In this document: piece after piece, positions 1 through 64,000 of the stretch
Layout: each line of letters begins with the position of its first letter
Position numbering within the stretch: position 1 is the stretch's first letter
Assembly (NCBI GenBank): GCA_951828385.1
Contig: OX639973.1
Span: 6,240,845-6,304,844, forward strand
DNA length: 64,000 bases
Reading direction: 5' to 3'
Source: an uncultured Poribacteria bacterium
Lineage (GTDB): Bacteria > Poribacteria > WGA-4E > WGA-3G
The notes under the pieces: generated by a model
What the model saw: the letters and a program-made list of their open reading frames with translations, nothing else
Database searches by the model: none
What the model was told of the DNA's origin: nothing
Program-made: the position numbers and the translations under genes

Positions 1-731
1 CGACAATTCTCTGTTTAGCAGGGCACGGGCGCGGCGTAGACGACATCGTCGGGATTGAGGAAGATGGCAGCATGCGTGCAGAATGGGGTGGGTATCAGAA
101 CGATTTCGCGCTCCAATGTTTAGCGCACGGCTACAGTGTGCTTGCCATCGAACAATTTGGGTTTGGGCACCGGCGCGATGCCGTCGCCCATCAAAAAGGT
201 GGCGGAAGTTCCTCGTGCCAACCGAGTGCGGGTGCCGCACTGCTGTTAGGACACACGATGGTAGGCTGGCGGGTCTACGATGCCATGCGCGCATTTGACT
301 ATTTAGCAACCCGTCCTGAAGTCGATATGAACCGTCTCGGTATCATGGGGATCTCCGGCGGTGGGACAACCACCTTCTTCACCGCAGCAATAGATACACG
401 CATCAAGGCAGCTGTCGTGAGCGGCTATTTCAATACATTTCGGGATAGTATCCTGAGTCTCAGCCATTGTATAGACAATTACATACCGAATGTGTTACAA
501 TATGCTGAGATGTACGATATTGCTGGGTTAATTGCCCCTCGCGCACTATTTATCGAATCCGGCACCGAAGATACGATTTTTCCGATTGAAGCCACCCGAT
601 TTGCGGTTAACGCAGCAAAAGCAATTTTCAATCGCTTCAATGCCGGCGACAAACTCGGATTCGAGGTGTTTGAGGCGGGGCATAGTTTCTACGGTGTCGG
701 GGCATTTGAATTTCTCAAACGAGCTCTGTAA
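1..731 (+). CDS. alpha/beta hydrolase, acetyl-xylan-esterase/dienelactone-hydrolase type (5' end outside window)
   Basis: The reading frame is open from the window edge (first full codon at base 3), so the gene starts upstream and only about 242 residues are visible. The segment before the first Met reads LAGHGRGVDD, the usual HGxG oxyanion-side motif of this fold. Counting from the internal Met at base 72, the nucleophile elbow is GISGGG (Ser95), the acid is Asp167 in SGTEDTIFP and the base is His204 in EAGHSF. These form a complete Ser-Asp-His triad, so the enzyme is probably an active carboxyl-ester or acetyl-ester hydrolase of unknown substrate. It ends 12 bases before the CinA-like gene, suggesting co-transcription. 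Confidence 0.8.
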   Translation, partial: TILCLAGHGRGVDDIVGIEEDGSMRAEWGGYQNDFALQCLAHGYSVLAIEQFGFGHRRDAVAHQKGGGSSSCQPSAGAALLLGHTMVGWRVYDAMRAFDYLATRPEVDMNRLGIMGISGGGTTTFFTAAIDTRIKAAVVSGYFNTFRDSILSLSHCIDNYIPNVLQYAEMYDIAGLIAPRALFIESGTEDTIFPIEATRFAVNAAKAIFNRFNAGDKLGFEVFEAGHSFYGVGAFEFLKRAL

Positions 732-743
732 AAGGAGGAGAGC

Positions 744-1535
744 GTGGCAATTGAACTATTTTCGATCGGTACAGAGTTAGTACTCGGACAGATTCAGGAT
801 ACCAATGCCCATTGGATTGCGCAGCAGATTCTTCAGATCGGTGGGGAATTACGAAGGGTTACGATGCTACGCGACAACGCCGATGAGATGTCAGAGGCAT
901 TGGATTCCGCGATCAAACGGGAAACGTCTCTTATCCTGACAACAGGCGGTCTTGGCCCCACTCCTGACGATATGACTGTTGAGGTGATAGCGTCTCTCAT
1001 CGGTACGCAACCGGTGGTGAGCGAAGAGACGCTCGCCGAATTTCGGAAACGCCGCGAGATGTCAGAGAACGACGCCCTCAGCGAAGCACTCACAAAAATG
1101 GCAACAGTCCCAGAAACCGCTATCGTCTTACAGAATCCAGCAGGTTGGGCACCTTGTATCAGTGTTGAACATAAAGCGTCAACGCTTATGATGATGCCCG
1201 GTCCACCGCGTGAGATGAAAGCTATCTTTGAAACGCATATCCAACCGTTGATCGCCGAACGGTACCGCGCGGAGATTACCACGGCGCGGGTTTATGTTAG
1301 CATGTTTGAAGCCGAAGTTTCACCACTGATGCAAAAAGTGATGGAACGTCACCCAGATGTCTACCTAAAGGCGTATGTCTCGCTCCGCAAGGCGGACGGA
1401 AGCACTATGCCGGTCGACTTAGTCTCAACAAGTACAGACAAATCGGATGCCGAGACGCAATTGCAACTCGCTACCGATTATTTCCGAGCTCTTGTTGTTG
1501 AAGCCGGAAAACATTTTAGTCTTGAAAACGAATAA
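744..1535 (+). CDS. CinA-like protein, molybdopterin-binding (MoaB/MogA-fold) domain only
   Basis: This 263-residue protein matches the N-terminal half of CinA (COG1058), a MoaB/MogA-like domain that in related enzymes hydrolyses ADP-ribose-type pyrophosphates in NAD salvage. Visible motifs are SIGTELVLGQ at the N-terminus, TTGGLGPTPDD (residues 66-76) and PGPPREM (152-158). The C-terminal nicotinamide-nucleotide amidase domain of full-length CinA (about 410 residues) is absent. The start is GTG, supported by a strong AAAGGAGG ribosome site five bases upstream. An amidase partner could be encoded elsewhere. The family assignment is firm, the exact reaction is inferred. Confidence 0.85.
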   Translation: MAIELFSIGTELVLGQIQDTNAHWIAQQILQIGGELRRVTMLRDNADEMSEALDSAIKRETSLILTTGGLGPTPDDMTVEVIASLIGTQPVVSEETLAEFRKRREMSENDALSEALTKMATVPETAIVLQNPAGWAPCISVEHKASTLMMMPGPPREMKAIFETHIQPLIAERYRAEITTARVYVSMFEAEVSPLMQKVMERHPDVYLKAYVSLRKADGSTMPVDLVSTSTDKSDAETQLQLATDYFRALVVEAGKHFSLENE

Positions 1536-1631
1536 TCGGTGTGCTTTGTAAGTGCGCCACCCCGTAGGTGATTACCGCGTACCGTTGCAAAAAAGTGCTG
1601 TACCGCACCTATGAAAAAGGAGATTTATACT

Positions 1632-2006
1632 GTGAATCGTAAACCTTCAGGAAATAAACGAAAGCCGCAGACGCGGTACGCGAATCCGCCGCGCAAGAAG
1701 CGGAGGTCACAACCGAAAAAGCGAAAGGATAAGGATCCCGATGTCAATCTTGATACGGAAGCCCAAACGGAAGATGAGCCCCAAAAAACCTCTAAAAGCG
1801 ACAAAATAGAGGTTGAAGGTACCGTCGTGGAACCTTTACCGAATGCGATGTTTCGCGTGGAATTGGATAACAAACATCAGATCCTTGCCCACATCTCCGG
1901 CAGGATGCGGAAGTTTTTTATCAAAATTTTGCCCGGTGATAAGGTGACTGTAGAATTATCGCCTTATGATCTGACGAGAGGACGTATCACCTACCGAAAG
2001 AAGTAG
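1632..2006 (+). CDS. infA: translation initiation factor IF-1 with basic N-terminal extension
   Basis: The last ~68 residues are a clear IF-1 S1/OB-fold: [20 protein letters not shown], then [11 protein letters not shown], then [20 protein letters not shown]-1 binds the 30S A site during initiation and is normally about 72 residues. Here it is preceded by ~56 residues rich in Lys, Arg and Pro, followed by an acidic/polar linker. I chose GTG at 1632 because AAAAAGGAG sits nine bases before it. The upstream in-frame ATG at 1611 lies directly on that ribosome site and would add seven residues. The extension is unlike ordinary bacterial IF-1 and may give extra RNA or ribosome contacts (inference). 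Confidence 0.88.
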
Positions 2007-2023
2007 CTTCTCAATAGAGACTT

Positions 2024-2092
2024 GTAGGCGCGGTTTTCTACCGCGCACTCGTCAAGATTGCCGTAGGCGCGCTTCCGAGCGCGCATTCGTTT
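2024..2092. repeat. two GC-rich short palindromes in tandem (TAGGCGCG...CGCGCA)
   Basis: Between infA and the J-domain gene lie two consecutive units of the form TAGGCGCG-loop-CGCGCA, the first with CGCGGT/ACCGCG arms and the second with GCGCGC arms. They could fold as hairpins, but no U-run follows, so they look more like dispersed palindromic repeats than terminators. Comparable TAGG...CCTA hairpins occur after sat, after the methyltransferase gene and upstream of the ThuA gene. Confidence 0.5.
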
Positions 2093-2132
2093 ACAAAGCA
2101 CATCGCTTTTGCGACTCGACGGGGAAACGCCT

Positions 2133-2948
2133 ATGAAACCGACTGCGTTAGTTCACATCAATACCATCGATGAAAAGGAGACAACCCGGCTACTTGATGC
2201 GATTGAAGCAAAACGGGAGCAGGTAGAGGCACTGACCGTAACGATTGCAAATCTCAAGTCAGAAGTTGATGTCTTTCAACACCGCTACAACGCCCACATC
2301 AGTCATTACTACCTCGAACTTGATAAAGTTGAACTTGAAACGAAGGAGTATAGCCTTCGGCTGCAACTACGCCGCGAAAATGTGAGCGAGGAAGAGATAG
2401 AGGCACGTGTCGCGTCCTGTTTTAGAGCGAGCCGCGCACGTGTTGACGCTTATGAAGAAGTAGACGATTCACAACCGCCCCCTCAAGCGGATGAGCTCCC
2501 TGCCCCTAAGGCAAAGCACCTGCAAAATCTTTACCGTAAACTCGCCAAACGGTACCACCCCGACAAAGCCATAGACACCAAAGAACAGGATAGACGCGAA
2601 CAGTTGATGCCGCTTATCAACCGGGCATACCACGAACACGACATTCAGACGCTTGAGCGGTTAAGCCTGGGTGAAACAGAACAAGACACCTCTGAAAAAC
2701 CAGCTGCCGAGAAACGGGCAGCATTACAGGCGGAACTCCGAAACCTTAACCGTGCGGCAAGTGAACTGCGTTTAGAAATAAACAGACTCAAGACAGGACG
2801 TACCTATCAACTCAAACAACAAGTAGAAAACGCGAAGAAAGCAGGTACAGACCTACTCTCTGGACTGGCAAAAGATTTAGAACGTAAAGTGAAAACGAGC
2901 CGCTCCCGTTTAGCAAGCCTAATGAAGATATGGCGTCGTACCCAATGA
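2133..2948 (+). CDS. J-domain (DnaJ-like) coiled-coil protein
   Basis: 271 residues. An N-terminal helical/coiled-coil stretch (about residues 10-110, rich in Glu, Arg and Lys) leads through a Pro-rich linker (113-126) into a J-domain around residues 128-182. That domain contains LYRKLAKRYHPDKA with the HPD tripeptide at 142-144 that stimulates Hsp70 ATPase activity. A second predicted coiled coil follows (about 195-265). There is no Gly/Phe region, zinc finger or C-terminal client-binding domain, so this is a specialised co-chaperone and not canonical DnaJ. ATG at 2133 is preferred, with GGGGAAA upstream; the frame extends further up to a TTG. Its natural Hsp70 partner could be the DnaK encoded at 46-48 kb, which is only inference. 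Confidence 0.75.
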   Translation: MKPTALVHINTIDEKETTRLLDAIEAKREQVEALTVTIANLKSEVDVFQHRYNAHISHYYLELDKVELETKEYSLRLQLRRENVSEEEIEARVASCFRASRARVDAYEEVDDSQPPPQADELPAPKAKHLQNLYRKLAKRYHPDKAIDTKEQDRREQLMPLINRAYHEHDIQTLERLSLGETEQDTSEKPAAEKRAALQAELRNLNRAASELRLEINRLKTGRTYQLKQQVENAKKAGTDLLSGLAKDLERKVKTSRSRLASLMKIWRRTQ

Positions 2949-2999
2949 TAACCGAACGTCGATAGTAATTTATAGATATATTTTTTCTAAGGAATTAAC

Positions 3000-3734
3000 A
3001 TGCAACTCACAGACAAAGTCGCTATTATCACCGGTGGTGGCCGCGGTATCGGTAGAGCCATCGCTATTGCTTATGCAGCCGAAGGGGCGCGCGTCGTCAT
3101 CGCTGCGCGAAGCAAGGCACAACTTGATGAAGTCGTTACAGAGATAGCAGCACAAGGTGGCGAGGCTCTTGCCGTGCCAACCGACTTGCGAATCCGCGCA
3201 GAAGTGGAAGCCCTCGTTCAGAAAACCGTAGACCGTTTCGGACGGATAGATATCCTTGTCAATAACGCAGGCATCAATCCGAGAGGTTTATTTTTAAATG
3301 CCACAGATGAAGAATGGGAACAGGGATGGCAAATTAATGTAATGGGTGTTGTGCATTGCTGCCGTGCCGCATTACCGATCATGCAGCAACAAGGCAGCGG
3401 GAATATCATCAATGTCGGTTCCGGTATGGGACAAGTTGGGCATGCGAACCTCAGCATCTACTGCGCTTCCAAAGCGGCTTTACACGGGTTGACGCAAGCG
3501 ATTGCTGAAGAGGTGTGGCAGGACGGCATCATCGCGAATGTGCTTATCCCTGGTCCTGTAAAGACCGAACTTTCAAAGCCTGCTTGGGAAAGCGAGGAAA
3601 GCTTCAGAGCGAAAAGCGATCCGTGGAAGCAACCGGAGCAGGTTGTCGCATCCGCGCTTTTCCTCGCAACGCAATCCCCTGCGACCGGCATGACAGGTCA
3701 GATTCTCAGCATCATGCGCCGAAATAGCCCGTGA
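3000..3734 (+). CDS. short-chain dehydrogenase/reductase (SDR)
   Basis: Classical SDR of 244 residues, cytoplasmic and NAD(P)-dependent. The cofactor motif TGGGRGIG is at residues 11-18, NNAG at 88-91, catalytic Ser near 141 and YxxxK (Tyr154, Lys158) in IYCASK. PGPVKTEL follows, typical of the substrate-loop region. An AAGGAA site lies just before the ATG. The substrate cannot be told from sequence; sugar or 3-oxoacyl substrates are possible. It is convergent with the following minus-strand oxidoreductase gene, 20 bases away. Confidence 0.88.
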   Translation: MQLTDKVAIITGGGRGIGRAIAIAYAAEGARVVIAARSKAQLDEVVTEIAAQGGEALAVPTDLRIRAEVEALVQKTVDRFGRIDILVNNAGINPRGLFLNATDEEWEQGWQINVMGVVHCCRAALPIMQQQGSGNIINVGSGMGQVGHANLSIYCASKAALHGLTQAIAEEVWQDGIIANVLIPGPVKTELSKPAWESEESFRAKSDPWKQPEQVVASALFLATQSPATGMTGQILSIMRRNSP

Positions 3735-3754
3735 TAGCACTAAGAATGAAGTGC

Positions 3755-4807
3755 TTAGAGCGGAAATGTGACACGCCGTCCCTCTTGTGCAGAACGATAC
3801 GCCCCCAAAATCATCTCTACAGAAACCCGTCCATCTTCCAGTGTAACATCGGGTTCTGTGTCGTTTTTTAGGCAGTCAATAAACGGACGCGGCACACCTG
3901 AAATCCGTTCGCCATGACCTGCTGGAATTGGGATACCCAAATCCTTCCACGACGGTTCATCACGTGTATACACCTTAAGTGCAACGGCATCTGCCGAGCG
4001 CGGGATATTACATGACGGAGCGTCCCCATAGTTCTGTATGACGACACCTTGATCACCATAAATCTCAGTCGTATTTTCACCGGCGAGCGTCACAGACGTA
4101 TTCAGTAGAATCGCCATCTCTCCACCCGCGAATCGGTAGACAGCTAACCCCGTGTCATCAGGCGCAACATCTGTCAAAATGTTATCAATTTCAGCGATAA
4201 CGCTCGTCGGTTTACCGAGCATCCAGTGGATGAAATCGGTTGCATGCGAGGCATCGTCCATGAACATCCCCATGTTTTTCTCTGGGTTGATATGCCAGCG
4301 ACTGGGTCCCGTCACAAAAGCCTCACTAAACAACGCGTTGATACAGTGTCGGCGGCGCAACACACCGATTTTCCCCAACACACCGCTATCAATCAATTTT
4401 TTCATTGCGATGTTCGCTGGGTCGCGTCGCATCTGGTAACCCATCATAAACTTGACACCGGTCTTCTCTACGACCGCTGCAATCCGATCACAATCCTCCA
4501 AAGTGAGTGCCATCGGTTTTTGACAAAGGATGTGTTTCCCTTCTGATGCCGCTGCTGCTACCATTGCTGCGTGCCGATTTGTTTCGCAGGTTACAATCAC
4601 AGCGTGAATTTCCGGGTGGTTGATAACATCTTCGAGATGCGGTGAGTAATTCATGCCGTATTGCGTTGCTGCAGCTTCGCCGCGTTCAACACTGTCGTCC
4701 CAGCATGCGATAAGTTGGACATCTTCAAATGCCTTCATCTGGTTACAGTAGGCGTTGGCGTGTCCGTGTGCAAAACTTATGATGCCGATACCAATCTTTG
4801 TTTCCAT
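3755..4807 (-). CDS. Gfo/Idh/MocA family oxidoreductase
   Basis: 350-residue NAD(P)-dependent sugar or polyol dehydrogenase-type protein. The N-terminal Rossmann segment (IGIGIISFAHGHANAY) is followed by the family's [EQ]KP motif as CQKPMAL at residues 95-101, then the C-terminal alpha/beta domain with DDASHATDFIHWM (about 184-196), which carries the conserved Asp/His positions used in catalysis. Enzymes of this family oxidise inositols, glucose derivatives and amino sugars; the exact substrate is unknown. Its start lies five bases after the stop of the upstream PIN gene on the same strand, so the two may be co-transcribed. Confidence 0.88.
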   Translation of the reverse strand: METKIGIGIISFAHGHANAYCNQMKAFEDVQLIACWDDSVERGEAAATQYGMNYSPHLEDVINHPEIHAVIVTCETNRHAAMVAAAASEGKHILCQKPMALTLEDCDRIAAVVEKTGVKFMMGYQMRRDPANIAMKKLIDSGVLGKIGVLRRRHCINALFSEAFVTGPSRWHINPEKNMGMFMDDASHATDFIHWMLGKPTSVIAEIDNILTDVAPDDTGLAVYRFAGGEMAILLNTSVTLAGENTTEIYGDQGVVIQNYGDAPSCNIPRSADAVALKVYTRDEPSWKDLGIPIPAGHGERISGVPRPFIDCLKNDTEPDVTLEDGRVSVEMILGAYRSAQEGRRVTFPL

Positions 4808-4811
4808 TATG

Positions 4812-5309
4812 TTAATCTATCCAATCTGTGAGTGTTTGTTGTGAATCCGTTTCTGGGTTGAAAACATGTAAACCTTCAGCACGAGCCGCTCGGAGAAGGC
4901 GTTGGTCTGAAGCAATGAGGACTAATGTATTACCCGTGTTGCGAAGTTCTGTTGCGAGGTTTAACGCAGAACACAATACGATTGCATCAACGCTATTGAG
5001 CGAGTGGGTTTCAATTAGGTTCATTGAGCCCCACACAAGCGAATCTGGAACCGAAAGCGTTTTGAAATCTGATTGATTGCCAATTACTTCATAATTAAAG
5101 TTAATCCCCGCTTGAGAAAAATCAATGTCTGTGATTCGCCCATCATTTTTCTTTCTCACGCAAATCCAAAACAGTTCAACAACTCCCAGAATCAAGCACA
5201 TCATTCGGCTCAAAGGAACATTGTTGAATAGGAAATTAACCTTATCACTACCGATCTCTTGGGTATACCTCTTCACAAGAGCACTAGCATCAAAGTAGAA
5301 ATAGTACAT
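4812..5309 (-). CDS. PIN-domain ribonuclease, VapC-like toxin
   Basis: 165 residues with the PIN acidic quartet visible: Asp7 (FDASALVKRY), Glu45, Asp108 (NSVDAIVLCSAL) and Asp135 (ASDQRLLRAA). This fits a metal-dependent RNase of a type II toxin-antitoxin pair. It begins two bases after the stop codon of a 108-residue partner gene, an arrangement typical of translationally coupled antitoxin-toxin genes. Which RNA it would cut is unknown. The distance to the downstream oxidoreductase gene is only four bases. Confidence 0.8.
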   Translation of the reverse strand: MYYFYFDASALVKRYTQEIGSDKVNFLFNNVPLSRMMCLILGVVELFWICVRKKNDGRITDIDFSQAGINFNYEVIGNQSDFKTLSVPDSLVWGSMNLIETHSLNSVDAIVLCSALNLATELRNTGNTLVLIASDQRLLRAARAEGLHVFNPETDSQQTLTDWID

Positions 5310-5311
5310 AC

Positions 5312-5638
5312 CTATTTCTCGCGTTCTTCAATAATAGCACGGCTAAATTCATTATCTTCAGCACGAATGCCCTGCCGCTCCATGCGCGCCTGCAGCTCTT
5401 CAGCAGGAATTGGTTCACCGGAAATTCCCATCTTCTCAAACATATTACGGACAATTTGGACATTCTGCTTCTTGTTTCGTCCGTAATATGCCATCACCTC
5501 TTCGCCTGTTTTGCAATTCTGCATCCGGTTTGACCCTAACACATCAACAAGCGACGCAAGTTGGAGATTCACTTCTACAACAGCTTGCTCCAACCGATCC
5601 AAGCGTTGAACAACAACTTCAAGTATTTGCTTTTCCAT
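5312..5638 (-). CDS. small coiled-coil protein upstream of PIN toxin, putative antitoxin
   Basis: 108 residues. The N-terminus (MEKQILEVVVQRLDRLEQAV) looks like an amphipathic helix or coiled coil. The C-terminus ends in GIRAEDNEFSRAIIEEREK, which is nearly identical to that of the broken paralogue just upstream. I recognise no DNA-binding motif. Position and spacing (two bases before the PIN gene) make it the likely antitoxin of the pair. An AAGGGG ribosome site precedes the ATG. Confidence 0.6.
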   Translation of the reverse strand: MEKQILEVVVQRLDRLEQAVVEVNLQLASLVDVLGSNRMQNCKTGEEVMAYYGRNKKQNVQIVRNMFEKMGISGEPIPAEELQARMERQGIRAEDNEFSRAIIEEREK

Positions 5639-5649
5639 TATAAAACCCC

Positions 5650-5967
5650 TTATTTTTCCCGTTCCGCAATAATTGCGCGGCTAAACTCGTTGTCCTCAGC
5701 ACGGATACCATGTTTTCTCATACTCTCATGAAGTTCCTCAATTGGTCTAAGTTCAAGATCTTCTGGGATTCCCATCTTCTTGAAGATTTTTGCAATCACT
5801 TTCGTTCCGATATTATCATCTTAGTTGTCGTTTTGCATTGCAAAATCTTTTGATGGATCTGTCGCCACTTCCTCGACGACCGAAGATAGTTTCTGGTTAA
5901 TTTCCGCGACGATCTTCTCTAACCTGTCTAACCGTCCGGTAATAGTTTCAAGCATTTCTTTTTCCAT
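5650..5967 (-). pseudogene. paralogue of the putative antitoxin, interrupted by an in-frame TAA
   Basis: This 106-codon frame starts with ATG behind an AAGGAG site and reads MEKEMLETITGRLDRLEKIV at the N-terminus. It meets a TAA at 5821-5823 after MQNDN, then continues in the same frame through FKKMGIPED to GIRAEDNEFSRAI and the REK terminus. The part after the stop aligns with the intact 108-residue gene next door, so this is a tandem duplicate with a nonsense mutation. A truncated 48-residue product could still be made. Sequencing error is the alternative. Confidence 0.75.
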
Positions 5968-6058
5968 CGTAAAACTCCTTCATTTTCAGATTTTCATATA
6001 CTATTAGAATACCACAAATGTTGATAGATGTCATATTAGTCCGTCCAAACCGAACCGA

Positions 6059-7693
6059 TCACTTCTCCAAAACAATCCGTACCTCCGCATCTACGCGTTG
6101 CTCACCAAGATTTACCTCAGCAGTAATCGGACCAAGGGACTCCAAAGGAAACAGGTTCTCAGTGATACGCCGTGTCAAAGACGCATCCAATTCTTGTCCA
6201 GTAAGAGAAGCAAGCACAGTGACCAACGGCAGGAAACGTTTCAACTCTGGCACAAGCAGTTCTGGCTGAATGAATACCTGAACACCGTTCGTATCCGTAG
6301 AGAAAGTGATATTACGCAAAGCAGGCGTTTTACCTGTACGCGTATCAATCACAGACTTTAATCCTGATAGTGTTGTGCTCAAAACGAAATAGTCATCAAC
6401 GATCGCGTATCCGCCTGCAACTGCCAACAGAAAATTGAGACGGAGTTGTACCGGATGGACAGCGACACCGTTGTAATCTTGCGGTTCAAGGAATTTCAGC
6501 GGTTTGCCAGCGATAGAAATTTTCCCCTGTTTCACGATGTCCAACACAGCCTTTAATGCATCCGGTGCTTTCGTATGCACAAGCAAAACTAACGAAGGCA
6601 CTACCGCGACTTCATCAGGTTCAGGCGCGACTAACATCACAGTCATGTCTGTTCCCAAAACTTGGGAAAGATCGACATTTCCGAAGAGTTCCTGCATCTG
6701 CTGATTCGGAACTGGAAACGTAGTAACACAGGCGGTTCGTTCTGGAAAAGCGAGGAACGGTTTTGCGGTATCTCCAGCAGGCAGTTTACTCTGATGAGTG
6801 CTTACGCTTTTGCGGAGATGATGCTGTGAAATAATGACCCCATCTTCATACCGGTTGCTAAACGTCCAGAACGCTGTCTCTCCGAATATTCCATAAATCT
6901 GTTTAATGAGCGCGTTAGCATTAACAGCGTTCAATACAGGTGCGATTTGTTTTGTATCTATGTATCCGGTGCTTTTGTCTTGGCGATAGTTTTTTTGGAT
7001 CTCAGTCGTCATCGGGTGTTCGGTGAGGAATGCTTGTTTTTTCTGCGCCGCTTTGGCACTACGGAGACCGGCATTATAGATGTCAAGCACCTCTATCAAT
7101 AGCGTAGGATCGAGGCTTAATATCCCAATTCTTCCGATGAAAGTATAACTGAAATCAAGAGGATACCCTGTAATGGTGTTAATCGTGAATTCGCCATATT
7201 CGTTTTGGATACGCTTGTAGCGTGGATTGATAGCATCCGTTGCCGTCATCGCTTCAATGCTCAGTTTCTCTTGCGCCCCTACTGCTGTAATGAGCAGAAA
7301 GGTAAATTCTCCTTCGCGCTGGTAGATAGCGAAAATCGTTTCTTCCCCAAAATAGCCGGTGACTGTTTTAAGGTCGAGTCTGCCCCCCATCTCGTATTCC
7401 CACACCTGTTTCTGAAAGACAAGCTCTCTCCACCAACGTTGCTCCTGAATTTCAGCGAGGAGTGGCATTTTAGCGGTCTGTTTTCCTAATTCACTACGGT
7501 TGAAAGTCTCAACGAACCCTTTCAACTCCTTGAGCGTCAGATAGCAGACCGGAGATTTCGGAAGCAGTGTAATTAGGTGCTGCTCCGGTTCCCACAACGC
7601 CGTCTGTTGATAAATAACGGATAGCAAAATAATAACTCCAACAAGTCCGATTAGACTCATAATAACAATTTTCTTACGTTTGCTCAGCTGCAT
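6059..7693 (-). CDS. membrane-anchored protein of unknown function (possibly DUF3352-like)
   Basis: 544 residues. A short basic N-terminus (MQLSKRKK) is followed by one hydrophobic helix at about residues 9-27 (IVIMSLIGLVGVIILLSVIY), so the rest is probably extracytoplasmic. The body begins HLITLLPKSPVCYLTLKELK and has alternating beta-rich stretches. This recalls DUF3352-type proteins, which start with a comparable 'LLPxxxxxYLxL' stretch, but I cannot confirm this without a profile search. No catalytic motif was recognised. It stands alone between the toxin locus and a divergent membrane-protein gene. Confidence 0.7.
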   Translation of the reverse strand: MQLSKRKKIVIMSLIGLVGVIILLSVIYQQTALWEPEQHLITLLPKSPVCYLTLKELKGFVETFNRSELGKQTAKMPLLAEIQEQRWWRELVFQKQVWEYEMGGRLDLKTVTGYFGEETIFAIYQREGEFTFLLITAVGAQEKLSIEAMTATDAINPRYKRIQNEYGEFTINTITGYPLDFSYTFIGRIGILSLDPTLLIEVLDIYNAGLRSAKAAQKKQAFLTEHPMTTEIQKNYRQDKSTGYIDTKQIAPVLNAVNANALIKQIYGIFGETAFWTFSNRYEDGVIISQHHLRKSVSTHQSKLPAGDTAKPFLAFPERTACVTTFPVPNQQMQELFGNVDLSQVLGTDMTVMLVAPEPDEVAVVPSLVLLVHTKAPDALKAVLDIVKQGKISIAGKPLKFLEPQDYNGVAVHPVQLRLNFLLAVAGGYAIVDDYFVLSTTLSGLKSVIDTRTGKTPALRNITFSTDTNGVQVFIQPELLVPELKRFLPLVTVLASLTGQELDASLTRRITENLFPLESLGPITAEVNLGEQRVDAEVRIVLEK

Positions 7694-7876
7694 CGGTTTT
7701 CAGACCTTTGTGATATTGTCATAATCGAGAGACTTCCGTCAGCACACGAAAATCTCCATTAGATATTTTTGTTCTCACTTCATCCGTCCGTGCTTACTTG
7801 ATTATATCATATCACTTTCCAATAAGCAATTCAATTGACTGCTGATGGCTGTTCCGCTGATAGCCACAAAAATTAT

Positions 7877-7905
7877 TTGTCTAAATACGAAAAATGATGT
7901 AAAAT
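7877..7905 (+). promoter_or_regulatory. sigma70-type promoter for the first DUF6785/6784 gene
   Basis: TTGTCT (7877-7882), a 17-base spacer and TAAAAT (7900-7905) lie about 25 bases before the gene start, so any leader would be short. Only pattern matching supports this. Confidence 0.5.
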
Positions 7906-7929
7906 ATTACTGTTATTTCTTGAAAGTAG

Positions 7930-9816
7930 GTGAACACCGTTCCAGCCCAAGACCTCAAAATTCGACCCTTCACGATTTTCCTCGTCTGCGTGTTAGTCCC
8001 TGCCAACTGTTGGTGGGTATCTGTCTCTATTATGCGTGGCGGTGGGAGTCCAACACAGGTTTCGCTCTTCTACAATGCCGTTATCACCATTCTAATTTTA
8101 TTAGGCATCGGGATGCTCTTACGTCGGTTGCATCGTGCCCTGATACTCAACCGTGCGGAGTTGCTCGTCATTTATACATGCATTTCAGTCGGCGCGGGAC
8201 TGGCAGGTGTTGATAGATTCCTTGTGCTCATGCCGCTTATCGGACATGCACACTGGTTCGCGACACCCGAAAACGATTGGGCGAACCTGTTTCACTTGCA
8301 TATTCCAGAGTGGTTGGTTGTAAGTGATAAGCGAGTGTTAGACGGATATTACAACGGGTTTGTAAGTATCTACGAACCGCGCTACTTAACGGCTTGGTTG
8401 CCCGCAATCGTCTGGTGGACACTTTTCATTGTGGCTATCCACCTCGTGATGCTCTGCCTTTGTCTCCTCTTCCGGCGGCAGTGGGTCGAATCGGAACGGT
8501 TGAGTTATCCGATCATTCAACTGCCGTTTGAGATGACAACTCGGCGGCGGCGGTTTTTCCGATCACCCTGGATGTGGCTCGGACTTTCAATTGGCATCTT
8601 AATTGATGTCATCAACGGTTTAAACTTCCTGTTCCCTGCCGTTCCGAGCCTTGGCGGAAAGTTGTATGACCTACGGCAAATTTTCACAGAACGTCCGTGG
8701 AGCGGGATCGGTTGGAGTCCTATTGGTATCTTCCCTTTTGGTGTCGGACTTTCGTTCTTCATACCGTTAGACCTCTCCTTCTCCTGTTGGGCATTCTGGT
8801 TGATATGGCGAGCGGAACGGCTGTTAGGTGTCATCGCGGGGTGGCGTGGCTTACCACGTTTCCCTTATGAAGCAGAGCAGTCGCATGGCGCATATTTGGG
8901 GCTTTGTATCGTCGCCATCTGGATGAGTAGACGTTACCTGAAAGGGGTCGCACGTCAACTTGTGTCCCCAAAGGCAGACGAACCGGTTTCATATCGACTG
9001 ATTGTTATCGGGCTGCTCGGTGGTGCAGCGTTTATCGTCGGATTCTGTCTCAAGATGGGTATGAGCTTTTGGGTCATCGTCGTCTACTTTGCGATCTGGT
9101 ATGCGATTGCGATTGCGATTACACGCTTGCGTGCAGAACTCGGATCCCCAGTGCACGACTTGCACTTTATCGGACCCGATGAAATGCTACCGCGGCTGTT
9201 AGGTATCCGCCAATTAGGTGCGACGAACTTAACGGGATTCGCCTACCTCTATTGCCTGAACCGTGCGCACCGCTCACACGCAATGCCACACCAACTCGAA
9301 GGCTTCAAATTGGCGGAGGGTGCGAATATCCCGATCCGACGATTTGCGTTCCTCATGATGCTGGCTTCCGCTTTAGGCGCGCTCGGTTCATTCTGGGCAT
9401 ATCTGTCCATGTACCACACGGAAGGTGGTGTCGCAGGGTTTGGACGAGAATCTTTCAATCGGTTGGAGACATGGCTCACCTATACCGCGCCGCCAGACGT
9501 ACCGGCAATCAGCTTCGCAACATTCGGATTCGGATTGACGCTGCTCCTCGCCGCAATGCGGATGCGCTTTCTCTGGTGGAATCTGCACCCTGTCGGCTAC
9601 GCTATTTCCGGGAGCTGGGCGATCAATCCAATGGTAGGTTCGATCTTCGTCGGATGGTTGCTGAAGTGGCTCGTCCTGAAATACGGCGGTATCCGCCTAC
9701 ACCGGAAAGCTGTCCCGTTTTTCCTTGGTATTGTGCTCGGCGAATTTGTGATTGGCGCGTTCTGGAGTCTCCTCGCTGTCGCTCTCGACCAACCGATGTA
9801 CCGGTTCCTCTTTTAA
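7930..9816 (+). CDS. large polytopic membrane protein, DUF6785/DUF6784 type
   Basis: 628 residues with about 12-14 hydrophobic helices and few long soluble loops. Landmarks shared with the second copy at 16.3 kb include HWFATPEND, FRRQWVESERLSYPIIQLP, FKLAEG and FLWWNLHPVGYAI. The last shared block is near SIFVGWLLKWLVLKYGG and LGIVLGEFVIG. The family is uncharacterised; its size and topology suggest a transporter or permease-like role, which is inference. The GTG start is the first available; GAAAG lies only a few bases before it, so a slightly later start is possible. Confidence 0.75.
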   Translation: MNTVPAQDLKIRPFTIFLVCVLVPANCWWVSVSIMRGGGSPTQVSLFYNAVITILILLGIGMLLRRLHRALILNRAELLVIYTCISVGAGLAGVDRFLVLMPLIGHAHWFATPENDWANLFHLHIPEWLVVSDKRVLDGYYNGFVSIYEPRYLTAWLPAIVWWTLFIVAIHLVMLCLCLLFRRQWVESERLSYPIIQLPFEMTTRRRRFFRSPWMWLGLSIGILIDVINGLNFLFPAVPSLGGKLYDLRQIFTERPWSGIGWSPIGIFPFGVGLSFFIPLDLSFSCWAFWLIWRAERLLGVIAGWRGLPRFPYEAEQSHGAYLGLCIVAIWMSRRYLKGVARQLVSPKADEPVSYRLIVIGLLGGAAFIVGFCLKMGMSFWVIVVYFAIWYAIAIAITRLRAELGSPVHDLHFIGPDEMLPRLLGIRQLGATNLTGFAYLYCLNRAHRSHAMPHQLEGFKLAEGANIPIRRFAFLMMLASALGALGSFWAYLSMYHTEGGVAGFGRESFNRLETWLTYTAPPDVPAISFATFGFGLTLLLAAMRMRFLWWNLHPVGYAISGSWAINPMVGSIFVGWLLKWLVLKYGGIRLHRKAVPFFLGIVLGEFVIGAFWSLLAVALDQPMYRFLF

Positions 9817-9833
9817 TCGGCTTTCTTTTCATC

Positions 9834-9972
9834 ATAGGACTTACGCATGCTGCTCTTTTGTAGCATAGGCTGTTAGCCTGTGCCAAGAGAACATCTGCGT
9901 TTTTTCCAAGCACCCACTTAACAGTGTGTGCTAAAATCAAATAGGACTTACGCATGCTGCTCTTTTGTAGCA
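9834..9972. repeat. 32-bp direct repeat (two copies)
   Basis: The block ATAGGACTTACGCATGCTGC plus CTTTTGTAGCA (32 bases with its central T) occurs identically at 9834-9865 and 9941-9972. It forms the left end of the TIR element described next. Two left ends and one right end suggest a nested or incompletely deleted second copy. Confidence 0.85.
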
Positions 9973-10063
9973 CAAACTTCTTAGTTTGTGGCAGGAGACC
10001 GCTGTGTTTTCCGAAAATTCTCATCTAACAGAACGGGCTGCAGTCAAAATTGCGTAAGTCCTA
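9942..10063. mobile_element. MITE-like element with 13-bp terminal inverted repeats
   Basis: TAGGACTTACGCA at 9942-9954 is the exact inverse of TGCGTAAGTCCTA at 10051-10063. The 122-bp interval has no coding capacity and contains an internal palindrome (TAGCACAAACT...AGTTTGTGGCA). This structure is what a small non-autonomous transposable element looks like. A further left end at 9835 lies upstream. No transposase gene is present in the window. Confidence 0.65.
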
Positions 10064-10154
10064 AATCAGTTTTCGGGGTTAGCAGCCAGCAATCGGAATT
10101 TAGAGACCGCTCTATGGAAGAATTGAACGGCTCTGGGTGAACGCGTAAAAGGCG

Positions 10155-10182
10155 TTGCTATTTTTTCTCTTTGTGGTATAAT
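10155..10182 (+). promoter_or_regulatory. sigma70-type promoter of the endonuclease III gene, with upstream GGCTCTG box
   Basis: TTGCTA (10155-10160), a 16-base spacer and a perfect TATAAT (10177-10182) lie 30 bases before the TTG start of the endonuclease III gene. Nineteen bases before the -35 ends the box AATTGAACGGCTCTG (10121-10135), which recurs at two other promoters in the window. Confidence 0.65.
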
Positions 10183-10212
10183 ATTTAAAACACAGTAATC
10201 GGAAGAAGACAA

Positions 10213-10881
10213 TTGGAACTTAAACAGAAAGCAGCACTCATATCAGAAACATTAGAAGATTTACTCGGCGTACCGACGCGCGACGGCGCAGGCGATGTAC
10301 TCGAATGCCTTATCTTAACGATCCTATCACAGAATACGACAGATGTTAACCGTGATAAGGGATACGCGAAACTCAAAGAACACTTTCCAACGTGGGAGGA
10401 TGTCTGGCAGGCGGATGTTAAGGCGATAGAGGCGGCAATAAAAATTGCCGGATTGGGAAACCAGAAAAGCCGGACCATCAAAAACTTTCTTACATGGCTA
10501 AAAGCCGAACACGGCGAACTCTCTCTGGCGTTCATCCACGACATGGAAACGGAGGCGGCACTGGCACTTTTGTGTCAGCACAAAGGCATCGGGATCAAAA
10601 GCGCTTCTGTTACACTCTCTTTCGCGTGCGGTCGGGAGGTCTTTCCGGTTGATACACATATATTACGGATTTCCAAACGTCTCGGATTGATTCCGTCAAA
10701 TTGTAGTGCAGAGAAAGCGCATCAGGTGTTACCACCTATCATACCAGCAGGGAAAGCGTATCCGTTCCACATGAATTTGATCTATTTCGGCAGACGCATT
10801 TGTGATGCTCGAAAACCTTTGTGTGAACGGTGTCCATTGACAGAACACTGCCTCTATTTTAGAGATAACTTTCAGGCTTAG
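10213..10881 (+). CDS. nth: endonuclease III (HhH-GPD DNA glycosylase with 4Fe-4S cluster)
   Basis: 222 residues. The helix-hairpin-helix segment is KGIGIKSASV, with the Schiff-base lysine at position 129, followed by the catalytic Asp147 in FPVDTHI. The C-terminal iron-sulfur loop is complete: Cys197, Cys204, Cys207 and Cys213 (C-x6-C-x2-C-x5-C). It excises oxidised pyrimidines and nicks the abasic site in base-excision repair. The sequence is divergent from E. coli Nth, so a related specificity within the endonuclease III family is possible. The start is TTG behind GGAAGAAG; a near-consensus promoter lies immediately upstream. Confidence 0.85.
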   Translation: MELKQKAALISETLEDLLGVPTRDGAGDVLECLILTILSQNTTDVNRDKGYAKLKEHFPTWEDVWQADVKAIEAAIKIAGLGNQKSRTIKNFLTWLKAEHGELSLAFIHDMETEAALALLCQHKGIGIKSASVTLSFACGREVFPVDTHILRISKRLGLIPSNCSAEKAHQVLPPIIPAGKAYPFHMNLIYFGRRICDARKPLCERCPLTEHCLYFRDNFQA

Positions 10882-10910
10882 GTAGTGCTTAGATATATCG
10901 GAGAGAGCAA

Positions 10911-13049
10911 ATGTTTAACTGGAAAAGTTGGTCGTGGCGACAACTCAAAGAAAATATGTTTAACTGGAGAAGTTGGTCATGGAAACATCTGTTTGTAGTC
11001 TTGTTGGTGTTGCACCTCCTCCCGCTATGGATTTTTGCCTATTTTCCCTCGCAAGATGGTGCCAGCCATGTGTATAACGGTCTGGTACTCAAGGAGTATG
11101 CCAAACACGAAAACTATAAGATACGGGATGTATGGCAGCTGAACATCACTATCTTTCCGAACTGGTTGTCCCATATTATGCTGATGGTACTCCTCTATGT
11201 ATTTCCGCCTGTCATTGCCGAAAAGGTTTTTCTCTCAATCGCGATAGGCATGGTCCCGATCGGTTTCTTCTATTTCCTCAACGCTGTCCACAAAGATCGA
11301 GAAGGAAAGTTTGTGTACGCTTGGCTCGGATTCCCTTTCGCCTACAATTACCTCCTCTACATGGGATTTTATAACTTCCAATTGAGCATCTCGTTTTTCT
11401 TCTTCAGTTTCGGTTTCTGGTGGAAGCATAAAGACGATATGGAAGTAAAACACCTCGCATGGCTTTATGTGTTGCTACTGCTGACCTATCTGTCGCATAT
11501 CGCCTCTTATGGGCTTATTGTTTTAGGGATTTCTATAGCAGGCGGTTGTATATGGGGTGGCAGAGCATTAGCAGCAGCATGGCGCGAACGGCATGCCGAA
11601 TGGTTTCGAGAATTCATCACGCGTCTCAAACCGCTTTTCTACTTCTGTCTCTATATGGTGCCGGTCTATTTTGTACTGATGGAATACTACCTACAGAGCC
11701 TCAAACAGCATCAAGAGGGTAGCCACCGCGGCATGAAGTGGATTTGGGACTACTTTTTGGGCGTTAAATCCATCGTCTATTTCACCGATTGGCATATTCC
11801 AGTTAATTATCTTCTCCTCTTCATATTAGGTATCGGCATTGTTATTTCTCTCTATTATCGCGTTCACCGCAAGGAATGGGTGAAACAGACGGATGTTTTC
11901 TTGTTAATTGCGATCGTGTTTACCTACATGTTCGTTAGAGCGCCGTGGGGTTATGGCCCGGGCGGTTGGATTAACGATAGGATCCATCTCTATATTCTGT
12001 TGATGTTGGCACCTTGGTTGGCACTGGATATGGGTAAAATCGCTCGCGGCGTTATCGCAGCGTGTCTTATCATCTTCAGTTTGCTCCACTTTGGCAGAAC
12101 GGCTTATGACCATGGACGCATTGCCCCAGAGATTGCTGAACTCGTCTCTGGTGCACATCTGATAGAGCCGCATACCTCGTTTAGACATCGCAGCGCAGAT
12201 TGGCATAAATCAGATGCCTTGGGCAGAGTTGCCTACGTCACACCGTTTGTCCATTCCGTCGCCTTTTATGGTGTATACGCCGATGATGTGGCGCACCTCC
12301 TCAACTATGAAGCCAATTATAATTATTTCCCAGTCAATCGTAACAACTATAAGAGCGTGGATTTAAATTATATCAGCGATGATTATATGGTCGCTTGGTT
12401 TTACCCAGCATCTGAGAAGTTTGCAGACCTTACGCCGAACTATGACATCATCCATGAGACGAAAAATCTTAAATTATTCAAAAGAAAACGCGCGGCAGAA
12501 CCGATGCTTGAACTCTGGGACAAGACGGAATCCGGGAACCTCATCATCCGTTTTGACATGCAACCAGACAACGGTGAAACGGCACCTAACCATCACCCTA
12601 TTGGACCGCGGACGATGTACGAAAGTGGCAAATTCGGGTGGGATACCGAGTGGAATCACAAGGATTCGAGAGCCGATGCCCGGCGAATATCACCCCGTCA
12701 AGCCTCCCAAGGCCCAAAGGGTGCTGGTCCGCTGGAAAGAGATATTATCTGGGGCACTGAAGACGCTGCCTTCAAACTTGATCTACCTAACGGAAAATAT
12801 CGCATAACCAACGTCTTCCAAACCTCAGAAGGTGCAACCCATGAAGTCAATCTGCTGGCGAACGGAAAACCTATTGTCCGAAAACTCACTGTCCCCCCCG
12901 GCAATGAAAAAATTGAAGAAATTGATACAGTTGAGGTGACAAACGGTTATCTTATCCAAGTCATTTTCACACCGAAATTGCGAATCAGGACAGCTGATAA
13001 ACACAACCATTGGATATGGAACGGCTTTACAGTCGAACAAATTTTTTAA
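10911..13049 (+). CDS. polytopic membrane protein, GT-C glycosyltransferase-like, with C-terminal beta-sandwich
   Basis: 712 residues. About ten hydrophobic helices fill residues 25-400. The first large loop holds FPSQDGASHVYNG, whose Asp is in the position of the metal/donor-binding Asp of GT-C lipid-linked glycosyltransferases (inference). Residues ~520-712 form a soluble region (AAFKLDLPNGKYRITNVF, HEVNLLANGKPIV, FTVEQIF) resembling malectin or rhamnogalacturonan-lyase-type carbohydrate-binding beta-sandwiches. The N-terminus contains a 15-codon near-perfect tandem repeat (MFNWKSWSW / MFNWRSWSW), so Met1 or Met16 could start translation. The first ATG has GGAGAG upstream. No GT-C signature was tested by profile. 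Confidence 0.7.
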   Translation: MFNWKSWSWRQLKENMFNWRSWSWKHLFVVLLVLHLLPLWIFAYFPSQDGASHVYNGLVLKEYAKHENYKIRDVWQLNITIFPNWLSHIMLMVLLYVFPPVIAEKVFLSIAIGMVPIGFFYFLNAVHKDREGKFVYAWLGFPFAYNYLLYMGFYNFQLSISFFFFSFGFWWKHKDDMEVKHLAWLYVLLLLTYLSHIASYGLIVLGISIAGGCIWGGRALAAAWRERHAEWFREFITRLKPLFYFCLYMVPVYFVLMEYYLQSLKQHQEGSHRGMKWIWDYFLGVKSIVYFTDWHIPVNYLLLFILGIGIVISLYYRVHRKEWVKQTDVFLLIAIVFTYMFVRAPWGYGPGGWINDRIHLYILLMLAPWLALDMGKIARGVIAACLIIFSLLHFGRTAYDHGRIAPEIAELVSGAHLIEPHTSFRHRSADWHKSDALGRVAYVTPFVHSVAFYGVYADDVAHLLNYEANYNYFPVNRNNYKSVDLNYISDDYMVAWFYPASEKFADLTPNYDIIHETKNLKLFKRKRAAEPMLELWDKTESGNLIIRFDMQPDNGETAPNHHPIGPRTMYESGKFGWDTEWNHKDSRADARRISPRQASQGPKGAGPLERDIIWGTEDAAFKLDLPNGKYRITNVFQTSEGATHEVNLLANGKPIVRKLTVPPGNEKIEEIDTVEVTNGYLIQVIFTPKLRIRTADKHNHWIWNGFTVEQIF

Positions 13050-13074
13050 ACTATTAAGGAGACGTTACTGAAAG

Positions 13075-14271
13075 ATGATTAAACCACATGGCGCCGAAAC
13101 CTTAAACCCGCTCTACGTTTCGGACGATGCACAACGTGCCGAACTGACACAAGCAGCGGAGCAACTGCCCTCCGTGCTGCTCTCTTCAGGTGCCGCCGCA
13201 TCAGCCGTTATGCTCGCATCAGGTTACTTTACACCACTCACGGGCTATATGAACATCGCTGAAGCGACAAGTGTCGCCGCGGATATGAAACTGCCGAACG
13301 GGCTCTTCTGGCCTGTCCCCGTGATGAACATTGTTCCGTCCGAACAACTCACAGATGCAGTAAAGAACGCTGATAGCATCGCGCTACGCGATCCGAACGT
13401 TGAAGGCAACCCGCCCCTCGCGATTATGAAGGTTTCGGCTATTGAGACGCTCTCAACGGGCCAAAAACAACTCTTGATTGAAAAAACCTTTGGAACCACT
13501 GATCCTGAACATCCGGGGGTCCCTGCTTTCGCCGATGTTGGAGACAACGTGCTTTCAGGTCCGATCGAAGTGCTGAATTACTCCTACTTCCGCGAAGATT
13601 TCCCAGACACATTCCGTACAGCCGTTGAAATTCGCGAAGACATCGCTGCGCGCGGATGGGATACAGTCGTTGCTTTCCAGACGCGGAATCCGATGCATCG
13701 CGCCCATGAGGAACTCTGCAAAATAGCGCAAAGAGAAGTCAATGCTGACGGTGTTCTCATCCACATGCTTCTCGGTAAACTCAAGCAGGGGGATATCCCT
13801 GCTGCTGTCCGCGATGCTTCTATCCGTGCGATGGTGCAACACTATTTCCCCGAAAATACTGTTTCTATCACCGGCTATGGGTTTGACATGCTCTACGCCG
13901 GACCGCGGGAGGCACTGCTACACGCAGTTTTCCGTCAGAACTGCGGCGCATCACACTTCATCGTCGGACGCGACCATGCGGGCGCAGGCGACTATTACGA
14001 TAAGTTTGACGCGCAAGATATCTTCGACGAAATCCCAGCAGACGCTCTGCAAATCGGCATTTTTAGAGGTGACTGGACGGTATGGTGCAACAAGTGTAAC
14101 GAAATCGTTATGATGCGCGACTGCCCACACGGAGATGATGACTATTTCAACATCTCTGGCACAAAACAGCGTGAGATCCTCGCTGCAGGCGAACCGCTCC
14201 CACCAGAAATCGCACGCCCCGAAGTCGCTGAGATTTTGATGGAATACTACCAGAGCGAGGCAAACGCGTAA
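13075..14271 (+). CDS. sat: sulfate adenylyltransferase (ATP sulfurylase)
   Basis: 398 residues, close to the usual length of the homo-oligomeric Sat/MET3-type enzyme. It makes adenosine 5'-phosphosulfate from sulfate and ATP. Diagnostic motifs are QTRNPMHRAHE at 202-212 (the HxxH nucleotide-binding motif) and VGRDHAGAGDYY at about 297-308. Cys-rich segment WCNKCNEIVMMRDCPHG near 345-361 resembles the zinc-binding site of bacterial and archaeal Sat. No APS kinase or APS reductase lies beside it, so the role (assimilation or sulfur oxidation) cannot be set from context. AAGGAGACG precedes the ATG. Confidence 0.93.
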   Translation: MIKPHGAETLNPLYVSDDAQRAELTQAAEQLPSVLLSSGAAASAVMLASGYFTPLTGYMNIAEATSVAADMKLPNGLFWPVPVMNIVPSEQLTDAVKNADSIALRDPNVEGNPPLAIMKVSAIETLSTGQKQLLIEKTFGTTDPEHPGVPAFADVGDNVLSGPIEVLNYSYFREDFPDTFRTAVEIREDIAARGWDTVVAFQTRNPMHRAHEELCKIAQREVNADGVLIHMLLGKLKQGDIPAAVRDASIRAMVQHYFPENTVSITGYGFDMLYAGPREALLHAVFRQNCGASHFIVGRDHAGAGDYYDKFDAQDIFDEIPADALQIGIFRGDWTVWCNKCNEIVMMRDCPHGDDDYFNISGTKQREILAAGEPLPPEIARPEVAEILMEYYQSEANA

Positions 14272-14284
14272 TTGATTCTGTCTA

Positions 14285-14310
14285 TAGGCGGGATGTTCCT
14301 ATCCCGCCTA
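14285..14310 (+). terminator. hairpin after sat (terminator-like or dispersed palindrome)
   Basis: TAGGCGGGAT, a short loop and ATCCCGCCTA form a strong 10-bp stem just after the sat stop codon. No U-run follows, so it may be a repeat of the TAGG...CCTA class and not a true intrinsic terminator. Confidence 0.45.
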
Positions 14311-14357
14311 CACTATTGCTGTTAGCTATATTTCCGGAGTTTACCTTAACATTTCAC

Positions 14358-14386
14358 TTGATACGCGGAAGAACTTTCGTTATAAT
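14358..14386 (+). promoter_or_regulatory. strong sigma70-type promoter of the Uma2 gene
   Basis: TTGATA (14358-14363), a 17-base spacer and TATAAT (14381-14386) differ from consensus by two bases in the -35 only. The -10 lies 47 bases before the chosen ATG. Its position inside the upstream part of the open frame argues that the gene does not start at the earlier in-frame codon at 14316. Confidence 0.7.
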
Positions 14387-14432
14387 TGTGCCTAAACACT
14401 TAAACGAAAGCACCGGGGAAGGAAGCACTCAG

Positions 14433-15017
14433 ATGGCACCTATGGCAGCACCGACTTACCTAACGCCCGAAGCGTACCTTGAATTGGAACGTAAGGCGAC
14501 AACCAAAAACGAATATGTGAACGGAGAGCCCCTCGCGATAGCAGGTGCCAGTTTCGCACATAATTTCATCACGTTCGACACGGCAATTCAGCTTAACAAC
14601 CAATTGATGGATACGGAATGTCAAGTCGCTTCAACCGGTGATCTGCGCGTGAAAGTTGCTGAGACAGAATCCTACTTTTACCCAGATATTGTTGTTGTCT
14701 GTGGTGAACCACGCGCCGAGGATAACGTCTTTGACACACTCCTGAACCCAACGCTTATTGTAGAGGTGCTTTCAGCTTCCACTGAAATGTATGACAAAGA
14801 CGAAAAATTCGCACACTATCGCCAAATAGATTCTTTGCAAGAATACATTCTGATTTCACAAGATAAAGTGCAGGTGCTGCGATATCGTCGCCATGACCCC
14901 GAATGGATACCGACAGAATTTCGGGCACTTACGGATGTCGTGCCACTGCTATCTAACCAGTGTGAACTACCTTTACAGCACGTTTATAGACGCGTCAAAT
15001 TTGACAACGGCAATTAA
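14433..15017 (+). CDS. Uma2 family (DUF820) PD-(D/E)XK nuclease-like protein
   Basis: 194 residues from the ATG behind GGGGAAGGA. The core is typical of Uma2: YFYPDIVVVCG (Asp85), NPTLIVEVLSAST (Glu111), then KFAHYRQIDSLQEYILISQ. These proteins carry a restriction-endonuclease-like fold and are very abundant in Cyanobacteria and other environmental bacteria. Their biological role is unsettled, with transposon-related or TA-like roles proposed. It has its own promoter and stands between sat and a dehydrogenase gene. Confidence 0.85.
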   Translation: MAPMAAPTYLTPEAYLELERKATTKNEYVNGEPLAIAGASFAHNFITFDTAIQLNNQLMDTECQVASTGDLRVKVAETESYFYPDIVVVCGEPRAEDNVFDTLLNPTLIVEVLSASTEMYDKDEKFAHYRQIDSLQEYILISQDKVQVLRYRRHDPEWIPTEFRALTDVVPLLSNQCELPLQHVYRRVKFDNGN

Positions 15018-15053
15018 ATAGTTATCGACAACTGGAAACCGAGAACTATTATA

Positions 15054-16301
15054 GTGGAAGCCATTCTATATCACAAAAGCATCCCACGTTATCTTGCAAT
15101 GCGTTACCTTGGAAAACGGTGGCGGGGTCTCTACACGTCGCCGTTTTCCTGTGTACATCTCGTTGACATCCAGGAGCCAGAGCTGCCAACCTCCGAATGG
15201 GTCAAGGTCAAAACTCGGCTCAGTGGGATTTGTGGTTCCGATTTAGCGACGATCACGGGAAAAGGAAGTCCGTATTTTTCGCCGTTCACATCGACACCTT
15301 TTGTGTTAGGACATGAGATTGTCGGTGAAATCGCGGAGATCGGTGATGCGGTGGAGGGGTTCTCCATTGGTGCGAGAGTGGTGATTGAACCGGCACTTTC
15401 ATGTCTGGTGCGAGGAATTTCGCCGCCGTGCTATCAATGCCAAAACCTGCATTTCGCTAACTGTGAAAATATCACAAAAGGCGATATCTCTGAAGGCGTT
15501 CAGACCGGCTATTGTCGGGATACAGGTGGAGGATGGAGTCCTTATGTCCTTGCGCACCACTCACAACTTCATCTTGTGCCTGATGGTGTTTCGGACGAAA
15601 TTGCCGTGCTACTCGAACCCTTCGCCTGCGCGATACACGGCGTTTTGAAGGCAGCATACAACACAGCAGACAACATTTGTGTCATCGGCGGTGGCACGAT
15701 CGGACTCCTTACCGTTGCAGCACTTCGGATGCTCGGTTATCAAAACCGAATTCTTATCTTCGCCAAGTATCCACACCAACAGCAATTAGCACTTGACCTC
15801 GGTGCAAATGAGGTCATATTGCCGAATAGCAGTCGGTATACAGCCTTCTGTGAACTCACAGGCTCAGACCCGTATCAACCAGAGTGGGGACAACAGGTAT
15901 TAATCGGCGGTGTAGATATTACCTTTGATTGCATCGGCTCCAGTGTCACAATAGACGACGCGCTTCGTTTCACACACGCAAACGGCGAAGTCATCTTGCT
16001 CGGTATGCCGGGGATCCCCAAAAACATCGACTGGGTCTCAGTTTGGTATAAACAATTGAAAGTCGCAGGTGCCTATACGTATGGGATCGAAATGCACAAC
16101 GGCGAACAGGTGCATACCTTTGCACTCGGCATGCGGCTCCTCGAAGAAATGGGAGCTCAATTGCGTCCGTTGGTCATCAGACGCTTTCCACTGCGAGATT
16201 ATCGGCGTGCCATCCAGACGGCTTTGAATACTGGGAAAACCGCCACAGTGAAAACCGTATTTGACTTACGTACCGATGCTGTTGGCTATTTAATCGACTA
16301 A
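15054..16301 (+). CDS. zinc-dependent alcohol dehydrogenase-like protein (MDR family)
   Basis: 415 residues, longer than the usual ~340-380. Catalytic zinc ligands are visible at Cys60 (GICGSD) and His87-Glu88 (LGHEIVGE). A Cys cluster around 117-137 (C117, C126, C129, C137) fits the structural zinc lobe with modified spacing. The Rossmann motif is IGGGTIGLL (211-219). The start is GTG without a convincing ribosome site. The following DUF6785/6784 gene begins ten bases after its stop, so the two are probably one transcript. The substrate is unknown. Confidence 0.8.
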   Translation: MEAILYHKSIPRYLAMRYLGKRWRGLYTSPFSCVHLVDIQEPELPTSEWVKVKTRLSGICGSDLATITGKGSPYFSPFTSTPFVLGHEIVGEIAEIGDAVEGFSIGARVVIEPALSCLVRGISPPCYQCQNLHFANCENITKGDISEGVQTGYCRDTGGGWSPYVLAHHSQLHLVPDGVSDEIAVLLEPFACAIHGVLKAAYNTADNICVIGGGTIGLLTVAALRMLGYQNRILIFAKYPHQQQLALDLGANEVILPNSSRYTAFCELTGSDPYQPEWGQQVLIGGVDITFDCIGSSVTIDDALRFTHANGEVILLGMPGIPKNIDWVSVWYKQLKVAGAYTYGIEMHNGEQVHTFALGMRLLEEMGAQLRPLVIRRFPLRDYRRAIQTALNTGKTATVKTVFDLRTDAVGYLID

Positions 16302-16311
16302 TACATTTCCT

Positions 16312-18282
16312 ATGACTTCTCCTGTCACTTCGCAGAATTTTCCGCAAACGTCCCTTTCTACTTACAACAGTATCACAGCGCGGAGTGTCATCATAGGCAT
16401 GGTGGCGGTGATATGCCAATGCCTCGCCACTCCGTATAACGATTTCCATGTCGGCGGCACCTATCTCGCGGGGAACCATCTGCCCATCGCCGTCGTCTTC
16501 GTGATGCTGGTTTTTGTACTCGGTATCAATACACTGCTCAAGAGACTGAAACCCGGCACCGAATTGCGAGGCAGTGAACTCCTTATCATCTGGGGGATGA
16601 TGCTGGTCGCATCCGGTATCCCATCTTCAGGATTGATGCGCTACCTCGTCCCGCTCGCTGTCAGTCCATTCTACTTTGCTACCCCCGAAAACGAGTGGAT
16701 CACCCTCTTTCATCAGCACCTTCCAGACTGGATGGTCGTGAAAGATCCCAAAGCTGTCTTTTACTTTTACGAGCAATTGCCAGACGGCGATTCAATCCCA
16801 TGGCGGGCATGGTTGAAACCGATCGTCGGATGGAGTGCATTTGTCCTGATCTTCTATTTCGTCACCATCTGCTGGACGGTTATCCTCCGAAAACAGTGGG
16901 TAGAACATGAACGCTTCACCTTCCCGCTCGTTCAATTGCCGATGGAAATGTTCCAATCGCCATCAGGCAGCGCCCGCTTAAACCGGTTCTTCAAATCACC
17001 ATTGATGTGGTGTGGTTTTGCGATACCTGTTATATTGCACGGGTTAAAAGGATTACACCTCTACTTTCCAGCGATTCCGAGTCCGTCTGTCTATTTTCCG
17101 ATCTCCACATTCTTCACCGAAAAACCGCTATCTGCTTTGAACTGGTGGCCCTCCGTAAACCTGTTTATTTACCCTTCAGTCGTCGCTATCGTCTACCTGC
17201 TCACGCTCGAAATCTCGTTTAGTTTCTGGTTCTTTTTCCTCCTCGGCAAAATGGAGACGGTGCTGATCTATGCGACAGGTTCTAAAGTGAACCAGTGGGA
17301 CTTCCATCAAAACCAACAGATGGGTGCGCTGTTAGTCTTTATCGGATTCATCCTGTTTCTCGGCAAACGTCATTTCGGACGTGCATTCGCCACGATCTTT
17401 GGAAAACGCGTAAGCACCGACACGAATGAACCCTTACCTTATATCTGGGCAGTCGGTGGTTTGATTGCCGGTATCCTACTGCTCACACTGATATGTAGCC
17501 TTGCGGGGATGAGCGTATGGGTCGCACTCTTTATCCTCGGTATCTCCCTTGCCATCACAACAGTCGGCACATGGATGGTGACCAACGGCGGTTTGATGTT
17601 TATCCTCTACTCCTTCCTGCCGGGTGAATATCTGATTACGCTATTCGGCAGTGGGCGTGTGAACGCACCGAGTTGGACCTTGGTCGCTTATGAACGGGTC
17701 TTGATGTTCGACATGCGGGAAATCATGATGCCGAGCGTGATGAACAATTTCAAGCTTGCGGAACCGCTGCGTCTCAAACAACGTCCATTCCTACTTGCGA
17801 TGGGTATTGCCATTGTTTTGGCAATGGGTGTCTCTTACTATTCGTCCATAGACCTCGCCTATACACACGGTGCCGTCAACCTACAACACTGGACCTATAT
17901 GATCTCGACAACCTCCCCATTTAACCGTCTCACAAGTATTCTGCAACACCCGACTGGTATTGAATTGGAACGGCTCGGTTCGTTTATCTTCGGGGGTGCG
18001 ATGATGTTCGGCATGCTCTGGATGCGCCACCACTATCTCTGGTGGAAGCTACACCCGATCGGTTCTCTCATGATGACGAGTTATGCAACTTACTGCTTCT
18101 GGGGTTCATTTTTCATCGGTTGGTTTCTGAAATACACCACGCTCAAGTTCGGTGGCGTTGCCTATTACCGTAAACTCCGTCCGCTTATTTTAGGCGTTGT
18201 GTTAGGCGAATGCTTCATCGGTGGCATTTGGATTATTGTTGGACTTATGACCGGCATCGGCTATCGTCTATTGCCCGGCTAA
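16312..18282 (+). CDS. large polytopic membrane protein, DUF6785/DUF6784 type (second copy)
   Basis: 656 residues, a paralogue of the protein at 7.9-9.8 kb. It shares FATPENEWITLFHQHLPDW, LRKQWVEHERFTFPLVQLP, FKLAEPLRLKQ, YLWWKLHPIGSLM and FFIGWFLKYTTLKFGG in the same order. About a dozen membrane helices are spread over the length. The conserved RRQW/RKQWVE-ER-(S/T)-(Y/F)-P motif in a cytoplasmic-looking loop may be functional. It is closely linked to the zinc dehydrogenase gene upstream, so a role in taking up or exporting the substrate or product of that enzyme is a reasonable guess. Confidence 0.78.
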   Translation: MTSPVTSQNFPQTSLSTYNSITARSVIIGMVAVICQCLATPYNDFHVGGTYLAGNHLPIAVVFVMLVFVLGINTLLKRLKPGTELRGSELLIIWGMMLVASGIPSSGLMRYLVPLAVSPFYFATPENEWITLFHQHLPDWMVVKDPKAVFYFYEQLPDGDSIPWRAWLKPIVGWSAFVLIFYFVTICWTVILRKQWVEHERFTFPLVQLPMEMFQSPSGSARLNRFFKSPLMWCGFAIPVILHGLKGLHLYFPAIPSPSVYFPISTFFTEKPLSALNWWPSVNLFIYPSVVAIVYLLTLEISFSFWFFFLLGKMETVLIYATGSKVNQWDFHQNQQMGALLVFIGFILFLGKRHFGRAFATIFGKRVSTDTNEPLPYIWAVGGLIAGILLLTLICSLAGMSVWVALFILGISLAITTVGTWMVTNGGLMFILYSFLPGEYLITLFGSGRVNAPSWTLVAYERVLMFDMREIMMPSVMNNFKLAEPLRLKQRPFLLAMGIAIVLAMGVSYYSSIDLAYTHGAVNLQHWTYMISTTSPFNRLTSILQHPTGIELERLGSFIFGGAMMFGMLWMRHHYLWWKLHPIGSLMMTSYATYCFWGSFFIGWFLKYTTLKFGGVAYYRKLRPLILGVVLGECFIGGIWIIVGLMTGIGYRLLPG

Positions 18283-18305
18283 ATGGCGAATTCTCATAAC
18301 AAGAT

Positions 18306-18335
18306 TTGCATTATTGCTGCAAATTATGATAAAAT
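18306..18335 (+). promoter_or_regulatory. possible promoter of the methyltransferase gene
   Basis: TTGCAT, an 18-base spacer and TAAAAT lie in the 210-base gap before the methyltransferase gene. The -10 is about 160 bases before the chosen start, so a sizeable leader would result. Modest match only. Confidence 0.35.
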
Positions 18336-18492
18336 AATCGCAAGTTGTTTGGAATGGCAATAACGCTATTTTATGATTTGGAGTAAAAGATAAATATAAC
18401 ACAAAAATCGGATTGTCTACTGCCAATTTCGAGGAATGGTGTCCGATAATGGCTTCACAACCTCCGTTTATCAAGGAAGAACGGGATCCTCA

Positions 18493-20019
18493 ATGAACAA
18501 ACTCTATTTCGGCGATAATCTTGAAATCCTACGCGAGATGCCCGACGAACGCGTCCATCTAATATGCACCGACCCACCCTTCAACTCTGGACGCGACTAC
18601 AACACCTTCCTCGGTGACTCACTTGCACAGAAGAAGGCATTCACTGATACATGGACGTGGGACACCGCTGCCCAAGACGCTCGCGCCGACATTGAACAAC
18701 GTGCGTTTTCCAGTGATACCTATAAAGCACTCGATACTTGCCTTAAGGGTTATGATTTAGTGCTACAAAACGCCGTGTCTGGCAACAAAGGTGCGATGCG
18801 TGCCTATCTCACCTTTATGGGATCCCGCCTCGCCGAAATGCACCGTGTGCTAACATCGGAGGGTAGTATATACTTGCACTGCGATCCAACTGCCTCACAC
18901 TACCTCAAAGGTGTGATGGATGCTATTTGGGATCAGGAAAACCATAGTAAAAATGCATCTTTTCGGAATGAAATCGTCTGGTCATACCGCCGTTGGCCTG
19001 CAAAACATCCGAATTTTCAGCGAATGCACGATATTATTTTACGTTATGCAAAAGGCACAAACGTAACTTGGAATCAACTGTATGAACCCAAACCAGCGTC
19101 AACCCTTAAGAGATTTGGCAACAAGAAAATTAAAAGTGCCTATACACCAGATGGAAGGCGTGTACCATCTGAGGTAACAAACGAAGAATCGAGGGAGGTG
19201 CCACTCAGAGATGTATGGGAAATAAGCGTAATTGCGCCATCTGCTAAAGAACGCCTTGGCTATCCCACGCAGAAACCACTTGCCCTATACGAACGCATGA
19301 TAAAAGCTTCCAGTAATGAAGGAGACATCGTTCTCGATCCGTTCTGTGGCTGCGGCACCACCATTGATGCTGCGCACACCCTCAATCGACAATGGATGGG
19401 CATTGATATAACGATCCTCGCCTTGGATCCGATGCGTCAACGGTTGGCAGACCGACATGGATTGGAACCGTCCGTTGACTACCAGATCGAAGGTTACCCA
19501 ACAAACATGCAGGAAGTCCAAAACCTTTTGAAAGAGGGTGACAAACGCAAATATCACGACTTCTCGAATTGGGCGGTAACCCGGCTTGGGTTGAGACCCA
19601 CCAAAGATGTTGGCGATGGTGGACTTGATGGAGTCGGGCATGTCACATTATGGAATCCACAGCAGCTGAAAGAGACGAACGCCCGTATTCTCGCCGAGGT
19701 CAAGACAGGCAAACCTACTATCACCCAAGTTCGCGCCTTCTGTCGTGTGATGGATAAGAATAACGCGGAAGTCGGTATCTTTATTACCCTTGAACCTGTC
19801 ACCCCTAAAATGCGACAGGAAGCGCAGGACATGGGCACTTTCGAGCACAATAATAAAACCTATCCCCGCCTTCAATTCTGGCAATTAGATGATGCATACT
19901 TCGAGAATCCGGATATTATCAATACCCTCGTCCGCTTACCCGACGCGTGGCGCATCCGTCCCACCCAGAAATCAGAGCGTCATTTTGATGACCGACAGAT
20001 GCAACTTCTGCGTGGATAG
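18493..20019 (+). CDS. DNA methyltransferase fused to Mrr-like PD-(D/E)XK nuclease domain
   Basis: 508 residues. The N-terminal ~340 residues are a beta-class amino-methyltransferase: catalytic motif IV DPPF (27-30) comes first, then the SAM-binding motif I as DPFCGCGTT (282-290). The C-terminal ~150 residues contain GDGGLDG (Asp379) and ILAEVKTGK (Glu402, Lys404), then VGIFITLEP, the layout of Mrr_cat restriction domains. Methylation and cleavage activities may thus sit in one chain, like a single-polypeptide restriction-modification enzyme. I chose ATG at 18493 because AAGGAAGAACGGG precedes it and the protein then begins MNKLYFGDNLE; the frame could start 19 codons earlier. Confidence 0.85.
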   Translation: MNKLYFGDNLEILREMPDERVHLICTDPPFNSGRDYNTFLGDSLAQKKAFTDTWTWDTAAQDARADIEQRAFSSDTYKALDTCLKGYDLVLQNAVSGNKGAMRAYLTFMGSRLAEMHRVLTSEGSIYLHCDPTASHYLKGVMDAIWDQENHSKNASFRNEIVWSYRRWPAKHPNFQRMHDIILRYAKGTNVTWNQLYEPKPASTLKRFGNKKIKSAYTPDGRRVPSEVTNEESREVPLRDVWEISVIAPSAKERLGYPTQKPLALYERMIKASSNEGDIVLDPFCGCGTTIDAAHTLNRQWMGIDITILALDPMRQRLADRHGLEPSVDYQIEGYPTNMQEVQNLLKEGDKRKYHDFSNWAVTRLGLRPTKDVGDGGLDGVGHVTLWNPQQLKETNARILAEVKTGKPTITQVRAFCRVMDKNNAEVGIFITLEPVTPKMRQEAQDMGTFEHNNKTYPRLQFWQLDDAYFENPDIINTLVRLPDAWRIRPTQKSERHFDDRQMQLLRG

Positions 20020-20405
20020 GACCGGTAGGTTCGGTTTCCTAACCGAACCGGATTCTAAACTACCGTATTGCGTAGTGTTGTGCAATAACCAAGCACAAGA
20101 GACAAAAACCACGTCTTTGCTACGCAAAAGGTTCATACGCGAGTGAGACGAACCTTGACATTGTGAGGACACTCGGAAATGATAAAGCGTCAGTCTTTTG
20201 GGACTGACTTTGAGGGTTACTCCACGTAGTGCGTTTCCTTTGCTACGTGCGAATCGCCTGCTATCTTCTATGACGTGCATAGACGACACTGGATGTGGGC
20301 AGGTTAGACACGACGGTGTCTACAAAGGGACTTAAGGAATCCCGTAGAGAACTGTGTTTTTCAGATGGACATAGATTAACATAGTTTTTTACTAACAGAT
20401 CACTC
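20020..20405. other. intergenic, several hairpins, no gene
   Basis: The 386 bases hold a GGTAGGTTCGG/CCGAACC palindrome directly after the methyltransferase stop (20025-20054), a GTCAGTC...GACTGAC hairpin near 20190-20209 and a CACGTAG...CTACGTG hairpin near 20223-20250. The texture (several stems, no open frame, ending in an ACGGTGTCT segment) would fit a structured RNA or the decayed end of a mobile element. I cannot identify either. Confidence 0.35.
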
Positions 20406-20744
20406 ATGGCGAATAACACACCCGTCACTCGCAAAGACCATTGGAGCCGTCCGGTAGCTATGGCTCCCGACGGGCAATGGATCTCTTTGCGGGAAGTGAT
20501 AGACGACGAACCGGCAAGGTTTTCATTTGCCCAATTGTCTTTTGAGCAACAGTCGGAATTGGTTGCGGAACGTATTCGACAACGCCCTGTGTTTGACGTA
20601 GGTATCTTGGGACTGGGAGTATTTAGCAAGAAGCGTGCTATTAACGAGGTCCGGGCGCGAACACGTATAGGGTGCACGCTCATTGAGGTTGAACAGCGCA
20701 TGATAGCACTCTTGATTGAACGTGCCCGCGAAGGAATTCTCTAA
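20406..20744 (+). CDS. small protein of unknown function
   Basis: 112 residues, mixed helical. The C-terminal half (VFDVGILGLGVFSKKRAINE, then EVEQRMIALLIERAREG) looks like two helices with a Gly-rich turn. I do not recognise the family. It lies downstream of the methyltransferase-nuclease gene, separated by 386 bases, and could belong to the same restriction locus, but nothing in the sequence proves this. No clear ribosome site precedes the ATG, so the start is uncertain. Confidence 0.5.
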   Translation: MANNTPVTRKDHWSRPVAMAPDGQWISLREVIDDEPARFSFAQLSFEQQSELVAERIRQRPVFDVGILGLGVFSKKRAINEVRARTRIGCTLIEVEQRMIALLIERAREGIL

Positions 20745-20944
20745 TTTGGGAAATAAGAACGTTATCTCAGACATAAGATGACGTATTGAATCGGGATCTA
20801 ATTGGAATACAACCGTGACCATCTCTGTGCCCCTTCAGTCAATGCAAAATGGGGGGATAAAAAAGCAAGAATCGTATAACTATTGAGGGGACTACCCAAA
20901 ACACAAGGCTGTTAAAATTCCGCCAAACATGGAAGATTTGAAAC

Positions 20945-20991
20945 TGTCCTATTTGGTGCAATCTATTTTGAGACTTGCACTATTTAGGGCA
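20945..20991. promoter_or_regulatory. pair of 16-bp dyads 31 bp apart, copy 1
   Basis: TGTCCTATTTGGTGCA (20945-20960) and TGCACTATTTAGGGCA (20976-20991) have the form TGCAC-N6-GTGCA with deviations, centre to centre 31 bp, i.e. three helical turns. The whole ~57-bp block recurs at 22566-22622. It looks like a pair of operators for a dimeric regulator. Confidence 0.5.
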
Positions 20992-21134
20992 ATTTTTGTT
21001 AAGACAGTCAGTTAGGTCCGTAGGTGTTTTGCTTGGGTGTTTCCCTTAGGTTGAGCGGTAAAACCTCAGGTCCCTTGTGTTGCTATCCAAACAGCAGTTT
21101 GCCAAGACTCGCTTCCTGCAAAAAACAAAAAAAT

Positions 21135-21163
21135 TGACATTTGTGCGAATTTAAGGTATACTT
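21135..21163 (+). promoter_or_regulatory. near-consensus sigma70 promoter inside the gene-free region
   Basis: Perfect TTGACA (21135-21140), exactly 17 bases, then TATACT (21158-21163). This is the best promoter match in the window, yet the nearest downstream gene starts 590 bases away. It implies either a non-coding transcript or a very long 5' leader. Confidence 0.7.
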
Positions 21164-21753
21164 AATACATGGACACAAACGCGATTCGGTAATCGGGTGC
21201 AGATGCCTCGTCAAGGTACCCACTACCTAAAGGTAGGAGCTTGTGCTTCGTCGCGACTGCGGTTTTCTCAAAGAGTCCACCGTCTTATTGTCGCTCCACA
21301 ATAGTGCCCAAGCGAACTATGCACCGAAGTGCCTGATCTTATGTGACATGTGATTTATCAACGGGTGCGGTTTTTACACCTGCTACCCTCTACGTGCAAT
21401 GGATACCCGAAAGGGTTTTGTCAATATAGAGGCGTGTGAGGCTTTTACGTGATTGTCTCAATTGACGAGTGCTCCAACAACACATCAATCACAACCCATG
21501 CCGAACACTATGAATTTAGACGAATTAGGAAGGAAAAGGTTTAGTTTTTTACAACACCCTTCGCCGTCTACATCCGGCAAGCTAAAGCATGGGGATTTGA
21601 CGGTGGAGTGTTAAATTTCCCAAAAATGCAGGTGGTGTCTAACTTCCGAACCGTTTTTGGTAAAAAATCGCGTTTGAGTCAAGGCACACGTAGGTTTGCC
21701 GGATTTTTTTGAAAAAATTTTATTGTCCAAACTTTAGTAGGAGGTTGAACGGC

Positions 21754-22455
21754 ATGAAAATTATGTTTGTATTAGCAGGATTTGTGTTGATGGTAGCCTA
21801 TTGTGTTATCGGAAACCCGATCAACATGGCACATGCGGAGGAAATCTTGGGAGTAGGAACGGATTCGTTGTTAGGAGGAGACCTAACCGACCCAGAAGAC
21901 GATGGTGATCCTGAAGCAGATGAGGGTTACAACGCCATTTTCTCAGCTAACGAGGAACCTGGATTCGCAGGCGGGGAATTTTCGTTTAACGTCTTCGATA
22001 ACATCCTGGGTCCCGGCAATGACAAATGGTGCTGCGGACGTGGGGGCGGTATTCCGGAGGAAGGTCTACACGTGACAGCTGAGTTTGAGGAAGCGTACGC
22101 ATTAACACACTTCACCCTATCTTCAGCGAACGATGTTCCTGCAAGGGACCCGACAGTGTGGGAAGTTCAGGGGTCGAACGACGGCGAGGAGTTTACGACC
22201 ATCTATGCGCACGACGGGGATAGCGTTTGGACTGAGCGACTGCAAGTCGCCCTTTTTGAGGCAGGGGCAGATTTCGAGGTTCAAACCGTCGGGTATAAGT
22301 TTTTCCGGCATGTTACTTTTGACACCGCATCGAACCCGGCTGGGGCGTACTTTCAAATTGGCGAAATTGAGTACTTCGGCGATGCTAATTTGACCGCCGT
22401 AGACCCTAAAGCCAAGCTCACAACCACATGGGGAAGCATCAAAAACGCCCGATAA
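21754..22455 (+). CDS. secreted discoidin-like (F5/8 type C) protein with C-terminal K-L-x-T-x-W-G tag
   Basis: 233 residues from the ATG behind TAGGAGG. A signal peptide (MKIMFVLAGFVLMVAYCVIG..., cleavage near AHA-EEI) is followed by a single domain whose central part matches carbohydrate-binding discoidin folds: LTHFTLSSANDVPARDPTVW then WEVQGSND, and later YFQIGEIEYFGD. The protein ends VDPKAKLTTTWGSIKNAR, a tail shared with three other secreted proteins here. Upstream is the long gene-free promoter region, downstream a clear terminator, so it is transcribed alone. Probably exported or cell-surface. Confidence 0.75.
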   Translation: MKIMFVLAGFVLMVAYCVIGNPINMAHAEEILGVGTDSLLGGDLTDPEDDGDPEADEGYNAIFSANEEPGFAGGEFSFNVFDNILGPGNDKWCCGRGGGIPEEGLHVTAEFEEAYALTHFTLSSANDVPARDPTVWEVQGSNDGEEFTTIYAHDGDSVWTERLQVALFEAGADFEVQTVGYKFFRHVTFDTASNPAGAYFQIGEIEYFGDANLTAVDPKAKLTTTWGSIKNAR

Positions 22456-22483
22456 GCGCAAAAATATCGGACATTTTCTAAAT

Positions 22484-22529
22484 CGGAAACCTGAATCCAG
22501 TCATAACTGGGTTTGGGTTTCCGTTTTTT
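22484..22529 (+). terminator. intrinsic terminator of the discoidin-like gene
   Basis: CGGAAACC pairs with GGTTTCCG and an inner CCAG with CTGG, followed directly by TTTTTT. It sits about 30 bases after the stop codon. Confidence 0.8.
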
Positions 22530-22568
22530 ATTTCTGTAAATCTCGTCAAATAACGAAAGGCCGGAAAC

Positions 22569-22615
22569 TGCACCATTTCGGGCAATCTATTATGAGGTTT
22601 GCACTATTCGGTGCA
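22569..22615. promoter_or_regulatory. pair of 16-bp dyads 31 bp apart, copy 2
   Basis: TGCACCATTTCGGGCA (22569-22584) and the perfect dyad TGCACTATTCGGTGCA (22600-22615), centre spacing 31 bp. Flanking bases (GAAACTG before, AATTT after) also match the copy at 20.94 kb. It lies about 107 bp upstream of the -35 of the long operon. Confidence 0.55.
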
Positions 22616-22721
22616 ATTTCATCAAGAATGCCAGTGGTATCACACCCCAAACTGGCACGAAACTTGCTATCCTTACTGATAATTTCTTTTCTCTGTGAAC
22701 ACCTCTATCAGATAAATAAAT

Positions 22722-22750
22722 TTGCACATTCCCATAAATTGTGCTAAAAT
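22722..22750 (+). promoter_or_regulatory. sigma70-type promoter of the LarA-like gene and downstream operon
   Basis: TTGCAC (22722-22727), 17-base spacer, TAAAAT (22745-22750), about 70 bases before the first gene. It is the only good promoter match I find between here and 33.8 kb on this strand. Confidence 0.5.
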
Positions 22751-22819
22751 AAATTGGTGATTGCAAAGCCGTCCGAACATCAACTGAAATCGTCTCAGGA
22801 AACGAGTGGCCCCGTTTAA

Positions 22820-24379
22820 ATGAAATATTTCACCTACTTTGGAAACCATCTCATCAATGCGAAACTGCCGGATAATTCAGAGGTTTATTACGCCAAGCCT
22901 CCGCTGCCGGGAATTAAGCGCGCAGCACTGAGTGAACACACGCAGCGTGCCTTTGAAAACCCACTTGAGATGCCGCCGCTCAATGAACTCGTCAACGGCA
23001 ACTCAAAAGTGCTTATCCTGTTCGACGATAACTGCCAACCGTTTCCAGCCACCAAGAAACCGGACCTGCGGCAGATTATGATTGAGACGCTCCTGAAGAT
23101 GCTCTACGGGTACGGTGTCGAGAAAAAGAATATCGAACTGATGTGCGCCGTTGCGCTGCACCGTAAGATGAAAGAACACGAACTCGCCTATATGCTCGGC
23201 AAAGACATCATGGACGAGTTCTATCCGCATCAACTCCGAAACTTTGATGCGGAAGATGCCGACCAGATTGTTGCGGTAGGACACACGGAACACGACGAAA
23301 TCGTTGAGACCGATAAGGCAGCCCTTGAAGCCGACCTTGTGATTTACGTCGATATGATACAGATTCCGCTCAACGGTGGACATAAGTCCGTCGCAGTCGG
23401 TCTCGGTACGTATAACTCCATAGCACCACACCATTCGCCGCACATGACAGCAGAGAGTCCGCACGTGATGCAACCGGAAGGTTCGCACATGCACGCTTGT
23501 ATTGAGCGGATGAGTCGCCTTATCCAGAAAGAAACCCCCATCTTAGTTCTTGAAGCAGCGATGAATGGTGCAATCTATCCGTTCCATCTCCGTTATGTCG
23601 GAAAACCAAACCGGGACTGTAACGTGGCAGAACGACTCGTAAAAGCCTTTACACCGGCAACCTTATCGCTCTTGCCTGAATCATTGCGTTACGCGATTCT
23701 CAAGAGTGTGCAGACAGACTATGAACCGATACAGATCAACGCAGGCGACATTGATGCCGTTCACGCAAGAACGTTAGCGTCAATGAAGGATCAGTTGGCA
23801 ATAGATATCCCGCGTCAGTTTAGTACACTGGTGTTTGGACTCCCCGATATGAGTCCGTACGCCGTCGATGCGCGTATCAATCCTGTGTTGGTGGTCAGCG
23901 ACATTTTGGGGTACGTCTTTAACTGGTTCTATAACAAACCGATCATTAAAAAGAACGGCGTTGTGATCATCATGAACCCGACGTATGAGATTTTCCACGA
24001 GGAATATCACGTCGCCTACAAACAGTTTTACGATGAGGTCCTTGCCGAAACGACGGAACCGTTTGAGATGCAGCAGAAGTTTCAGGAGAAATACGCGAAG
24101 GACGCGTATCTCATCGACTGCTATCGGAACAAATTCGCGCATCACGGTTTTCATCCGTTCACCGTCTGGTATTGGGCGACGTATCCGCTGAAATACCTAT
24201 CTAAAGTCATTCTTGTGGGACCGAAGGAGCCGAGGGTGGCACAACGGTTGGGGGTTGATTGGGCAAAGAACTTAGACGATGCGCTCGCGATGGCGCGCGA
24301 AATCTCCGGTGATGATGATGTCGTCGCTTTGACGATGCCGCCGTTTTTCTACGCAAACGTCGGAGAGTCCAATGATTAA
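22820..24379 (+). CDS. LarA-like (DUF2088) nickel-pincer racemase/epimerase family protein
   Basis: 519 residues. It has the DUF2088 landmarks: ILFDDNCQPFP (68-76, where LarA has DHTRP), VALHRKMKEHEL (111-122, with His114 at the catalytic His position) and PLNGGHKSVAVGLG (183-196, with Lys189 at the position that carries the cofactor in LarA). LarA uses a nickel pincer nucleotide to racemise lactate; relatives act on other 2-hydroxyacids. This protein is about 95 residues longer than LarA and has Gln in place of the conserved Arg, so its substrate probably differs. No larB, larC or larE genes are in the window. It starts the putative long operon. Confidence 0.75.
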   Translation: MKYFTYFGNHLINAKLPDNSEVYYAKPPLPGIKRAALSEHTQRAFENPLEMPPLNELVNGNSKVLILFDDNCQPFPATKKPDLRQIMIETLLKMLYGYGVEKKNIELMCAVALHRKMKEHELAYMLGKDIMDEFYPHQLRNFDAEDADQIVAVGHTEHDEIVETDKAALEADLVIYVDMIQIPLNGGHKSVAVGLGTYNSIAPHHSPHMTAESPHVMQPEGSHMHACIERMSRLIQKETPILVLEAAMNGAIYPFHLRYVGKPNRDCNVAERLVKAFTPATLSLLPESLRYAILKSVQTDYEPIQINAGDIDAVHARTLASMKDQLAIDIPRQFSTLVFGLPDMSPYAVDARINPVLVVSDILGYVFNWFYNKPIIKKNGVVIIMNPTYEIFHEEYHVAYKQFYDEVLAETTEPFEMQQKFQEKYAKDAYLIDCYRNKFAHHGFHPFTVWYWATYPLKYLSKVILVGPKEPRVAQRLGVDWAKNLDDALAMAREISGDDDVVALTMPPFFYANVGESND

Positions 24380-24590
24380 AGATTCCCCAATTGTTGAAGA
24401 TACTCGGCGTGTTCGCCGCATGATCTCTGAAAAATTCGATCACGATATCGATCGGTATATTGCCTACTTGCAAAGTGAGGCAGCCGCGCGTCAAGCGAAG
24501 AAAGCCGTTCAATGCTCCGATAGTAGCGATAATCTCATTGCTGACACAGAAAACCGTGAGCGTACAGGGAAAGAAAACAGGACGAATTGA
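24372..24590 (+). CDS. small protein with R-x2-R-x2-IS-x2-FDHDI-x-R motif
   Basis: 72 residues, overlapping the end of the LarA-like gene by eight bases, with GGAGAG just upstream of the ATG. The segment DTRRVRRMISEKFDHDIDRY is closely matched by the small protein at 45.3 kb (EVREIRHKISAQFDHDIGRL) and loosely by the N-terminus of the protein at 38.4 kb. The family is a recurrent small, charged, helical one; it may be antitoxin-like, but I know no tested function. Confidence 0.6.
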   Translation: MIKDSPIVEDTRRVRRMISEKFDHDIDRYIAYLQSEAAARQAKKAVQCSDSSDNLIADTENRERTGKENRTN

Positions 24591-24612
24591 GCCTGCGACA
24601 AGGAGCCTCACA

Positions 24613-24906
24613 ATGAACGACGAAAAAATCACGACGCTGGATATGTTTCAGTTGCTGCGGGAAGATATAAAATCTTCAGAGGCACGCCTTTTGTCAGATA
24701 TGCAAAAGATTAGGGAAGATATAAAATCTTCAGAGGCACGCCTTTTGTCAGACATACACGCTTTGGAGGATCGATTACGAAAAGTTGAGGAAGCCGTCGC
24801 TGGCAAAAAAGCGGTGACAACTTTTCAAAAAACGCTCATGGATTGGCTCTTCCGAATTGCCGCCGCGGTCGGTGTCGGAGGTGCGATAAAGGCGTTTTTC
24901 TCATAG
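24613..24906 (+). CDS. small coiled-coil protein with C-terminal membrane helix
   Basis: 98 residues from the ATG behind CAAGGAGCC. Residues ~15-65 are a long amphipathic coiled coil with an internal 18-residue tandem repeat (REDIKSSEARLLSDM / REDIKSSEARLLSDI). A hydrophobic segment near the C-terminus (WLFRIAAAVGVGGAIKAFF) probably inserts in the membrane. The arrangement resembles small phage or TA-associated anchor proteins, but no family was recognised. It sits 22 bases after the preceding small gene. Confidence 0.6.
   Translation: MNDEKITTLDMFQLLREDIKSSEARLLSDMQKIREDIKSSEARLLSDIHALEDRLRKVEEAVAGKKAVTTFQKTLMDWLFRIAAAVGVGGAIKAFFS
24659..24752 (+). repeat. 54-bp-period tandem duplication inside the coiled-coil gene
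   Basis: A ~40-base block beginning GGGAAGATATAAAATCTTCA occurs at 24659 and again at 24713 with no mismatch in the core. The period is 54 bases, exactly 18 codons, so the frame is kept. The near-perfect identity marks a recent slippage or duplication. Confidence 0.85.
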
Positions 24907-24942
24907 TTTCAATATAGTCCCATCAAACGATGGCAATGGTAA

Positions 24943-26016
24943 ATGTGCAAACAAATGAAAAATACGGACATTTTAATACCCACAAGTACGATCGGAAGTT
25001 ACGCACCACCGAGTTGGCTGTGCGTGACACTGGAGGCAATCGGACGCGGCGAACTCGGCGAAACCGATATTAACGAAACCTTTGATGACGCAGTCCGAAC
25101 CGCTATCGCTGACCAAGAACGCGCTGGGGTTGACATTGTCACCGAAGGCGAAATGCGTCGCCAAGATTTTGTGCTCGGTTTCTATGAACGACTCACTGGA
25201 TTAGAAGAACTCCCTGCTCCGAGAACACAGGGCCCCGACGGACACGATCAGCGCGGCAAATGGCTACCCTCTGTTCCGCTTGCTGCACCCGATGGACTCG
25301 GTATCCTTCCTGAATTTGAGTTTGCGAAAAACGAAACGACGAAACCGATCAAGGTAACATGCCCAGGTCCATTTACGCTCTCAGGCCGCATTCAGACAGG
25401 CGGACTCTACAAAGAACGCCTTGAAGTTGCTTACGCGTGTGCAGAGATAATCAATACAGAACTCCGCCAGCTTGTGGCAGCAGGTGCAGAATTCATCCAA
25501 TTAGATGAACCCTCTTACGCTGTCTATCCTGACCGACCCCAGGAATTTGTGAAGTTGTTCAACCACACGGTTGAAGGTTTAGGGCGTAGCTCGCAAGCTC
25601 ATATTGAACAGTCTGCTAAGATCGGACTGCATATCTGTTTCGGAAACTACCGCGGTAGGGCAGTCGGCAAACGTTCCTATCGTCCGCTTTTCCCGCATAT
25701 CCTTGACGCAGCATTTGACCAACTTGCCTTAGAATTTGCAAATCGAGAGATGGCAGAAATCGGGTTGTGGAGCGAATTTCCAAACGACAAAGAACTCGCA
25801 GCGGGGCTCATCGATGTCAAAAACTACTATGTAGAAACAGCAGAGGATGTGGCGGCACTGATCCGAGAAGCACTCCAGCATGTACATCCTGAAAAACTTG
25901 CGATTACACCGGATTGCGGTTTCAGTCAAACAGCGCGGTGGGCAGCCGCTGCCAAATTGAAAACGATGGTTGCCGGTACTGAAATCGTCCGCCGGGAACT
26001 CACAGGAACAGGATAA
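24943..26016 (+). CDS. cobalamin-independent methionine synthase family protein (MetE C-terminal-domain-like)
   Basis: 357 residues, the size of the stand-alone MetE catalytic domain. Visible features are TSTIGSYAPPSWL at the N-terminus, FIQLDEPSYA (185-193), GLHICFGN (His230 and Cys232 as zinc ligands) and ITPDCGFSQTARW (Cys325 as third zinc ligand). MetE-type domains transfer methyl groups to thiols; this short form may use a donor other than 5-methyltetrahydrofolate polyglutamate, or act in another thiol-alkyl transfer. It is 36 bases after the preceding gene and seven before the ClpX-like gene, supporting one operon. Confidence 0.82.
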   Translation: MCKQMKNTDILIPTSTIGSYAPPSWLCVTLEAIGRGELGETDINETFDDAVRTAIADQERAGVDIVTEGEMRRQDFVLGFYERLTGLEELPAPRTQGPDGHDQRGKWLPSVPLAAPDGLGILPEFEFAKNETTKPIKVTCPGPFTLSGRIQTGGLYKERLEVAYACAEIINTELRQLVAAGAEFIQLDEPSYAVYPDRPQEFVKLFNHTVEGLGRSSQAHIEQSAKIGLHICFGNYRGRAVGKRSYRPLFPHILDAAFDQLALEFANREMAEIGLWSEFPNDKELAAGLIDVKNYYVETAEDVAALIREALQHVHPEKLAITPDCGFSQTARWAAAAKLKTMVAGTEIVRRELTGTG

Positions 26017-26023
26017 CAAGACT

Positions 26024-27589
26024 ATGAACACGAATAAAAAAATTCCCACACCTCAAGAAATTGAGAAGGAATTCCAAGAATATTTGGAAAAGAAATATGG
26101 TGGCACTGTCCGCGTGATGAACGCGACGGCTAACGAACCGACACCTGACGGAGAAGCGGAGGCCCCTGAACCGAAAAAAACTTTCGATTTGAAATTTGAT
26201 CTCAAACCGAGGGAGATTAAGCAATACCTTGACCGCTACGTGATTAAGCAGGACGAAGCGAAAAAAGCACTTGCCATCGCTGTCTGCGACCACTATAACC
26301 ACGTTCGAGAATGCCATGAAAACCCTGATGCTGCCGATACCGACTATTCAAAACAGAACATCGTTATGCTCGGTCCGACGGGGGTTGGTAAGACCTATCT
26401 TATCCGACATATCGCCAAACTCATCGGGGTGCCGTTTGTCAAAGCCGATGCTACCCGATTCAGTGAGACGGGTTACGTCGGTGCAAATGTAGACGATTTA
26501 ATCCGTGAATTGGTAACACAAGCCGACGACACCCTCGAACTGGCACAATATGGTATTATCTACCTCGATGAAGCCGACAAAATCGCGACACCGCCGAATA
26601 TCATCGGACGCGATGTGAGCGGACGCGGCGTGCAAACCGGACTCCTCAAATTGATGGAAGAGACCGAAGTCGATCTGCGGGCGGGAAACGATGTCGCCTC
26701 TCAAATGCGTGCCGCGATGGAATTTCAGAAAAGCGGTAAAGTTGACAAAGAGGTTATTAACACGCGTCATATCCTGTTCATCATCAGCGGGGCGTTTACC
26801 GGTATGGAGAAGATCATCAAAAAACGCATGCATCAAAGTAGGATCGGGTTCAACGCTGAAATCGTCAGCCAAACGGATGATGCCTCACAGTATCTTGAGG
26901 ATGTCACACCGAAGGATTTCATCGACTTCGGTTTTGAACCTGAGTTCATCGGACGACTCCCCGTGCATGTTGTTTGTAATGAACTTGCGGTAGACGATCT
27001 TTTCCATATTCTGAAACATTCCGAGGGCTCTATTATCCGGCAGTATGAAAACGCTTTCCGTGCGTATGGGATCAGAGTTCTGTTTTCCAATAACGGTCTA
27101 CGCCGAATCGCTGAAAAAGCGATTGCGCAGAAAACAGGTGCGCGCGCTTTAATGACAGTCTGCGAAAAGGTTTTACGCGACTATAAATTTGAACTGCCCT
27201 CCACCGGCGTTAGCGAATTCGTCGTCACGGACGCGGTTGTAGACGCCCCAGATGTTGAACTCAAGCGTATCACCGAAGATGCCGATTACAATCGTAGGAC
27301 GGTGATGCACGAGCAAGTCCGCCGGTATGAGGCACAGTTTTACGCTGAACACCAGTTACAGATTCAGTTCGATGCCGAAGCCACTGCGCTTATCTGTGAA
27401 CGTGCGATGGCAGACGCAACAGAAATACAACAGATCTGCGACCAACTCCTTGAAAGTTATCAACACGGTTTGAACCTTATCAAGCAGAACACTGAACAGA
27501 CCGCATTCACTTTTCCAAAAGGTGTTGTAGAAAACCCCGATCAGGTGCTTGAAGAGTGGATTCGCGCATCATATACCACCAAACGTTGA
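26024..27589 (+). CDS. ClpX-like AAA+ unfoldase lacking the zinc-binding domain
   Basis: 521 residues. Walker A GPTGVGKT (117-124), pore loop GYVG (150-153), Walker B IIYLDEAD (178-185), and an IGF tripeptide (274-276) at the place where ClpX docks on ClpP. The GAR sensor-2 motif appears as KTGARALM. The Cys4 zinc domain that begins normal ClpX is missing; instead there is a charged N-terminal stretch (residues 1-60). The C-terminal ~110 residues are an extension. This suggests a specialised unfoldase that may still feed ClpP. ATG at 26024 is preferred over an upstream in-frame codon that overlaps the MetE-like gene. Confidence 0.85.
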   Translation: MNTNKKIPTPQEIEKEFQEYLEKKYGGTVRVMNATANEPTPDGEAEAPEPKKTFDLKFDLKPREIKQYLDRYVIKQDEAKKALAIAVCDHYNHVRECHENPDAADTDYSKQNIVMLGPTGVGKTYLIRHIAKLIGVPFVKADATRFSETGYVGANVDDLIRELVTQADDTLELAQYGIIYLDEADKIATPPNIIGRDVSGRGVQTGLLKLMEETEVDLRAGNDVASQMRAAMEFQKSGKVDKEVINTRHILFIISGAFTGMEKIIKKRMHQSRIGFNAEIVSQTDDASQYLEDVTPKDFIDFGFEPEFIGRLPVHVVCNELAVDDLFHILKHSEGSIIRQYENAFRAYGIRVLFSNNGLRRIAEKAIAQKTGARALMTVCEKVLRDYKFELPSTGVSEFVVTDAVVDAPDVELKRITEDADYNRRTVMHEQVRRYEAQFYAEHQLQIQFDAEATALICERAMADATEIQQICDQLLESYQHGLNLIKQNTEQTAFTFPKGVVENPDQVLEEWIRASYTTKR

Positions 27590-27609
27590 ATAGGACTGCC
27601 TTTTAGATT

Positions 27610-28356
27610 ATGAACACTGAACGAAAAAGACCGCCACGCCCAGAACCGGTAGACCTTCGAGAAATAGGGGCACCGATTGATGGCGAACCACAGGTTAGCG
27701 ACCGCCGCCTGTTCTTCCAACTCCATGTTTTTGAGGACTGTTCGGATGCGAGTGCCCTCATTGAACTCCTTGAAGAGCGTCGTCTAAACGCTGTGTTATA
27801 CGACGATTTCAACAATCCGACTGGCATCGGTGTACTTTTCATCACAGAGGATCCGGTGGTACTCACGACAGACGCGCGAGACCTATTGGCAGAATTCCAG
27901 CGTGTAGCCAATCCTCTATATCGTGCGGAAATGGCGATGATCGGTCGTACCTACGCAAGTGGTAGAGAACCGAATTTGGAAGAGTGGCTCCTCAACAGAC
28001 CGCTTCAAAACGCTCTTAACCCCGAATTTCCATGGGCAATTTGGTATCCGTTGCGTCGAAACCCCGAATTTTATCGGCTTGAACACCGCGAACGTGGGCG
28101 GATTTTAGGTGAACACGCGATGCTCGGTCGCAGCTACGCCGCGGGGGGATACGCGAGCGACATCCGATTGGCATGCTTCGGGTTAGATACGAACGACAAC
28201 GAATTTGTCATCGGGTTGGTCGGTGCCGAATTATATCCGTTATCGCGATTGATACAAGATATGCGGCAGACGGAACAGACCACCAAATACATTGAATCCC
28301 TCGGTCCCTTCTTTATCGGAAAGGTTCGGAAACAATTGACCAAGCGTTCTATGTAA
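27610..28356 (+). CDS. chlorite dismutase family protein, HemQ-like (coproheme decarboxylase type)
   Basis: 248 residues with two ferredoxin-like halves. In the second half, WAIWYPLRRNPEFYRL places Tyr146 where HemQ has its catalytic Tyr, and ILGEHAMLGRSYA supplies the proximal heme His169. Later FGLDTNDNEFVIG and SLGPFFIGK match the family. HemQ removes two propionates of coproheme in the Gram-positive-type heme pathway; true chlorite dismutases share the fold. The presence of Tyr favours the HemQ function, but this is inferred. It follows the ClpX-like gene by 20 bases. Confidence 0.8.
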   Translation: MNTERKRPPRPEPVDLREIGAPIDGEPQVSDRRLFFQLHVFEDCSDASALIELLEERRLNAVLYDDFNNPTGIGVLFITEDPVVLTTDARDLLAEFQRVANPLYRAEMAMIGRTYASGREPNLEEWLLNRPLQNALNPEFPWAIWYPLRRNPEFYRLEHRERGRILGEHAMLGRSYAAGGYASDIRLACFGLDTNDNEFVIGLVGAELYPLSRLIQDMRQTEQTTKYIESLGPFFIGKVRKQLTKRSM

Positions 28357-28406
28357 CGCCACTAACAACTGATAACTGATGACTGATTCCTGATAACTAA
28401 ACACTA

Positions 28407-29135
28407 ATGAGAAACATTCTTGCAGTTTGCACAAAAGAACTCTATACCTATTTCGTCTCACCGATCGCCTATTTCGTCTGCTTTGTTTTCACAGCGATTT
28501 TAGGATTTCTTTTTTCTATTCTGCTAATCTCGACAAGTGGACAGCAGGCGGGTACCGGCACACAGGTGATGGGAATCCTCTTCGGCAATATGGCGATCAT
28601 CCTGCTCTTTTTTACACCCGTGTTGACAATGAAACTCTTTGCAGAGGAACGGAAATCAGGGACAATTGAACTCCTCCTCACCTCACCCATCACAGATGGA
28701 CAGGTCGTCCTCGGCAAATTTCTCGCAAGTTGGACACTGCTACTCATAATGCTCGCCTTGACGCTCTTTTTTCCGCTCTTGGCGAAACGTTTTGGTACCT
28801 TGGATGGCGGAACACTTTTGAGCGGTTATTTCGGTGTTATCCTTATCGGTTCCTCTTTCCTCGCCTTAGGATTACTCATGTCGTCAATGTGTAAAAATCA
28901 ACTCGTTGCAGCACTAACGAGTTTTGGTATCCTCATAACATTATGGGTCATCGGTTCGCTCTCATCTCAATACGGAGCCATCGGAGAATTTCTGAGCTAT
29001 CTGTCATTGCTTGAACACTATGGCGATTTTGCGCGGGGGGTCATTCTGCTTAAAGATGTTATCTACCATGCGAGTTTTACAGGTGTTTGCCTGTTTGCAA
29101 CGTTCAAGTCTATTGAGTCATCAAAATGGAGATAA
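28407..29135 (+). CDS. ABC-2 type transporter permease, GldF-like
   Basis: 242 residues with six hydrophobic segments. FAEERKSGTIELLLTSPITD (around 81-100) is the cytoplasmic coupling motif of this permease class. In Bacteroidota GldF works with GldA (ATPase) and GldG in gliding and secretion; in other phyla the same set is of unknown function. The GldG-like gene follows after three bases. The start follows a short run of TAACTGATAACTGA-type repeats, without a clear ribosome site. Confidence 0.85.
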   Translation: MRNILAVCTKELYTYFVSPIAYFVCFVFTAILGFLFSILLISTSGQQAGTGTQVMGILFGNMAIILLFFTPVLTMKLFAEERKSGTIELLLTSPITDGQVVLGKFLASWTLLLIMLALTLFFPLLAKRFGTLDGGTLLSGYFGVILIGSSFLALGLLMSSMCKNQLVAALTSFGILITLWVIGSLSSQYGAIGEFLSYLSLLEHYGDFARGVILLKDVIYHASFTGVCLFATFKSIESSKWR

Positions 29136-29138
29136 GAG

Positions 29139-30764
29139 ATGCCGAGCAAAAACACTATAGGACCGTTGTTTGGATTCCTCGCCTTAATCTTCGGTTTTGC
29201 TGCAGTGGTAAGCCTGCTTTTTGGCGAAAAAACCGTCTTTTGGATTCTTCTGCTCCTCTGCGCTACTGCATTGGTTATTTTTGCACGACTGCGATTTGCT
29301 GACTTTGTTAACTTTTTTACCAGCCGTCAAGCCCGTTACGGTGCAAATGTTGCGCTGAGTATCATTGGCGTTATCGGGATAGCGGTCTTCGTCAACGCTA
29401 TTGTTGTACAGCGGTTCGATAAAAGGGCTGATCTGACACGCGACCGACTCTATAGCCTCTCAGAACCGACCCGAAAAATTCTCAAATCCCTTAACATTGA
29501 GATCCAGATAACTACATTTATAAGCGAAAAGGTTCAAACAGCAGAACGACAACGCACAATAGAGATGTTAGAACTCTATCAGCGTGAAACTGACTTTTTA
29601 ACCATCACTCATGCGAATCCTTACATTGACATTCAACTTGTAGAGAAGTATAATATTCGCAGAGATGGAACCGTAATTTTTGAGACACCGGGACGGCAAG
29701 AAAAGGTCACCATACTTGAAGAGCAAAAATTCACAAGTGCCATCCTCAAACTCGTCCGGAAACAGACGAAGAAAATTTATTTTACTGATGGACACGAAGA
29801 ACGTTCCTTGGGCGATTTCAACAGTGCAGGATATAGCGAAGTGAAAGCGGAGCTCGAAAATCAGAATTATGCTGCAGTCTCTCTGTCACTTCTGAAGCAC
29901 CCCGCTGTTCCAGCAGATTGTGAGGTGCTCGTCATTGCCGGTCCCAAAAACGTGTTGACTTCGCACGAAATTGGATTGGTGTCAAAATATCTTGCACAGA
30001 ACGGGAAACTGCTCCTATTGCTCGATCCATCGGTAACTTCTGCAAAAGATGTGAACAAAGGACTCGTTCAACTGATGAAAAGATGGGGGATAGCCATAGG
30101 CAACGACTTGGTAGTTGATAGAGTCAACTCTGTTTTCGAGTTGGGACCCGCTGCGCCTTTCTCAAGTTTTGAACCGCATGACATCACCCGTTCTGCTATG
30201 GAGGTGTCAATCCCGTTCCCGTTTACCCGTTCTGTTACGCCACTGGAAAATCGCAAAGCAACGCTCAGTGTGAAAAGCCTCGCAAAAACTATTAATCCCA
30301 CCGGTGTAAGTTGGGCAGAAACGGAGCGTGAAACCGATGGAACCTTCAACACTGATGCATACACGCCCGGGGTAGATATGGCGGGCCCTATATCTATCGC
30401 AGTCGCAGCTGAACAGAAAAATGAACCGCGTCAACCAGAAGCAAACCCGCAAAACGGAAACACTGCGGCTAACGGGACAGAAAGTCCAACGCGAATTGTT
30501 GTTTTCGGGGATTCAGACTTCGCGACAAACCTCTTTTTCCAACCTGCAAGTCGCGACCTGTTTTTAGCGACAATCAATTGGCTCACATTAGAGGAAGACC
30601 TCATCGCTATCCGCCCTATTGATTTGAGGCAACAAGCCTTACGTGCTATGACTGTCCAAGATATCCGTCTCGTGCAGATAACCTCTGTCTTTCTGATTCC
30701 TTCAATCGTCTTTATTGGTGGGTTGATCGTCTGGTGGCAGCGCCGCAAAGGAGAGAATGCGTGA
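29139..30764 (+). CDS. GldG-like ABC transporter auxiliary protein
   Basis: 541 residues. Two to three N-terminal membrane helices (residues ~8-110) are followed by an extracytoplasmic domain starting RADLTRDRLYSLSEPTRKIL, the hallmark of GldG/ABC_transp_aux proteins. It continues with IYFTDGHEERSL and LLLLLDPSV, and closes with a C-terminal helix (IVFIGGLIVWW) and a basic tail. It forms a complex with the ABC-2 permease encoded upstream (by analogy to GldFG). The next gene overlaps its stop by four bases. Confidence 0.85.
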   Translation: MPSKNTIGPLFGFLALIFGFAAVVSLLFGEKTVFWILLLLCATALVIFARLRFADFVNFFTSRQARYGANVALSIIGVIGIAVFVNAIVVQRFDKRADLTRDRLYSLSEPTRKILKSLNIEIQITTFISEKVQTAERQRTIEMLELYQRETDFLTITHANPYIDIQLVEKYNIRRDGTVIFETPGRQEKVTILEEQKFTSAILKLVRKQTKKIYFTDGHEERSLGDFNSAGYSEVKAELENQNYAAVSLSLLKHPAVPADCEVLVIAGPKNVLTSHEIGLVSKYLAQNGKLLLLLDPSVTSAKDVNKGLVQLMKRWGIAIGNDLVVDRVNSVFELGPAAPFSSFEPHDITRSAMEVSIPFPFTRSVTPLENRKATLSVKSLAKTINPTGVSWAETERETDGTFNTDAYTPGVDMAGPISIAVAAEQKNEPRQPEANPQNGNTAANGTESPTRIVVFGDSDFATNLFFQPASRDLFLATINWLTLEEDLIAIRPIDLRQQALRAMTVQDIRLVQITSVFLIPSIVFIGGLIVWWQRRKGENA

Positions 30765-32584
30765 ACTTTCGGACAACGCTTATTATCATTGTGCTTCTCG
30801 CAGGCATTGGCGGCGCGTACTACCTATTTTTTCAGGAACCGTCCGATACGGCAGTTGAAAACGAAAAGCCTCCGATTCATCAGGTCTACGGCGTAGCACG
30901 CGATGCGGTTCAACAGGTGGAAATAGCGTTCGCAGGTGCGGCATATCAAGACCTGAAATTGGTAAAAGACACAACCGACAACTGGCAGTTAACAAAACCC
31001 TTTCAGGCAGATGCTGACAGTGAGAAAGTCAGTCAGATGTTAGATGACATCCTCAACAAACGCGTCAAACAAACACTTGAAGTAACCGAGTTAGCACAGT
31101 ATGGACTCGATACACCGAGTATAACGCTTTCGCTTTGGACAAAAGGCGATTCTCCGGCAGCAACCTTTCTTATCGGCAAAAAGGCGATTAACTTCTCTGT
31201 CTATGTCAAAGAGAAATCGGAAGCCCATATCTTTCTAATCGAATCCAGCGCACTTGATGACCTGACGAAATCGCCGACAGACCTCCGCGACCGGTCAGTT
31301 CTTAAATTCGATCCGGAAACAGTTTCAGGCATTCAGTTTAAACATAGGGATGTAGGTTCTGCCTCCCAATCAAACACAATTAATTGTGAAAAACGAGAGG
31401 GGACATGGCACGTTGGACAGCCGATCGAAGCAAAAGGGGATGCCGAAGAAATTGAGGACCTGCTTTCGGAATTGCGCTCGCTAAAAGTGTTAACCTTTGA
31501 AGCAGATGGTGCTGATACTAAGGTCCAGTTAGAAAAGTCCGGTTTAGATGATCCACGTATTCAGGTGGAACTCACGGACGGAGATAACACCTACGCGGTT
31601 GACATCGGGGCTTCAATTCCGTCTGAGGACAGTACACACGGACGCGTCTATGTTAAGACTACCGTTTATCAAGATGCTGTCTACACTGTCGATGAAGGTA
31701 TCTATCATCTTCTCAATAAATCTGTCTTTGATCTGCGCGATAAACGGGTCATTGACTTTCAACGCACTGATACAATTCGCATTGAAATCAAACAAGATAC
31801 AGAGACAACTGTTTGCACGAAAAACTTTGATAACACATGGGAATTGCAAACGCCGACAGGGAAAATAAAAGCAGATGCTGAAGCGGTGGACGCCCTACTT
31901 TTCGGTGTGGATTCCCTTGAGGCTGCGGCATTTGTTGGTGATTCTACCGGAAGTCTTGCATCGTACGGATTAGCAACACCGTCAATTACGGTCGCGTTCA
32001 CGCAGCGCGGTGAAGAAAAGCCAACCGTTCTAAGCATTGGAGACTATACACAGGACGGAACTGTCTATGTCAAAGCAGAGCAGTCTCGACAAGTCAGTCG
32101 CGTTAAACGCACCTTAATCGATAAGATTGCGCAAGGCATAGCATGGTTACGAGATAAACAGGTACTCAACTTCCATATTGACGATGCGATTCGACTGACA
32201 TCAACCGTGCCTGGCGCACCTGCTTTCACGTGTCAACGTCTTGGAACGAACTGGCGACTGACCGCGCCGGTGCAAGAGGATGCAAACAACGCCGAAGTGA
32301 ACGCCATCATCTACGCACTTGATGATTTGATGGCAGCCGCATTCGTAGGGCGCAAATCCACACCTACCGATGGTGCCACAGGTTTCAGTAACCCGAATGT
32401 ACAGCTGACCGTCGAACTTCGGAATCAGAAAGTCTATACCTTACAAGTTGGAAACCCAGTCGATGCGTCCAGACGTTTCTACGCGCGGCTCCAACATGAA
32501 CCGAATTTAATTTTTCTGCTCACTGCAGAACTTATTCCAAAACTGAAAACGACACTTGAACGGATCCGGACCTCGGAAGAGTAA
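30761..32584 (+). CDS. DUF4340 domain protein
   Basis: About 607 residues from GTG, which overlaps the preceding TGA as GTGA behind GGAGAG. One N-terminal anchor helix (LIIIVLLAGIGGAYYLFF) is followed by at least three similar repeats. Each has a 'W-x-L-(T/Q)-x-P' strand (NWQLTKPF, TWHVGQPI, TWELQTPT, NWRLTAPV), then 'A-D-x(3-4)-V-x-x-(L/M)-L', then a 'YGLDTPSITL / SGLDDPRIQV / YGLATPSITV' block. DUF4340 proteins regularly sit next to GldF/GldG genes and are presumed part of that envelope complex. Their role is unknown. Confidence 0.85.
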   Translation: MNFRTTLIIIVLLAGIGGAYYLFFQEPSDTAVENEKPPIHQVYGVARDAVQQVEIAFAGAAYQDLKLVKDTTDNWQLTKPFQADADSEKVSQMLDDILNKRVKQTLEVTELAQYGLDTPSITLSLWTKGDSPAATFLIGKKAINFSVYVKEKSEAHIFLIESSALDDLTKSPTDLRDRSVLKFDPETVSGIQFKHRDVGSASQSNTINCEKREGTWHVGQPIEAKGDAEEIEDLLSELRSLKVLTFEADGADTKVQLEKSGLDDPRIQVELTDGDNTYAVDIGASIPSEDSTHGRVYVKTTVYQDAVYTVDEGIYHLLNKSVFDLRDKRVIDFQRTDTIRIEIKQDTETTVCTKNFDNTWELQTPTGKIKADAEAVDALLFGVDSLEAAAFVGDSTGSLASYGLATPSITVAFTQRGEEKPTVLSIGDYTQDGTVYVKAEQSRQVSRVKRTLIDKIAQGIAWLRDKQVLNFHIDDAIRLTSTVPGAPAFTCQRLGTNWRLTAPVQEDANNAEVNAIIYALDDLMAAAFVGRKSTPTDGATGFSNPNVQLTVELRNQKVYTLQVGNPVDASRRFYARLQHEPNLIFLLTAELIPKLKTTLERIRTSEE

Positions 32585-32587
32585 TGG

Positions 32588-33811
32588 TTGAAGGCTATGC
32601 AGACGTATATTATCGCAACGGCTTATTTTTTCTTTATTGTTGAATTACTCATCATTAGCCGATCTTTTTTCTACGCCCGGCGCGAACGCAATGCGAAGCG
32701 GCCAAACTACACACCCAAGGCAGCAATTATCGCGCCTCATTACGGATGGGATGCTGACACGGAAACACACGTCAAAGGACTTTTGCATCAAGACTACGCG
32801 GGCGCGTACGAAGTTTTCTTCGTCACACACCAAAAAGCGGACTCGGGTCATGATGTCTCTTATCCACACCTCTGTGAAATTGCCGAACCACATCCGAACA
32901 TCCACGTGCTATTAGCACCGAACATCGTTGAAAACGACCTCCCACGTTCACAAAAGGTGCAGAATCTCCTGACAGCGATCGAAAAACTTCCAGACGATAT
33001 TGAAGTTATCGCGTTTGTGGATGCCGATGTCGCTATCCGAGAGAATTGGTTAACGCTGCTTGTCAACCCGCTCCAAAAATCCGATATAGGGACAACTGTC
33101 GGCGGACGGTTCTATTTTCCGCAAACCTGGAATATTGCATCCCTTGTAGAATCAATTTGGGTGAACTTCCAGATGAGCGTCCAAGGCGACCATCGGTACA
33201 CTATGGTATGGGGTGGCTCTAATGCTTTCCGACGTGAGATGCTCGAAAAAGCCCAAATCCTTCAACGTTGGAATGAAGCAACAATCGAAGATCTGAATAC
33301 GACGCTTGCCATGCGAGATGTTAAGCAGAAGGTGCATTTCGTCCCAGACTGTGTAGCGGTTACGCGCACCGCCAACCGGACATGGCGCCAGATTTTTGAA
33401 TTTACAAACCGGCAGGTGATTATGACATTCCACATGGGACTCTGGGCGCAATGGTTCGCAAGTCTCATGATCTCTCTACCGAAAGGTGTCTGCGTACTCG
33501 GTTCACTCCCGTTTCTATTTCACAGGAGAGAATTACTACCGGTTATCTTTATCCCTTTTCTGGAGGCACTCAGTTATCGCCTTTTCTCCAAAAACCTACC
33601 ACGCTGGCTCCAAGACATGCCAAAGGTACGACAGACAATTGGTGTATCCTCTTATATGACTTCAGTCGGGATATTCCTCGCGGGTCTCAACGCCATATAT
33701 GCCGTATTCCAACGCAAAATTACTTGGGGTGGCGTTCGATATGAAATTCTGTCGGCGACAAAGTGTCGGGTTTTAGGCGCGGTCAAACGGAAATCAAAAG
33801 ATAATGCTTAA
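32588..33811 (+). CDS. family 2 glycosyltransferase, membrane-bound
   Basis: 407 residues. An N-terminal helix (YIIATAYFFFIVELLIISR) is followed by a GT-A domain with the DxD motif as FVDADVAI (residues 145-147) and the acceptor-base motif EATIEDLNTTL (234-235). C-terminal membrane helices span ~290-375. The layout resembles ceramide glucosyltransferase or polysaccharide-synthase GT2 enzymes using a UDP-sugar. The start is TTG with GGAAGAG upstream; an ATG three codons on is the alternative. It closes the putative operon and may glycosylate lipid or polymer linked to the Gld-like complex (inference). Confidence 0.82.
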   Translation: MKAMQTYIIATAYFFFIVELLIISRSFFYARRERNAKRPNYTPKAAIIAPHYGWDADTETHVKGLLHQDYAGAYEVFFVTHQKADSGHDVSYPHLCEIAEPHPNIHVLLAPNIVENDLPRSQKVQNLLTAIEKLPDDIEVIAFVDADVAIRENWLTLLVNPLQKSDIGTTVGGRFYFPQTWNIASLVESIWVNFQMSVQGDHRYTMVWGGSNAFRREMLEKAQILQRWNEATIEDLNTTLAMRDVKQKVHFVPDCVAVTRTANRTWRQIFEFTNRQVIMTFHMGLWAQWFASLMISLPKGVCVLGSLPFLFHRRELLPVIFIPFLEALSYRLFSKNLPRWLQDMPKVRQTIGVSSYMTSVGIFLAGLNAIYAVFQRKITWGGVRYEILSATKCRVLGAVKRKSKDNA

Positions 33812-33842
33812 AGAATCGTCGTTCACAACAATTGAAACATTC

Positions 33843-33871
33843 TTGATTTTTTTCTCAAAATATGGCATAGT
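33843..33871 (+). promoter_or_regulatory. possible promoter of msrB
   Basis: TTGATT, 17 bases, CATAGT, about 60 bases before the msrB start. The -10 matches consensus at four of six positions only. Confidence 0.3.
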
Positions 33872-33930
33872 ACCTATACAGAACTTTTTAACAACAAGTT
33901 TTGCCTTATATTCATAAGAGGAGTAGAAAA

Positions 33931-34344
33931 ATGGGTGAAGAAAAAGTCACCAAATCAGAAAAAGAGTGGAAAGAACAACTCACACCAGAAGAATTTAAAG
34001 TGACTCGGAAGAAAGGGACAGAACGCGCCTTTACGGGGAAATATCACGATTCTAAAGAACAGGGCACCTATCACTGCATCTGTTGCAACAGCCCGCTCTT
34101 TAGTTCCGAAACTAAGTTTGATTCAGGTACAGGATGGCCCAGTTTTTGGGAATCGATCTCTCCCGAATCTATTGCGACAAAATCGGACCGTAGTATATTT
34201 TTTATGCCGCGCACCGAAGTCGTCTGTAGCCGGTGTGACGCACACCTCGGGCACGTTTTCGATGACGGCCCGCCACCGACAGGCAAGCGTTACTGCCTGA
34301 ATTCCGCGGCACTCGCGCTCGTAAAATCAGAAGACGAATCTTAA
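33931..34344 (+). CDS. msrB: peptide-methionine (R)-S-oxide reductase
   Basis: 137 residues, full-length MsrB. Structural zinc cysteines are Cys49/Cys52 (CICC) and Cys99/Cys102 (CSRC). The catalytic Cys122 lies in [10 protein letters not shown], and GTGWPSFW and LGHVFDDGP are classic family motifs. It repairs oxidised methionine in proteins with thioredoxin as reductant. No signal peptide, so cytoplasmic. AGAGGAG precedes the ATG. Confidence 0.95.
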
Positions 34345-34365
34345 ATCAGTAATAAAGGAGAATTG

Positions 34366-35586
34366 ATGGCACTACGAAGTCGAATCTCATCAAGATTTCT
34401 TGTTAATGAACTCGCCACCGCCATGTCGGAGGACTGGGGGACTTCGCGCAAGTTCATGCGTTATCAACTCGCCAAGGAAAGTTTCAACTGGCGACACCCG
34501 CTCGGGGCGAAACACGGCAAAGGCGACCCTATTCAATTGGTAAGCCTCCGCATTACCGATATGTGCAACCTTCGTTGCCACTCTTGTGGACAATGGGGGG
34601 ATAACGGTTATCTTCTCGGGGAATCTCTCAAAGACCTCAAACAACGCGAAGTTCCTGTCGAAGTCTATAAAAATCTCGTCGACCAGATTGTTGATCAAGG
34701 TTGGACCCCTGTTTGGTATATCTGGGGCGGCGAACCGATGCTTTACCCCGGTATTATCGAACTGATGCACTACATCAAAGAGAAAGGGATGCCTATATCC
34801 CTCGTTAGCAACGCGACGAATATCGCAAGGCGTGCTGACGACATCTTGGAAACCTGCAAGATTATCTACTTAAGTGTTGACGGACCGAATGAAGAAATCC
34901 ACAACACGCAACGTCCGGGTGTATCCGAAAACTATGACAACTTTAAGGATGTCAAAGCCGCTCTGGAAACATTGAGCGCAGAGAAAGAAAAACGGAACAT
35001 CGCATTTCCTTATATTGTCCCGCTGAGCTGCGTCACAATGTATAATATTGATGAGGTCGTAGATCTCTATAAATTCACCAGCCAATACGCCGATGCCCAA
35101 ATCTTCTATCTCACATGGTGGATAGATTCGCAATCCGCGCAAGAACACACGGAAGAATTCGAGAACCGATTCGGTTTCAAACCACAAACCCATTACGGTT
35201 GGATCGGAACCTGGAAAGACTTTGATCACGGCGTAATATTGGATCGCTTTGAGGAGATGGAAAATCTCTCGAACGAACAACGCCGTTGCCCGCCGATTAT
35301 GATGCCGAGACTCAACACAAAAGGCGAAATCCAACGCTATTACACCGATCATGAGCAAACCTTTGGCTACAACCAATGTGTCAGCATCTACATGACAATG
35401 GAGATCGATAGTAACGGCGACGTTAGCCTCTGCCGTGATTACCACGACTATATCATCGGCAATATCAAGACAGACAAGGTCGTGGATATGTGGAATAATC
35501 AGAAGGCGATGAAGTTCCGGCAGTCCATAAGCAATGATGGGCCTATGCCCGTATGCCGACGCTGCTGCGGGTTGATGGGATTTTAG
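34366..35586 (+). CDS. radical SAM protein with SPASM-like C-terminus
   Basis: 406 residues. The 4Fe-4S/SAM motif is CNLRCHSC (Cys67, Cys71, Cys74), followed by WYIWGGEPMLYP and LSVDGP, as in radical SAM cores. The C-terminus (VSLCRDYHDYIIGNI, then MPVCRRCCGLMGF) has the Cys distribution of SPASM domains that hold auxiliary clusters. Such enzymes modify peptides or act on small molecules; no precursor peptide gene is apparent nearby. It follows msrB by about 20 bases, with AAAGGAG upstream of ATG. Confidence 0.85.
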   Translation: MALRSRISSRFLVNELATAMSEDWGTSRKFMRYQLAKESFNWRHPLGAKHGKGDPIQLVSLRITDMCNLRCHSCGQWGDNGYLLGESLKDLKQREVPVEVYKNLVDQIVDQGWTPVWYIWGGEPMLYPGIIELMHYIKEKGMPISLVSNATNIARRADDILETCKIIYLSVDGPNEEIHNTQRPGVSENYDNFKDVKAALETLSAEKEKRNIAFPYIVPLSCVTMYNIDEVVDLYKFTSQYADAQIFYLTWWIDSQSAQEHTEEFENRFGFKPQTHYGWIGTWKDFDHGVILDRFEEMENLSNEQRRCPPIMMPRLNTKGEIQRYYTDHEQTFGYNQCVSIYMTMEIDSNGDVSLCRDYHDYIIGNIKTDKVVDMWNNQKAMKFRQSISNDGPMPVCRRCCGLMGF

Positions 35587-35742
35587 TTTTTAATTTTCGA
35601 GTACTGGTCTGCCTTCCACTACATTTCAGGCAGGCACTTGGTACAATTCGCACGGTATAAGTTTCCCGAAACTCTTTTGTACTTAACCAGAAACCATCGC
35701 GAAACGTAGTGGAGCGATGCTCAAAGGACCATAGTTAAAAAT

Positions 35743-36606
35743 ATGAAGATAGGATTACGTATTCCCGGCACAGCCCGTCAATTGCCCTTCGCAGATTTTT
35801 GCAAGTGGTGTGTTGATAATGGGTTTGATGCCGTTGATATTGGAGAAGTCACCCCCGAAATTGTCCAAACCGCGAGAGATGCTGGGCTTGCTATCGGCTC
35901 CGCGGATCTCCCGGGTACCGGAGACTTACTTAGCGCGAAAAAATCTAAACAGAAAGCCGGTGCTGCCGCTGCAAGAGATGCTATTGAAGCCGCTGCCGAT
36001 AACGATGTCCACATTATGTTCTGCGTCTTTGTACCGGAAGATGCCAGTCTCGGTCGAGCAAAAAACTTTGATATTTGGAAGCAGACGATTCCACCTATCG
36101 CCGAATTTGCTGCGTCCAGAGGTGTAACGATCGCAGTAGAGGGATGGCCTGGTCCCGGTCCCGATTATCCCGCGCTCGGCTGCACACCAGAAATGTGGCG
36201 TGCGATGTTCGCAGAATGCAACTCGCCGGGTTTAGGACTCAACTACGACCCATCGCACCTTGTCAGAATCGGTATCGACTATCTCCGCGCCCTGAATGAA
36301 TTCGCAGCCTACGTCAAGCACGTCCACGGCAAAGATACAGCCTTTGATGAAGAAGCACTCTATCTGCACGGTAATCTGGGACCGAGTTTCCACAGTGCTC
36401 GCGGTTTCGGTGAAGATTGGTGGCGTTATACCATTCCCGGCGACGGTATCGTGGATTGGCTGCGAGTCGTACAACGTTTAGAGGACGAGGATTTTGACGG
36501 TATTGTCAGTGTAGAACTTGAGGATTACCGTTACTGGCGCACATGGGAATCAGAATCCGATGGCTTGCGCCGTTCGCGTGAGTTTCTTGATGAGTTTGTC
36601 CGTTAA
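35743..36606 (+). CDS. sugar phosphate isomerase/epimerase family (xylose isomerase-like TIM barrel)
   Basis: 287 residues. The TIM-barrel pattern shows GLRIPGTA at the start, ITVAVEGWPG-like metal-binding Glu (VTIAVEGWP), LGLNYDPSHLVRIG with Asp and His ligands, VKHVHGKDT, and a final GIVSVELEDYRYW. The metal-binding Glu/Asp/His/Glu set of the AP2Ec/IolE/hydroxypyruvate isomerase superfamily is thus present. The specific sugar or inositol substrate is unknown; Gfo/Idh/MocA enzymes in this window are common partners of such isomerases. Confidence 0.82.
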   Translation: MKIGLRIPGTARQLPFADFCKWCVDNGFDAVDIGEVTPEIVQTARDAGLAIGSADLPGTGDLLSAKKSKQKAGAAAARDAIEAAADNDVHIMFCVFVPEDASLGRAKNFDIWKQTIPPIAEFAASRGVTIAVEGWPGPGPDYPALGCTPEMWRAMFAECNSPGLGLNYDPSHLVRIGIDYLRALNEFAAYVKHVHGKDTAFDEEALYLHGNLGPSFHSARGFGEDWWRYTIPGDGIVDWLRVVQRLEDEDFDGIVSVELEDYRYWRTWESESDGLRRSREFLDEFVR

Positions 36607-36671
36607 CCCTTGTGGGAACGTGAGTTTGATAAAGGCGCACTTTCGGGCAAAATGTCAACTTACGGGCGATA

Positions 36672-36696
36672 TGCCACAAACTAAAAGTTTGTGCTA
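36672..36696. repeat. palindromic repeat in the leader of the PhyH gene
   Basis: TGCCACAAACT-AAA-AGTTTGTGCTA, the reverse orientation of the dispersed TAGCACAAACT/AGTTTGTGGCA palindrome seen at 9968 and 43255. It ends just before the AAGGAG ribosome site and could hide or expose it in the mRNA. Confidence 0.6.
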
Positions 36697-36711
36697 CAAG
36701 GAGAAATTGCC

Positions 36712-37641
36712 ATGAACGAACTTCTTAACATGGGTATGGAGGCTTCGCCTGAGAAGTATCTCCCTCACTTAATCACTGAAGAAGAACGTACACATTTTGA
36801 AGAACAAGGCTATCTGTATATACCCAACGCGCTCTCGTCAGAGATGCGGGAACACCTCACATACGCCGTAGATACCTTGTACAACAAAGCACTCGCTACA
36901 GGCAGAGCAAAGCCCGGCTCACACTGGGGCTGGTCGGATTTCTTAGGTGCCGATGATGCGCTCTTAAATCTCGTTGACTTGCCGACGACGTTACCCAAAG
37001 TCTGGGGAATCTTGGGATGGAATATCTATCTATACCACGCGCACATGCACGTTAAACCCCCAACGCCTACAGATGCCGAAGAAGGTGAAGGGTGGCTGGA
37101 ATGGCACCAAGACAGCGGACGCGTCAACATCGAAATGGAGACACATCCGCGTCCTCGTCTGTCCATGAAAGTGGCATATTTCCTCACAGATGTCTCCGAA
37201 CCGGGACGTGGTAACTTCTATATCCGCCCGGGTAGCCATCTAAAGTCGGATATGTCCGTTCCAGAATATGAAATCAGCCGCGATCCACGTGAAGCAACTG
37301 CAGACGATGTGCCTGATGATGCGATGCCGGTCTGTGTTGAGCCGGGCACCGCTGTCCTATTCGACAGGCGACTCTGGCACTCGCGCAGTCCGAACCACTC
37401 CCAAATTACACGGAAAGCACTTTTCTACGGCTACGGCTACCGCTGGATCCGCCCCAAAGACGAAATGAGTGTTGAACCCCTCTATGAACGCTGCGACCCG
37501 ATCCGCCGTCAGCTGCTCGGTGCCGCTACCCGAAACAACGGACGCTACGTCCCTTCCGAAGACGACGTACCGTTACGCGGATGGCTCATCGAAAACCTCG
37601 GCGATAACCCTGTTTATGCAATGGGACCTCGGCACGCCTAA
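36712..37641 (+). CDS. phytanoyl-CoA dioxygenase (PhyH) family protein
   Basis: 309 residues, Fe(II)/2-oxoglutarate-dependent oxygenase fold. The metal motif HxD is WHQDSG (His132, Asp134) and the distal His is 223 in LWHSRSPNH; GNFYIRPGSH is the conserved strand-turn. The substrate is unknown: family members hydroxylate lipids, ectoine, quorum signals or halogenated metabolites. ATG at 36712 is preceded by AAGGAGAAATT. A hairpin and the leader palindrome flank the gene. Confidence 0.85.
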   Translation: MNELLNMGMEASPEKYLPHLITEEERTHFEEQGYLYIPNALSSEMREHLTYAVDTLYNKALATGRAKPGSHWGWSDFLGADDALLNLVDLPTTLPKVWGILGWNIYLYHAHMHVKPPTPTDAEEGEGWLEWHQDSGRVNIEMETHPRPRLSMKVAYFLTDVSEPGRGNFYIRPGSHLKSDMSVPEYEISRDPREATADDVPDDAMPVCVEPGTAVLFDRRLWHSRSPNHSQITRKALFYGYGYRWIRPKDEMSVEPLYERCDPIRRQLLGAATRNNGRYVPSEDDVPLRGWLIENLGDNPVYAMGPRHA

Positions 37642-37659
37642 ACCGTAGACTGGAGGAAT

Positions 37660-37702
37660 GGGAGGTTGGAGGTTGCACGCCATCTCCAACCTTCCGATTT
37701 TA
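37660..37702 (+). terminator. hairpin after PhyH gene
   Basis: GGAGGTTGGAG pairs with CTCCAACCTTCC around a 12-base loop, followed by GATTTTACGTTT. The U-run is short, so it is a moderate terminator candidate. Confidence 0.45.
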
Positions 37703-37747
37703 CGTTTACTCACCCTTCTGTTTTGCCCCAATGAAACCCGATTTTTT

Positions 37748-37873
37748 TATAGTGAAGCCCATAAATAAGTGAACATCTTTGTAGCATAGGCTGTTAGCCT
37801 GTGCCAGTCTGAATACCTGTTATAGGTATTCAGACTGTTTGAGAGTGCCCAATTAACTATAGGTTTTACTATA
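37748..37873. mobile_element. 126-bp TIR element, TATAGT family, copy A
   Basis: Left end TATAGTGAAGCC and right end GGTTTTACTATA are inverse at 10 of 12 positions. Inside are the palindrome TAGCATAGGCT...AGCCTGTGCCA and a perfect hairpin AGTCTGAATACCT-GTTAT-AGGTATTCAGACT (37806-37836). No coding capacity. Related elements lie near 43.2 and 53.9 kb. Confidence 0.6.
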
Positions 37874-37953
37874 AAGAACCCAAGGAAATTTTAAAAGAAG
37901 ACACCGGCTTGCAATCCGAGAAACTACAATCCTTCGCAAGGAGTTCCATTCAA

Positions 37954-38268
37954 ATGAGCGACAGCTATGAAATAAAGAAAGAATTTTTAAAAAAATGGCT
38001 TATTGTCGTCAGCCATTCAGGTAAATTTAGTACCATCTTCAGTCTAATTATCTTATCCCTTGCGCTCGGGACCTTTATCACGCTTTTTCTCGGTGACACC
38101 TATGATTTTCTAAATCAGTGTCTTGTAACGCCTTGTACTTGGATGGCAGCAGGGCGGTTGTTTGTCCTTAAATTGGAGTTTCCGAACTCGCGTGCTATCC
38201 GCTGGATTTTCCGTCTCGTTCTACTCATGAGTATCCTCCATACAATATTACTGGTAAAATCTCTATGA
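37954..38268 (+). CDS. small membrane protein of unknown function
   Basis: 104 residues from ATG, with CAAGGAG about 12 bases upstream. Three hydrophobic stretches (FSTIFSLIILSLALGTFITLF, a central CLVTPCTWMAAGRLFVL, and IFRLVLLMSILHTILLV) suggest two to three membrane helices. No family recognised. It stands alone between a TIR element and another unknown gene. Confidence 0.55.
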   Translation: MSDSYEIKKEFLKKWLIVVSHSGKFSTIFSLIILSLALGTFITLFLGDTYDFLNQCLVTPCTWMAAGRLFVLKLEFPNSRAIRWIFRLVLLMSILHTILLVKSL

Positions 38269-38305
38269 TAACTGAGTAACTGAAAACTATCTTCTCAGCA
38301 AAAAC

Positions 38306-38335
38306 TTGACATCTCTCCCATATTTAGGGTAACAT
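38306..38335 (+). promoter_or_regulatory. promoter candidate for the 214-residue unknown gene
   Basis: Perfect TTGACA (38306-38311), 18-base spacer, TAACAT (38330-38335), about 105 bases before the gene. Confidence 0.45.
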
Positions 38336-38440
38336 ATCTATATCTTTGATTTAAGGGAGATTAACAGAAAACCAATTCCAAGATGCTATTCACGGACAAA
38401 AAACCGAAAGTCTATATCGAAACTACAGAGGTAAACTAAA

Positions 38441-39085
38441 ATGAAACCAGACCCTATCCTCGAAGAATGCTACCGTATTAAGGAAGAGTATAGTGCCCAA
38501 TTCAAGGACTTGCAATCCTTTTTTGAACATTTAAAATCTCAAGAGAAAAAGCGGAAAAAGGAGGGTTGGAAGTACGCGCCCCCACCGCAACGCCTTGAAT
38601 TCAGTGTAACCGCCGAACACCTTGCATTTGTAATAACTCGAGCAGAAAAAGCAGCTACGGACCCGCAAATCATTGCGTTGCTTAAACGGCTCAAAACTGG
38701 ACTGAAAACCTGTGATGCGACAAAGAACAACGCCAATGACACTTTTGGCGCAACGCTACAAACTGAAATTGCTCGCGTACTTATACAAGATTGGGCAATT
38801 GCAGCGATCCGATTTACGCTCATCGAGGATACCGACTTGCAGTCCGAGACCTCTCAGATTGCGGAAGAGGTTCGCCAGATTTTGACCGCTTGGCTCCCCG
38901 ATTTCCGATCCCTAAATTTCACGTTAGAACTCACAGACGAGATGCAGATTGTAGCGGAACCTATTATCGGTTTCGATAAGCGGGAAGGACGGGAGTATCT
39001 CGCGAGCGCGCATCTTGAAATAAGAATGAAGCGCGGCGAAGAACCAGAAGGATTAACGCAAATTTTGAAGCGATTCAAAATCTAA
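38441..39085 (+). CDS. protein of unknown function with N-terminal small-protein-like module
   Basis: 214 residues. The N-terminal helix (DPILEECYRIKEEYSAQFKD) loosely resembles the motif of the two small proteins at 24.4 and 45.3 kb (I-x-E/K-E-x-x-x-I-K/R-x-x-x-S-A/E-x-F). Residues ~50-210 form an unrecognised alpha/beta domain (TLEL, EIRMKRGEEPEG). No signal peptide or membrane helix. AGAGG precedes the ATG. Confidence 0.6.
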   Translation: MKPDPILEECYRIKEEYSAQFKDLQSFFEHLKSQEKKRKKEGWKYAPPPQRLEFSVTAEHLAFVITRAEKAATDPQIIALLKRLKTGLKTCDATKNNANDTFGATLQTEIARVLIQDWAIAAIRFTLIEDTDLQSETSQIAEEVRQILTAWLPDFRSLNFTLELTDEMQIVAEPIIGFDKREGREYLASAHLEIRMKRGEEPEGLTQILKRFKI

Positions 39086-39156
39086 AACCTTTCGTGCCGG
39101 ATATAATCTTGTGCTTTGCTATGCGAACCTCCCGCGCGAATTTAGGAGCATACCCC

Positions 39157-39942
39157 ATGAAAACTGTATCACTTATTTGCATTTTGGCAGCACTCGCCCT
39201 ATCCAGTGCGTTCGCCGCCCCCGAATGGAAACCTTACGACGACTTTGAGGGAGATTTAGACGCAATCGACGAGACACCTGGACAGGTACCGGATCTCGGT
39301 ACGAAATGGGTTCAATTTGTCCCTGAAAACCGATTAGAGATGGGCATCGAGAATGGCGTGTTTCAGATGAAAGTCAAAAGTCCGGGCGGTCGCGATCCGG
39401 GTTTCAAACTCGTTTTCGGATGGGAGCCGCGCGACATCCTCGGCATCCAGTTCACGGTGAAGGTTGCTGAACTCTCTGATGCCGGTGGTTGGTTCGGGGT
39501 GCTGTGTACGAACGAAGAACCGAACTGGAAAAATCCGAACTGGGTTTTCGGTATGTCGCCGAGTCACCAACACAACTGGGGCCCGAAAGGCGTGTTCGGT
39601 TCTGGCTCCGTTGGACAACTCGGCGGTTGGGAAGCATTTTCTTATGAAGACATCCCTGAAAACACGAATATGCTCCGAACGCTCCGCTTGGAGTGGAACG
39701 ATGCGAAGCATGAAATGGCTGTCACGGTTGATCCCGGTGAAAAGACGGAATGGAAAAAGGATGACATCTCCTCTAATGCCGACTTAGGTGAATTTCCGTG
39801 GTGGAGTATCTACCTCACCGCCGATCAGGAGGTTGAAGTCGCTGTGGATGATGTCTTCGTAAAATCAGAGAGTCTGCCGTATCCTGTAGAAGCGCGTGGA
39901 AAACTCGCTTCATGTTGGGGTGCGATCAAGTTAATGGATTAG
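39157..39942 (+). CDS. secreted beta-sandwich protein with C-terminal K-L-x-S-x-W-G tag
   Basis: 261 residues from the ATG behind TTAGGAG. A signal peptide (MKTVSLICILAALALSSAFA, cut before APEW) leads into a beta-rich domain (PYDDFEGDLDAID, FQMKVKSPGG, GWFGVLC, LRLEWNDAKHEM, VAVDDVFV) resembling concanavalin-like or DUF1080-type lectin folds. The terminus is ARGKLASCWGAIKLMD, homologous to the tails of three other exported proteins in this window. Probable surface or secreted glycan-binding role (inference). The frame extends upstream, but the ribosome site and signal peptide fix the start. Confidence 0.75.
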   Translation: MKTVSLICILAALALSSAFAAPEWKPYDDFEGDLDAIDETPGQVPDLGTKWVQFVPENRLEMGIENGVFQMKVKSPGGRDPGFKLVFGWEPRDILGIQFTVKVAELSDAGGWFGVLCTNEEPNWKNPNWVFGMSPSHQHNWGPKGVFGSGSVGQLGGWEAFSYEDIPENTNMLRTLRLEWNDAKHEMAVTVDPGEKTEWKKDDISSNADLGEFPWWSIYLTADQEVEVAVDDVFVKSESLPYPVEARGKLASCWGAIKLMD

Positions 39943-40031
39943 TGTTTACCTTCCAGTATCACAATTCCATTTTGGAATATGGCAAGTTCTTATTCAACAA
40001 GGACCTGTTTGGGGCGTTCGCGTCAATGGGT

Positions 40032-41126
40032 TCACTGACGCTTATGATCAGTGTGCTTTACCTCTCCCCACTGCGTCGGCAACTTCCCGTGTGGTGAAAC
40101 CGAGAACTCACCTTCTGTCCAATCGGGCCACTTCTCATCACTCGGATCGCGTGTCAACCGTTTCAGTCCCCGTGTGTCAAACGTATAGCGATAGAGGTCA
40201 TAATTGGCGTTAGGTTTATCGTTCTGCTTTATTGAGATAAGCATCGCACGGTCATTCTCCATCCAACTTGTGCCAGCAATATTCAAATTGTTGCCGAGCC
40301 TGTCATTAATATCTGTAATTTTCTTCTTCGCCGCACCGAGCGACTGAGCAATGAGATGCTTGACATCTCCCCCATCAAGCCACTGGACTTCATAAAATAG
40401 GATATGTTGTCTGTCTGCCGACCAGCGCGGAAAGAACCGGAACGTAGGTCCATCACCGATCTCCGGATCCGGGAGCAAAGGGCGTTGGTGCTGTCCATCC
40501 GCATCCATCACGTAGATCGTTTTTGAGTTGATCCCTGGACCTTGGATGAAACGCTCAAAAGTCAGCATTGTGCCATCCGACGACCAGTCCGGAGCCGCAG
40601 ACTGTTCCTTAGCATCGTCAAATCCAGTCAACTGTGTGACCTTCTGGCTTGCCACGTCTATGACAAACACATCAAGTTTGCCACCGCGGAGGCTCGTAAA
40701 AGCGATTTGTGTGCCATCCGACGACCAGGACGGATTCGCGTCGGCGACGTTGTTGTCGGTGAGCCGCTGTAGGTCTGTGCCATCTGCGTTCATGATAAAC
40801 AACTCTGATGAGGTTTGTATCTTCTCCTTGTCCATGTATCGGGTAAAGGCAATTTTTGTGCCATCGGGGGCCCAGCGCGGGTAACTGTCTTTCGTTGTTG
40901 TGTTGTGGGTGAGTCTGCGTCTACCGGTGCCTTCATCGTTCATCACGAAAATATCATCATCTACACGAAAGACGATCTTCGCATCTACAGAAACCATTGC
41001 CCCCATAAACAAAAGCAGACAACTGACCCAGAAAATGATTGTCTTAAAAGGGTTTATTACCACTAATGCCAGTATGCTTACCATCGTTATAGGTTTCTGT
41101 GTCGCTGTTAAAAATCTGAAATTCAT
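40032..41126 (-). CDS. TolB-like beta-propeller, exported, with C-terminal K-L-x-T-x-W-G tag
   Basis: 364 residues. A long N-terminus with a hydrophobic stretch (TIIFWVSCLLLFMGAMVSVDA) acts as signal or anchor. PD40/TolB repeats follow: YPRWAPDGTKIAF, NPSWSSDGTQIAF, APDWSSDGTMLTF, FPRWSADRQHILF, each with a preceding IFVMN/LFIMN strand. The protein ends SPHGKLPTQWGEVKHTDHKRQ, carrying the shared tail motif followed by eight more residues. It is not the TolB of the Tol-Pal system, as no pal or tolA is near. The WD40 gene ends ten bases upstream, so both are likely one transcript. Confidence 0.8.
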   Translation of the reverse strand: MNFRFLTATQKPITMVSILALVVINPFKTIIFWVSCLLLFMGAMVSVDAKIVFRVDDDIFVMNDEGTGRRRLTHNTTTKDSYPRWAPDGTKIAFTRYMDKEKIQTSSELFIMNADGTDLQRLTDNNVADANPSWSSDGTQIAFTSLRGGKLDVFVIDVASQKVTQLTGFDDAKEQSAAPDWSSDGTMLTFERFIQGPGINSKTIYVMDADGQHQRPLLPDPEIGDGPTFRFFPRWSADRQHILFYEVQWLDGGDVKHLIAQSLGAAKKKITDINDRLGNNLNIAGTSWMENDRAMLISIKQNDKPNANYDLYRYTFDTRGLKRLTRDPSDEKWPDWTEGEFSVSPHGKLPTQWGEVKHTDHKRQ

Positions 41127-41135
41127 AAATGCTCC

Positions 41136-43079
41136 TTATGTGTTTCCCAAATAAGGTTTCAAATCCCATAACAGAATAGTGTGATCAAAACTGCCACTTG
41201 CCAAGATAGTGCTATCAGGTGAAAACGCAAGACATTGAATATCTGTCGGATGTCCCAGAAAAATGGCAATGTTTTCACCAGTGGTAAGGTCCCATAACTG
41301 AACAGGAACTTTCTCTAACCCCGGTTGCCAAATTTCACCGAAAGCCATATACCGACCGCAAGGCGAGATTTCTATCGGATCTATATTAGGATACTCTCCA
41401 TCTGGCACTGTGAGAGGTGGAGAATAAAAGATGGGGAACAAATGAATTAGCTCTTTAAAGTCCTCAAACCCACCGATCTCTTCACCGCACATCACGTCCC
41501 ACACCCGATATGTCCAGTCATCACATCTGCTGAGCAGGCGTGTGCCATCCGGACTAAATCTCATGTAGTTGATGCAATTTGTATGTTTGCCTCTGAAGAT
41601 GTGTTTCATCTGTCCGCTTGCAACATCCCATACATACACAGCACCGTTTTCACGGTCATTTTCATCCCAACTCTCGCTATCTTTTTCTGTTCCGTTCCCA
41701 CACGCAAGCAGATTCGTGGCGGGCGCGTATGCCATCCCATTTCGTCGATCGGGCGGTTCTCCAGGGACTGTGAGTTCGGCTATCGGTTCACTTTGTCCAA
41801 TTTCCCACAGATTCAAGGTATTGCCATAATACAGAGATTCTCCGGGCGGAAACCCGGTTGCATAAAATTTGCCAGTCGCGGTGTCCGAATAAACGGCAAC
41901 GATATGACAACGCGGTTCTGTAACAACGCGTTGCGGACGATAGGTCGTAACATCCCATAGCACGACACCGCCAAATTGCCGATACCCCGCACAGAGTGTT
42001 TGTCCGTCAGGTGAAAATACCAGCGAATGCAGATCGCCAACTTCCCACGGCAGCATAGAGAGTGTCTCTGCCTCTCCCACAGTCTTAACTTGGACTTCAA
42101 AATCACTTTGGAAGGCAAGATGCGACCCGTTGGAAAAGTGAATAGGATAAATTTCAGCTCTACAATAATTTTTTTCCTGAAAAGTATATAGTGCCTTTTG
42201 CTGTGCGACATCCCACAGGGTGACTGTGCATCGATCCTGAGATATCCCTGCTGCCCGAAGCGTGCCATCGGGGGCGTAGGAGATGTCCATCCAGTCGTCA
42301 CCCGACGATGGATACGTTTGCTGCAGCTGCCAAGTAGAAGTCTCCCAGACTTGGACAGTCCCTTTTATTCCGCCAGCGGCAAGGAACTGACCGCAAGGTG
42401 AAAAACTCAGCGCGTGCACACCTTCGGAATGTCCTGTGAGGCGGATGATGCGTTCATGGGTCGTTATATCCCAGACGCTGATAAAATCAGCAAAATGTGA
42501 CGACGCAAAGAGCCGATCGTCCGGTGAAAATGCCAAGGCACCGCCAAAATCCCAAGAAAATCCATTGTCACAGTCATCTATGCGACATAACTCTATGTCT
42601 TCAGCAGGTAATTCCAGCGATGCATGTACGCTACCGGTTAACGATTCCCAAATGTCAACAATAACGCTACCATCATAACTTGCAGCAAACCATTGCCCGG
42701 ATGGAGAAAAACAGTGGCTACATAAATAATTTGGAGGTGGATCGTCCCCCCACTTTGCAGGATATTCCATGACAGCGATACATTTCTGTCTTTGCATATC
42801 CCATATCTTAATAACCTTCTTCCCATTTTTGTCACTATTACTCACTGCCAATAAGGGTTGACTTGAACAGAGGGCAATGCGGCTGACCATACCTCGCTCC
42901 GTTTCAAACAGCGTAACGGGCTGGCGTGTCGTGAGGTCATACCCCCACACGCCTATCCCTGTACCCGCTGCCAAGGACGTTCCATCTGCGGAAACTGCTA
43001 AATCACATAAGGCACCCGACCCAAAACGCGCAATTGCGCCCTGTGGCAGTTCCCAAACAGTAAAACTATTTTTGTTCAT
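41136..43079 (-). CDS. WD40-repeat beta-propeller protein
   Basis: 647 residues without signal peptide. At least ten WD40-type blades are readable, e.g. ALSFSPCGQFLAAGG...TVQVWETST, LAFSPDDRLFASS...FISVWDITT, MRFSPDGTRLLSR...TYRVWDVMC and the last LAFSPDSTILASGS...TILLWDLKP. This would give two propellers or one large one. It probably is a cytoplasmic scaffold; no effector or kinase domain is fused. It is followed at ten bases by the exported TolB-like gene. Confidence 0.85.
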   Translation of the reverse strand: MNKNSFTVWELPQGAIARFGSGALCDLAVSADGTSLAAGTGIGVWGYDLTTRQPVTLFETERGMVSRIALCSSQPLLAVSNSDKNGKKVIKIWDMQRQKCIAVMEYPAKWGDDPPPNYLCSHCFSPSGQWFAASYDGSVIVDIWESLTGSVHASLELPAEDIELCRIDDCDNGFSWDFGGALAFSPDDRLFASSHFADFISVWDITTHERIIRLTGHSEGVHALSFSPCGQFLAAGGIKGTVQVWETSTWQLQQTYPSSGDDWMDISYAPDGTLRAAGISQDRCTVTLWDVAQQKALYTFQEKNYCRAEIYPIHFSNGSHLAFQSDFEVQVKTVGEAETLSMLPWEVGDLHSLVFSPDGQTLCAGYRQFGGVVLWDVTTYRPQRVVTEPRCHIVAVYSDTATGKFYATGFPPGESLYYGNTLNLWEIGQSEPIAELTVPGEPPDRRNGMAYAPATNLLACGNGTEKDSESWDENDRENGAVYVWDVASGQMKHIFRGKHTNCINYMRFSPDGTRLLSRCDDWTYRVWDVMCGEEIGGFEDFKELIHLFPIFYSPPLTVPDGEYPNIDPIEISPCGRYMAFGEIWQPGLEKVPVQLWDLTTGENIAIFLGHPTDIQCLAFSPDSTILASGSFDHTILLWDLKPYLGNT

Positions 43080-43233
43080 AGAAACCTCCGAAAGTGACTT
43101 GCAAGAAACAGAAAAATTTCCTAAATCAATTACCTACCTCATGTTACATTCACCGGGACATGTGATACCACCACTATTATACGATGTTTTATGCTTCTGT
43201 CAAATACCTTCGCGATAGCCTTCCAGGGCCATT

Positions 43234-43346
43234 TATAATGAATAGACACATTCGTAGCACAAACTTCCAGTTTGTGCCAGTCTGAATGCCTGTTATAGGT
43301 ATTCAGACTGTTTGAGAGTGCCCAATTAATTCTAAACTTTACTATA
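43234..43346. mobile_element. TIR element, TATAGT family, copy B (degraded left end)
   Basis: The right half is almost identical to copy A at 37.8 kb: the hairpin at 43279-43309 differs by one base (GCC for ACC) and is followed by the same CTGTTTGAGAGTGCCCAATT segment, ending AACTTTACTATA. The left end TATAATGAA is worn. The internal palindrome here is TAGCACAAACT...AGTTTGTGCCA. Confidence 0.55.
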
Positions 43347-43517
43347 GTTTTAAATAAATTGTCGAATTGTCTCAACTTTTGAATCTTCTTTTTCCAGTCC
43401 GGTGCGGTTAGGAGGGAAACACCCCAGCAAAAACACCGCACCTACCGGGCCTGGGGGGTCCAAAATAGGACTAAAAAACCGAGAATTGAATGGCTCTGAC
43501 TGAAAACTATTGGAGAC
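43347..43517. other. intergenic before mdh: inverted CCGGTGCGG / CCGCACC repeat and GGCTCTG box
   Basis: Contains CCGGTGCGGTTAGGAGG facing ACACCGCACCTACCGGGCC, a repeat type that reappears exactly at the end of the mdh duplication (45646). The box AATTGAATGGCTCTG (43484-43498) lies 19 bases before the mdh -35. No gene is visible. Confidence 0.5.
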
Positions 43518-43546
43518 TTGATTATTTTCAGATTTCTGGGTATAAT
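43518..43546 (+). promoter_or_regulatory. sigma70-type promoter of mdh
   Basis: TTGATT (43518-43523), 17 bases, perfect TATAAT (43541-43546), 53 bases before the GTG start. The conserved AATTGAATGGCTCTG box ends 19 bases upstream of the -35. Confidence 0.7.
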
Positions 43547-43599
43547 TAGTACTGTCAATCTTAGGATAAAAACTATACATTTTCATAATGGAGGCAGAA

Positions 43600-44526
43600 G
43601 TGGCAAGAAAAAAAATCAGCGTTATTGGTGCGGGGAATGTTGGCGCAACAGCGGCGTTCCTGATCGCACAAAAACAACTTGGGGATGTCGTCATGATAGA
43701 CATCGTGGAGGGAGTCCCGCAAGGTAAAGCATTGGATATGGCACAAATGGGGCCCGTAGAACTCTTTGATGCTGCAATCGACGGAGACCTCGATTACACC
43801 GCAACGGCAGGCTCCGACTTGGTAATTATTACATCAGGCTCCCCACGTAAACCGGGGATGACGCGCGAAGATCTGTTGCAAACGAACGCTAATATCGTTG
43901 GCAGCGTCACAGAAAACGTGGTGAAGCATTCGCCAGATACTATTATTATGATGCTCACCAACCCGTTGGACATCATGACCTACCATGCGTGGAAAGTCTC
44001 AGGATTCCCGTCAAATCGTGTCGTTGGACAGGCAGGTGTGTTGGATTCGGCGCGGTTTCGTTATTTTATCTCACTCGAACTCGGCGTATCTGTAGAAGAC
44101 ATCCAGGCACTTGTCCTCGGTGGACACGGCGACACGATGGTTCCGCTCCCACGCTATACCACCGTTAACGGCATCCCTATCCCGCAGCTGATACCGGAAG
44201 ATCGTATTGAAGCGATGGCACAACGGACGCGTGACGGCGGTGCTGAAATCGTCAATCTCCTGAAAACGAGTGGCTATTATGCCGCCGGTGCCTCGTTGGC
44301 GCAGATGGCGGAAGCCATCATTCTGGATAAGAAACGGCTGCTGCCCTGCTCCGCGCATCTCACAGGACAATACGGCATTGATGACCTCTATATTGGTGTT
44401 CCGATCAAACTCGGTGGAAACGGTGTAGAGGAGATTCTCGAAATAGAACTGACTGAAGACGAACTCGGTTCTTTACAGCATTCCGCTGCAACGTATCGAG
44501 AAGGGATTGCGTTGTTGGGTTACTAA
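43600..44526 (+). CDS. mdh: malate dehydrogenase (LDH-like, NAD-dependent)
   Basis: 308 residues. The NAD motif IGAGNVGAT (9-17) is followed by the substrate loop SPRKPGM, whose Arg83 marks malate over lactate specificity, and the catalytic His176 in GGHGDTMVPL. It interconverts malate and oxaloacetate in the TCA cycle. I chose GTG at 43600 because GGAGG lies five bases before it and the protein then starts MARKKISVIGAGN, as in homologues; the ATG four codons upstream overlaps that ribosome site. A fragment of this gene is duplicated 1.3 kb downstream. Confidence 0.95.
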   Translation: MARKKISVIGAGNVGATAAFLIAQKQLGDVVMIDIVEGVPQGKALDMAQMGPVELFDAAIDGDLDYTATAGSDLVIITSGSPRKPGMTREDLLQTNANIVGSVTENVVKHSPDTIIMMLTNPLDIMTYHAWKVSGFPSNRVVGQAGVLDSARFRYFISLELGVSVEDIQALVLGGHGDTMVPLPRYTTVNGIPIPQLIPEDRIEAMAQRTRDGGAEIVNLLKTSGYYAAGASLAQMAEAIILDKKRLLPCSAHLTGQYGIDDLYIGVPIKLGGNGVEEILEIELTEDELGSLQHSAATYREGIALLGY

Positions 44527-44577
44527 GCAATTCCACTGTTTTTCAACGTGAGTTCAACTTGAACGTTTTGTCCGTGT

Positions 44578-44627
44578 TTGTAGCGTAAATTTGCATCGCA
44601 GTGGGAGTTTGCGCTACAAGCGTTTTT
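44578..44627 (+). terminator. intrinsic terminator of mdh
   Basis: TTGTAGCGTAAA pairs with TTTGCGCTACAA (one wobble) around an 18-base loop, followed by GCG and TTTTTT. Confidence 0.7.
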
Positions 44628-44738
44628 TCGGTTCGGAGGTGTGCCGGAAGCATATGTATCAATTTTTTTAGAAAACATAACGCCTGCGGATTCATGCTAA
44701 ACTGATTGGTATAATCTGCCTAAAGGAGAACAGAACCG

Positions 44739-44951
44739 ATGGGTCAAACCTATACTGCTGTTATTCAACAAGACGAAGGTTGGTGGATCGGCTGGATACA
44801 AGAGATTCCCGGGGTCAATTGTCAAGAACGGACTAAGGATGAATTGCTTGAAACGCTGCGAATTACGCTTCAAGAAACGATAGAATACAATCGTGAAGAG
44901 GCTATCAAGGCTGCGAAAGTTGAGCATCAGAAAGTCGCTATCCAGATATGA
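44739..44951 (+). CDS. HicB-like antitoxin
   Basis: 70 residues of the degraded RNase H-like HicB fold: TYTAVIQQDEGWWIGWIQEI, then PGVNCQERTKDELLETLRIT, then a helix. No C-terminal DNA-binding domain is fused, so autoregulation may be weak. Its stop overlaps the start of the HicA gene (ATGA). AAAGGAG precedes the ATG. Confidence 0.85.
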   Translation: MGQTYTAVIQQDEGWWIGWIQEIPGVNCQERTKDELLETLRITLQETIEYNREEAIKAAKVEHQKVAIQI

Positions 44952-45139
44952 AACGGAGAGCGTTAGTTAGGCATCTCAGAAAGCACGGTTGTTATTTCAT
45001 TCGAGAGGGAGGCCGACACTCACGGTGGGGTAAGCGGCATCTTGGAGACCAAATTTCAACTTCTGTGCCTCGCCATAATGAGATTGGTAGGTGGCTTGTT
45101 GAGAAAATCTGTAAAGATTTAAAAATCCCACCTCCATAG
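44948..45139 (+). CDS. HicA-like mRNA interferase toxin
   Basis: 63 residues with a dsRBD-like HicA fold: LRKHGCYFIREGGRHSRW, with the catalytic His24, then TSVPRHNEIGRWLVEKICKDL. It would cleave mRNA independently of the ribosome and be neutralised by the overlapping upstream HicB. Gene order here is antitoxin first, the reverse of E. coli hicAB. The pair looks intact. Confidence 0.87.
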   Translation: MKRRALVRHLRKHGCYFIREGGRHSRWGKRHLGDQISTSVPRHNEIGRWLVEKICKDLKIPPP

Positions 45140-45254
45140 TCAAAATCAATGTTTTCCGCCTTTTTTCAAATCATCCAGCGAATGAATCGAGCACTTGGCT
45201 TAGCAACACCAGAATTAACAACGCCTGTGGATTATTTGGGAGGCAACACCTAAA

Positions 45255-45666
<412 letters not shown>

Positions 45667-45773
45667 ACGGTGCGGTTAATGCGATATAAACTTTTAGAAA
45701 TGGTATAAGAATCTTGCACCTCAGAGTGGCAGGCACAGAGACGATAATTTCAGAGACACCATCACATGCCAAC

Positions 45774-46379
45774 TTATGCCTTTTGTGCGACCATGCTGGA
45801 GAGGATACCGAGGATCCTGTCGCACCGTTCAAGCGTATAGGTTGCCATATCAATGTGCAGGCACTTTGCTTCTAACTTGAAGAACTGCCAATCTATTCCG
45901 GTCGTGGAGGCACCATAAACGTAAGAGATGTCATTCCCTTTTTCGGTATTAAAATGCTGCGCAGCAACCATTTCAGCCACACATTGCCCGATTCCGAGTT
46001 TCAAGTCAAGATTTTTTGCCTCAACAAGGATAATGACGGGTGCCTCCAAGTAAAATTGTTCTGGCGATAAACTGACCAAAAAATCACACACGCCAGTCAA
46101 ACCTTTCTCAGCATCAACATTGAAGTCAATCCCAGAAAACAGACTAATGCGGCGATCGAAGTGCTCGAGAAGTTCAACGAGTACATCGGCGACAATCATT
46201 TCTGACCGGGCTTTCTCAGTGCCAATAGCGGTGGCCAATGATGCCTTTCTTGCTAACCCTGTCGTCAGATACGCGCTTGGCACCACTGGCTCCATTTCAG
46301 AGAAGATTCCTACAGACCGAACTGTCTCCAGTTGGAATGTTTTCTGCACCGACTCTAAGGTAAATTCGCTATAAGCCAT
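45774..46379 (-). CDS. PD-(D/E)XK nuclease-like protein of unknown function
   Basis: 201 residues. The segment GVCDFLVSLSPEQFYLEAP followed by VIILVEAKNLDLKLGIGQC has the Asp...Glu-x-Lys spacing of PD-(D/E)XK nucleases, as in HsdR_N-like or Uma2-like proteins; AEMVAAQHFN follows. No methylase or helicase gene is adjacent. It may be a stand-alone nuclease or structural relative. It lies downstream of the dnaK gene on the same strand, separated by ~50 bases. Confidence 0.65.
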   Translation of the reverse strand: MAYSEFTLESVQKTFQLETVRSVGIFSEMEPVVPSAYLTTGLARKASLATAIGTEKARSEMIVADVLVELLEHFDRRISLFSGIDFNVDAEKGLTGVCDFLVSLSPEQFYLEAPVIILVEAKNLDLKLGIGQCVAEMVAAQHFNTEKGNDISYVYGASTTGIDWQFFKLEAKCLHIDMATYTLERCDRILGILSSMVAQKA

Positions 46380-46430
46380 TGAGGAAACCTCCTATGTGGC
46401 ACCAAGGGAGTCGCAATTTAGACGTATCGC

Positions 46431-48371
46431 CTATTTCTCATCCTTCTTCTCATCCTCGTCAACGACTTCGTATTCAGCGTCAACGACTTCGCTATCTTCG
46501 GCATCAGGTGTTGCTTCATCAGCAGCAGCAGATGGATCTGCCTGAGCTGCTCCGGGATCCGCCCCCGCAGTCTGCTGGTACATCTGTGCAGAGACTTCAT
46601 GCCAGACCTGCGTTAATTCATCCGTTGAAGACTGAATCTCGGCATGGTTGTCCGCCTCTAAAGCCTGCTTGACACGCGCAACGGCAGCGTTCACCTTCTC
46701 CTTAGAAGCATCGTCTACCTTGTCGCCGAATTCACCTAAGTTCTTCTCGGTCTCGTAAACCATAGAATCCGCACGGTTACGCGCCTCAACTTCCTCGCGT
46801 TTCTGCTTATCTTCCTCGGCGTGCGCTTCGGCATCTTTCATCATCTGATCGATCTCGGCATCGGTAAGTCCAGAGGACGCGGTAATGGTAATCTTCTGTT
46901 CTTTGCCGGTCGCGGTATCTTTGGCAGACACGTTCAGGATACCGTTCGCGTCAATATCAAACGTCACCTCAATCTGCGGCACACCTCTCGGTGCGGGGGG
47001 TAACTCACCCAAACGGAAGCGTCCAATAGTTTTATTGTAAACCGCCTGGTCCCGCTCGCCTTGAAGGACATGCACATCAACGGATGTCTGGTTGTCTTCA
47101 GGCGTTGTGAAGATATTCGACTTCTTCGTAGGAATCGTTGTGTTCCTATCAATCAACCGTGTGAACATTCCACCGAGCGTCTCAATCCCAAGTGAGAGTG
47201 GTGTGACATCCAACAAGAGAATATCTTTGACCTCTTCATCACCTGCGAGGACACCGCCTTGAATTGCGGCACCGATGGCGACGACTTCATCCGGATTGAC
47301 CCCTTTGTGCGGCTCTTTGCCGAAGAGTTGTTCCACGGCTTCCTGCACCTTAGGCATCCGTGTCTGCCCACCGACAAGGATCACTTCGTCAATTTCGGAG
47401 GGTTGCATCTCAGCATCCGCGAGTGCTTGCCGGCACGGCTCAAGCGACCGCTGGACGAGGTTATCTGTAATCTGCTCCAGTTTTGCACGGGTGAGCGTCA
47501 AGTTAAGGTGCTTCGGACCGCTGGCATCCACAGTGATAAACGGCAAATTGATGTCCGTCTGTAAAGTGCTGGAGAGTTCACATTTTGCGGTTTCCGCCGC
47601 CTCTTTCAAGCGTTGCAAAGCCATCTCGTCATTGCGGAGATCAATCCCTTGACTACTGAGGAATTCTTGCGCCATCCAGTCAATCACCGCTTGGTCGAAG
47701 TCATCACCACCGAGGTGTGTATCGCCATTAGTGCTTTTGACTTCAAAGACCCCATCCCCGATTTCCAGAATAGAGATGTCAAACGTACCACCGCCGAGAT
47801 CATAGACAGCAATCTTCTTGTCGCCTTCGCTTTGCAACCCATAGGCAAGCGATGCTGCGGTAGGTTCATTGATAATCCGCTCGACCTCTAACCCCGCGAT
47901 TTTACCTGCGTCTGCTGTCGCCTGACGTTGGGAATCGTTAAAGTAGGCGGGGACGGTGACAACCGCTTTCGTGACTTCTTCTCCGAGGTATGCCTCGGCG
48001 GTCTCCTTCATTTTCCGCAAGACCATCGCCGAGATTTCTGGGGATGAGTAATCTTTACCCTCAATATTTACGGCGACATTACCATCTTTATCGGCTTTTA
48101 ATTCATAAGGCACACGCGAAGCATCGTCACCGATCTCGTTAAATTTGCGTCCCATGAACCTTTTAATCGAAAAGATTGTATTTTGTGGGTTCGTGATCGC
48201 TTGTCTTTTAGCAACTTGTCCAACGGGACGCTCGCCTTCTTTGGTAAAACCTACAACTGATGGTGTTGTTCGATTTCCCTCCGCGTTTTCGATGACCTTG
48301 GCATCGCCGCTTTCTAAAACAGCCACACATGAATTTGTTGTTCCTAAATCAATTCCAATGACCTTGCTCAT
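46431..48371 (-). CDS. dnaK: chaperone DnaK (Hsp70)
   Basis: 646 residues. The ATPase domain starts [16 protein letters not shown] and includes [37 protein letters not shown] and VGGQTRMP; the substrate domain has [34 protein letters not shown] and [14 protein letters not shown]. The acidic tail ends [10 protein letters not shown]. It folds nascent and stress-damaged proteins with DnaJ and GrpE, neither of which is adjacent. AGAGGAG precedes the ATG. I see no CIRCE element or sigma32 promoter in the upstream DNA, which instead holds TTATCAG-type repeats. Confidence 0.97.
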
Positions 48372-48681
48372 TTCTAATTTCTCCTCTGTATGAATAACTT
48401 TGAGATCATATTAATAGTTATCAGTTATCAGTTGTCAGTTGTCAGTGAAGAGTCATGCTGTGGCAAGTACAACAAAAGCAACTGCCACAAGTAGTTAACT
48501 GAAAACTGAAAAGTTTTTCGCAGAAAAACCGAACTGAAAACTGACAACTATCTACGAAATAGCGTGCAATATCCGTGCCAATATTATTCGCTTGAAATAG
48601 CCGAAATTCCTGCTGAATGTCTGCCAAATTGGCACGGGTATAAAAATGAGGTAAGTTCACAAGTCAATTTGACTTACTGCC
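48372..48681. other. intergenic with TTATCAGTTATCAG/TTGTCAG repeats
   Basis: About 310 bases between dnaK and the LamG gene. Bases 48416-48450 are tandem 7-mers of the TTATCAG/TTGTCAG type, and the inverse CTGAAAACTGA/CTGACAACT occurs near 48500-48550. A 72-codon minus-strand frame here translates these repeats in part, so I do not call it a gene; its first ~40 codons might be a worn remnant. Confidence 0.5.
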
Positions 48682-49470
48682 TCACTCATATCCCTGTTTG
48701 AGGCGGCCCCATGTTGTCGGCAATTTTGCGTCTGGGTCAACCGCCAAAATATCTTGGATACCACCCTGAATTTCTTTAATCTCATCCTGTGAGAGTCCGC
48801 GGTTAAAGAGTGCGAAATCATCAATAATACCGTTATAGTAGCGATTAAGAGCCGGTGGTTCCTCAGTCCCGAGCATCAGCGGCGCATCAATCGGCACCAA
48901 TTTATCGCCATCCTTGGGGTAATCTATTAAGACTTCACCATCAAGATAGATGGTCCACCACTCTCCACTCTGAAATGAAACAGCGACATGCTGCCATTTG
49001 TCTTTGACGACATCGCGAGGACTTTGTGCGGGGACCTTACGTCCACCTGTCAACTTCCATCCCATCCAGATAAAACCGTCCGGATGGAGCAGCACCTCGA
49101 AAAATTCTTGTACATCCGGTCCTTTCGCCGCGATCAGTTGCCAGGTACCAGGTCCCGCTTCTAAAGTCGGTTTAATCCAAGCGGCAATGGTGATTCCGTC
49201 GGTAAATTCAAAGGCATCAGAATGTTCTACCCGAACAATCCCATCCTTTCCACCGAAATTAACCGCTTTCCCGATTTTACCATCAGTCCACGACGTATCA
49301 CCTTCTAATTTTCCATCCTGCCCATTACCAGACAGATCCTTGACAGTCTTACCCGCGCCCTCTTCAAAAGCGAAGTAGACGACTAAACCTTCGAGTTCTG
49401 CGGCTGTGCTAACACTTTGAAAATTCCCTATTAGATACACAGCACACAAGCAAATTAGTAATTGACGCAT
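48682..49470 (-). CDS. secreted LamG-domain (concanavalin-like) protein with C-terminal K-L-x-T-x-W-G tag
   Basis: 262 residues. Signal peptide MRQLLICLCAVYLIGNFQSV with cleavage near TAA-ELEG, then a LamG/laminin-G-like jellyroll: YFAFEEGAGKTVKDLSGNGQ, ITIAAWIKPTL, WQHVAVSFQSGEWWTIYLDG, and IDDFALFNRGLSQDEI. The protein ends VDPDAKLPTTWGRLKQGYE, the tail shared with other exported proteins here. Likely binds glycans outside the cell. It is the last gene of the minus-strand cluster with DUF1593, PhyH, Nramp-like and ThuA genes. Confidence 0.85.
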   Translation of the reverse strand: MRQLLICLCAVYLIGNFQSVSTAAELEGLVVYFAFEEGAGKTVKDLSGNGQDGKLEGDTSWTDGKIGKAVNFGGKDGIVRVEHSDAFEFTDGITIAAWIKPTLEAGPGTWQLIAAKGPDVQEFFEVLLHPDGFIWMGWKLTGGRKVPAQSPRDVVKDKWQHVAVSFQSGEWWTIYLDGEVLIDYPKDGDKLVPIDAPLMLGTEEPPALNRYYNGIIDDFALFNRGLSQDEIKEIQGGIQDILAVDPDAKLPTTWGRLKQGYE

Positions 49471-49503
49471 GAGTGTTCTCCAATCCCTATAAGGGTTAGT
49501 TCG

Positions 49504-49583
49504 TTAAACAAATGGGAATGTCCGTTGATACCCGCGCGGCCGAGAAACGTGCCAAACGTCTTCGTATGAAAGCTTCGGTGTGG
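49504..49583 (-). pseudogene. C-terminal remnant of a PhyH gene
   Basis: Directly after the DUF1593 stop codon the minus strand reads ...TPKLSYEDVWHVSRPRGYQ and ends with TFPFV and TAA. This matches the last ~20 residues of the intact PhyH protein 1.2 kb upstream (YEGVWHVSRPRGYQ...TFPFA). Only this tail survives, so a second phyH copy was deleted and the DUF1593 gene now abuts its stump. Confidence 0.8.
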
Positions 49584-50648
49584 CTACGGGGGATTTATAC
49601 ACCAGTCTGCGCGTTCCTTGAACTCCGCCTGATAGTCGGAACGCCATTTGGAGATGCTCGACGGACCGGGTCCATCAACATAGTGGTTAGTGTTCCCGTC
49701 GCGTTTGAATTGTCCGCCCCAGCTTTCCTGGGTGGGGTCATCGGGATCGTTCAACCCGCGGTTTGCACTCACCAGCCACAGAAATGAAGGTGAATCCCCT
49801 TCACACACCCCGGTGCATCCCATGCCTTCGTGCGGATACACATCGCAGAGAGGTCCGTGGTTATTGCGAATGTTCTCGTTAACCCAAGCGAGGTTTGAAA
49901 TCGGATCCCGTCCACCGAACATCCCTTGGTAAGTCTTTCGCGAATGAATGATGAACAACTTTGGGAAATTATCGCGCAACCAACCGATCGTACCATCTTG
50001 GGTCGCAATTTGATGGATACGTAATTTACTTAGGAACGTTTCCAAGTCGGCAGCACTGCGCGTATGCTGTACCTTCCACACCGCTTGCGCTACAACGCTA
50101 CAATCGCCCCAGATGCCAATATAGACCGGACGAGGATCGGGCTTGTCCACGATGCTGATGATCGCCTCCGAAGCCTCGCTGTCTTTGCCTTCACCAATAT
50201 TGACAGTGCCTTTTTTGCCCCAAGTGCCGCTACGACCCTGGAAAGTAACCGAACGCAGATAGTCCGGCGTGGGATACAAAGGGTCATGTTTTTTCAGGTT
50301 CTCGTATACCATTTCGTAGCGGTCAATCACATCCAATAGGCGTTGTTTCTTGGCTATGTTGGCAAAAGTGCCAGATGAAGCTATCAGTGCTTCGATGTCA
50401 AACTCATTGGTATATAACAGGAAACGAACCATCGACTGCATATCATCCGGATCGCTCTTTTGATCGTTAGGTACGTTGCCACCCTTAACGACACCAATCG
50501 GTGGAAAATCCGAGGTCATGATTACACGCAGTCTATGCGTTGAAGGATCCTCACTTTCTTTGCGTTCCATATTCACCTCTTGCGCGAAAGCGATACCGGT
50601 AAACAAAACCAGGATTATTACTGTGAAATAGAATTTAAAATTCTTCAT
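49584..50648 (-). CDS. secreted DUF1593 (nucleoside-hydrolase-like) protein
   Basis: 354 residues. Signal peptide MKNFKFYFTVIILVLFTGIAFA cut before QEVN; then LRVIMTSDFPPIGVVK and KSDPDDMQSMVRFLLYTNEFDIEALI, the Asp-rich calcium-binding motif of inosine-uridine hydrolase folds, followed by PVYIGIWGDCSVVAQAVW. DUF1593 proteins occur in polysaccharide-degrading bacteria, sometimes fused to cellulose-binding modules. The C-terminus (ADWCINPP) runs straight into the PhyH remnant, so the terminal residues may have been rewritten by the deletion. An in-frame start 22 codons upstream is less likely because it precedes the signal peptide. Confidence 0.82.
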   Translation of the reverse strand: MKNFKFYFTVIILVLFTGIAFAQEVNMERKESEDPSTHRLRVIMTSDFPPIGVVKGGNVPNDQKSDPDDMQSMVRFLLYTNEFDIEALIASSGTFANIAKKQRLLDVIDRYEMVYENLKKHDPLYPTPDYLRSVTFQGRSGTWGKKGTVNIGEGKDSEASEAIISIVDKPDPRPVYIGIWGDCSVVAQAVWKVQHTRSAADLETFLSKLRIHQIATQDGTIGWLRDNFPKLFIIHSRKTYQGMFGGRDPISNLAWVNENIRNNHGPLCDVYPHEGMGCTGVCEGDSPSFLWLVSANRGLNDPDDPTQESWGGQFKRDGNTNHYVDGPGPSSISKWRSDYQAEFKERADWCINPP

Positions 50649-50778
50649 TAATAAAAATGTCAGTCTGTTACGGATAACCCACGGAGTGTGCCTACTACTT
50701 TTAATCAAATTCACGTTATGTTAAGCAACACGGGCGGATGTGAAACACACCCGCCCTTCTAAGCACCAGTGCATATCT

Positions 50779-51501
50779 CTAAGCAAAGGGGAATGTGCCT
50801 TGATAACCACGGGGTCGAGAGACGTGCCAAACGCCTTCATACATCGGGGTCACCTGATAATGGCACACGACATTGCTCCGTTCCATATCGTCCCGTTCTT
50901 TTGCACCTTGATGCGGGATGTGGTTAATGAACACGACACAATCGCCTGCTTTCGGATACAGGATCACGTGTTCTTGTGCTTCACACCATTCCTCAAATTT
51001 AGGACGATCTAACGGATAGAGATGCGGCGGCTCTGACAAATGCCCACCTTTGATAAACTTAAGATGCCCTTCACCGGGGGCGTTATCCTGAAAGTAGTAC
51101 GTTGTGTTAATCCCAACAGGTGCCATCGCAAACGGATGTTCTTCAACATACCGTTGTTCTTGCCAGTAGCCGTAAAAATCCATGTGCCACTCTTGAAGAT
51201 ACGGACCCGGATTGATATGTGCGCGTAGACTCCGGAGTTGACACTGTTTACCCATTAAGCCTTCAAGGTAAGGACGGACACTCGGATGCCCAACGAGCGG
51301 TTGGTATGTATCCGGTTCACGGTCAAGCAAACTATCAAACCACATATTTCCGACAGCGTTTAAGCCTTCTTCCCAACCCTGTTCTCGTGCGTGGTTAACG
51401 CGATGGCGGATATGTTCTGTCTCTTCTGGCGACAACGCGCCCTCTATTAAAACGAAACCTTCTTGTTGCAGTTTCGCGAGTTTATCCTTCATGTCTGCCA
51501 T
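50779..51501 (-). CDS. phytanoyl-CoA dioxygenase (PhyH) family protein
   Basis: 240 residues. The iron motif is EWHMDFY (His106, Asp108); the distal His is in INHIPHQGA (194 or 197), and KFIKGGHLSEPP corresponds to the conserved PGSH turn. It sits in a same-strand cluster with DUF1593, Nramp-like and ThuA genes, which suggests a catabolic pathway; the hydroxylated substrate is unknown. The gap to the Nramp-like gene is 70 bases. Confidence 0.85.
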   Translation of the reverse strand: MADMKDKLAKLQQEGFVLIEGALSPEETEHIRHRVNHAREQGWEEGLNAVGNMWFDSLLDREPDTYQPLVGHPSVRPYLEGLMGKQCQLRSLRAHINPGPYLQEWHMDFYGYWQEQRYVEEHPFAMAPVGINTTYYFQDNAPGEGHLKFIKGGHLSEPPHLYPLDRPKFEEWCEAQEHVILYPKAGDCVVFINHIPHQGAKERDDMERSNVVCHYQVTPMYEGVWHVSRPRGYQGTFPFA

Positions 51502-51571
51502 GGTTTCATCTCCTTCTGCAGATTTAGAGTTATTATCGATATTCTATGCCTTTATGTAAAAGGGATCAACT

Positions 51572-53056
51572 TTAATTGCCAGCAAAAAGTTTGAGGAACA
51601 AGCCCCAGCCACTAATCCCTGCAAACGTAACGAGCACCGCAGCAGAAATTAGGGCACCGATGAACATAAATGGACGTGTTCGATACGCAGCTGGGAGTTT
51701 GGCGTTCAGGTACAACGCCGCAAGCATCATCAGCGCGATTGAAAAATTCGCCAAAATAAAGCCAGCGATCTGCGTCAAAATATCAAACGGAATGTTTAAC
51801 CAGATCAACACCATTGTTGTAAGGAAAATATAGAGACAGATCCATTTACGAAGCGTCCCGTAGTTCCATTCGCGGTGGGGCCAGATCGCCTGAAAGAACT
51901 CCTGCATCACGCGTGCGTAGATTTCTGGCAGTGCCTGTAGCGTCCCCCACAATGCGACGATGATACAGATGTAGTACACCCATACGAGCGATGCATGAAT
52001 ATTTTTCCAGACGCTTGCCTGATCGGTAAGCAGACTCCAGCCTTCAAACGTGCTTTGCGTTCCATACAAGACCGCAGCACCTGAGATCATAAACGCGGCA
52101 GTTACAATGAATAGTACGACCGCTCCCATGCCGATATCCCATCGTAACGGTGCAAGGATTTTCCGGAGTTGGCTGACCTGCTCAGGGTGTTCAGGGAGAT
52201 AATCAATTTTATCACTGTTCGCGGCACGCTGACGGATGGATTCAATGTTATTATGGGATGTCATGCCCCAGCGATGCATACTCACCCAATTCGCGTAGAC
52301 AACGTATCCCATGACAGAACCGCCGACGTAACCGAACGCTGTCGCCATTGTCAACAACGGATTCTCGACAGCATCCTTCGGTGCCCATTCAGGAAACTCA
52401 GGTAGGTATCCAAAACGGAGACTCCCGACCAGTGCTTTGCCAAAATCGGGACGCACCATCAATGTGCCGATAATTGTGCCGACAACAAGAATAGCACAGA
52501 TAATGAGTTGCTGTTTTTCCAACCTTTCAAAGGAGATACGTAAACCGAAAAGGAGCGCGAGCGTGATAAAACAGGACGTGATTAGGTTTTCCCAAACGGG
52601 TTGTGCGACACCAGCGGGTAACGTATCTTTGAATAGAAAATGGAGCAGTGCTCCACACGGTTTACCAATCGGCACCCATGCCAAAGGCGCGCCTACCATT
52701 TCAAAAATGACAATCGCAATGAGGAGCCATCCACGCGGTCCCGGCAGCTTCGCGAGCCGATTCCCGATATATTCACCACTGACGGCGGTATATCGCCCCA
52801 GCAGATAAGTGACGAAAACAGCTTTCACGACGCAGCTGAGTAGCACAAGCCAGAGCAGATTATACTCAGCCCATGCGCCTGCGCGAACAACAACGATCGT
52901 TTCACCTGCACCTATGCTTACCGAAGCGACAATTGCCGCAGGTCCAAACACGGCGGCGAGTGCCATAATTTTCTTAAGCGACCACGGTTCAGCAAACGGA
53001 CCCGCAACGGGCGGAATATCAACGTGCTCAGTATTCTGGTTCTCTTCTGTCTGCAT
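51572..53056 (-). CDS. Nramp-related membrane transporter
   Basis: 494 residues with 11-12 hydrophobic helices. The first begins FGPAAIVASVSIGAGETIVV, aligning with Nramp helix 1, but the metal-binding DPGN of true Nramp is replaced by GAGET. Helix 6 (GGSVMGYVVYANWVS) also lacks the MPH motif. It therefore belongs to the Nramp/APC-like group that may move something other than Mn2+ or Fe2+. Neighbouring ThuA and PhyH genes point to an organic substrate (inference). Confidence 0.78.
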   Translation of the reverse strand: MQTEENQNTEHVDIPPVAGPFAEPWSLKKIMALAAVFGPAAIVASVSIGAGETIVVVRAGAWAEYNLLWLVLLSCVVKAVFVTYLLGRYTAVSGEYIGNRLAKLPGPRGWLLIAIVIFEMVGAPLAWVPIGKPCGALLHFLFKDTLPAGVAQPVWENLITSCFITLALLFGLRISFERLEKQQLIICAILVVGTIIGTLMVRPDFGKALVGSLRFGYLPEFPEWAPKDAVENPLLTMATAFGYVGGSVMGYVVYANWVSMHRWGMTSHNNIESIRQRAANSDKIDYLPEHPEQVSQLRKILAPLRWDIGMGAVVLFIVTAAFMISGAAVLYGTQSTFEGWSLLTDQASVWKNIHASLVWVYYICIIVALWGTLQALPEIYARVMQEFFQAIWPHREWNYGTLRKWICLYIFLTTMVLIWLNIPFDILTQIAGFILANFSIALMMLAALYLNAKLPAAYRTRPFMFIGALISAAVLVTFAGISGWGLFLKLFAGN

Positions 53057-53136
53057 AACGGTTCCTTAATAGCGACGGGCGGACTCAAAGAAGCCCGCCC
53101 ACAACGGAAGTCGCGATTACAAATCGCTCCTACCGG

Positions 53137-53865
53137 TCAATCTAAGGGTTCCAACGGCTTAGCATTCCCGAAGACAGGGGTCGGTGCGTTGCCGGGGGCT
53201 GCCCACCGTGCGGCGTTCGCGATGACATGTCGCACGTTTTCGTCGTAATAGATCGGGTACGTCTCATGACCGGGACGGAAATAGAAGATTTTGCCTCTCC
53301 CGCGATAATAACAGCATCCACTTCGGAAAACCTCACCGCCGGGGAACCAACTGACAAAAACGAGCGTATCGGGTTCAGGAATATCAAACGGTTCGCCATA
53401 CATCTCGGCGTGTTCGAGTTCAAAGTATTCGCCTAAACCTTCGACAATTGGGTGTCCATGTTCAATGACCCAGAGGCGTTCCTTTTCACCGGCTTCACGC
53501 CATTTAAGGCTACACGACGTGCCCATCAAACGGGTAAAGGGTTTAGAATAGTGCGCCGAGTGGAGCACAATAAGCCCCATGCCATCCAAGACGCGGGCGC
53601 GAACTTTGTCGGCAATAGCGTCCTCAACTGCGCCGTGTGCGGCGTGTCCCCACCAGATTAAGACATCTGTGCTTGAGAGCACAGCGTCGGTTAAGCCGTG
53701 TTCGGGTTCATCTAACGTCGCGCTCCGGACTTTAAAGCCCCCGGAGTCGTCCAGACCATCAGCAATCGCAGCATGGATGCCTTTTGGGTAAATACCGCGA
53801 ATAAAATCGTTTGTTTTCTCGTGCCTAAATTCATTCCAGACTGTAACCTGAATTGGTTGCGTCAT
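53137..53865 (-). CDS. ThuA domain protein (trehalose-utilisation/GATase1-like)
   Basis: 242 residues: [51 protein letters not shown], then [15 protein letters not shown] and [19 protein letters not shown]. This matches ThuA, a class I glutamine-amidotransferase-like fold found in sugar catabolic operons, often with Gfo/Idh/MocA enzymes. Precise chemistry is unknown. It is the first gene of the minus-strand cluster running to the LamG gene. Confidence 0.88.
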
Positions 53866-53901
53866 AAATTTCTCCTTAATTTTTTTTCAACAGAAATATA
53901 T

Positions 53902-54009
53902 TATAGTAAAATCAGGAAATATGTTTACACTTCGCCCTTTCGTAGGGGAACCGGGTAACCCAGCCCCTACGAGTTAGCGTATGTGAAAATAATTATGGAA
54001 TCTACTATA
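53902..54009. mobile_element. TIR element, TATAGT family, copy C
   Basis: Left TATAGTAAAATC and right GAATCTACTATA are inverse at 10 of 12 positions over a 108-bp span. The centre is a CGTAGGGG...CCCCTACG hairpin (53941-53971), unlike the centre of copies A and B, so the ends are shared but the cargo palindrome differs. It lies just upstream of the ThuA gene. Confidence 0.5.
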
Positions 54010-54046
54010 ATCTCTATTGAGGTTTTCGTTCCACACTTTCACACGA

Positions 54047-54571
54047 CTAAAAGTAATAATGGAAGCCAAATGAGAAACGACTGCCTAATTTACTGGTCGA
54101 ATCCTCAGATTTGGGTTTCAAGCGAGCTACTCCTAACTCAAAAGTATATCCGAAATCAGCACTATCCGAAAAGAAATATTCAAAGCCAACGATCGATTCA
54201 AACCACGAACCTATATGAGTTTCTTCTTCAGAATCTGACGCAACTTGCGAGATTGGATAATTCACACCCCAACCGAAGTAGTAATCCATTCGAGAAAATA
54301 TTTCAACAGAATATAAAAATCGGGTACTTATCCACACATCAGCCTGCTCATTTTTTAAAAACCCTAAATAATGTTGAATACTAAAGCTTCTTGAGAACGC
54401 TGTTTTCCAACTCATTCCATTTGAACTCATCAAATTCCGATTAGACGAAGGAGTAACTGCGTAGCCGAGTCCAATCCTAATACCATTATCATCTGTTGCT
54501 TCAGCAGGTTGAAGCGTGAAACAACAAGCAATTGTTAAAAATGCCAGTAAGCAGATAAAATAACGTTCCAT
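54047..54571 (-). CDS. outer-membrane beta-barrel protein (8-stranded type)
   Basis: 174 residues. Signal peptide MERYFICLLAFLTIACCFTL, cut near AEA-TDD; then alternating-residue beta strands (IRIGLGYAVT, DVWISTRFLYSVEI, YYFGWGVNYPI, FGYTFELGVARL) and a C-terminal strand RFSFGFHYYF. The terminal Phe is the usual BamA recognition signal, showing that the organism has an outer membrane. Function unknown. Confidence 0.75.
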   Translation of the reverse strand: MERYFICLLAFLTIACCFTLQPAEATDDNGIRIGLGYAVTPSSNRNLMSSNGMSWKTAFSRSFSIQHYLGFLKNEQADVWISTRFLYSVEIFSRMDYYFGWGVNYPISQVASDSEEETHIGSWFESIVGFEYFFSDSADFGYTFELGVARLKPKSEDSTSKLGSRFSFGFHYYF

Positions 54572-54619
54572 GGCCGATTTCCTCCGCTGAATGTTGATTC
54601 TGAAATCACAACAGGTTTA

Positions 54620-54962
54620 CGTTGAACGGAGATCATTGCTCTCGACAGTGGCTTCAAGATTAGGATCTGCGCTTTCTCTTGGTGTAACTGGGTAACTCTC
54701 ATCCGCATAATGCCCGCCGGAACTTGCATCCTTTAGCGGTTGAATGGACAGGCGACACCCCAGCCCCTGAAGAATCGTATACCTCCACCCCAGTACCAAC
54801 AGAACGGTAATCCCCAAAATTGCCAGATCTGATTCGGTCAAGTCGCCTTTCAATTCTGTTTCGCGTATTTCTATGGTGAACAGATATAAGCCACTCCGTG
54901 AAAGGTTCTCGGCCGTTTGAAGTCCGGTAGGCTTGTAGTTTTCTCGGTTGTACATCCCGCAT
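54620..54962 (-). pseudogene. decayed RelE/HigB-type toxin (Gp49-like), frameshifted
   Basis: The frame starting RKLQAYRTSNGREPFTEWLI, then HHRNTRNRIERRLDRIRSGNFGDYRSVGTGVE, matches the first ~55 residues of RelE/ParE toxins of the phage-derived Gp49-like group. After VGTGVE the sequence expected to read ELR-x-GxGYR moves into another frame (YTILQGLGCRLS) and a further shift follows, so the C-terminal half is lost. No antitoxin HTH gene follows. Alternatively a truncated 87-residue product is made. Confidence 0.65.
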
Positions 54963-55112
54963 TCAGATTTATTACCTTCTACCATCTTCATCTTTAGGTG
55001 TAGGATACCGTTGCTTTAGCTCGGTGGTGTTACGCCTGCCTATGTTTCCCTATCCTGATCGCAACATGGAGCGGAGTCGGACTTGGGGCATCCGAGACAT
55101 CCTTTTGATGGT

Positions 55113-55367
55113 TTATCCTACAGCAACAATGTATTCGGTCAACTGAGAGCGTCGCGCTTTGGCGCGCTTCGCAGCTTCAACAAATTCACGGAGTGTGACA
55201 ATTAATTCGTCAGCTGTCTCAGGTGTGAATGAGGCTTCACCATCCTCTGGACAAACCCATGCATACACATTTGGCACCTGGATAGATATACCGTCCTCGC
55301 TATATGCAAACACGGTTGGCTTCCACTCTTTCTTTCTGTTGTGTTGCCCACAAATTGGAACAAGCAC
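55113..55367 (-). CDS. small protein, possibly MqsA/YgiT-like antitoxin-type
   Basis: 84 residues from GTG behind GGGAG. LVPICGQHNRKKEW and VYAWVCPEDGEASFTPETAD recall the N-terminal zinc-finger half of YgiT/MqsA-like antitoxins, although the second Cys of each CxxC pair is missing. The C-terminal helix is VEAAKRAKARRSQLTEY. It lies upstream of the decayed RelE-type gene, with ~120 bases between. Family assignment is tentative. Confidence 0.5.
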   Translation of the reverse strand: MLVPICGQHNRKKEWKPTVFAYSEDGISIQVPNVYAWVCPEDGEASFTPETADELIVTLREFVEAAKRAKARRSQLTEYIVAVG

Positions 55368-55395
55368 GATAAACTCCCTATTTAGAGCTAAAAAA

Positions 55396-56589
55396 TTAAA
55401 ATACTAATTCCGTCTCCACTGCTTCATCGTAATCTACGCCTTCGACTTCAAACCCGAAAAGATTTCGGAAGCGTCGTCGGTAGCCTGCGTAATCGGAGAG
55501 TTCGTGGAAATTGTCGGTATCAATTTGTGCCCAACGCTCCGTCACTGCGTCGGTTGTCTCAAGTTGTAACTCTCGGTCATCGAGTCGGATATAACGTTCA
55601 CTATCAAGTTGGGGTTGTAACCCCGGTCCGAGATGTTCTGAGAAGAGCCGCCGCATCTGTCCAATAGGTGCCTCATTGACACCCTTCGCGTCCATGATGT
55701 CATAGAGAATGCTGATATAAAGCGGCACAACAGGAATCGCTGCGGAGGCTTGCGTAACAACAGCTTTGTTCACCGAAATATAGGCATTACCGCCGAGTTG
55801 ATCGGCAAGTCGTTGGTCAAGTGCGTCCACACGTGCTTTCAGATCGTCCTTTGCTCTACCGATAGTACCGTCTCGGTAGATGGGCCAGGTCAAAGCACTT
55901 CCAATATAGGTATAGGCGACAACGGTTGCTTCTGGTGCAAGCAAGTCCGCGTCTGACAACGCATCAACCCACATATCCAAGTCTTCACCACCCATCACAG
56001 CGATCGTATCGGTGATCTCCTGCTCAGTCGCGGGCTCAATCGTTACAGGTGCGACGACTTCGCGACTTAGATCAATCGTCTTCCCTGTATAGGGTGTGCC
56101 GATTGGTTTGAGAACCGATTCATGTGAAACACCGGTATTCGGATGTATCCGGCGCGGTGCGGCGATGCTATAGACAAGGACATCTATTTTTCCGAAGTCT
56201 GCCTTGAGTCGGTCAATAGCTTCCGCTTTCATCTCATTTGAAAACGCGTCTCCGTTGAGACTCTGCGCTAAAAACCCGTCCGCCGCTGCTTGTTGATGGA
56301 AAGCAGCGGTGTTATAGTAGCCTGCCGATGCAGTGCGTCTGTCGTCGGCTGGACGTTCATAGAGAAGCCCAAGCGTTTTGGCACCGTAAGCATAAGTCAA
56401 AGCGATGCGAGAGGCAAGCCCGTATCCCGTTGATGCTCCGATAACAAGGGCATTCATATCTGTCCCTTTGTGCGGGATGCCGTGCTGAATCTCGCCTATC
56501 TGGTTGTTTACATTCGCCTGACAACCCGCTGGATGGGCATTGGTACAGATAAACCCACGTATCCGAGGTTTAACAATTTGAACTGCCAT
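55396..56589 (-). CDS. fabV: trans-2-enoyl-ACP/CoA reductase FabV
   Basis: 397 residues, full length. VKPRIRGFICTNAHPAGC at the start, the nucleotide motif VIGASTGYGLASR, IDVLVYSIAAPRR, and the active-site YTYIGSALTWPIYRDGTIGRAK with Tyr-x8-Lys typical of FabV rather than FabI. It catalyses the last reduction of each fatty-acid elongation cycle with NADH. FabV confers natural triclosan tolerance in several bacteria. The RidA gene ends 21 bases upstream on the same strand. Confidence 0.93.
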   Translation of the reverse strand: MAVQIVKPRIRGFICTNAHPAGCQANVNNQIGEIQHGIPHKGTDMNALVIGASTGYGLASRIALTYAYGAKTLGLLYERPADDRRTASAGYYNTAAFHQQAAADGFLAQSLNGDAFSNEMKAEAIDRLKADFGKIDVLVYSIAAPRRIHPNTGVSHESVLKPIGTPYTGKTIDLSREVVAPVTIEPATEQEITDTIAVMGGEDLDMWVDALSDADLLAPEATVVAYTYIGSALTWPIYRDGTIGRAKDDLKARVDALDQRLADQLGGNAYISVNKAVVTQASAAIPVVPLYISILYDIMDAKGVNEAPIGQMRRLFSEHLGPGLQPQLDSERYIRLDDRELQLETTDAVTERWAQIDTDNFHELSDYAGYRRRFRNLFGFEVEGVDYDEAVETELVF

Positions 56590-56610
56590 TGTATCCTTCT
56601 TTTTTTAGGG

Positions 56611-57072
56611 TTAGTCCTCAATTTCGACAACCATCTCAACTTCAACGGGGATGCCACCGGGCAATTGCACCATGCCGACTGCGGAGCGCGCATGTTTGCC
56701 TTTATCGCCGAATACCTCAACGAAGAAATCTGATGCGCCATTGACAACCGCAGGTTGGTCAATAAAGTCGGGTGCCGAATTGACGAACCCAACCACTTTG
56801 ACAACACGTTTCACCCTGTCCAAATCGCCGAGTGCGTGTTTGAGGGTACTTAACAAGCCGATCGCCACCTGCCGCGCTGATGCGTAACCTTCTTCGATCG
56901 TTGCATCGGTACCGAGTTGACTCTTATAGATTGGACCTTCACCTGTTCCGGGGCCGTGTCCAGACGTAAATACGAGATTGCCGGTCTGTACCGTTGTGAC
57001 GTAATTCGCTACGGGAACTGCTGGTTCTGGTAATTCGACACCTAATTCTTCAAGTCGTTGTTCTATTTTCAT
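56611..57072 (-). CDS. RidA/YjgF family protein
   Basis: 153 residues. NLVFTSGHGPGTGEG, ASARQVAIGLLSTLKHALGD and GMVQLPGGIPVEVEMVVEI are characteristic of the RidA superfamily, which deaminates reactive enamine/imine intermediates. The strongly conserved Arg of true RidA (R105, in the N-A-R-S/T-x-V segment) appears as KHARSAVGMVQL. The family includes non-RidA subgroups, so activity is likely but unproven. It is upstream of fabV on the same strand. Confidence 0.85.
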   Translation of the reverse strand: MKIEQRLEELGVELPEPAVPVANYVTTVQTGNLVFTSGHGPGTGEGPIYKSQLGTDATIEEGYASARQVAIGLLSTLKHALGDLDRVKRVVKVVGFVNSAPDFIDQPAVVNGASDFFVEVFGDKGKHARSAVGMVQLPGGIPVEVEMVVEIED

Positions 57073-57331
57073 TGAATCAGTCCTTTTGTAAATGGATTAA
57101 ATTCTAATATGCCGTAAAGATGGCATTTTGGGTATAATTCACAAGCGAAAACTTGTTGTGATTGTTTGCTTTCGCCTCTATTATTAAACAGACTTTCGCT
57201 AATTTTGTCAAGCAATCTTTTGAGTTACAGCAGTCAGCAATCAGCAAAGAGCGCAAGAATCGGGGTTACAAACCTCTCCCACAAAAACGATTGGTGGCAA
57301 TTGAATGGCTCTGATATCAACACGGTACAAT
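57073..57331. other. divergent intergenic region with GGCTCTG box, no gene
   Basis: About 345 bases separate ridA-type and dehydrogenase genes. The part before the promoter holds AGCAGTCAGCAATCAGC-type repeats near 57230 and the box AATTGAATGGCTCTG at 57299-57313. A TATAAT at 57133-57138 has no good -35. No open frame is convincing. Confidence 0.5.
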
Positions 57332-57360
57332 TTGCTTTACAAGGCAACTTATGCTAAAAT
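57332..57360 (+). promoter_or_regulatory. promoter of the zinc dehydrogenase gene, with upstream GGCTCTG box
   Basis: TTGCTT (57332-57337), 17 bases, TAAAAT (57355-57360), 57 bases before the ATG. The box AATTGAATGGCTCTG ends 18 bases upstream of the -35, matching the layout at nth and mdh. Confidence 0.55.
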
Positions 57361-57416
57361 ACGCGAAGGTTTAACGGAAATATCCCTACATCTTCAGCAA
57401 AAACACGAGGGCAACT

Positions 57417-58439
57417 ATGAAAGTCGCAGCTATTTTAGGTGAACATCAAGCAGGACTCGTCGAAGTGCCAGATCCAACGCCAAAAGAGGACTGGGTTGTT
57501 GTAAAAATTCACGCATCGCCGATGTGTACCGAATACCACGCCTTTGAGTACGGAAGTAAAACGGATCGGATGGGACACGAGGCAGCAGGTGAGGTTGTCG
57601 ATGTCGCACAACCCGGAAAAGTAGAGATCGGCGATAGGGTGGTTGTGATGCCGCAATATCCTTGCGGGAAATGCGTGCTTTGTACGGATGGTGATTATAT
57701 CCACTGCGAAAATAACTACAATTTTGAGGAATTCGTCGGATCCTCTTACGGCAGTGCGACGATGGCGCAGTATATCCTCAAACCGTCTTGGTTGCTCCCG
57801 AAAATACCAGACAACGTCTCTTATGAACACGCTTCACTTGCGTGTTGTGCATTAGGACCGTCCTACCGCGCCTTCGACGAGATGGGTGTTAACGCGACAC
57901 ATACCGTGCTGATCACGGGTATTGGTCCCGTCGGTTTCGGTGCGATTACCAATGCTCGGTTCCGCGGTGCGAAGGTCATCGCTGCAGAATTGATTCCGTG
58001 GCGCGTTGAACGTGCAAAACAGATGGGCGTTGAAGCGGTCATCAATCCAACCGATGAAGACGCTGTTGATCAGATTCGCGATCTCACAACAGACGGGCGC
58101 GGTGTCGATTTTGCCCTCGATTGTTCTGGCAACGTCCAAGCGCATCGGCTTTGCATTGACTCAACGCGTCGGCGCGGCACAATAGCGTTTGTGGGGCAGA
58201 GCGGTAGAAACGACACGGTCCTCCATATCAGTCCAGATCTCATCGGCAAAGGATTACGTCTCGCTGGCGCGTGGCACTATAACCTGAACCAATTCCCCGG
58301 GCTGATGAAAGTCATTGAAGGATCATTGCTCCTTGACTTGCTCATCAGCAACGTCTTCCCAATGCGTGAAATCCAAGCGGCATTTGAGACCTCCGCATCT
58401 CATGAAAGCTCTAAGATTATCCTCAAACCTTGGGAATAA
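57417..58439 (+). CDS. zinc-dependent alcohol dehydrogenase (MDR family)
   Basis: 340 residues. Catalytic zinc positions Cys37 (SPMCTEYHAFE) and His54-Glu55 (MGHEAAGEV), the four-Cys structural zinc lobe PCGKCVLCTDGDYIHCE, and the Rossmann motif GIGPVGFGAI are all present. Later DFALDCSGN and GTIAFVGQSG fit sorbitol- or threonine-dehydrogenase-like enzymes. Substrate unknown. Its last 40 bases are overlapped on the other strand by the end of the HepT gene. Confidence 0.88.
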   Translation: MKVAAILGEHQAGLVEVPDPTPKEDWVVVKIHASPMCTEYHAFEYGSKTDRMGHEAAGEVVDVAQPGKVEIGDRVVVMPQYPCGKCVLCTDGDYIHCENNYNFEEFVGSSYGSATMAQYILKPSWLLPKIPDNVSYEHASLACCALGPSYRAFDEMGVNATHTVLITGIGPVGFGAITNARFRGAKVIAAELIPWRVERAKQMGVEAVINPTDEDAVDQIRDLTTDGRGVDFALDCSGNVQAHRLCIDSTRRRGTIAFVGQSGRNDTVLHISPDLIGKGLRLAGAWHYNLNQFPGLMKVIEGSLLLDLLISNVFPMREIQAAFETSASHESSKIILKPWE

Positions 58440-58786
58440 ATACAATCATTTATTTCTTCTATAATCTCTTGAATCTGATTTCTCAAAATCGGTAGTTCCG
58501 AGTGCACTACATCCCAGATAATATTGATATCCACATCAAAATATACGTGGGTTCCTCTGTTTCTTAAGCCCCCAATTTCTCGCCACGGAATGTTTGGATA
58601 TTTCTTTTCAATTGAATCGGGAATTTTCTTGACTGCCTCACCAATGATTTGAAGATTTCGGATAACTGCATCAAGTCGCATCTGATCCGTTTCAAACGCA
58701 CCGCGATCAACGCCTTCAACATACGATGCGATACGATCAATTGCCGTCACTGCGTCTTGGAGATATAGGCTATAATTGCGTGACAT
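58400..58786 (-). CDS. HepT-like toxin (DUF86, HEPN ribonuclease)
   Basis: 128 residues, helical HEPN fold: LYLQDAVTAIDRIASYVEG, VIRNLQIIGEAVKKIP, and the catalytic motif R-x4-H-x-Y as RNRGTHVY (Arg75, His80, Tyr82). HepT is the toxin of HepT-MntA modules, in which MntA AMPylates the Tyr. The overlapping upstream mntA is reduced to its last 40 codons, so this toxin is orphaned. The C-terminal ~13 residues run antisense into the dehydrogenase gene, suggesting its original end was lost. Confidence 0.85.
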   Translation of the reverse strand: MSRNYSLYLQDAVTAIDRIASYVEGVDRGAFETDQMRLDAVIRNLQIIGEAVKKIPDSIEKKYPNIPWREIGGLRNRGTHVYFDVDINIIWDVVHSELPILRNQIQEIIEEINDCIYSQGLRIILELS

Positions 58787-58892
58787 ACTCTATCTCTTTT
58801 TCAATATAAGGTTTGTAACCCGGTTTGATGGAGGTGGGGGTAACAAGGTCAACATAAGGGAGATAGTCTGATTTAGCCCGATGTGTTTTGAA
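58770..58892 (-). pseudogene. truncated MntA (MNT nucleotidyltransferase) antitoxin remnant
   Basis: Forty codons bounded upstream by an in-frame TGA read ...YLPYVDLVTPTSIKPGYKPY then IEKEIEYVTQL and TAG. This is the C-terminal segment of MNT-domain antitoxins (VDLVTPxxLKP...KEVxYV). The GSxxG...DxD catalytic part is gone. Its stop lies inside the HepT start region, the usual overlapping arrangement, so the module was once intact. Confidence 0.75.
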
Positions 58893-59021
58893 TCACGAAG
58901 TCTATGTTAAGATATATCCTTGGGGCCATATTAGTATTATAAATTATCTTGATATTTAAAGCAAATCTTTATATCATGTCTGGCAGGAAAAGGATAACCT
59001 TATCTCGCTTGAGGAAAGCAC

Positions 59022-59834
59022 ATGACCCCAAAACAGAAATATCTCTTTGACTTACGCGGTTATCTGCATTTAGAGAACGTCCTAACACCGGAAGAACTCG
59101 GTAACGCACAAGCAGCCATTGAACAACTTATGCAGGCGGCACCAGATGAATTGCCTCCTGGGATTAGTCGTGGTGGTGAAGGTTTTTCAAACGGATTTTC
59201 AGCAGATAAATCGCTGGAAGCGTTGACGCTCCATCCTACCACATGGCCCATTATCAAAGAATTGACCTTTAATAAACCGCGTTTTAATCGTGGGTCGCTT
59301 GTTGTGAATACGCATGAACGGCAAGAGATGACACCGCTGCATTGCGCCGGTGAAGGTTTCCGCTGGACGCGACGGTATGAAGTCAAAAACGATCAGATCT
59401 TTACGAACGATGTCGTCGCTTTCTTCTATTTCACGGATGTCTACCCAGGGGACGGCGGTTTGATAGTTTTACCGGGTTCCCATAAACGCAATTTTAAGCG
59501 TCCGAAAAACCTGTTTTTCCCTGAACCTGACAACCCAGACGCGCCATTCCATCCAGCTCTTGTCAATGTGACACCGAAAGCCGGAGATGTTGTGCTTATG
59601 ACCGAGATGTTGACACACGGTGTGCTGGTGTGGAAACCACAAGACCGCGATCGACGGTTTTTGATCCTGCGGTATAAGACGCAGTTTTTTCAGGACGAAC
59701 GCGGTATCCGAGAACTCTTTCCACCAGAAGTGATGGAACGACTCTCTCCAGAGACGAAAGCGTTGGCGGCTTACGGGTCAGAATGGGAAGAGAAAGAACT
59801 CGTCAAACAGGATAATGTGACGTTGACCGTATAA
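59022..59834 (+). CDS. phytanoyl-CoA dioxygenase (PhyH) family protein with atypical metal motif
   Basis: 270 residues. The fold is clear: VVAFFYFTDVYPGDGGLIVL then PGSHKRNFKRP and a distal His199 in MLTHGVLVWK. The first metal ligands, however, read LHCAGEG (His107, with Ala in place of the HxD Asp and Glu111 two residues later). Glu111 may replace Asp, or metal binding may be changed as in 2-oxoglutarate halogenase-like oxygenases where the carboxylate is Ala. This is inference. ATG lies behind TTGAGGAAAG. The nucleoside phosphorylase gene follows after 21 bases. Confidence 0.82.
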   Translation: MTPKQKYLFDLRGYLHLENVLTPEELGNAQAAIEQLMQAAPDELPPGISRGGEGFSNGFSADKSLEALTLHPTTWPIIKELTFNKPRFNRGSLVVNTHERQEMTPLHCAGEGFRWTRRYEVKNDQIFTNDVVAFFYFTDVYPGDGGLIVLPGSHKRNFKRPKNLFFPEPDNPDAPFHPALVNVTPKAGDVVLMTEMLTHGVLVWKPQDRDRRFLILRYKTQFFQDERGIRELFPPEVMERLSPETKALAAYGSEWEEKELVKQDNVTLTV

Positions 59835-59855
59835 ACAGGATTTCCAAAATACACA

Positions 59856-60623
59856 ATGCTCAAAGAGTTAACAAAAAATGAATGGCTGTCGCTTTTAAAT
59901 ATCCCTGAGGACAGGATACCAACTGTTTTAGTCCTGCGAGGGACGCGGAATCTGAAAGCCAATTACGCTAAGCATAGCACTTTTTTCACAGATGTGTTTG
60001 AAATTGGATCACCCAATGATATTTTTGAGGACGTGCTAATCGGGACTTATAAAAATATAGATGTTGGTTACGCTTCCGTGTACGGCGATGCGATCGCATC
60101 TGAAGTCACGCACCTTTTTGGTGTGTTGGGTACCTCCTTAGTCATACAGACAGGTTGTTGTGGCGCATTAACCGATAGTATTCAAGCAGGCGATATTGTT
60201 TGTGCAACATCGGCATATTGCGGTGAAGGGGCAGCACAATATTATTTACCCGATAAACAGGAAATCCTTGCTTCACCTGAACTCGTTGAAGGAACTTCCT
60301 CTTCACACACTGCGTCTGTCGCTACACACAAAGGTCCAATCTGGACGACATCGGCACTGCTTGCAGAGGGAAAAGCAGAAATCCAGAGTTGGTCGCATCA
60401 AGGTTATATTGCCGTAGATATGGAAACGGCTACCACTTTCGCAGTTGCTGAATACTTTGAGATGCAACGTCTATCGTTGTTGTTCGTTTTTGATAATCCG
60501 AGTCAAGGCGAACATATTCTCTTGAGTGATGTTGAAAAGCAAAACCGGAGGGAAGACGGCGAACAAGCCGTTATTGATACAACCTTTGCTATCATAGAAA
60601 ATTACGAAAATGGAAATCGTTAA
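59856..60623 (+). CDS. nucleoside phosphorylase family protein (PNP/UDP superfamily)
   Basis: 255 residues. IQTGCCGALTDSIQAGDIV (phosphate/base loop) and GYIAVDMETATTFAVAEYF (the Met-Glu that holds ribose) are diagnostic of the superfamily that includes uridine phosphorylase and MTA/SAH nucleosidase. After YYLPDKQE an insertion reads ILASPELVEGTSSSH; its DNA is a degenerate copy of a widespread palindromic repeat read in frame. The insert lies in a loop and the frame is intact. The GNAT gene overlaps its end by 14 bases. Confidence 0.82.
   Translation: MLKELTKNEWLSLLNIPEDRIPTVLVLRGTRNLKANYAKHSTFFTDVFEIGSPNDIFEDVLIGTYKNIDVGYASVYGDAIASEVTHLFGVLGTSLVIQTGCCGALTDSIQAGDIVCATSAYCGEGAAQYYLPDKQEILASPELVEGTSSSHTASVATHKGPIWTTSALLAEGKAEIQSWSHQGYIAVDMETATTFAVAEYFEMQRLSLLFVFDNPSQGEHILLSDVEKQNRREDGEQAVIDTTFAIIENYENGNR
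60270..60294. repeat. REP-like palindrome read in frame within the nucleoside phosphorylase gene
   Basis: GCTTCACCTGAACTCGTTGA plus AGGAA: the reverse complement CCTTCAACGAGTTCAGGTGAAG differs only by transitions from the common bacterial repeat CCTTCGACAAGCTCAGGCGA-AG. Read in this frame it encodes ASPELVEG. Confidence 0.55.
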
Positions 60624-61017
60624 AGCAGAACTCACTGACATCGAAAGGCTTGCTGAACTTAATAGATGCCTCATTGAGGACGAACAGCATCCGAATCCGA
60701 TGAACATAGCCGAACTCACGGAACGGATGGAAGAATGGTTGGCAACCGATTATATCTGCTATATAGTGAAGCAGAGCGGACACATTGTCGCGTATTGCCT
60801 ATACAGAGATGATGGCGGACACTACTATATGCGGCAATTATACGTGGATAGAGCGCATCGGCGAAAAGGCATCGCTACGCAGCTGCTTGACTGGTTATAT
60901 GAAAACGTATGGACAGATAAGAAAGTCAGATTGGATGTACTTGCCCACAACGAGGATGCCGTTGCCTTTTATAAGAGATACGGTTTTAGAAGTGGTGTTT
61001 TTAGAATGGAAAAATGA
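60610..61017 (+). CDS. GNAT family N-acetyltransferase
   Basis: 135 residues. The acetyl-CoA loop is RRKGIATQLL preceded by MRQLYVDRAHR, and AVAFYKRYGF is the usual C-terminal motif. It transfers an acetyl group to an unknown amine. It overlaps the preceding gene by 14 bases and the next by four (ATGA), so these genes are translationally coupled. Confidence 0.88.
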   Translation: MEIVKAELTDIERLAELNRCLIEDEQHPNPMNIAELTERMEEWLATDYICYIVKQSGHIVAYCLYRDDGGHYYMRQLYVDRAHRRKGIATQLLDWLYENVWTDKKVRLDVLAHNEDAVAFYKRYGFRSGVFRMEK

Positions 61018-61952
61018 TAAGCGTGAGGGAACCGATGATGAAATATGATGAAGTAAACCGCACCTTTGATTGTGAACCGACACTCACCGATTCACAGGTG
61101 CTGCAGTTTTGTAGAGACGGCTACCTACAACTCCAAGGCGTTGTCCCTGATGAGATTAATCAGCGGACATTCGACTATCTCAACGGTGATGTGCCGATAA
61201 ATCCGTGCTGTATTCCGCCAGGTATGACGCACGCCGATTTAGAACGCATGCGGGATACACATGAACCGAGTTCCATTCTGTTGGAAGACTGGTATATTGA
61301 ACATGTGCTGCTGAACCGAGAACTCGCTGGCGCATTGCGTTCACTGCTCGGTAAGAACGTCGGGTTACCCGTGTTAGTGAGCAACCACCGTGTCGAGTGT
61401 CCGATGCCAGCGCAGGGATGGCATCACGACGCGGATCACGTCTTTGGACCCGAAATCAATTTTGTTGAGGTCTTCTACTGCCCGCAAGATACACCCTTGG
61501 AAATGGGACCAACGGAACTTCTGCCCGGTTCGCATATCCGCGCCACAAGTCGAGATATAGCAGAGAAGGGTGTTTCAAGTGAGGGCCCCGCGGGTTCTTT
61601 TGTTATCCACTCGCAAAGCATCCTCCATCGTCGTGGCGAATCCACTGCGGAAGGGCTGCGCCACATGCTGAAGTATAGCTACTGGCGGACAGTGCCACCG
61701 ACACAGGATTGGAAACAAGAACCTGATTTTGACCTTCAGACAGCCGAGTACGGCGGACACGGTGTTGCGAGATACGTGGCACACATGTTCTATTGGCTCT
61801 GCGGTAAAGGCGATGAATTTCGTTTGATCGGTGGGCAAGCGTGGCCCTGGTCAAGCGTAAATCAGATTGGACCGTCTTACGGCTTCGGACATACGGAAGG
61901 GTATCTCCCGAATTGGCGGAAGGACAACCCAGACGATTACGCAGTGCCATAG
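61014..61952 (+). CDS. phytanoyl-CoA dioxygenase (PhyH) family protein
   Basis: 312 residues. The iron motif is GWHHDADH (His137, Asp139), the PGSH turn is ELLPGSHIRA and the distal His205 is in ILHRRGES. The ATG overlaps the GNAT stop; an alternative ATG at 61035 follows GAGGGA and would remove seven residues. It is convergent with the FG-GAP protein gene, nine bases away. Substrate unknown. Confidence 0.85.
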   Translation: MISVREPMMKYDEVNRTFDCEPTLTDSQVLQFCRDGYLQLQGVVPDEINQRTFDYLNGDVPINPCCIPPGMTHADLERMRDTHEPSSILLEDWYIEHVLLNRELAGALRSLLGKNVGLPVLVSNHRVECPMPAQGWHHDADHVFGPEINFVEVFYCPQDTPLEMGPTELLPGSHIRATSRDIAEKGVSSEGPAGSFVIHSQSILHRRGESTAEGLRHMLKYSYWRTVPPTQDWKQEPDFDLQTAEYGGHGVARYVAHMFYWLCGKGDEFRLIGGQAWPWSSVNQIGPSYGFGHTEGYLPNWRKDNPDDYAVP

Positions 61953-61961
61953 AGGTAGACA

Positions 61962-63608
61962 TTATTCTTCCGCAATAACAAGCCCGCGATTCGTTTCAAC
62001 ATCTTGTAAGGCTTGAACTTTGCCACAGAGCCACCGCACCGTCAACTTATCAACCCGGGTCGCGCCGCCTAATCCGAAGTGTAGGCGGAGATCGTTCTGA
62101 CTGAGGTAACCCGAACCGCTTTTGACCTCACGGATCTGTGTCAAGTTTCCAGATACGACTGTTACCCGCGCCCCAATCGCATCTCGGTTACAATGTGTGC
62201 CGACTAACTTGACACTTAACCACCGCGATGCGTTGTCACTGTCGTTTCGTAAAATGGTCGGTGCGTCTTTGAGATTAGAGATAACAATATCCACATCGCC
62301 ATCGTTATCTATATCGCCGAATGCGGTGCCACGACTCACCTTCTGATTCGCGATTGCCGCATCAACGGATTCCACAAAATTGATGCCGTCATTGCTGAGA
62401 AAAAGTTGGTTCGGTTGTGCGTAGGTGCCAATCGGATCAATTTCCGCAACGTTATCGTCCAAGTGTCCGTTGGCAACGAACATATCCAACCAACCGTCAT
62501 TGTTAAAATCGACGAAATCGACACCCCACGCTAAATAGGGAAGACTCCTCTCACCGATGCCTTTGGCGAAGCTCACCTCGTTGAAAAATCCACTTTGTGC
62601 ATTGTGATAGAGGCTATTGGTCTGATCCTGAAAGTTTGTAATCACGATATCGAGATAACCATCGTTGTCGAAATCGCCGAGGTTCGCACCCATTCCGCTA
62701 TAGGCGCGTCCCTCCTCGCTGAGTGCAACGCCTGCGAAAAGTGCGTCTTCTGTCACCTGAATAGCAGTATCACTGCCGTTGCGATAGAGAAAATTCGGTG
62801 TAGTATCGTTTGCGATGAAAATATCGACATCGCCATCGTTATCTATATCGCCACAGACAATTCCCAACCCTTTTCCATTTGCACCACTTATACCGGATTT
62901 CGCCGTTATATCTGTAAAAGTACCGTCCCCGTTATTCCGGTAAAGGATATCCGTAGTCCCTTGCAGTGCCTCTGGTGTACAATACGTCCGCACTCCCTGC
63001 CGAGTGCATTCCGGATTCGTCTCCAGATCAAACTGAACATAATTAACAACATAGAGATCCAGATAGCCATCGGCATCAAGATCAAGAAATGCACAACCGC
63101 TACTGAAGCGATCAGCTTCAACACCAGCGGACTCGGTGACATCTGTAAAAGTGCCGTCGCCGTTGTTGTGATAGAGGACATTTGCCCCGTAATTTGTTAC
63201 ATAAAGATCGGTGAAACCGTCGTTATTATAATCACCGACGCAGCACCCCAACCCGTAGCCTGTATCACCTACAGAGGCTTCACGGGTTACATCAGTGAAG
63301 ATGTCGCCATCGTTGCGATAGAGACGATTTGTTGGTGGGACTGGCGAAGTGTGTCCGGGTAGGTCAGTACCGTTAACAAGGTAGAGATCTAAATCGCTAT
63401 CATTGTCAAAGTCGAAGATCGCAACGCCACTGCCAATAGGCTCAATAAAGTATTTTTTGCCACTCTCACCGTTGGTATGCCGAAATTCGATACCCAGCTG
63501 CGCCGTAACATCAGTGAATCGCACGGCTTGGTTTTGTGAAGGTGCCGGCTGCGCAATCGCGTAGAGGATAAAAAGAAAAAAGGTGAAACGGATCGTCGGT
63601 ATTTTCAA
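61962..63608 (-). CDS. secreted FG-GAP/VCBS repeat protein with ASPIC/UnbV C-terminal domain
   Basis: 548 residues. Signal peptide MKIPTIRFTFFLFILYAIAQ, then RFTDVTAQLGIEFRHTNGES, the usual start of CRTAC1/UnbV proteins. At least seven calcium-binding loops of DxDxDG or DxNxDG type follow (DFDNDSDLDLYLVNG, DYNNDGFTDLYVTNY, DLDADGYLDLYVVNY, DIDNDGDVDIFIAND, DFDNDGYLDIVITNF, DFNNDGWLDMFVANG, DIDNDGDVDIVISNL). The C-terminal ASPIC/UnbV domain is VKLVGTHCNRDAIGARVTV to LRLHFGLGGATRVDKLTV. A cell-surface or secreted adhesion-like propeller. It lacks the shared C-terminal WG tag. Confidence 0.9.
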   Translation of the reverse strand: MKIPTIRFTFFLFILYAIAQPAPSQNQAVRFTDVTAQLGIEFRHTNGESGKKYFIEPIGSGVAIFDFDNDSDLDLYLVNGTDLPGHTSPVPPTNRLYRNDGDIFTDVTREASVGDTGYGLGCCVGDYNNDGFTDLYVTNYGANVLYHNNGDGTFTDVTESAGVEADRFSSGCAFLDLDADGYLDLYVVNYVQFDLETNPECTRQGVRTYCTPEALQGTTDILYRNNGDGTFTDITAKSGISGANGKGLGIVCGDIDNDGDVDIFIANDTTPNFLYRNGSDTAIQVTEDALFAGVALSEEGRAYSGMGANLGDFDNDGYLDIVITNFQDQTNSLYHNAQSGFFNEVSFAKGIGERSLPYLAWGVDFVDFNNDGWLDMFVANGHLDDNVAEIDPIGTYAQPNQLFLSNDGINFVESVDAAIANQKVSRGTAFGDIDNDGDVDIVISNLKDAPTILRNDSDNASRWLSVKLVGTHCNRDAIGARVTVVSGNLTQIREVKSGSGYLSQNDLRLHFGLGGATRVDKLTVRWLCGKVQALQDVETNRGLVIAEE

Positions 63609-63639
63609 TTTTTTCTAACGCCTCGTCTATGTATGTGCT

Positions 63640-63785
63640 ATAATGGTTATCAGTCATCAGTTATCAGTTGTCAGTTAAGAGATTGCTTGTAACAACTCAC
63701 CTCTCCCTGGCATACACCAAGTGGTAGTGATATATTCAAAACACGAAAACCCTTTGACTGATAACTGGCAACTATAAAAGGAGAA
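63640..63785. repeat. TTATCAG-type tandem/inverted short repeats
   Basis: TTATCAGTCATCAGTTATCA at 63647 onwards and the inverse ACTGATAACTGGCAACT near 63756 flank the leader of the last gene. The same 7-mer family occurs before the ABC-2 permease gene (28360-28400) and upstream of dnaK (48416-48450). Confidence 0.55.
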
Positions 63786-63791
63786 ATTCTA

Positions 63792-64000
63792 ATGTCTAAT
63801 AATCTACGTTTTGGCGTTGTCGGTTTAGGTATGGGTATGAACCGCTCCGGTGTCATTCACAGCACGGACGGTGCAGAACTCGTCGCTGTAGCGGATCTCG
63901 TCGAAGACCGGCGCAAAGCGGCTGAAGAACGTTTCGGCTGCGAAAGCCACGACGATGCACTTGAGATGTTCGATCGCGACGATATTGACGTGGCGATGAT
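63792..64000 (+). CDS. Gfo/Idh/MocA family oxidoreductase (3' end outside window)
   Basis: The first 69 codons are visible: MSNNLRFGVVGLGMGMNRSG, the Rossmann glycine motif, then AELVAVADLVEDRRKAAEERF and DDIDVAM, where the first domain is cut by the window edge. AAAAGGAGAAATT precedes the ATG. Family assignment rests on this N-terminal fold only; substrate unknown. Confidence 0.82.
   Translation, partial: MSNNLRFGVVGLGMGMNRSGVIHSTDGAELVAVADLVEDRRKAAEERFGCESHDDALEMFDRDDIDVAM

Follow-up and report, generated by a model that had tools for sequence, protein, structure and literature searches.

A CRISPR leader probably captured as the 5' region of a secreted-protein gene and later split by a transposase-less IS200/IS605-type insertion in Candidatus Poribacteria

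We analyzed a stretch of 64,000 nucleotides from the genome of an uncultured poribacterium that lives as a sponge symbiont (hereafter the window), in which a predicted promoter is followed by a long gene-free gap and then by the gene of a secreted protein. Comparison with related loci, all of them from Candidatus Poribacteria, indicates that the 5' region of this gene is a CRISPR leader, which could not be seen from the window alone. We consider it very likely that the leader was captured in front of the secreted-protein gene and was later split by a 401-bp element of the IS200/IS605 type; the gap would then have, with the same high confidence, a historical cause, namely a captured CRISPR leader plus a transposon. 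An earlier note on this DNA, made from the letters alone, had reported a TTGACA-17-TATACT promoter with no gene for about 590 bases after it, and both observations were confirmed: the hexamers and their 17-nt spacer are located at 21134-21162, and 591 nt lie between the -10 hexamer and the ATG at 21754. The features to which we refer are the following (window positions):

21122..21209, plus strand: upstream half of the split leader, 90-93% identical to loci L068, L069 and L073
21134..21162, plus strand: predicted promoter of the captured CRISPR leader (TTGACA 21134-21139, 17-nt spacer, TATACT 21157-21162; 11/12 consensus)
21175..21186, plus strand: element A, ACAAACGCGATT, complementary to B in the window, and to B and C in array leaders
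21210..21610, minus strand: transposase-less IS200/IS605-type insertion, 401 bp, with an empty site in three relatives, ends common to tnpA/tnpB elements and its right end at the low coordinates
21210..21313, minus strand: right end of the insertion, with a terminal hairpin at about 21220-21238; the region where TnpB elements make guide RNA
21560..21610, minus strand: left end of the insertion, an imperfect hairpin CCGTC...GACGG, preceded by TTTAA on the minus strand
21611..21720, plus strand: downstream leader half, directly adjoining 21209 in L068 and L073; holds element B
21666-21676, plus strand: element B, AATCGCGTTTG, within the downstream leader half
21754..22455, plus strand: secreted-protein gene, 233 aa, F5/8 type C-like (PF00754 E 4.3e-5, 24.1 bits, below the cut-off of 28.2), with orthologues in relatives

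The insertion is delimited by its empty site. Position 21209 abuts 21611 exactly in L068 and L073, and two bases stand between them in L069, where the upstream half corresponds to window positions 21120-21207 (21122-21209 in the other two); since these relatives join 21209 to 21611, 21210-21610 is an insertion, its junctions being read from the single assembly of the window genome. It lies after TTTAA read on the minus strand, with a short target at its left end and no target duplication. In the same genome the segments at about 21208-21313 and 21559-21615 recur as dozens of partial copies. Homologous copies with tnpB between their ends, for which the earlier note had recommended a search, do exist: in L009 and L010 these sequences border tnpA and tnpB genes (E 2.3e-41 for the IS200/IS605 transposase, E 7e-69 for guided TnpB), and the window copy has about 104 and 50 bp in common with the autonomous L010. 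Among 29 tabulated right-end copies, 18 have TnpB nearby, eight have both ends without TnpB (408-529 bp between the outer match ends) and three consist of the right end only; TTTAA precedes 8 of the 13 readable left ends, a fourteenth lying outside the fetched loci. The middle of the insert contains no remnant of TnpA or TnpB (one chance-level match, E 1.9), and the longest open stretch within 21210-21610 is 52 codons. A degraded protein gene, also considered in the earlier note, was discarded as the content of the gap, as no remnant of one was found in the insert. One TnpB protein has 50 matches within the window's genome (G000), ranging from 100% to 25% identity.

In the TnpB family the right end is the established source of guide RNA. 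That of the insertion is well conserved, and its predicted fold is a terminal hairpin; hairpins are found near both ends. This guide-RNA end faces the minus strand and the plus-strand promoter lies outside the element; as the element is antisense to the promoter, transcription of its guide RNA by this promoter was rejected. The earlier idea of IS200/IS605-like remains with a guide-type RNA region is partly right: both ends of such an element are present and the right end is conserved, but the element is in antisense and the promoter is not its own. The would-be guide, that is the flank just outside the right end, matches leader sequence (16 nt without mismatch in the array leader L074), as an insertion into a leader would predict. 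A boxA-type antitermination signal, sought by eye at the TTTAA site, was rejected, not being conserved in the leader at 497 kb of the same genome.

The window leader carries the near-consensus hexamers of array leaders, and this predicted TTGACA/TATACT promoter is common to CRISPR leaders and to the gene-linked relatives L068, L069 and L073. It had been described as the strongest in the window, which a whole-window scan contradicted: two sites, at 29626 (+) and 43203 (-), match the consensus at 12/12 and exceed its 11/12. Five sites of at least 11/12 are present, more than expected by chance given that 40 first-order Markov simulations had a mean of 1.2 and none reached five; within 15000-27000 our site is the best among 14 of at least 9/12, a class for which shuffles give 15.2. 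As for the hairpins said to follow the promoter, they do occur at both ends of the IS200/IS605-type element, and a helix between A and B is predicted once the insert is removed, but the 533-nt stretch as a whole folds just modestly better than its shuffles (z -1.95, 4/100). No Rfam 15 family was matched at the gathering threshold in the whole window, nor at the gathering score in seven loci with intact leaders; four sub-threshold matches at 21976-22580 fall outside the gap and look like chance. A free-standing structured RNA, another suggestion of the earlier note, was not upheld, the relatives showing no conserved unit of 590 nt and Rfam giving nothing at gathering.

Both flanks of the insert are homologous to DNA found directly before CRISPR arrays. 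Stretches 21127-21187 and 21613-21720 are 75% and 76% identical, respectively, to the leader of the 497-kb array of the own genome, and identity to leaders of relatives rises up to about 90%. CRISPR arrays occupy about 465.7-470.5 and 492.0-497.4 kb of that genome, and the genes between them match Cas1 (E 2.7e-90), a separate reverse transcriptase (RT; 3.8e-98), Cas10 (5.9e-72), a CARF-HEPN protein (1.9e-134) and Csx10-, Csx19-, Csx7- and Cas6-like proteins; most of these last four matches are below curated cut-offs, and for this reason we call the cas locus "III-D-like". With 21615-21760 as query, 20 of 97 genomes gave a match (16 among the 67 good ones); where the match was strong and the place was fetched, an array in most cases adjoins it. 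A full leader used as query matched 21 of 60 genomes, all from the same genus, and R1, a covariance model of the A-to-B part of the leader built from 22 sequences (three gene-linked), gave hits in 33 of 72 genomes from the order, spread over 4 of 10 genera. When 59 leader copies were scanned downstream, a set that leaves out the window, its three orthologues, the array-bearing L088 and L207 (whose leader, at 496 kb, is split), 44 had at least two in-phase repeats, 14 had no in-phase array and L074 had one repeat followed by the contig edge. The window itself contains no CRISPR repeat with up to three mismatches allowed and no array-like repeats, and no repeat array directly follows its leader; we therefore regard it as leader-derived sequence and not as a working leader. 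Homology to leaders stops near 21720, before the place of element C. The 12-mer AATCGCGTTTGG has two occurrences in the own genome, both within leader sequence.

In the three relatives of the same genus (L068, L069, L073) the promoter and leader flanks constitute the 5' region of the secreted-protein gene, which agrees in part with the earlier proposal of a regulatory leader of this gene. Of 67 secreted-gene loci fetched, all scanned with an HMM made from only six leaders, 58 were tabulated, and just four of these have leader sequence: L104, L107 and L110 (the loci of L069, L068 and L073, respectively) and, in part, L114. The leader is thus not the 5' region native to this family. In L114 the promoter and A are retained, after which the sequence changes to the upstream region common to other family members. 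When 39 leaders were placed in a tree, those linked to the secreted gene, five in all, nested among CRISPR leaders and needed one label change; they fall in a 14-row set that includes nine CRISPR leaders and has a support of 99/97. The gene-linked clade itself has a support of 71/82, with L114 filling 41% of the columns, a bootstrap that had not settled and an uncertain rooting. Such nesting suggests that a CRISPR leader became a gene promoter, the direction from CRISPR leader to gene being better supported than the reverse. No genome with leader, array and secreted gene together was found; loss of an array at this very locus is plausible, with no intermediate found. The secreted gene as a mobile cassette with a hard 5' boundary was rejected, given that similar sequence extends further upstream in several loci. 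The secreted F5/8C-like family (L103-L166) is multicopy in many Poribacteria, usually with a 5' region of its own (ACTCACGTAAAAGTGAG hairpin); records of Planctomycetales and Verrucomicrobiales also contain relatives of this family.

A DUF6785 gene is located upstream of the leader in L069 and L114; in L069 (genome G029) the leader comes directly after it, and in the window, where the DUF6785 gene ends at 18282, a methyltransferase gene and other sequence separate the two. Positions 18436-20744 comprise a DNA methyltransferase with an Mrr-like C-terminal part, a multicopy element (20051-20398) and a 112-aa ORF. This element is non-coding, has four copies of 96-98% identity in the own genome (L030-L033), all ending a few bases before different ATGs, and more distant ones in L034-L036. 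Its full copies start with a tRNA-like T-arm, and L034 has sub-threshold Rfam matches to mascRNA and tmRNA; the element could be a mobile structured 5' leader. Two other repeats were noted upstream of the promoter: a short palindromic repeat (GGTTCGGTTTCCTAACCGAACC core) at 20018-20057, of which the own genome has dozens of copies, and a short stretch at 21012-21068 with copies at several places of that genome, including one opposite-orientation pair about 250 bp apart.

Across the order the leader family stands before further protein genes as well. At 543 kb in the own genome (L213) the leader is followed by the 3' part of a repeat and then by a 90-aa lipoprotein-like ORF. The leader is followed in L244/L257 by the gene of a type ISP restriction enzyme of 1599 aa (Type_ISP_C E 3.7e-91), and in L245/L258 by a P-loop-like start fused to IS982 transposase sequence. 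Genes of type ISP restriction enzymes adjoin leader copies in two genomes, downstream in L257 (G035) and divergent in L261 (G000, 543 kb). Loci L265 (G051) and L266 (G047), from another genus, both have the leader and exactly one repeat in front of the same P-loop ORF, of which the start is present (165 aa in L265; AAA_14 E 8.9e-4, below the cut-off), an arrangement with a solo repeat that may be kept by selection. The leaders of L271 and L278 precede short ORFs without a Pfam match; six other copies (L077, L078, L246, L267, L268 and L272) look like decayed arrays, and in L202 the promoter is missing and a single degenerate repeat is present.

Array leaders have three short elements, A, B and C, and the window has A and B only. 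Over 45 array-linked leaders (set A5), standard pairs fill 90.2% of the A-C cells, and both sides are altered in 22 cells (shuffle mean 6.0, 0/500 as high; slid registers: at most 6). The A-B comparison of the same leaders gave 85.2% standard pairs and 18 cells changed on both sides (mean 7.9, 0/500 as high; slid registers up to 10). Compensatory changes therefore exceed shuffled and slid controls in array leaders, with the reservations that relatedness is only partly controlled, that cells do not count as independent events, and that a DNA motif present in three copies could show covariation too. In L175, L176, L201 and L206, A reads ACGAGA and TCTCGT stands in B and C alike, and in L264 A is CAAACATCA, paired with TGATGTTTG in C. 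RNAalifold chose A-C unprompted for the first 19 leaders. Energy models rated A-C no less stable than A-B in 32 of 34 leaders and gave A-B low probabilities; mean predicted pairing in full leaders was 0.01 for A-B and 0.48 for A-C, and with the transcripts cut before C, A-B reached 0.15, values which count against the idea of a switch. At least nine consecutive pairs between the A and C regions were seen in 36/45 array-linked but 4/14 array-less copies (p 0.0016), a contrast that ignores relatedness, omits the C-less leaders of the secreted gene and counts the contig-cut L074 as array-linked. For such longest helices the background is high, with shuffled A giving means of 6.8 (A-B) and 7.4 (A-C) and maxima of 12 and 15, and some of the A-C helices counted begin in the core just after A. 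An A-B hairpin of roughly 100 nt is predicted for the window minus its insert and for L068, L069 and L073.

We infer from these patterns that the A-C and A-B complementarity would form RNA helices, and the A-C helix, conserved as it is with arrays, probably matters for array transcription or for integration into the array. Only tentatively do we extend this to an order-wide scheme, in which leaders of RT-associated type III-D-like arrays would form a long-range helix between A, near the 5' end, and C, some 50 nt ahead of the first repeat, for which B would compete; acting as an antiterminator or attenuator of a new kind, this helix would set whether the long untranslated array is transcribed, and the promoter-leader module would have been reused repeatedly for genes, defence genes included, and the window would be one such reuse with A parted from B.

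The sequence of events that best accounts for the locus can be proposed as follows. The front part (promoter, A, core and B) of a type III-D-like, RT-associated array leader of the same poribacterial genus would have joined the secreted-protein gene, by array loss or by recombination, before the window genome split from those of L068, L069 and L073. The present 21122-21753 would originally have been a compact promoter plus 5' untranslated region, with 190 nt from the -10 to the ATG. Afterwards the 401-bp transposase-less element would have jumped, in antisense, into TTTAA in the leader core, so that an extra 401 nt would now stand between the gene and its promoter and A would be parted from B. 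RNA would start a few nt before A and run into the secreted-protein gene, which the promoter presumably drives. In the relatives A and B could fold back and close a hairpin, possibly with no effect on the gene; the insertion may alter its expression.

Other explanations of the leader module have to be weighed against capture. It might be a regulatory RNA used by arrays and genes alike, that is a regulon rather than a captured part of a CRISPR system, and its presence before unrelated genes (the type ISP restriction enzyme, the lipoprotein-like ORF, the P-loop ORF in two genomes) would fit. We hold this to be unlikely, however: array-linked copies dominate (44/59 with at least two in-phase repeats), several gene-linked copies retain a single or partial repeat, as expected of array remnants, and A-C complementarity is mostly lost without an array (at least nine pairs in 4/14 versus 36/45). 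That the gene's own promoter was the source, and was borrowed by CRISPR arrays, draws on the uncertain rooting of the leader tree and strikes us as most improbable, since gene-linked leaders fall inside one of many groups of CRISPR leaders, and several genera of the order have array-linked leaders, whereas the secreted-gene leader was seen in just five loci of the same genus.

The promoter could also yield a free-standing non-coding RNA or the guide RNA of the element, for which the 591 gene-free nt and the modest folding energy (z -1.95) may be quoted; with the element in antisense, relatives without the insert retaining promoter, leader and gene, and Rfam giving no match, there is very little chance that this is so. 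A less improbable doubt concerns the pairing itself. A, B and C may be three copies of a DNA site bound by a protein (a regulator or integration factor) and not RNA-pairing segments, a reading which we think possible but doubtful. The concerted changes of A, B and C in L175, L176, L201 and L206 fit one protein that reads all three, as does the weak predicted A-B pairing; yet A and C change jointly in L081, L086 and L247 with B retaining another letter, G-U pairs are frequent at one position (A-C 5/45, A-B 10/45), and the 12-mer AATCGCGTTTGG is absent elsewhere in the own genome.

CRISPR leaders are usually viewed as functional only together with their array. A leader serving as the 5' region of a gene, with the same family before other genes, suggests that leaders may supply new promoters. 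The leader alignment moreover provides a testable RNA model, with three short elements, compensatory changes across several genera and an RT-carrying type III-D-like system adjoining. Among the titles and abstract openings of the open-access literature we recognised no report of a CRISPR leader with a conserved helix or a structured RNA, nor of one taken by a protein gene or broken by an insertion.

Compared with the RT-associated type III-D-like leaders of Candidatus Poribacteria, the window shares promoter, A, B and core, and differs in having no repeat or array, no C and no repeat-proximal part, with a protein gene in their place. The insert resembles other transposase-less (MITE/PATE-like) IS200/IS605 elements in its autonomous-copy ends, TTTAA target, end hairpins and lack of a transposase, and is unusual only in its landing place. 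As in TnpB guide (omega, or right-end) RNAs, its conserved right end adjoins a would-be guide from the flank, in a genome with many TnpB genes; unlike them, this copy lacks TnpB and any guide role is putative. CreTA, with its ectopic repeats (PMC9458426), offers a parallel for CRISPR parts outside arrays beside genes, L265, L266 and L213 retaining a single or partial repeat; here it is the leader that is the common part, and no toxin or guide was identified. The passages of PMC3124441 and PMC5513706 that we consulted describe no such leader helix. A precedent is PhrS of Pseudomonas, a small RNA whose pairing with a CRISPR leader blocks Rho termination (PMC6700203). Both cases involve RNA pairing within a CRISPR leader, contributed there by a separate small RNA and here by predicted complementarity inside the leader, and this precedent makes a role of the leader helix in transcription plausible.
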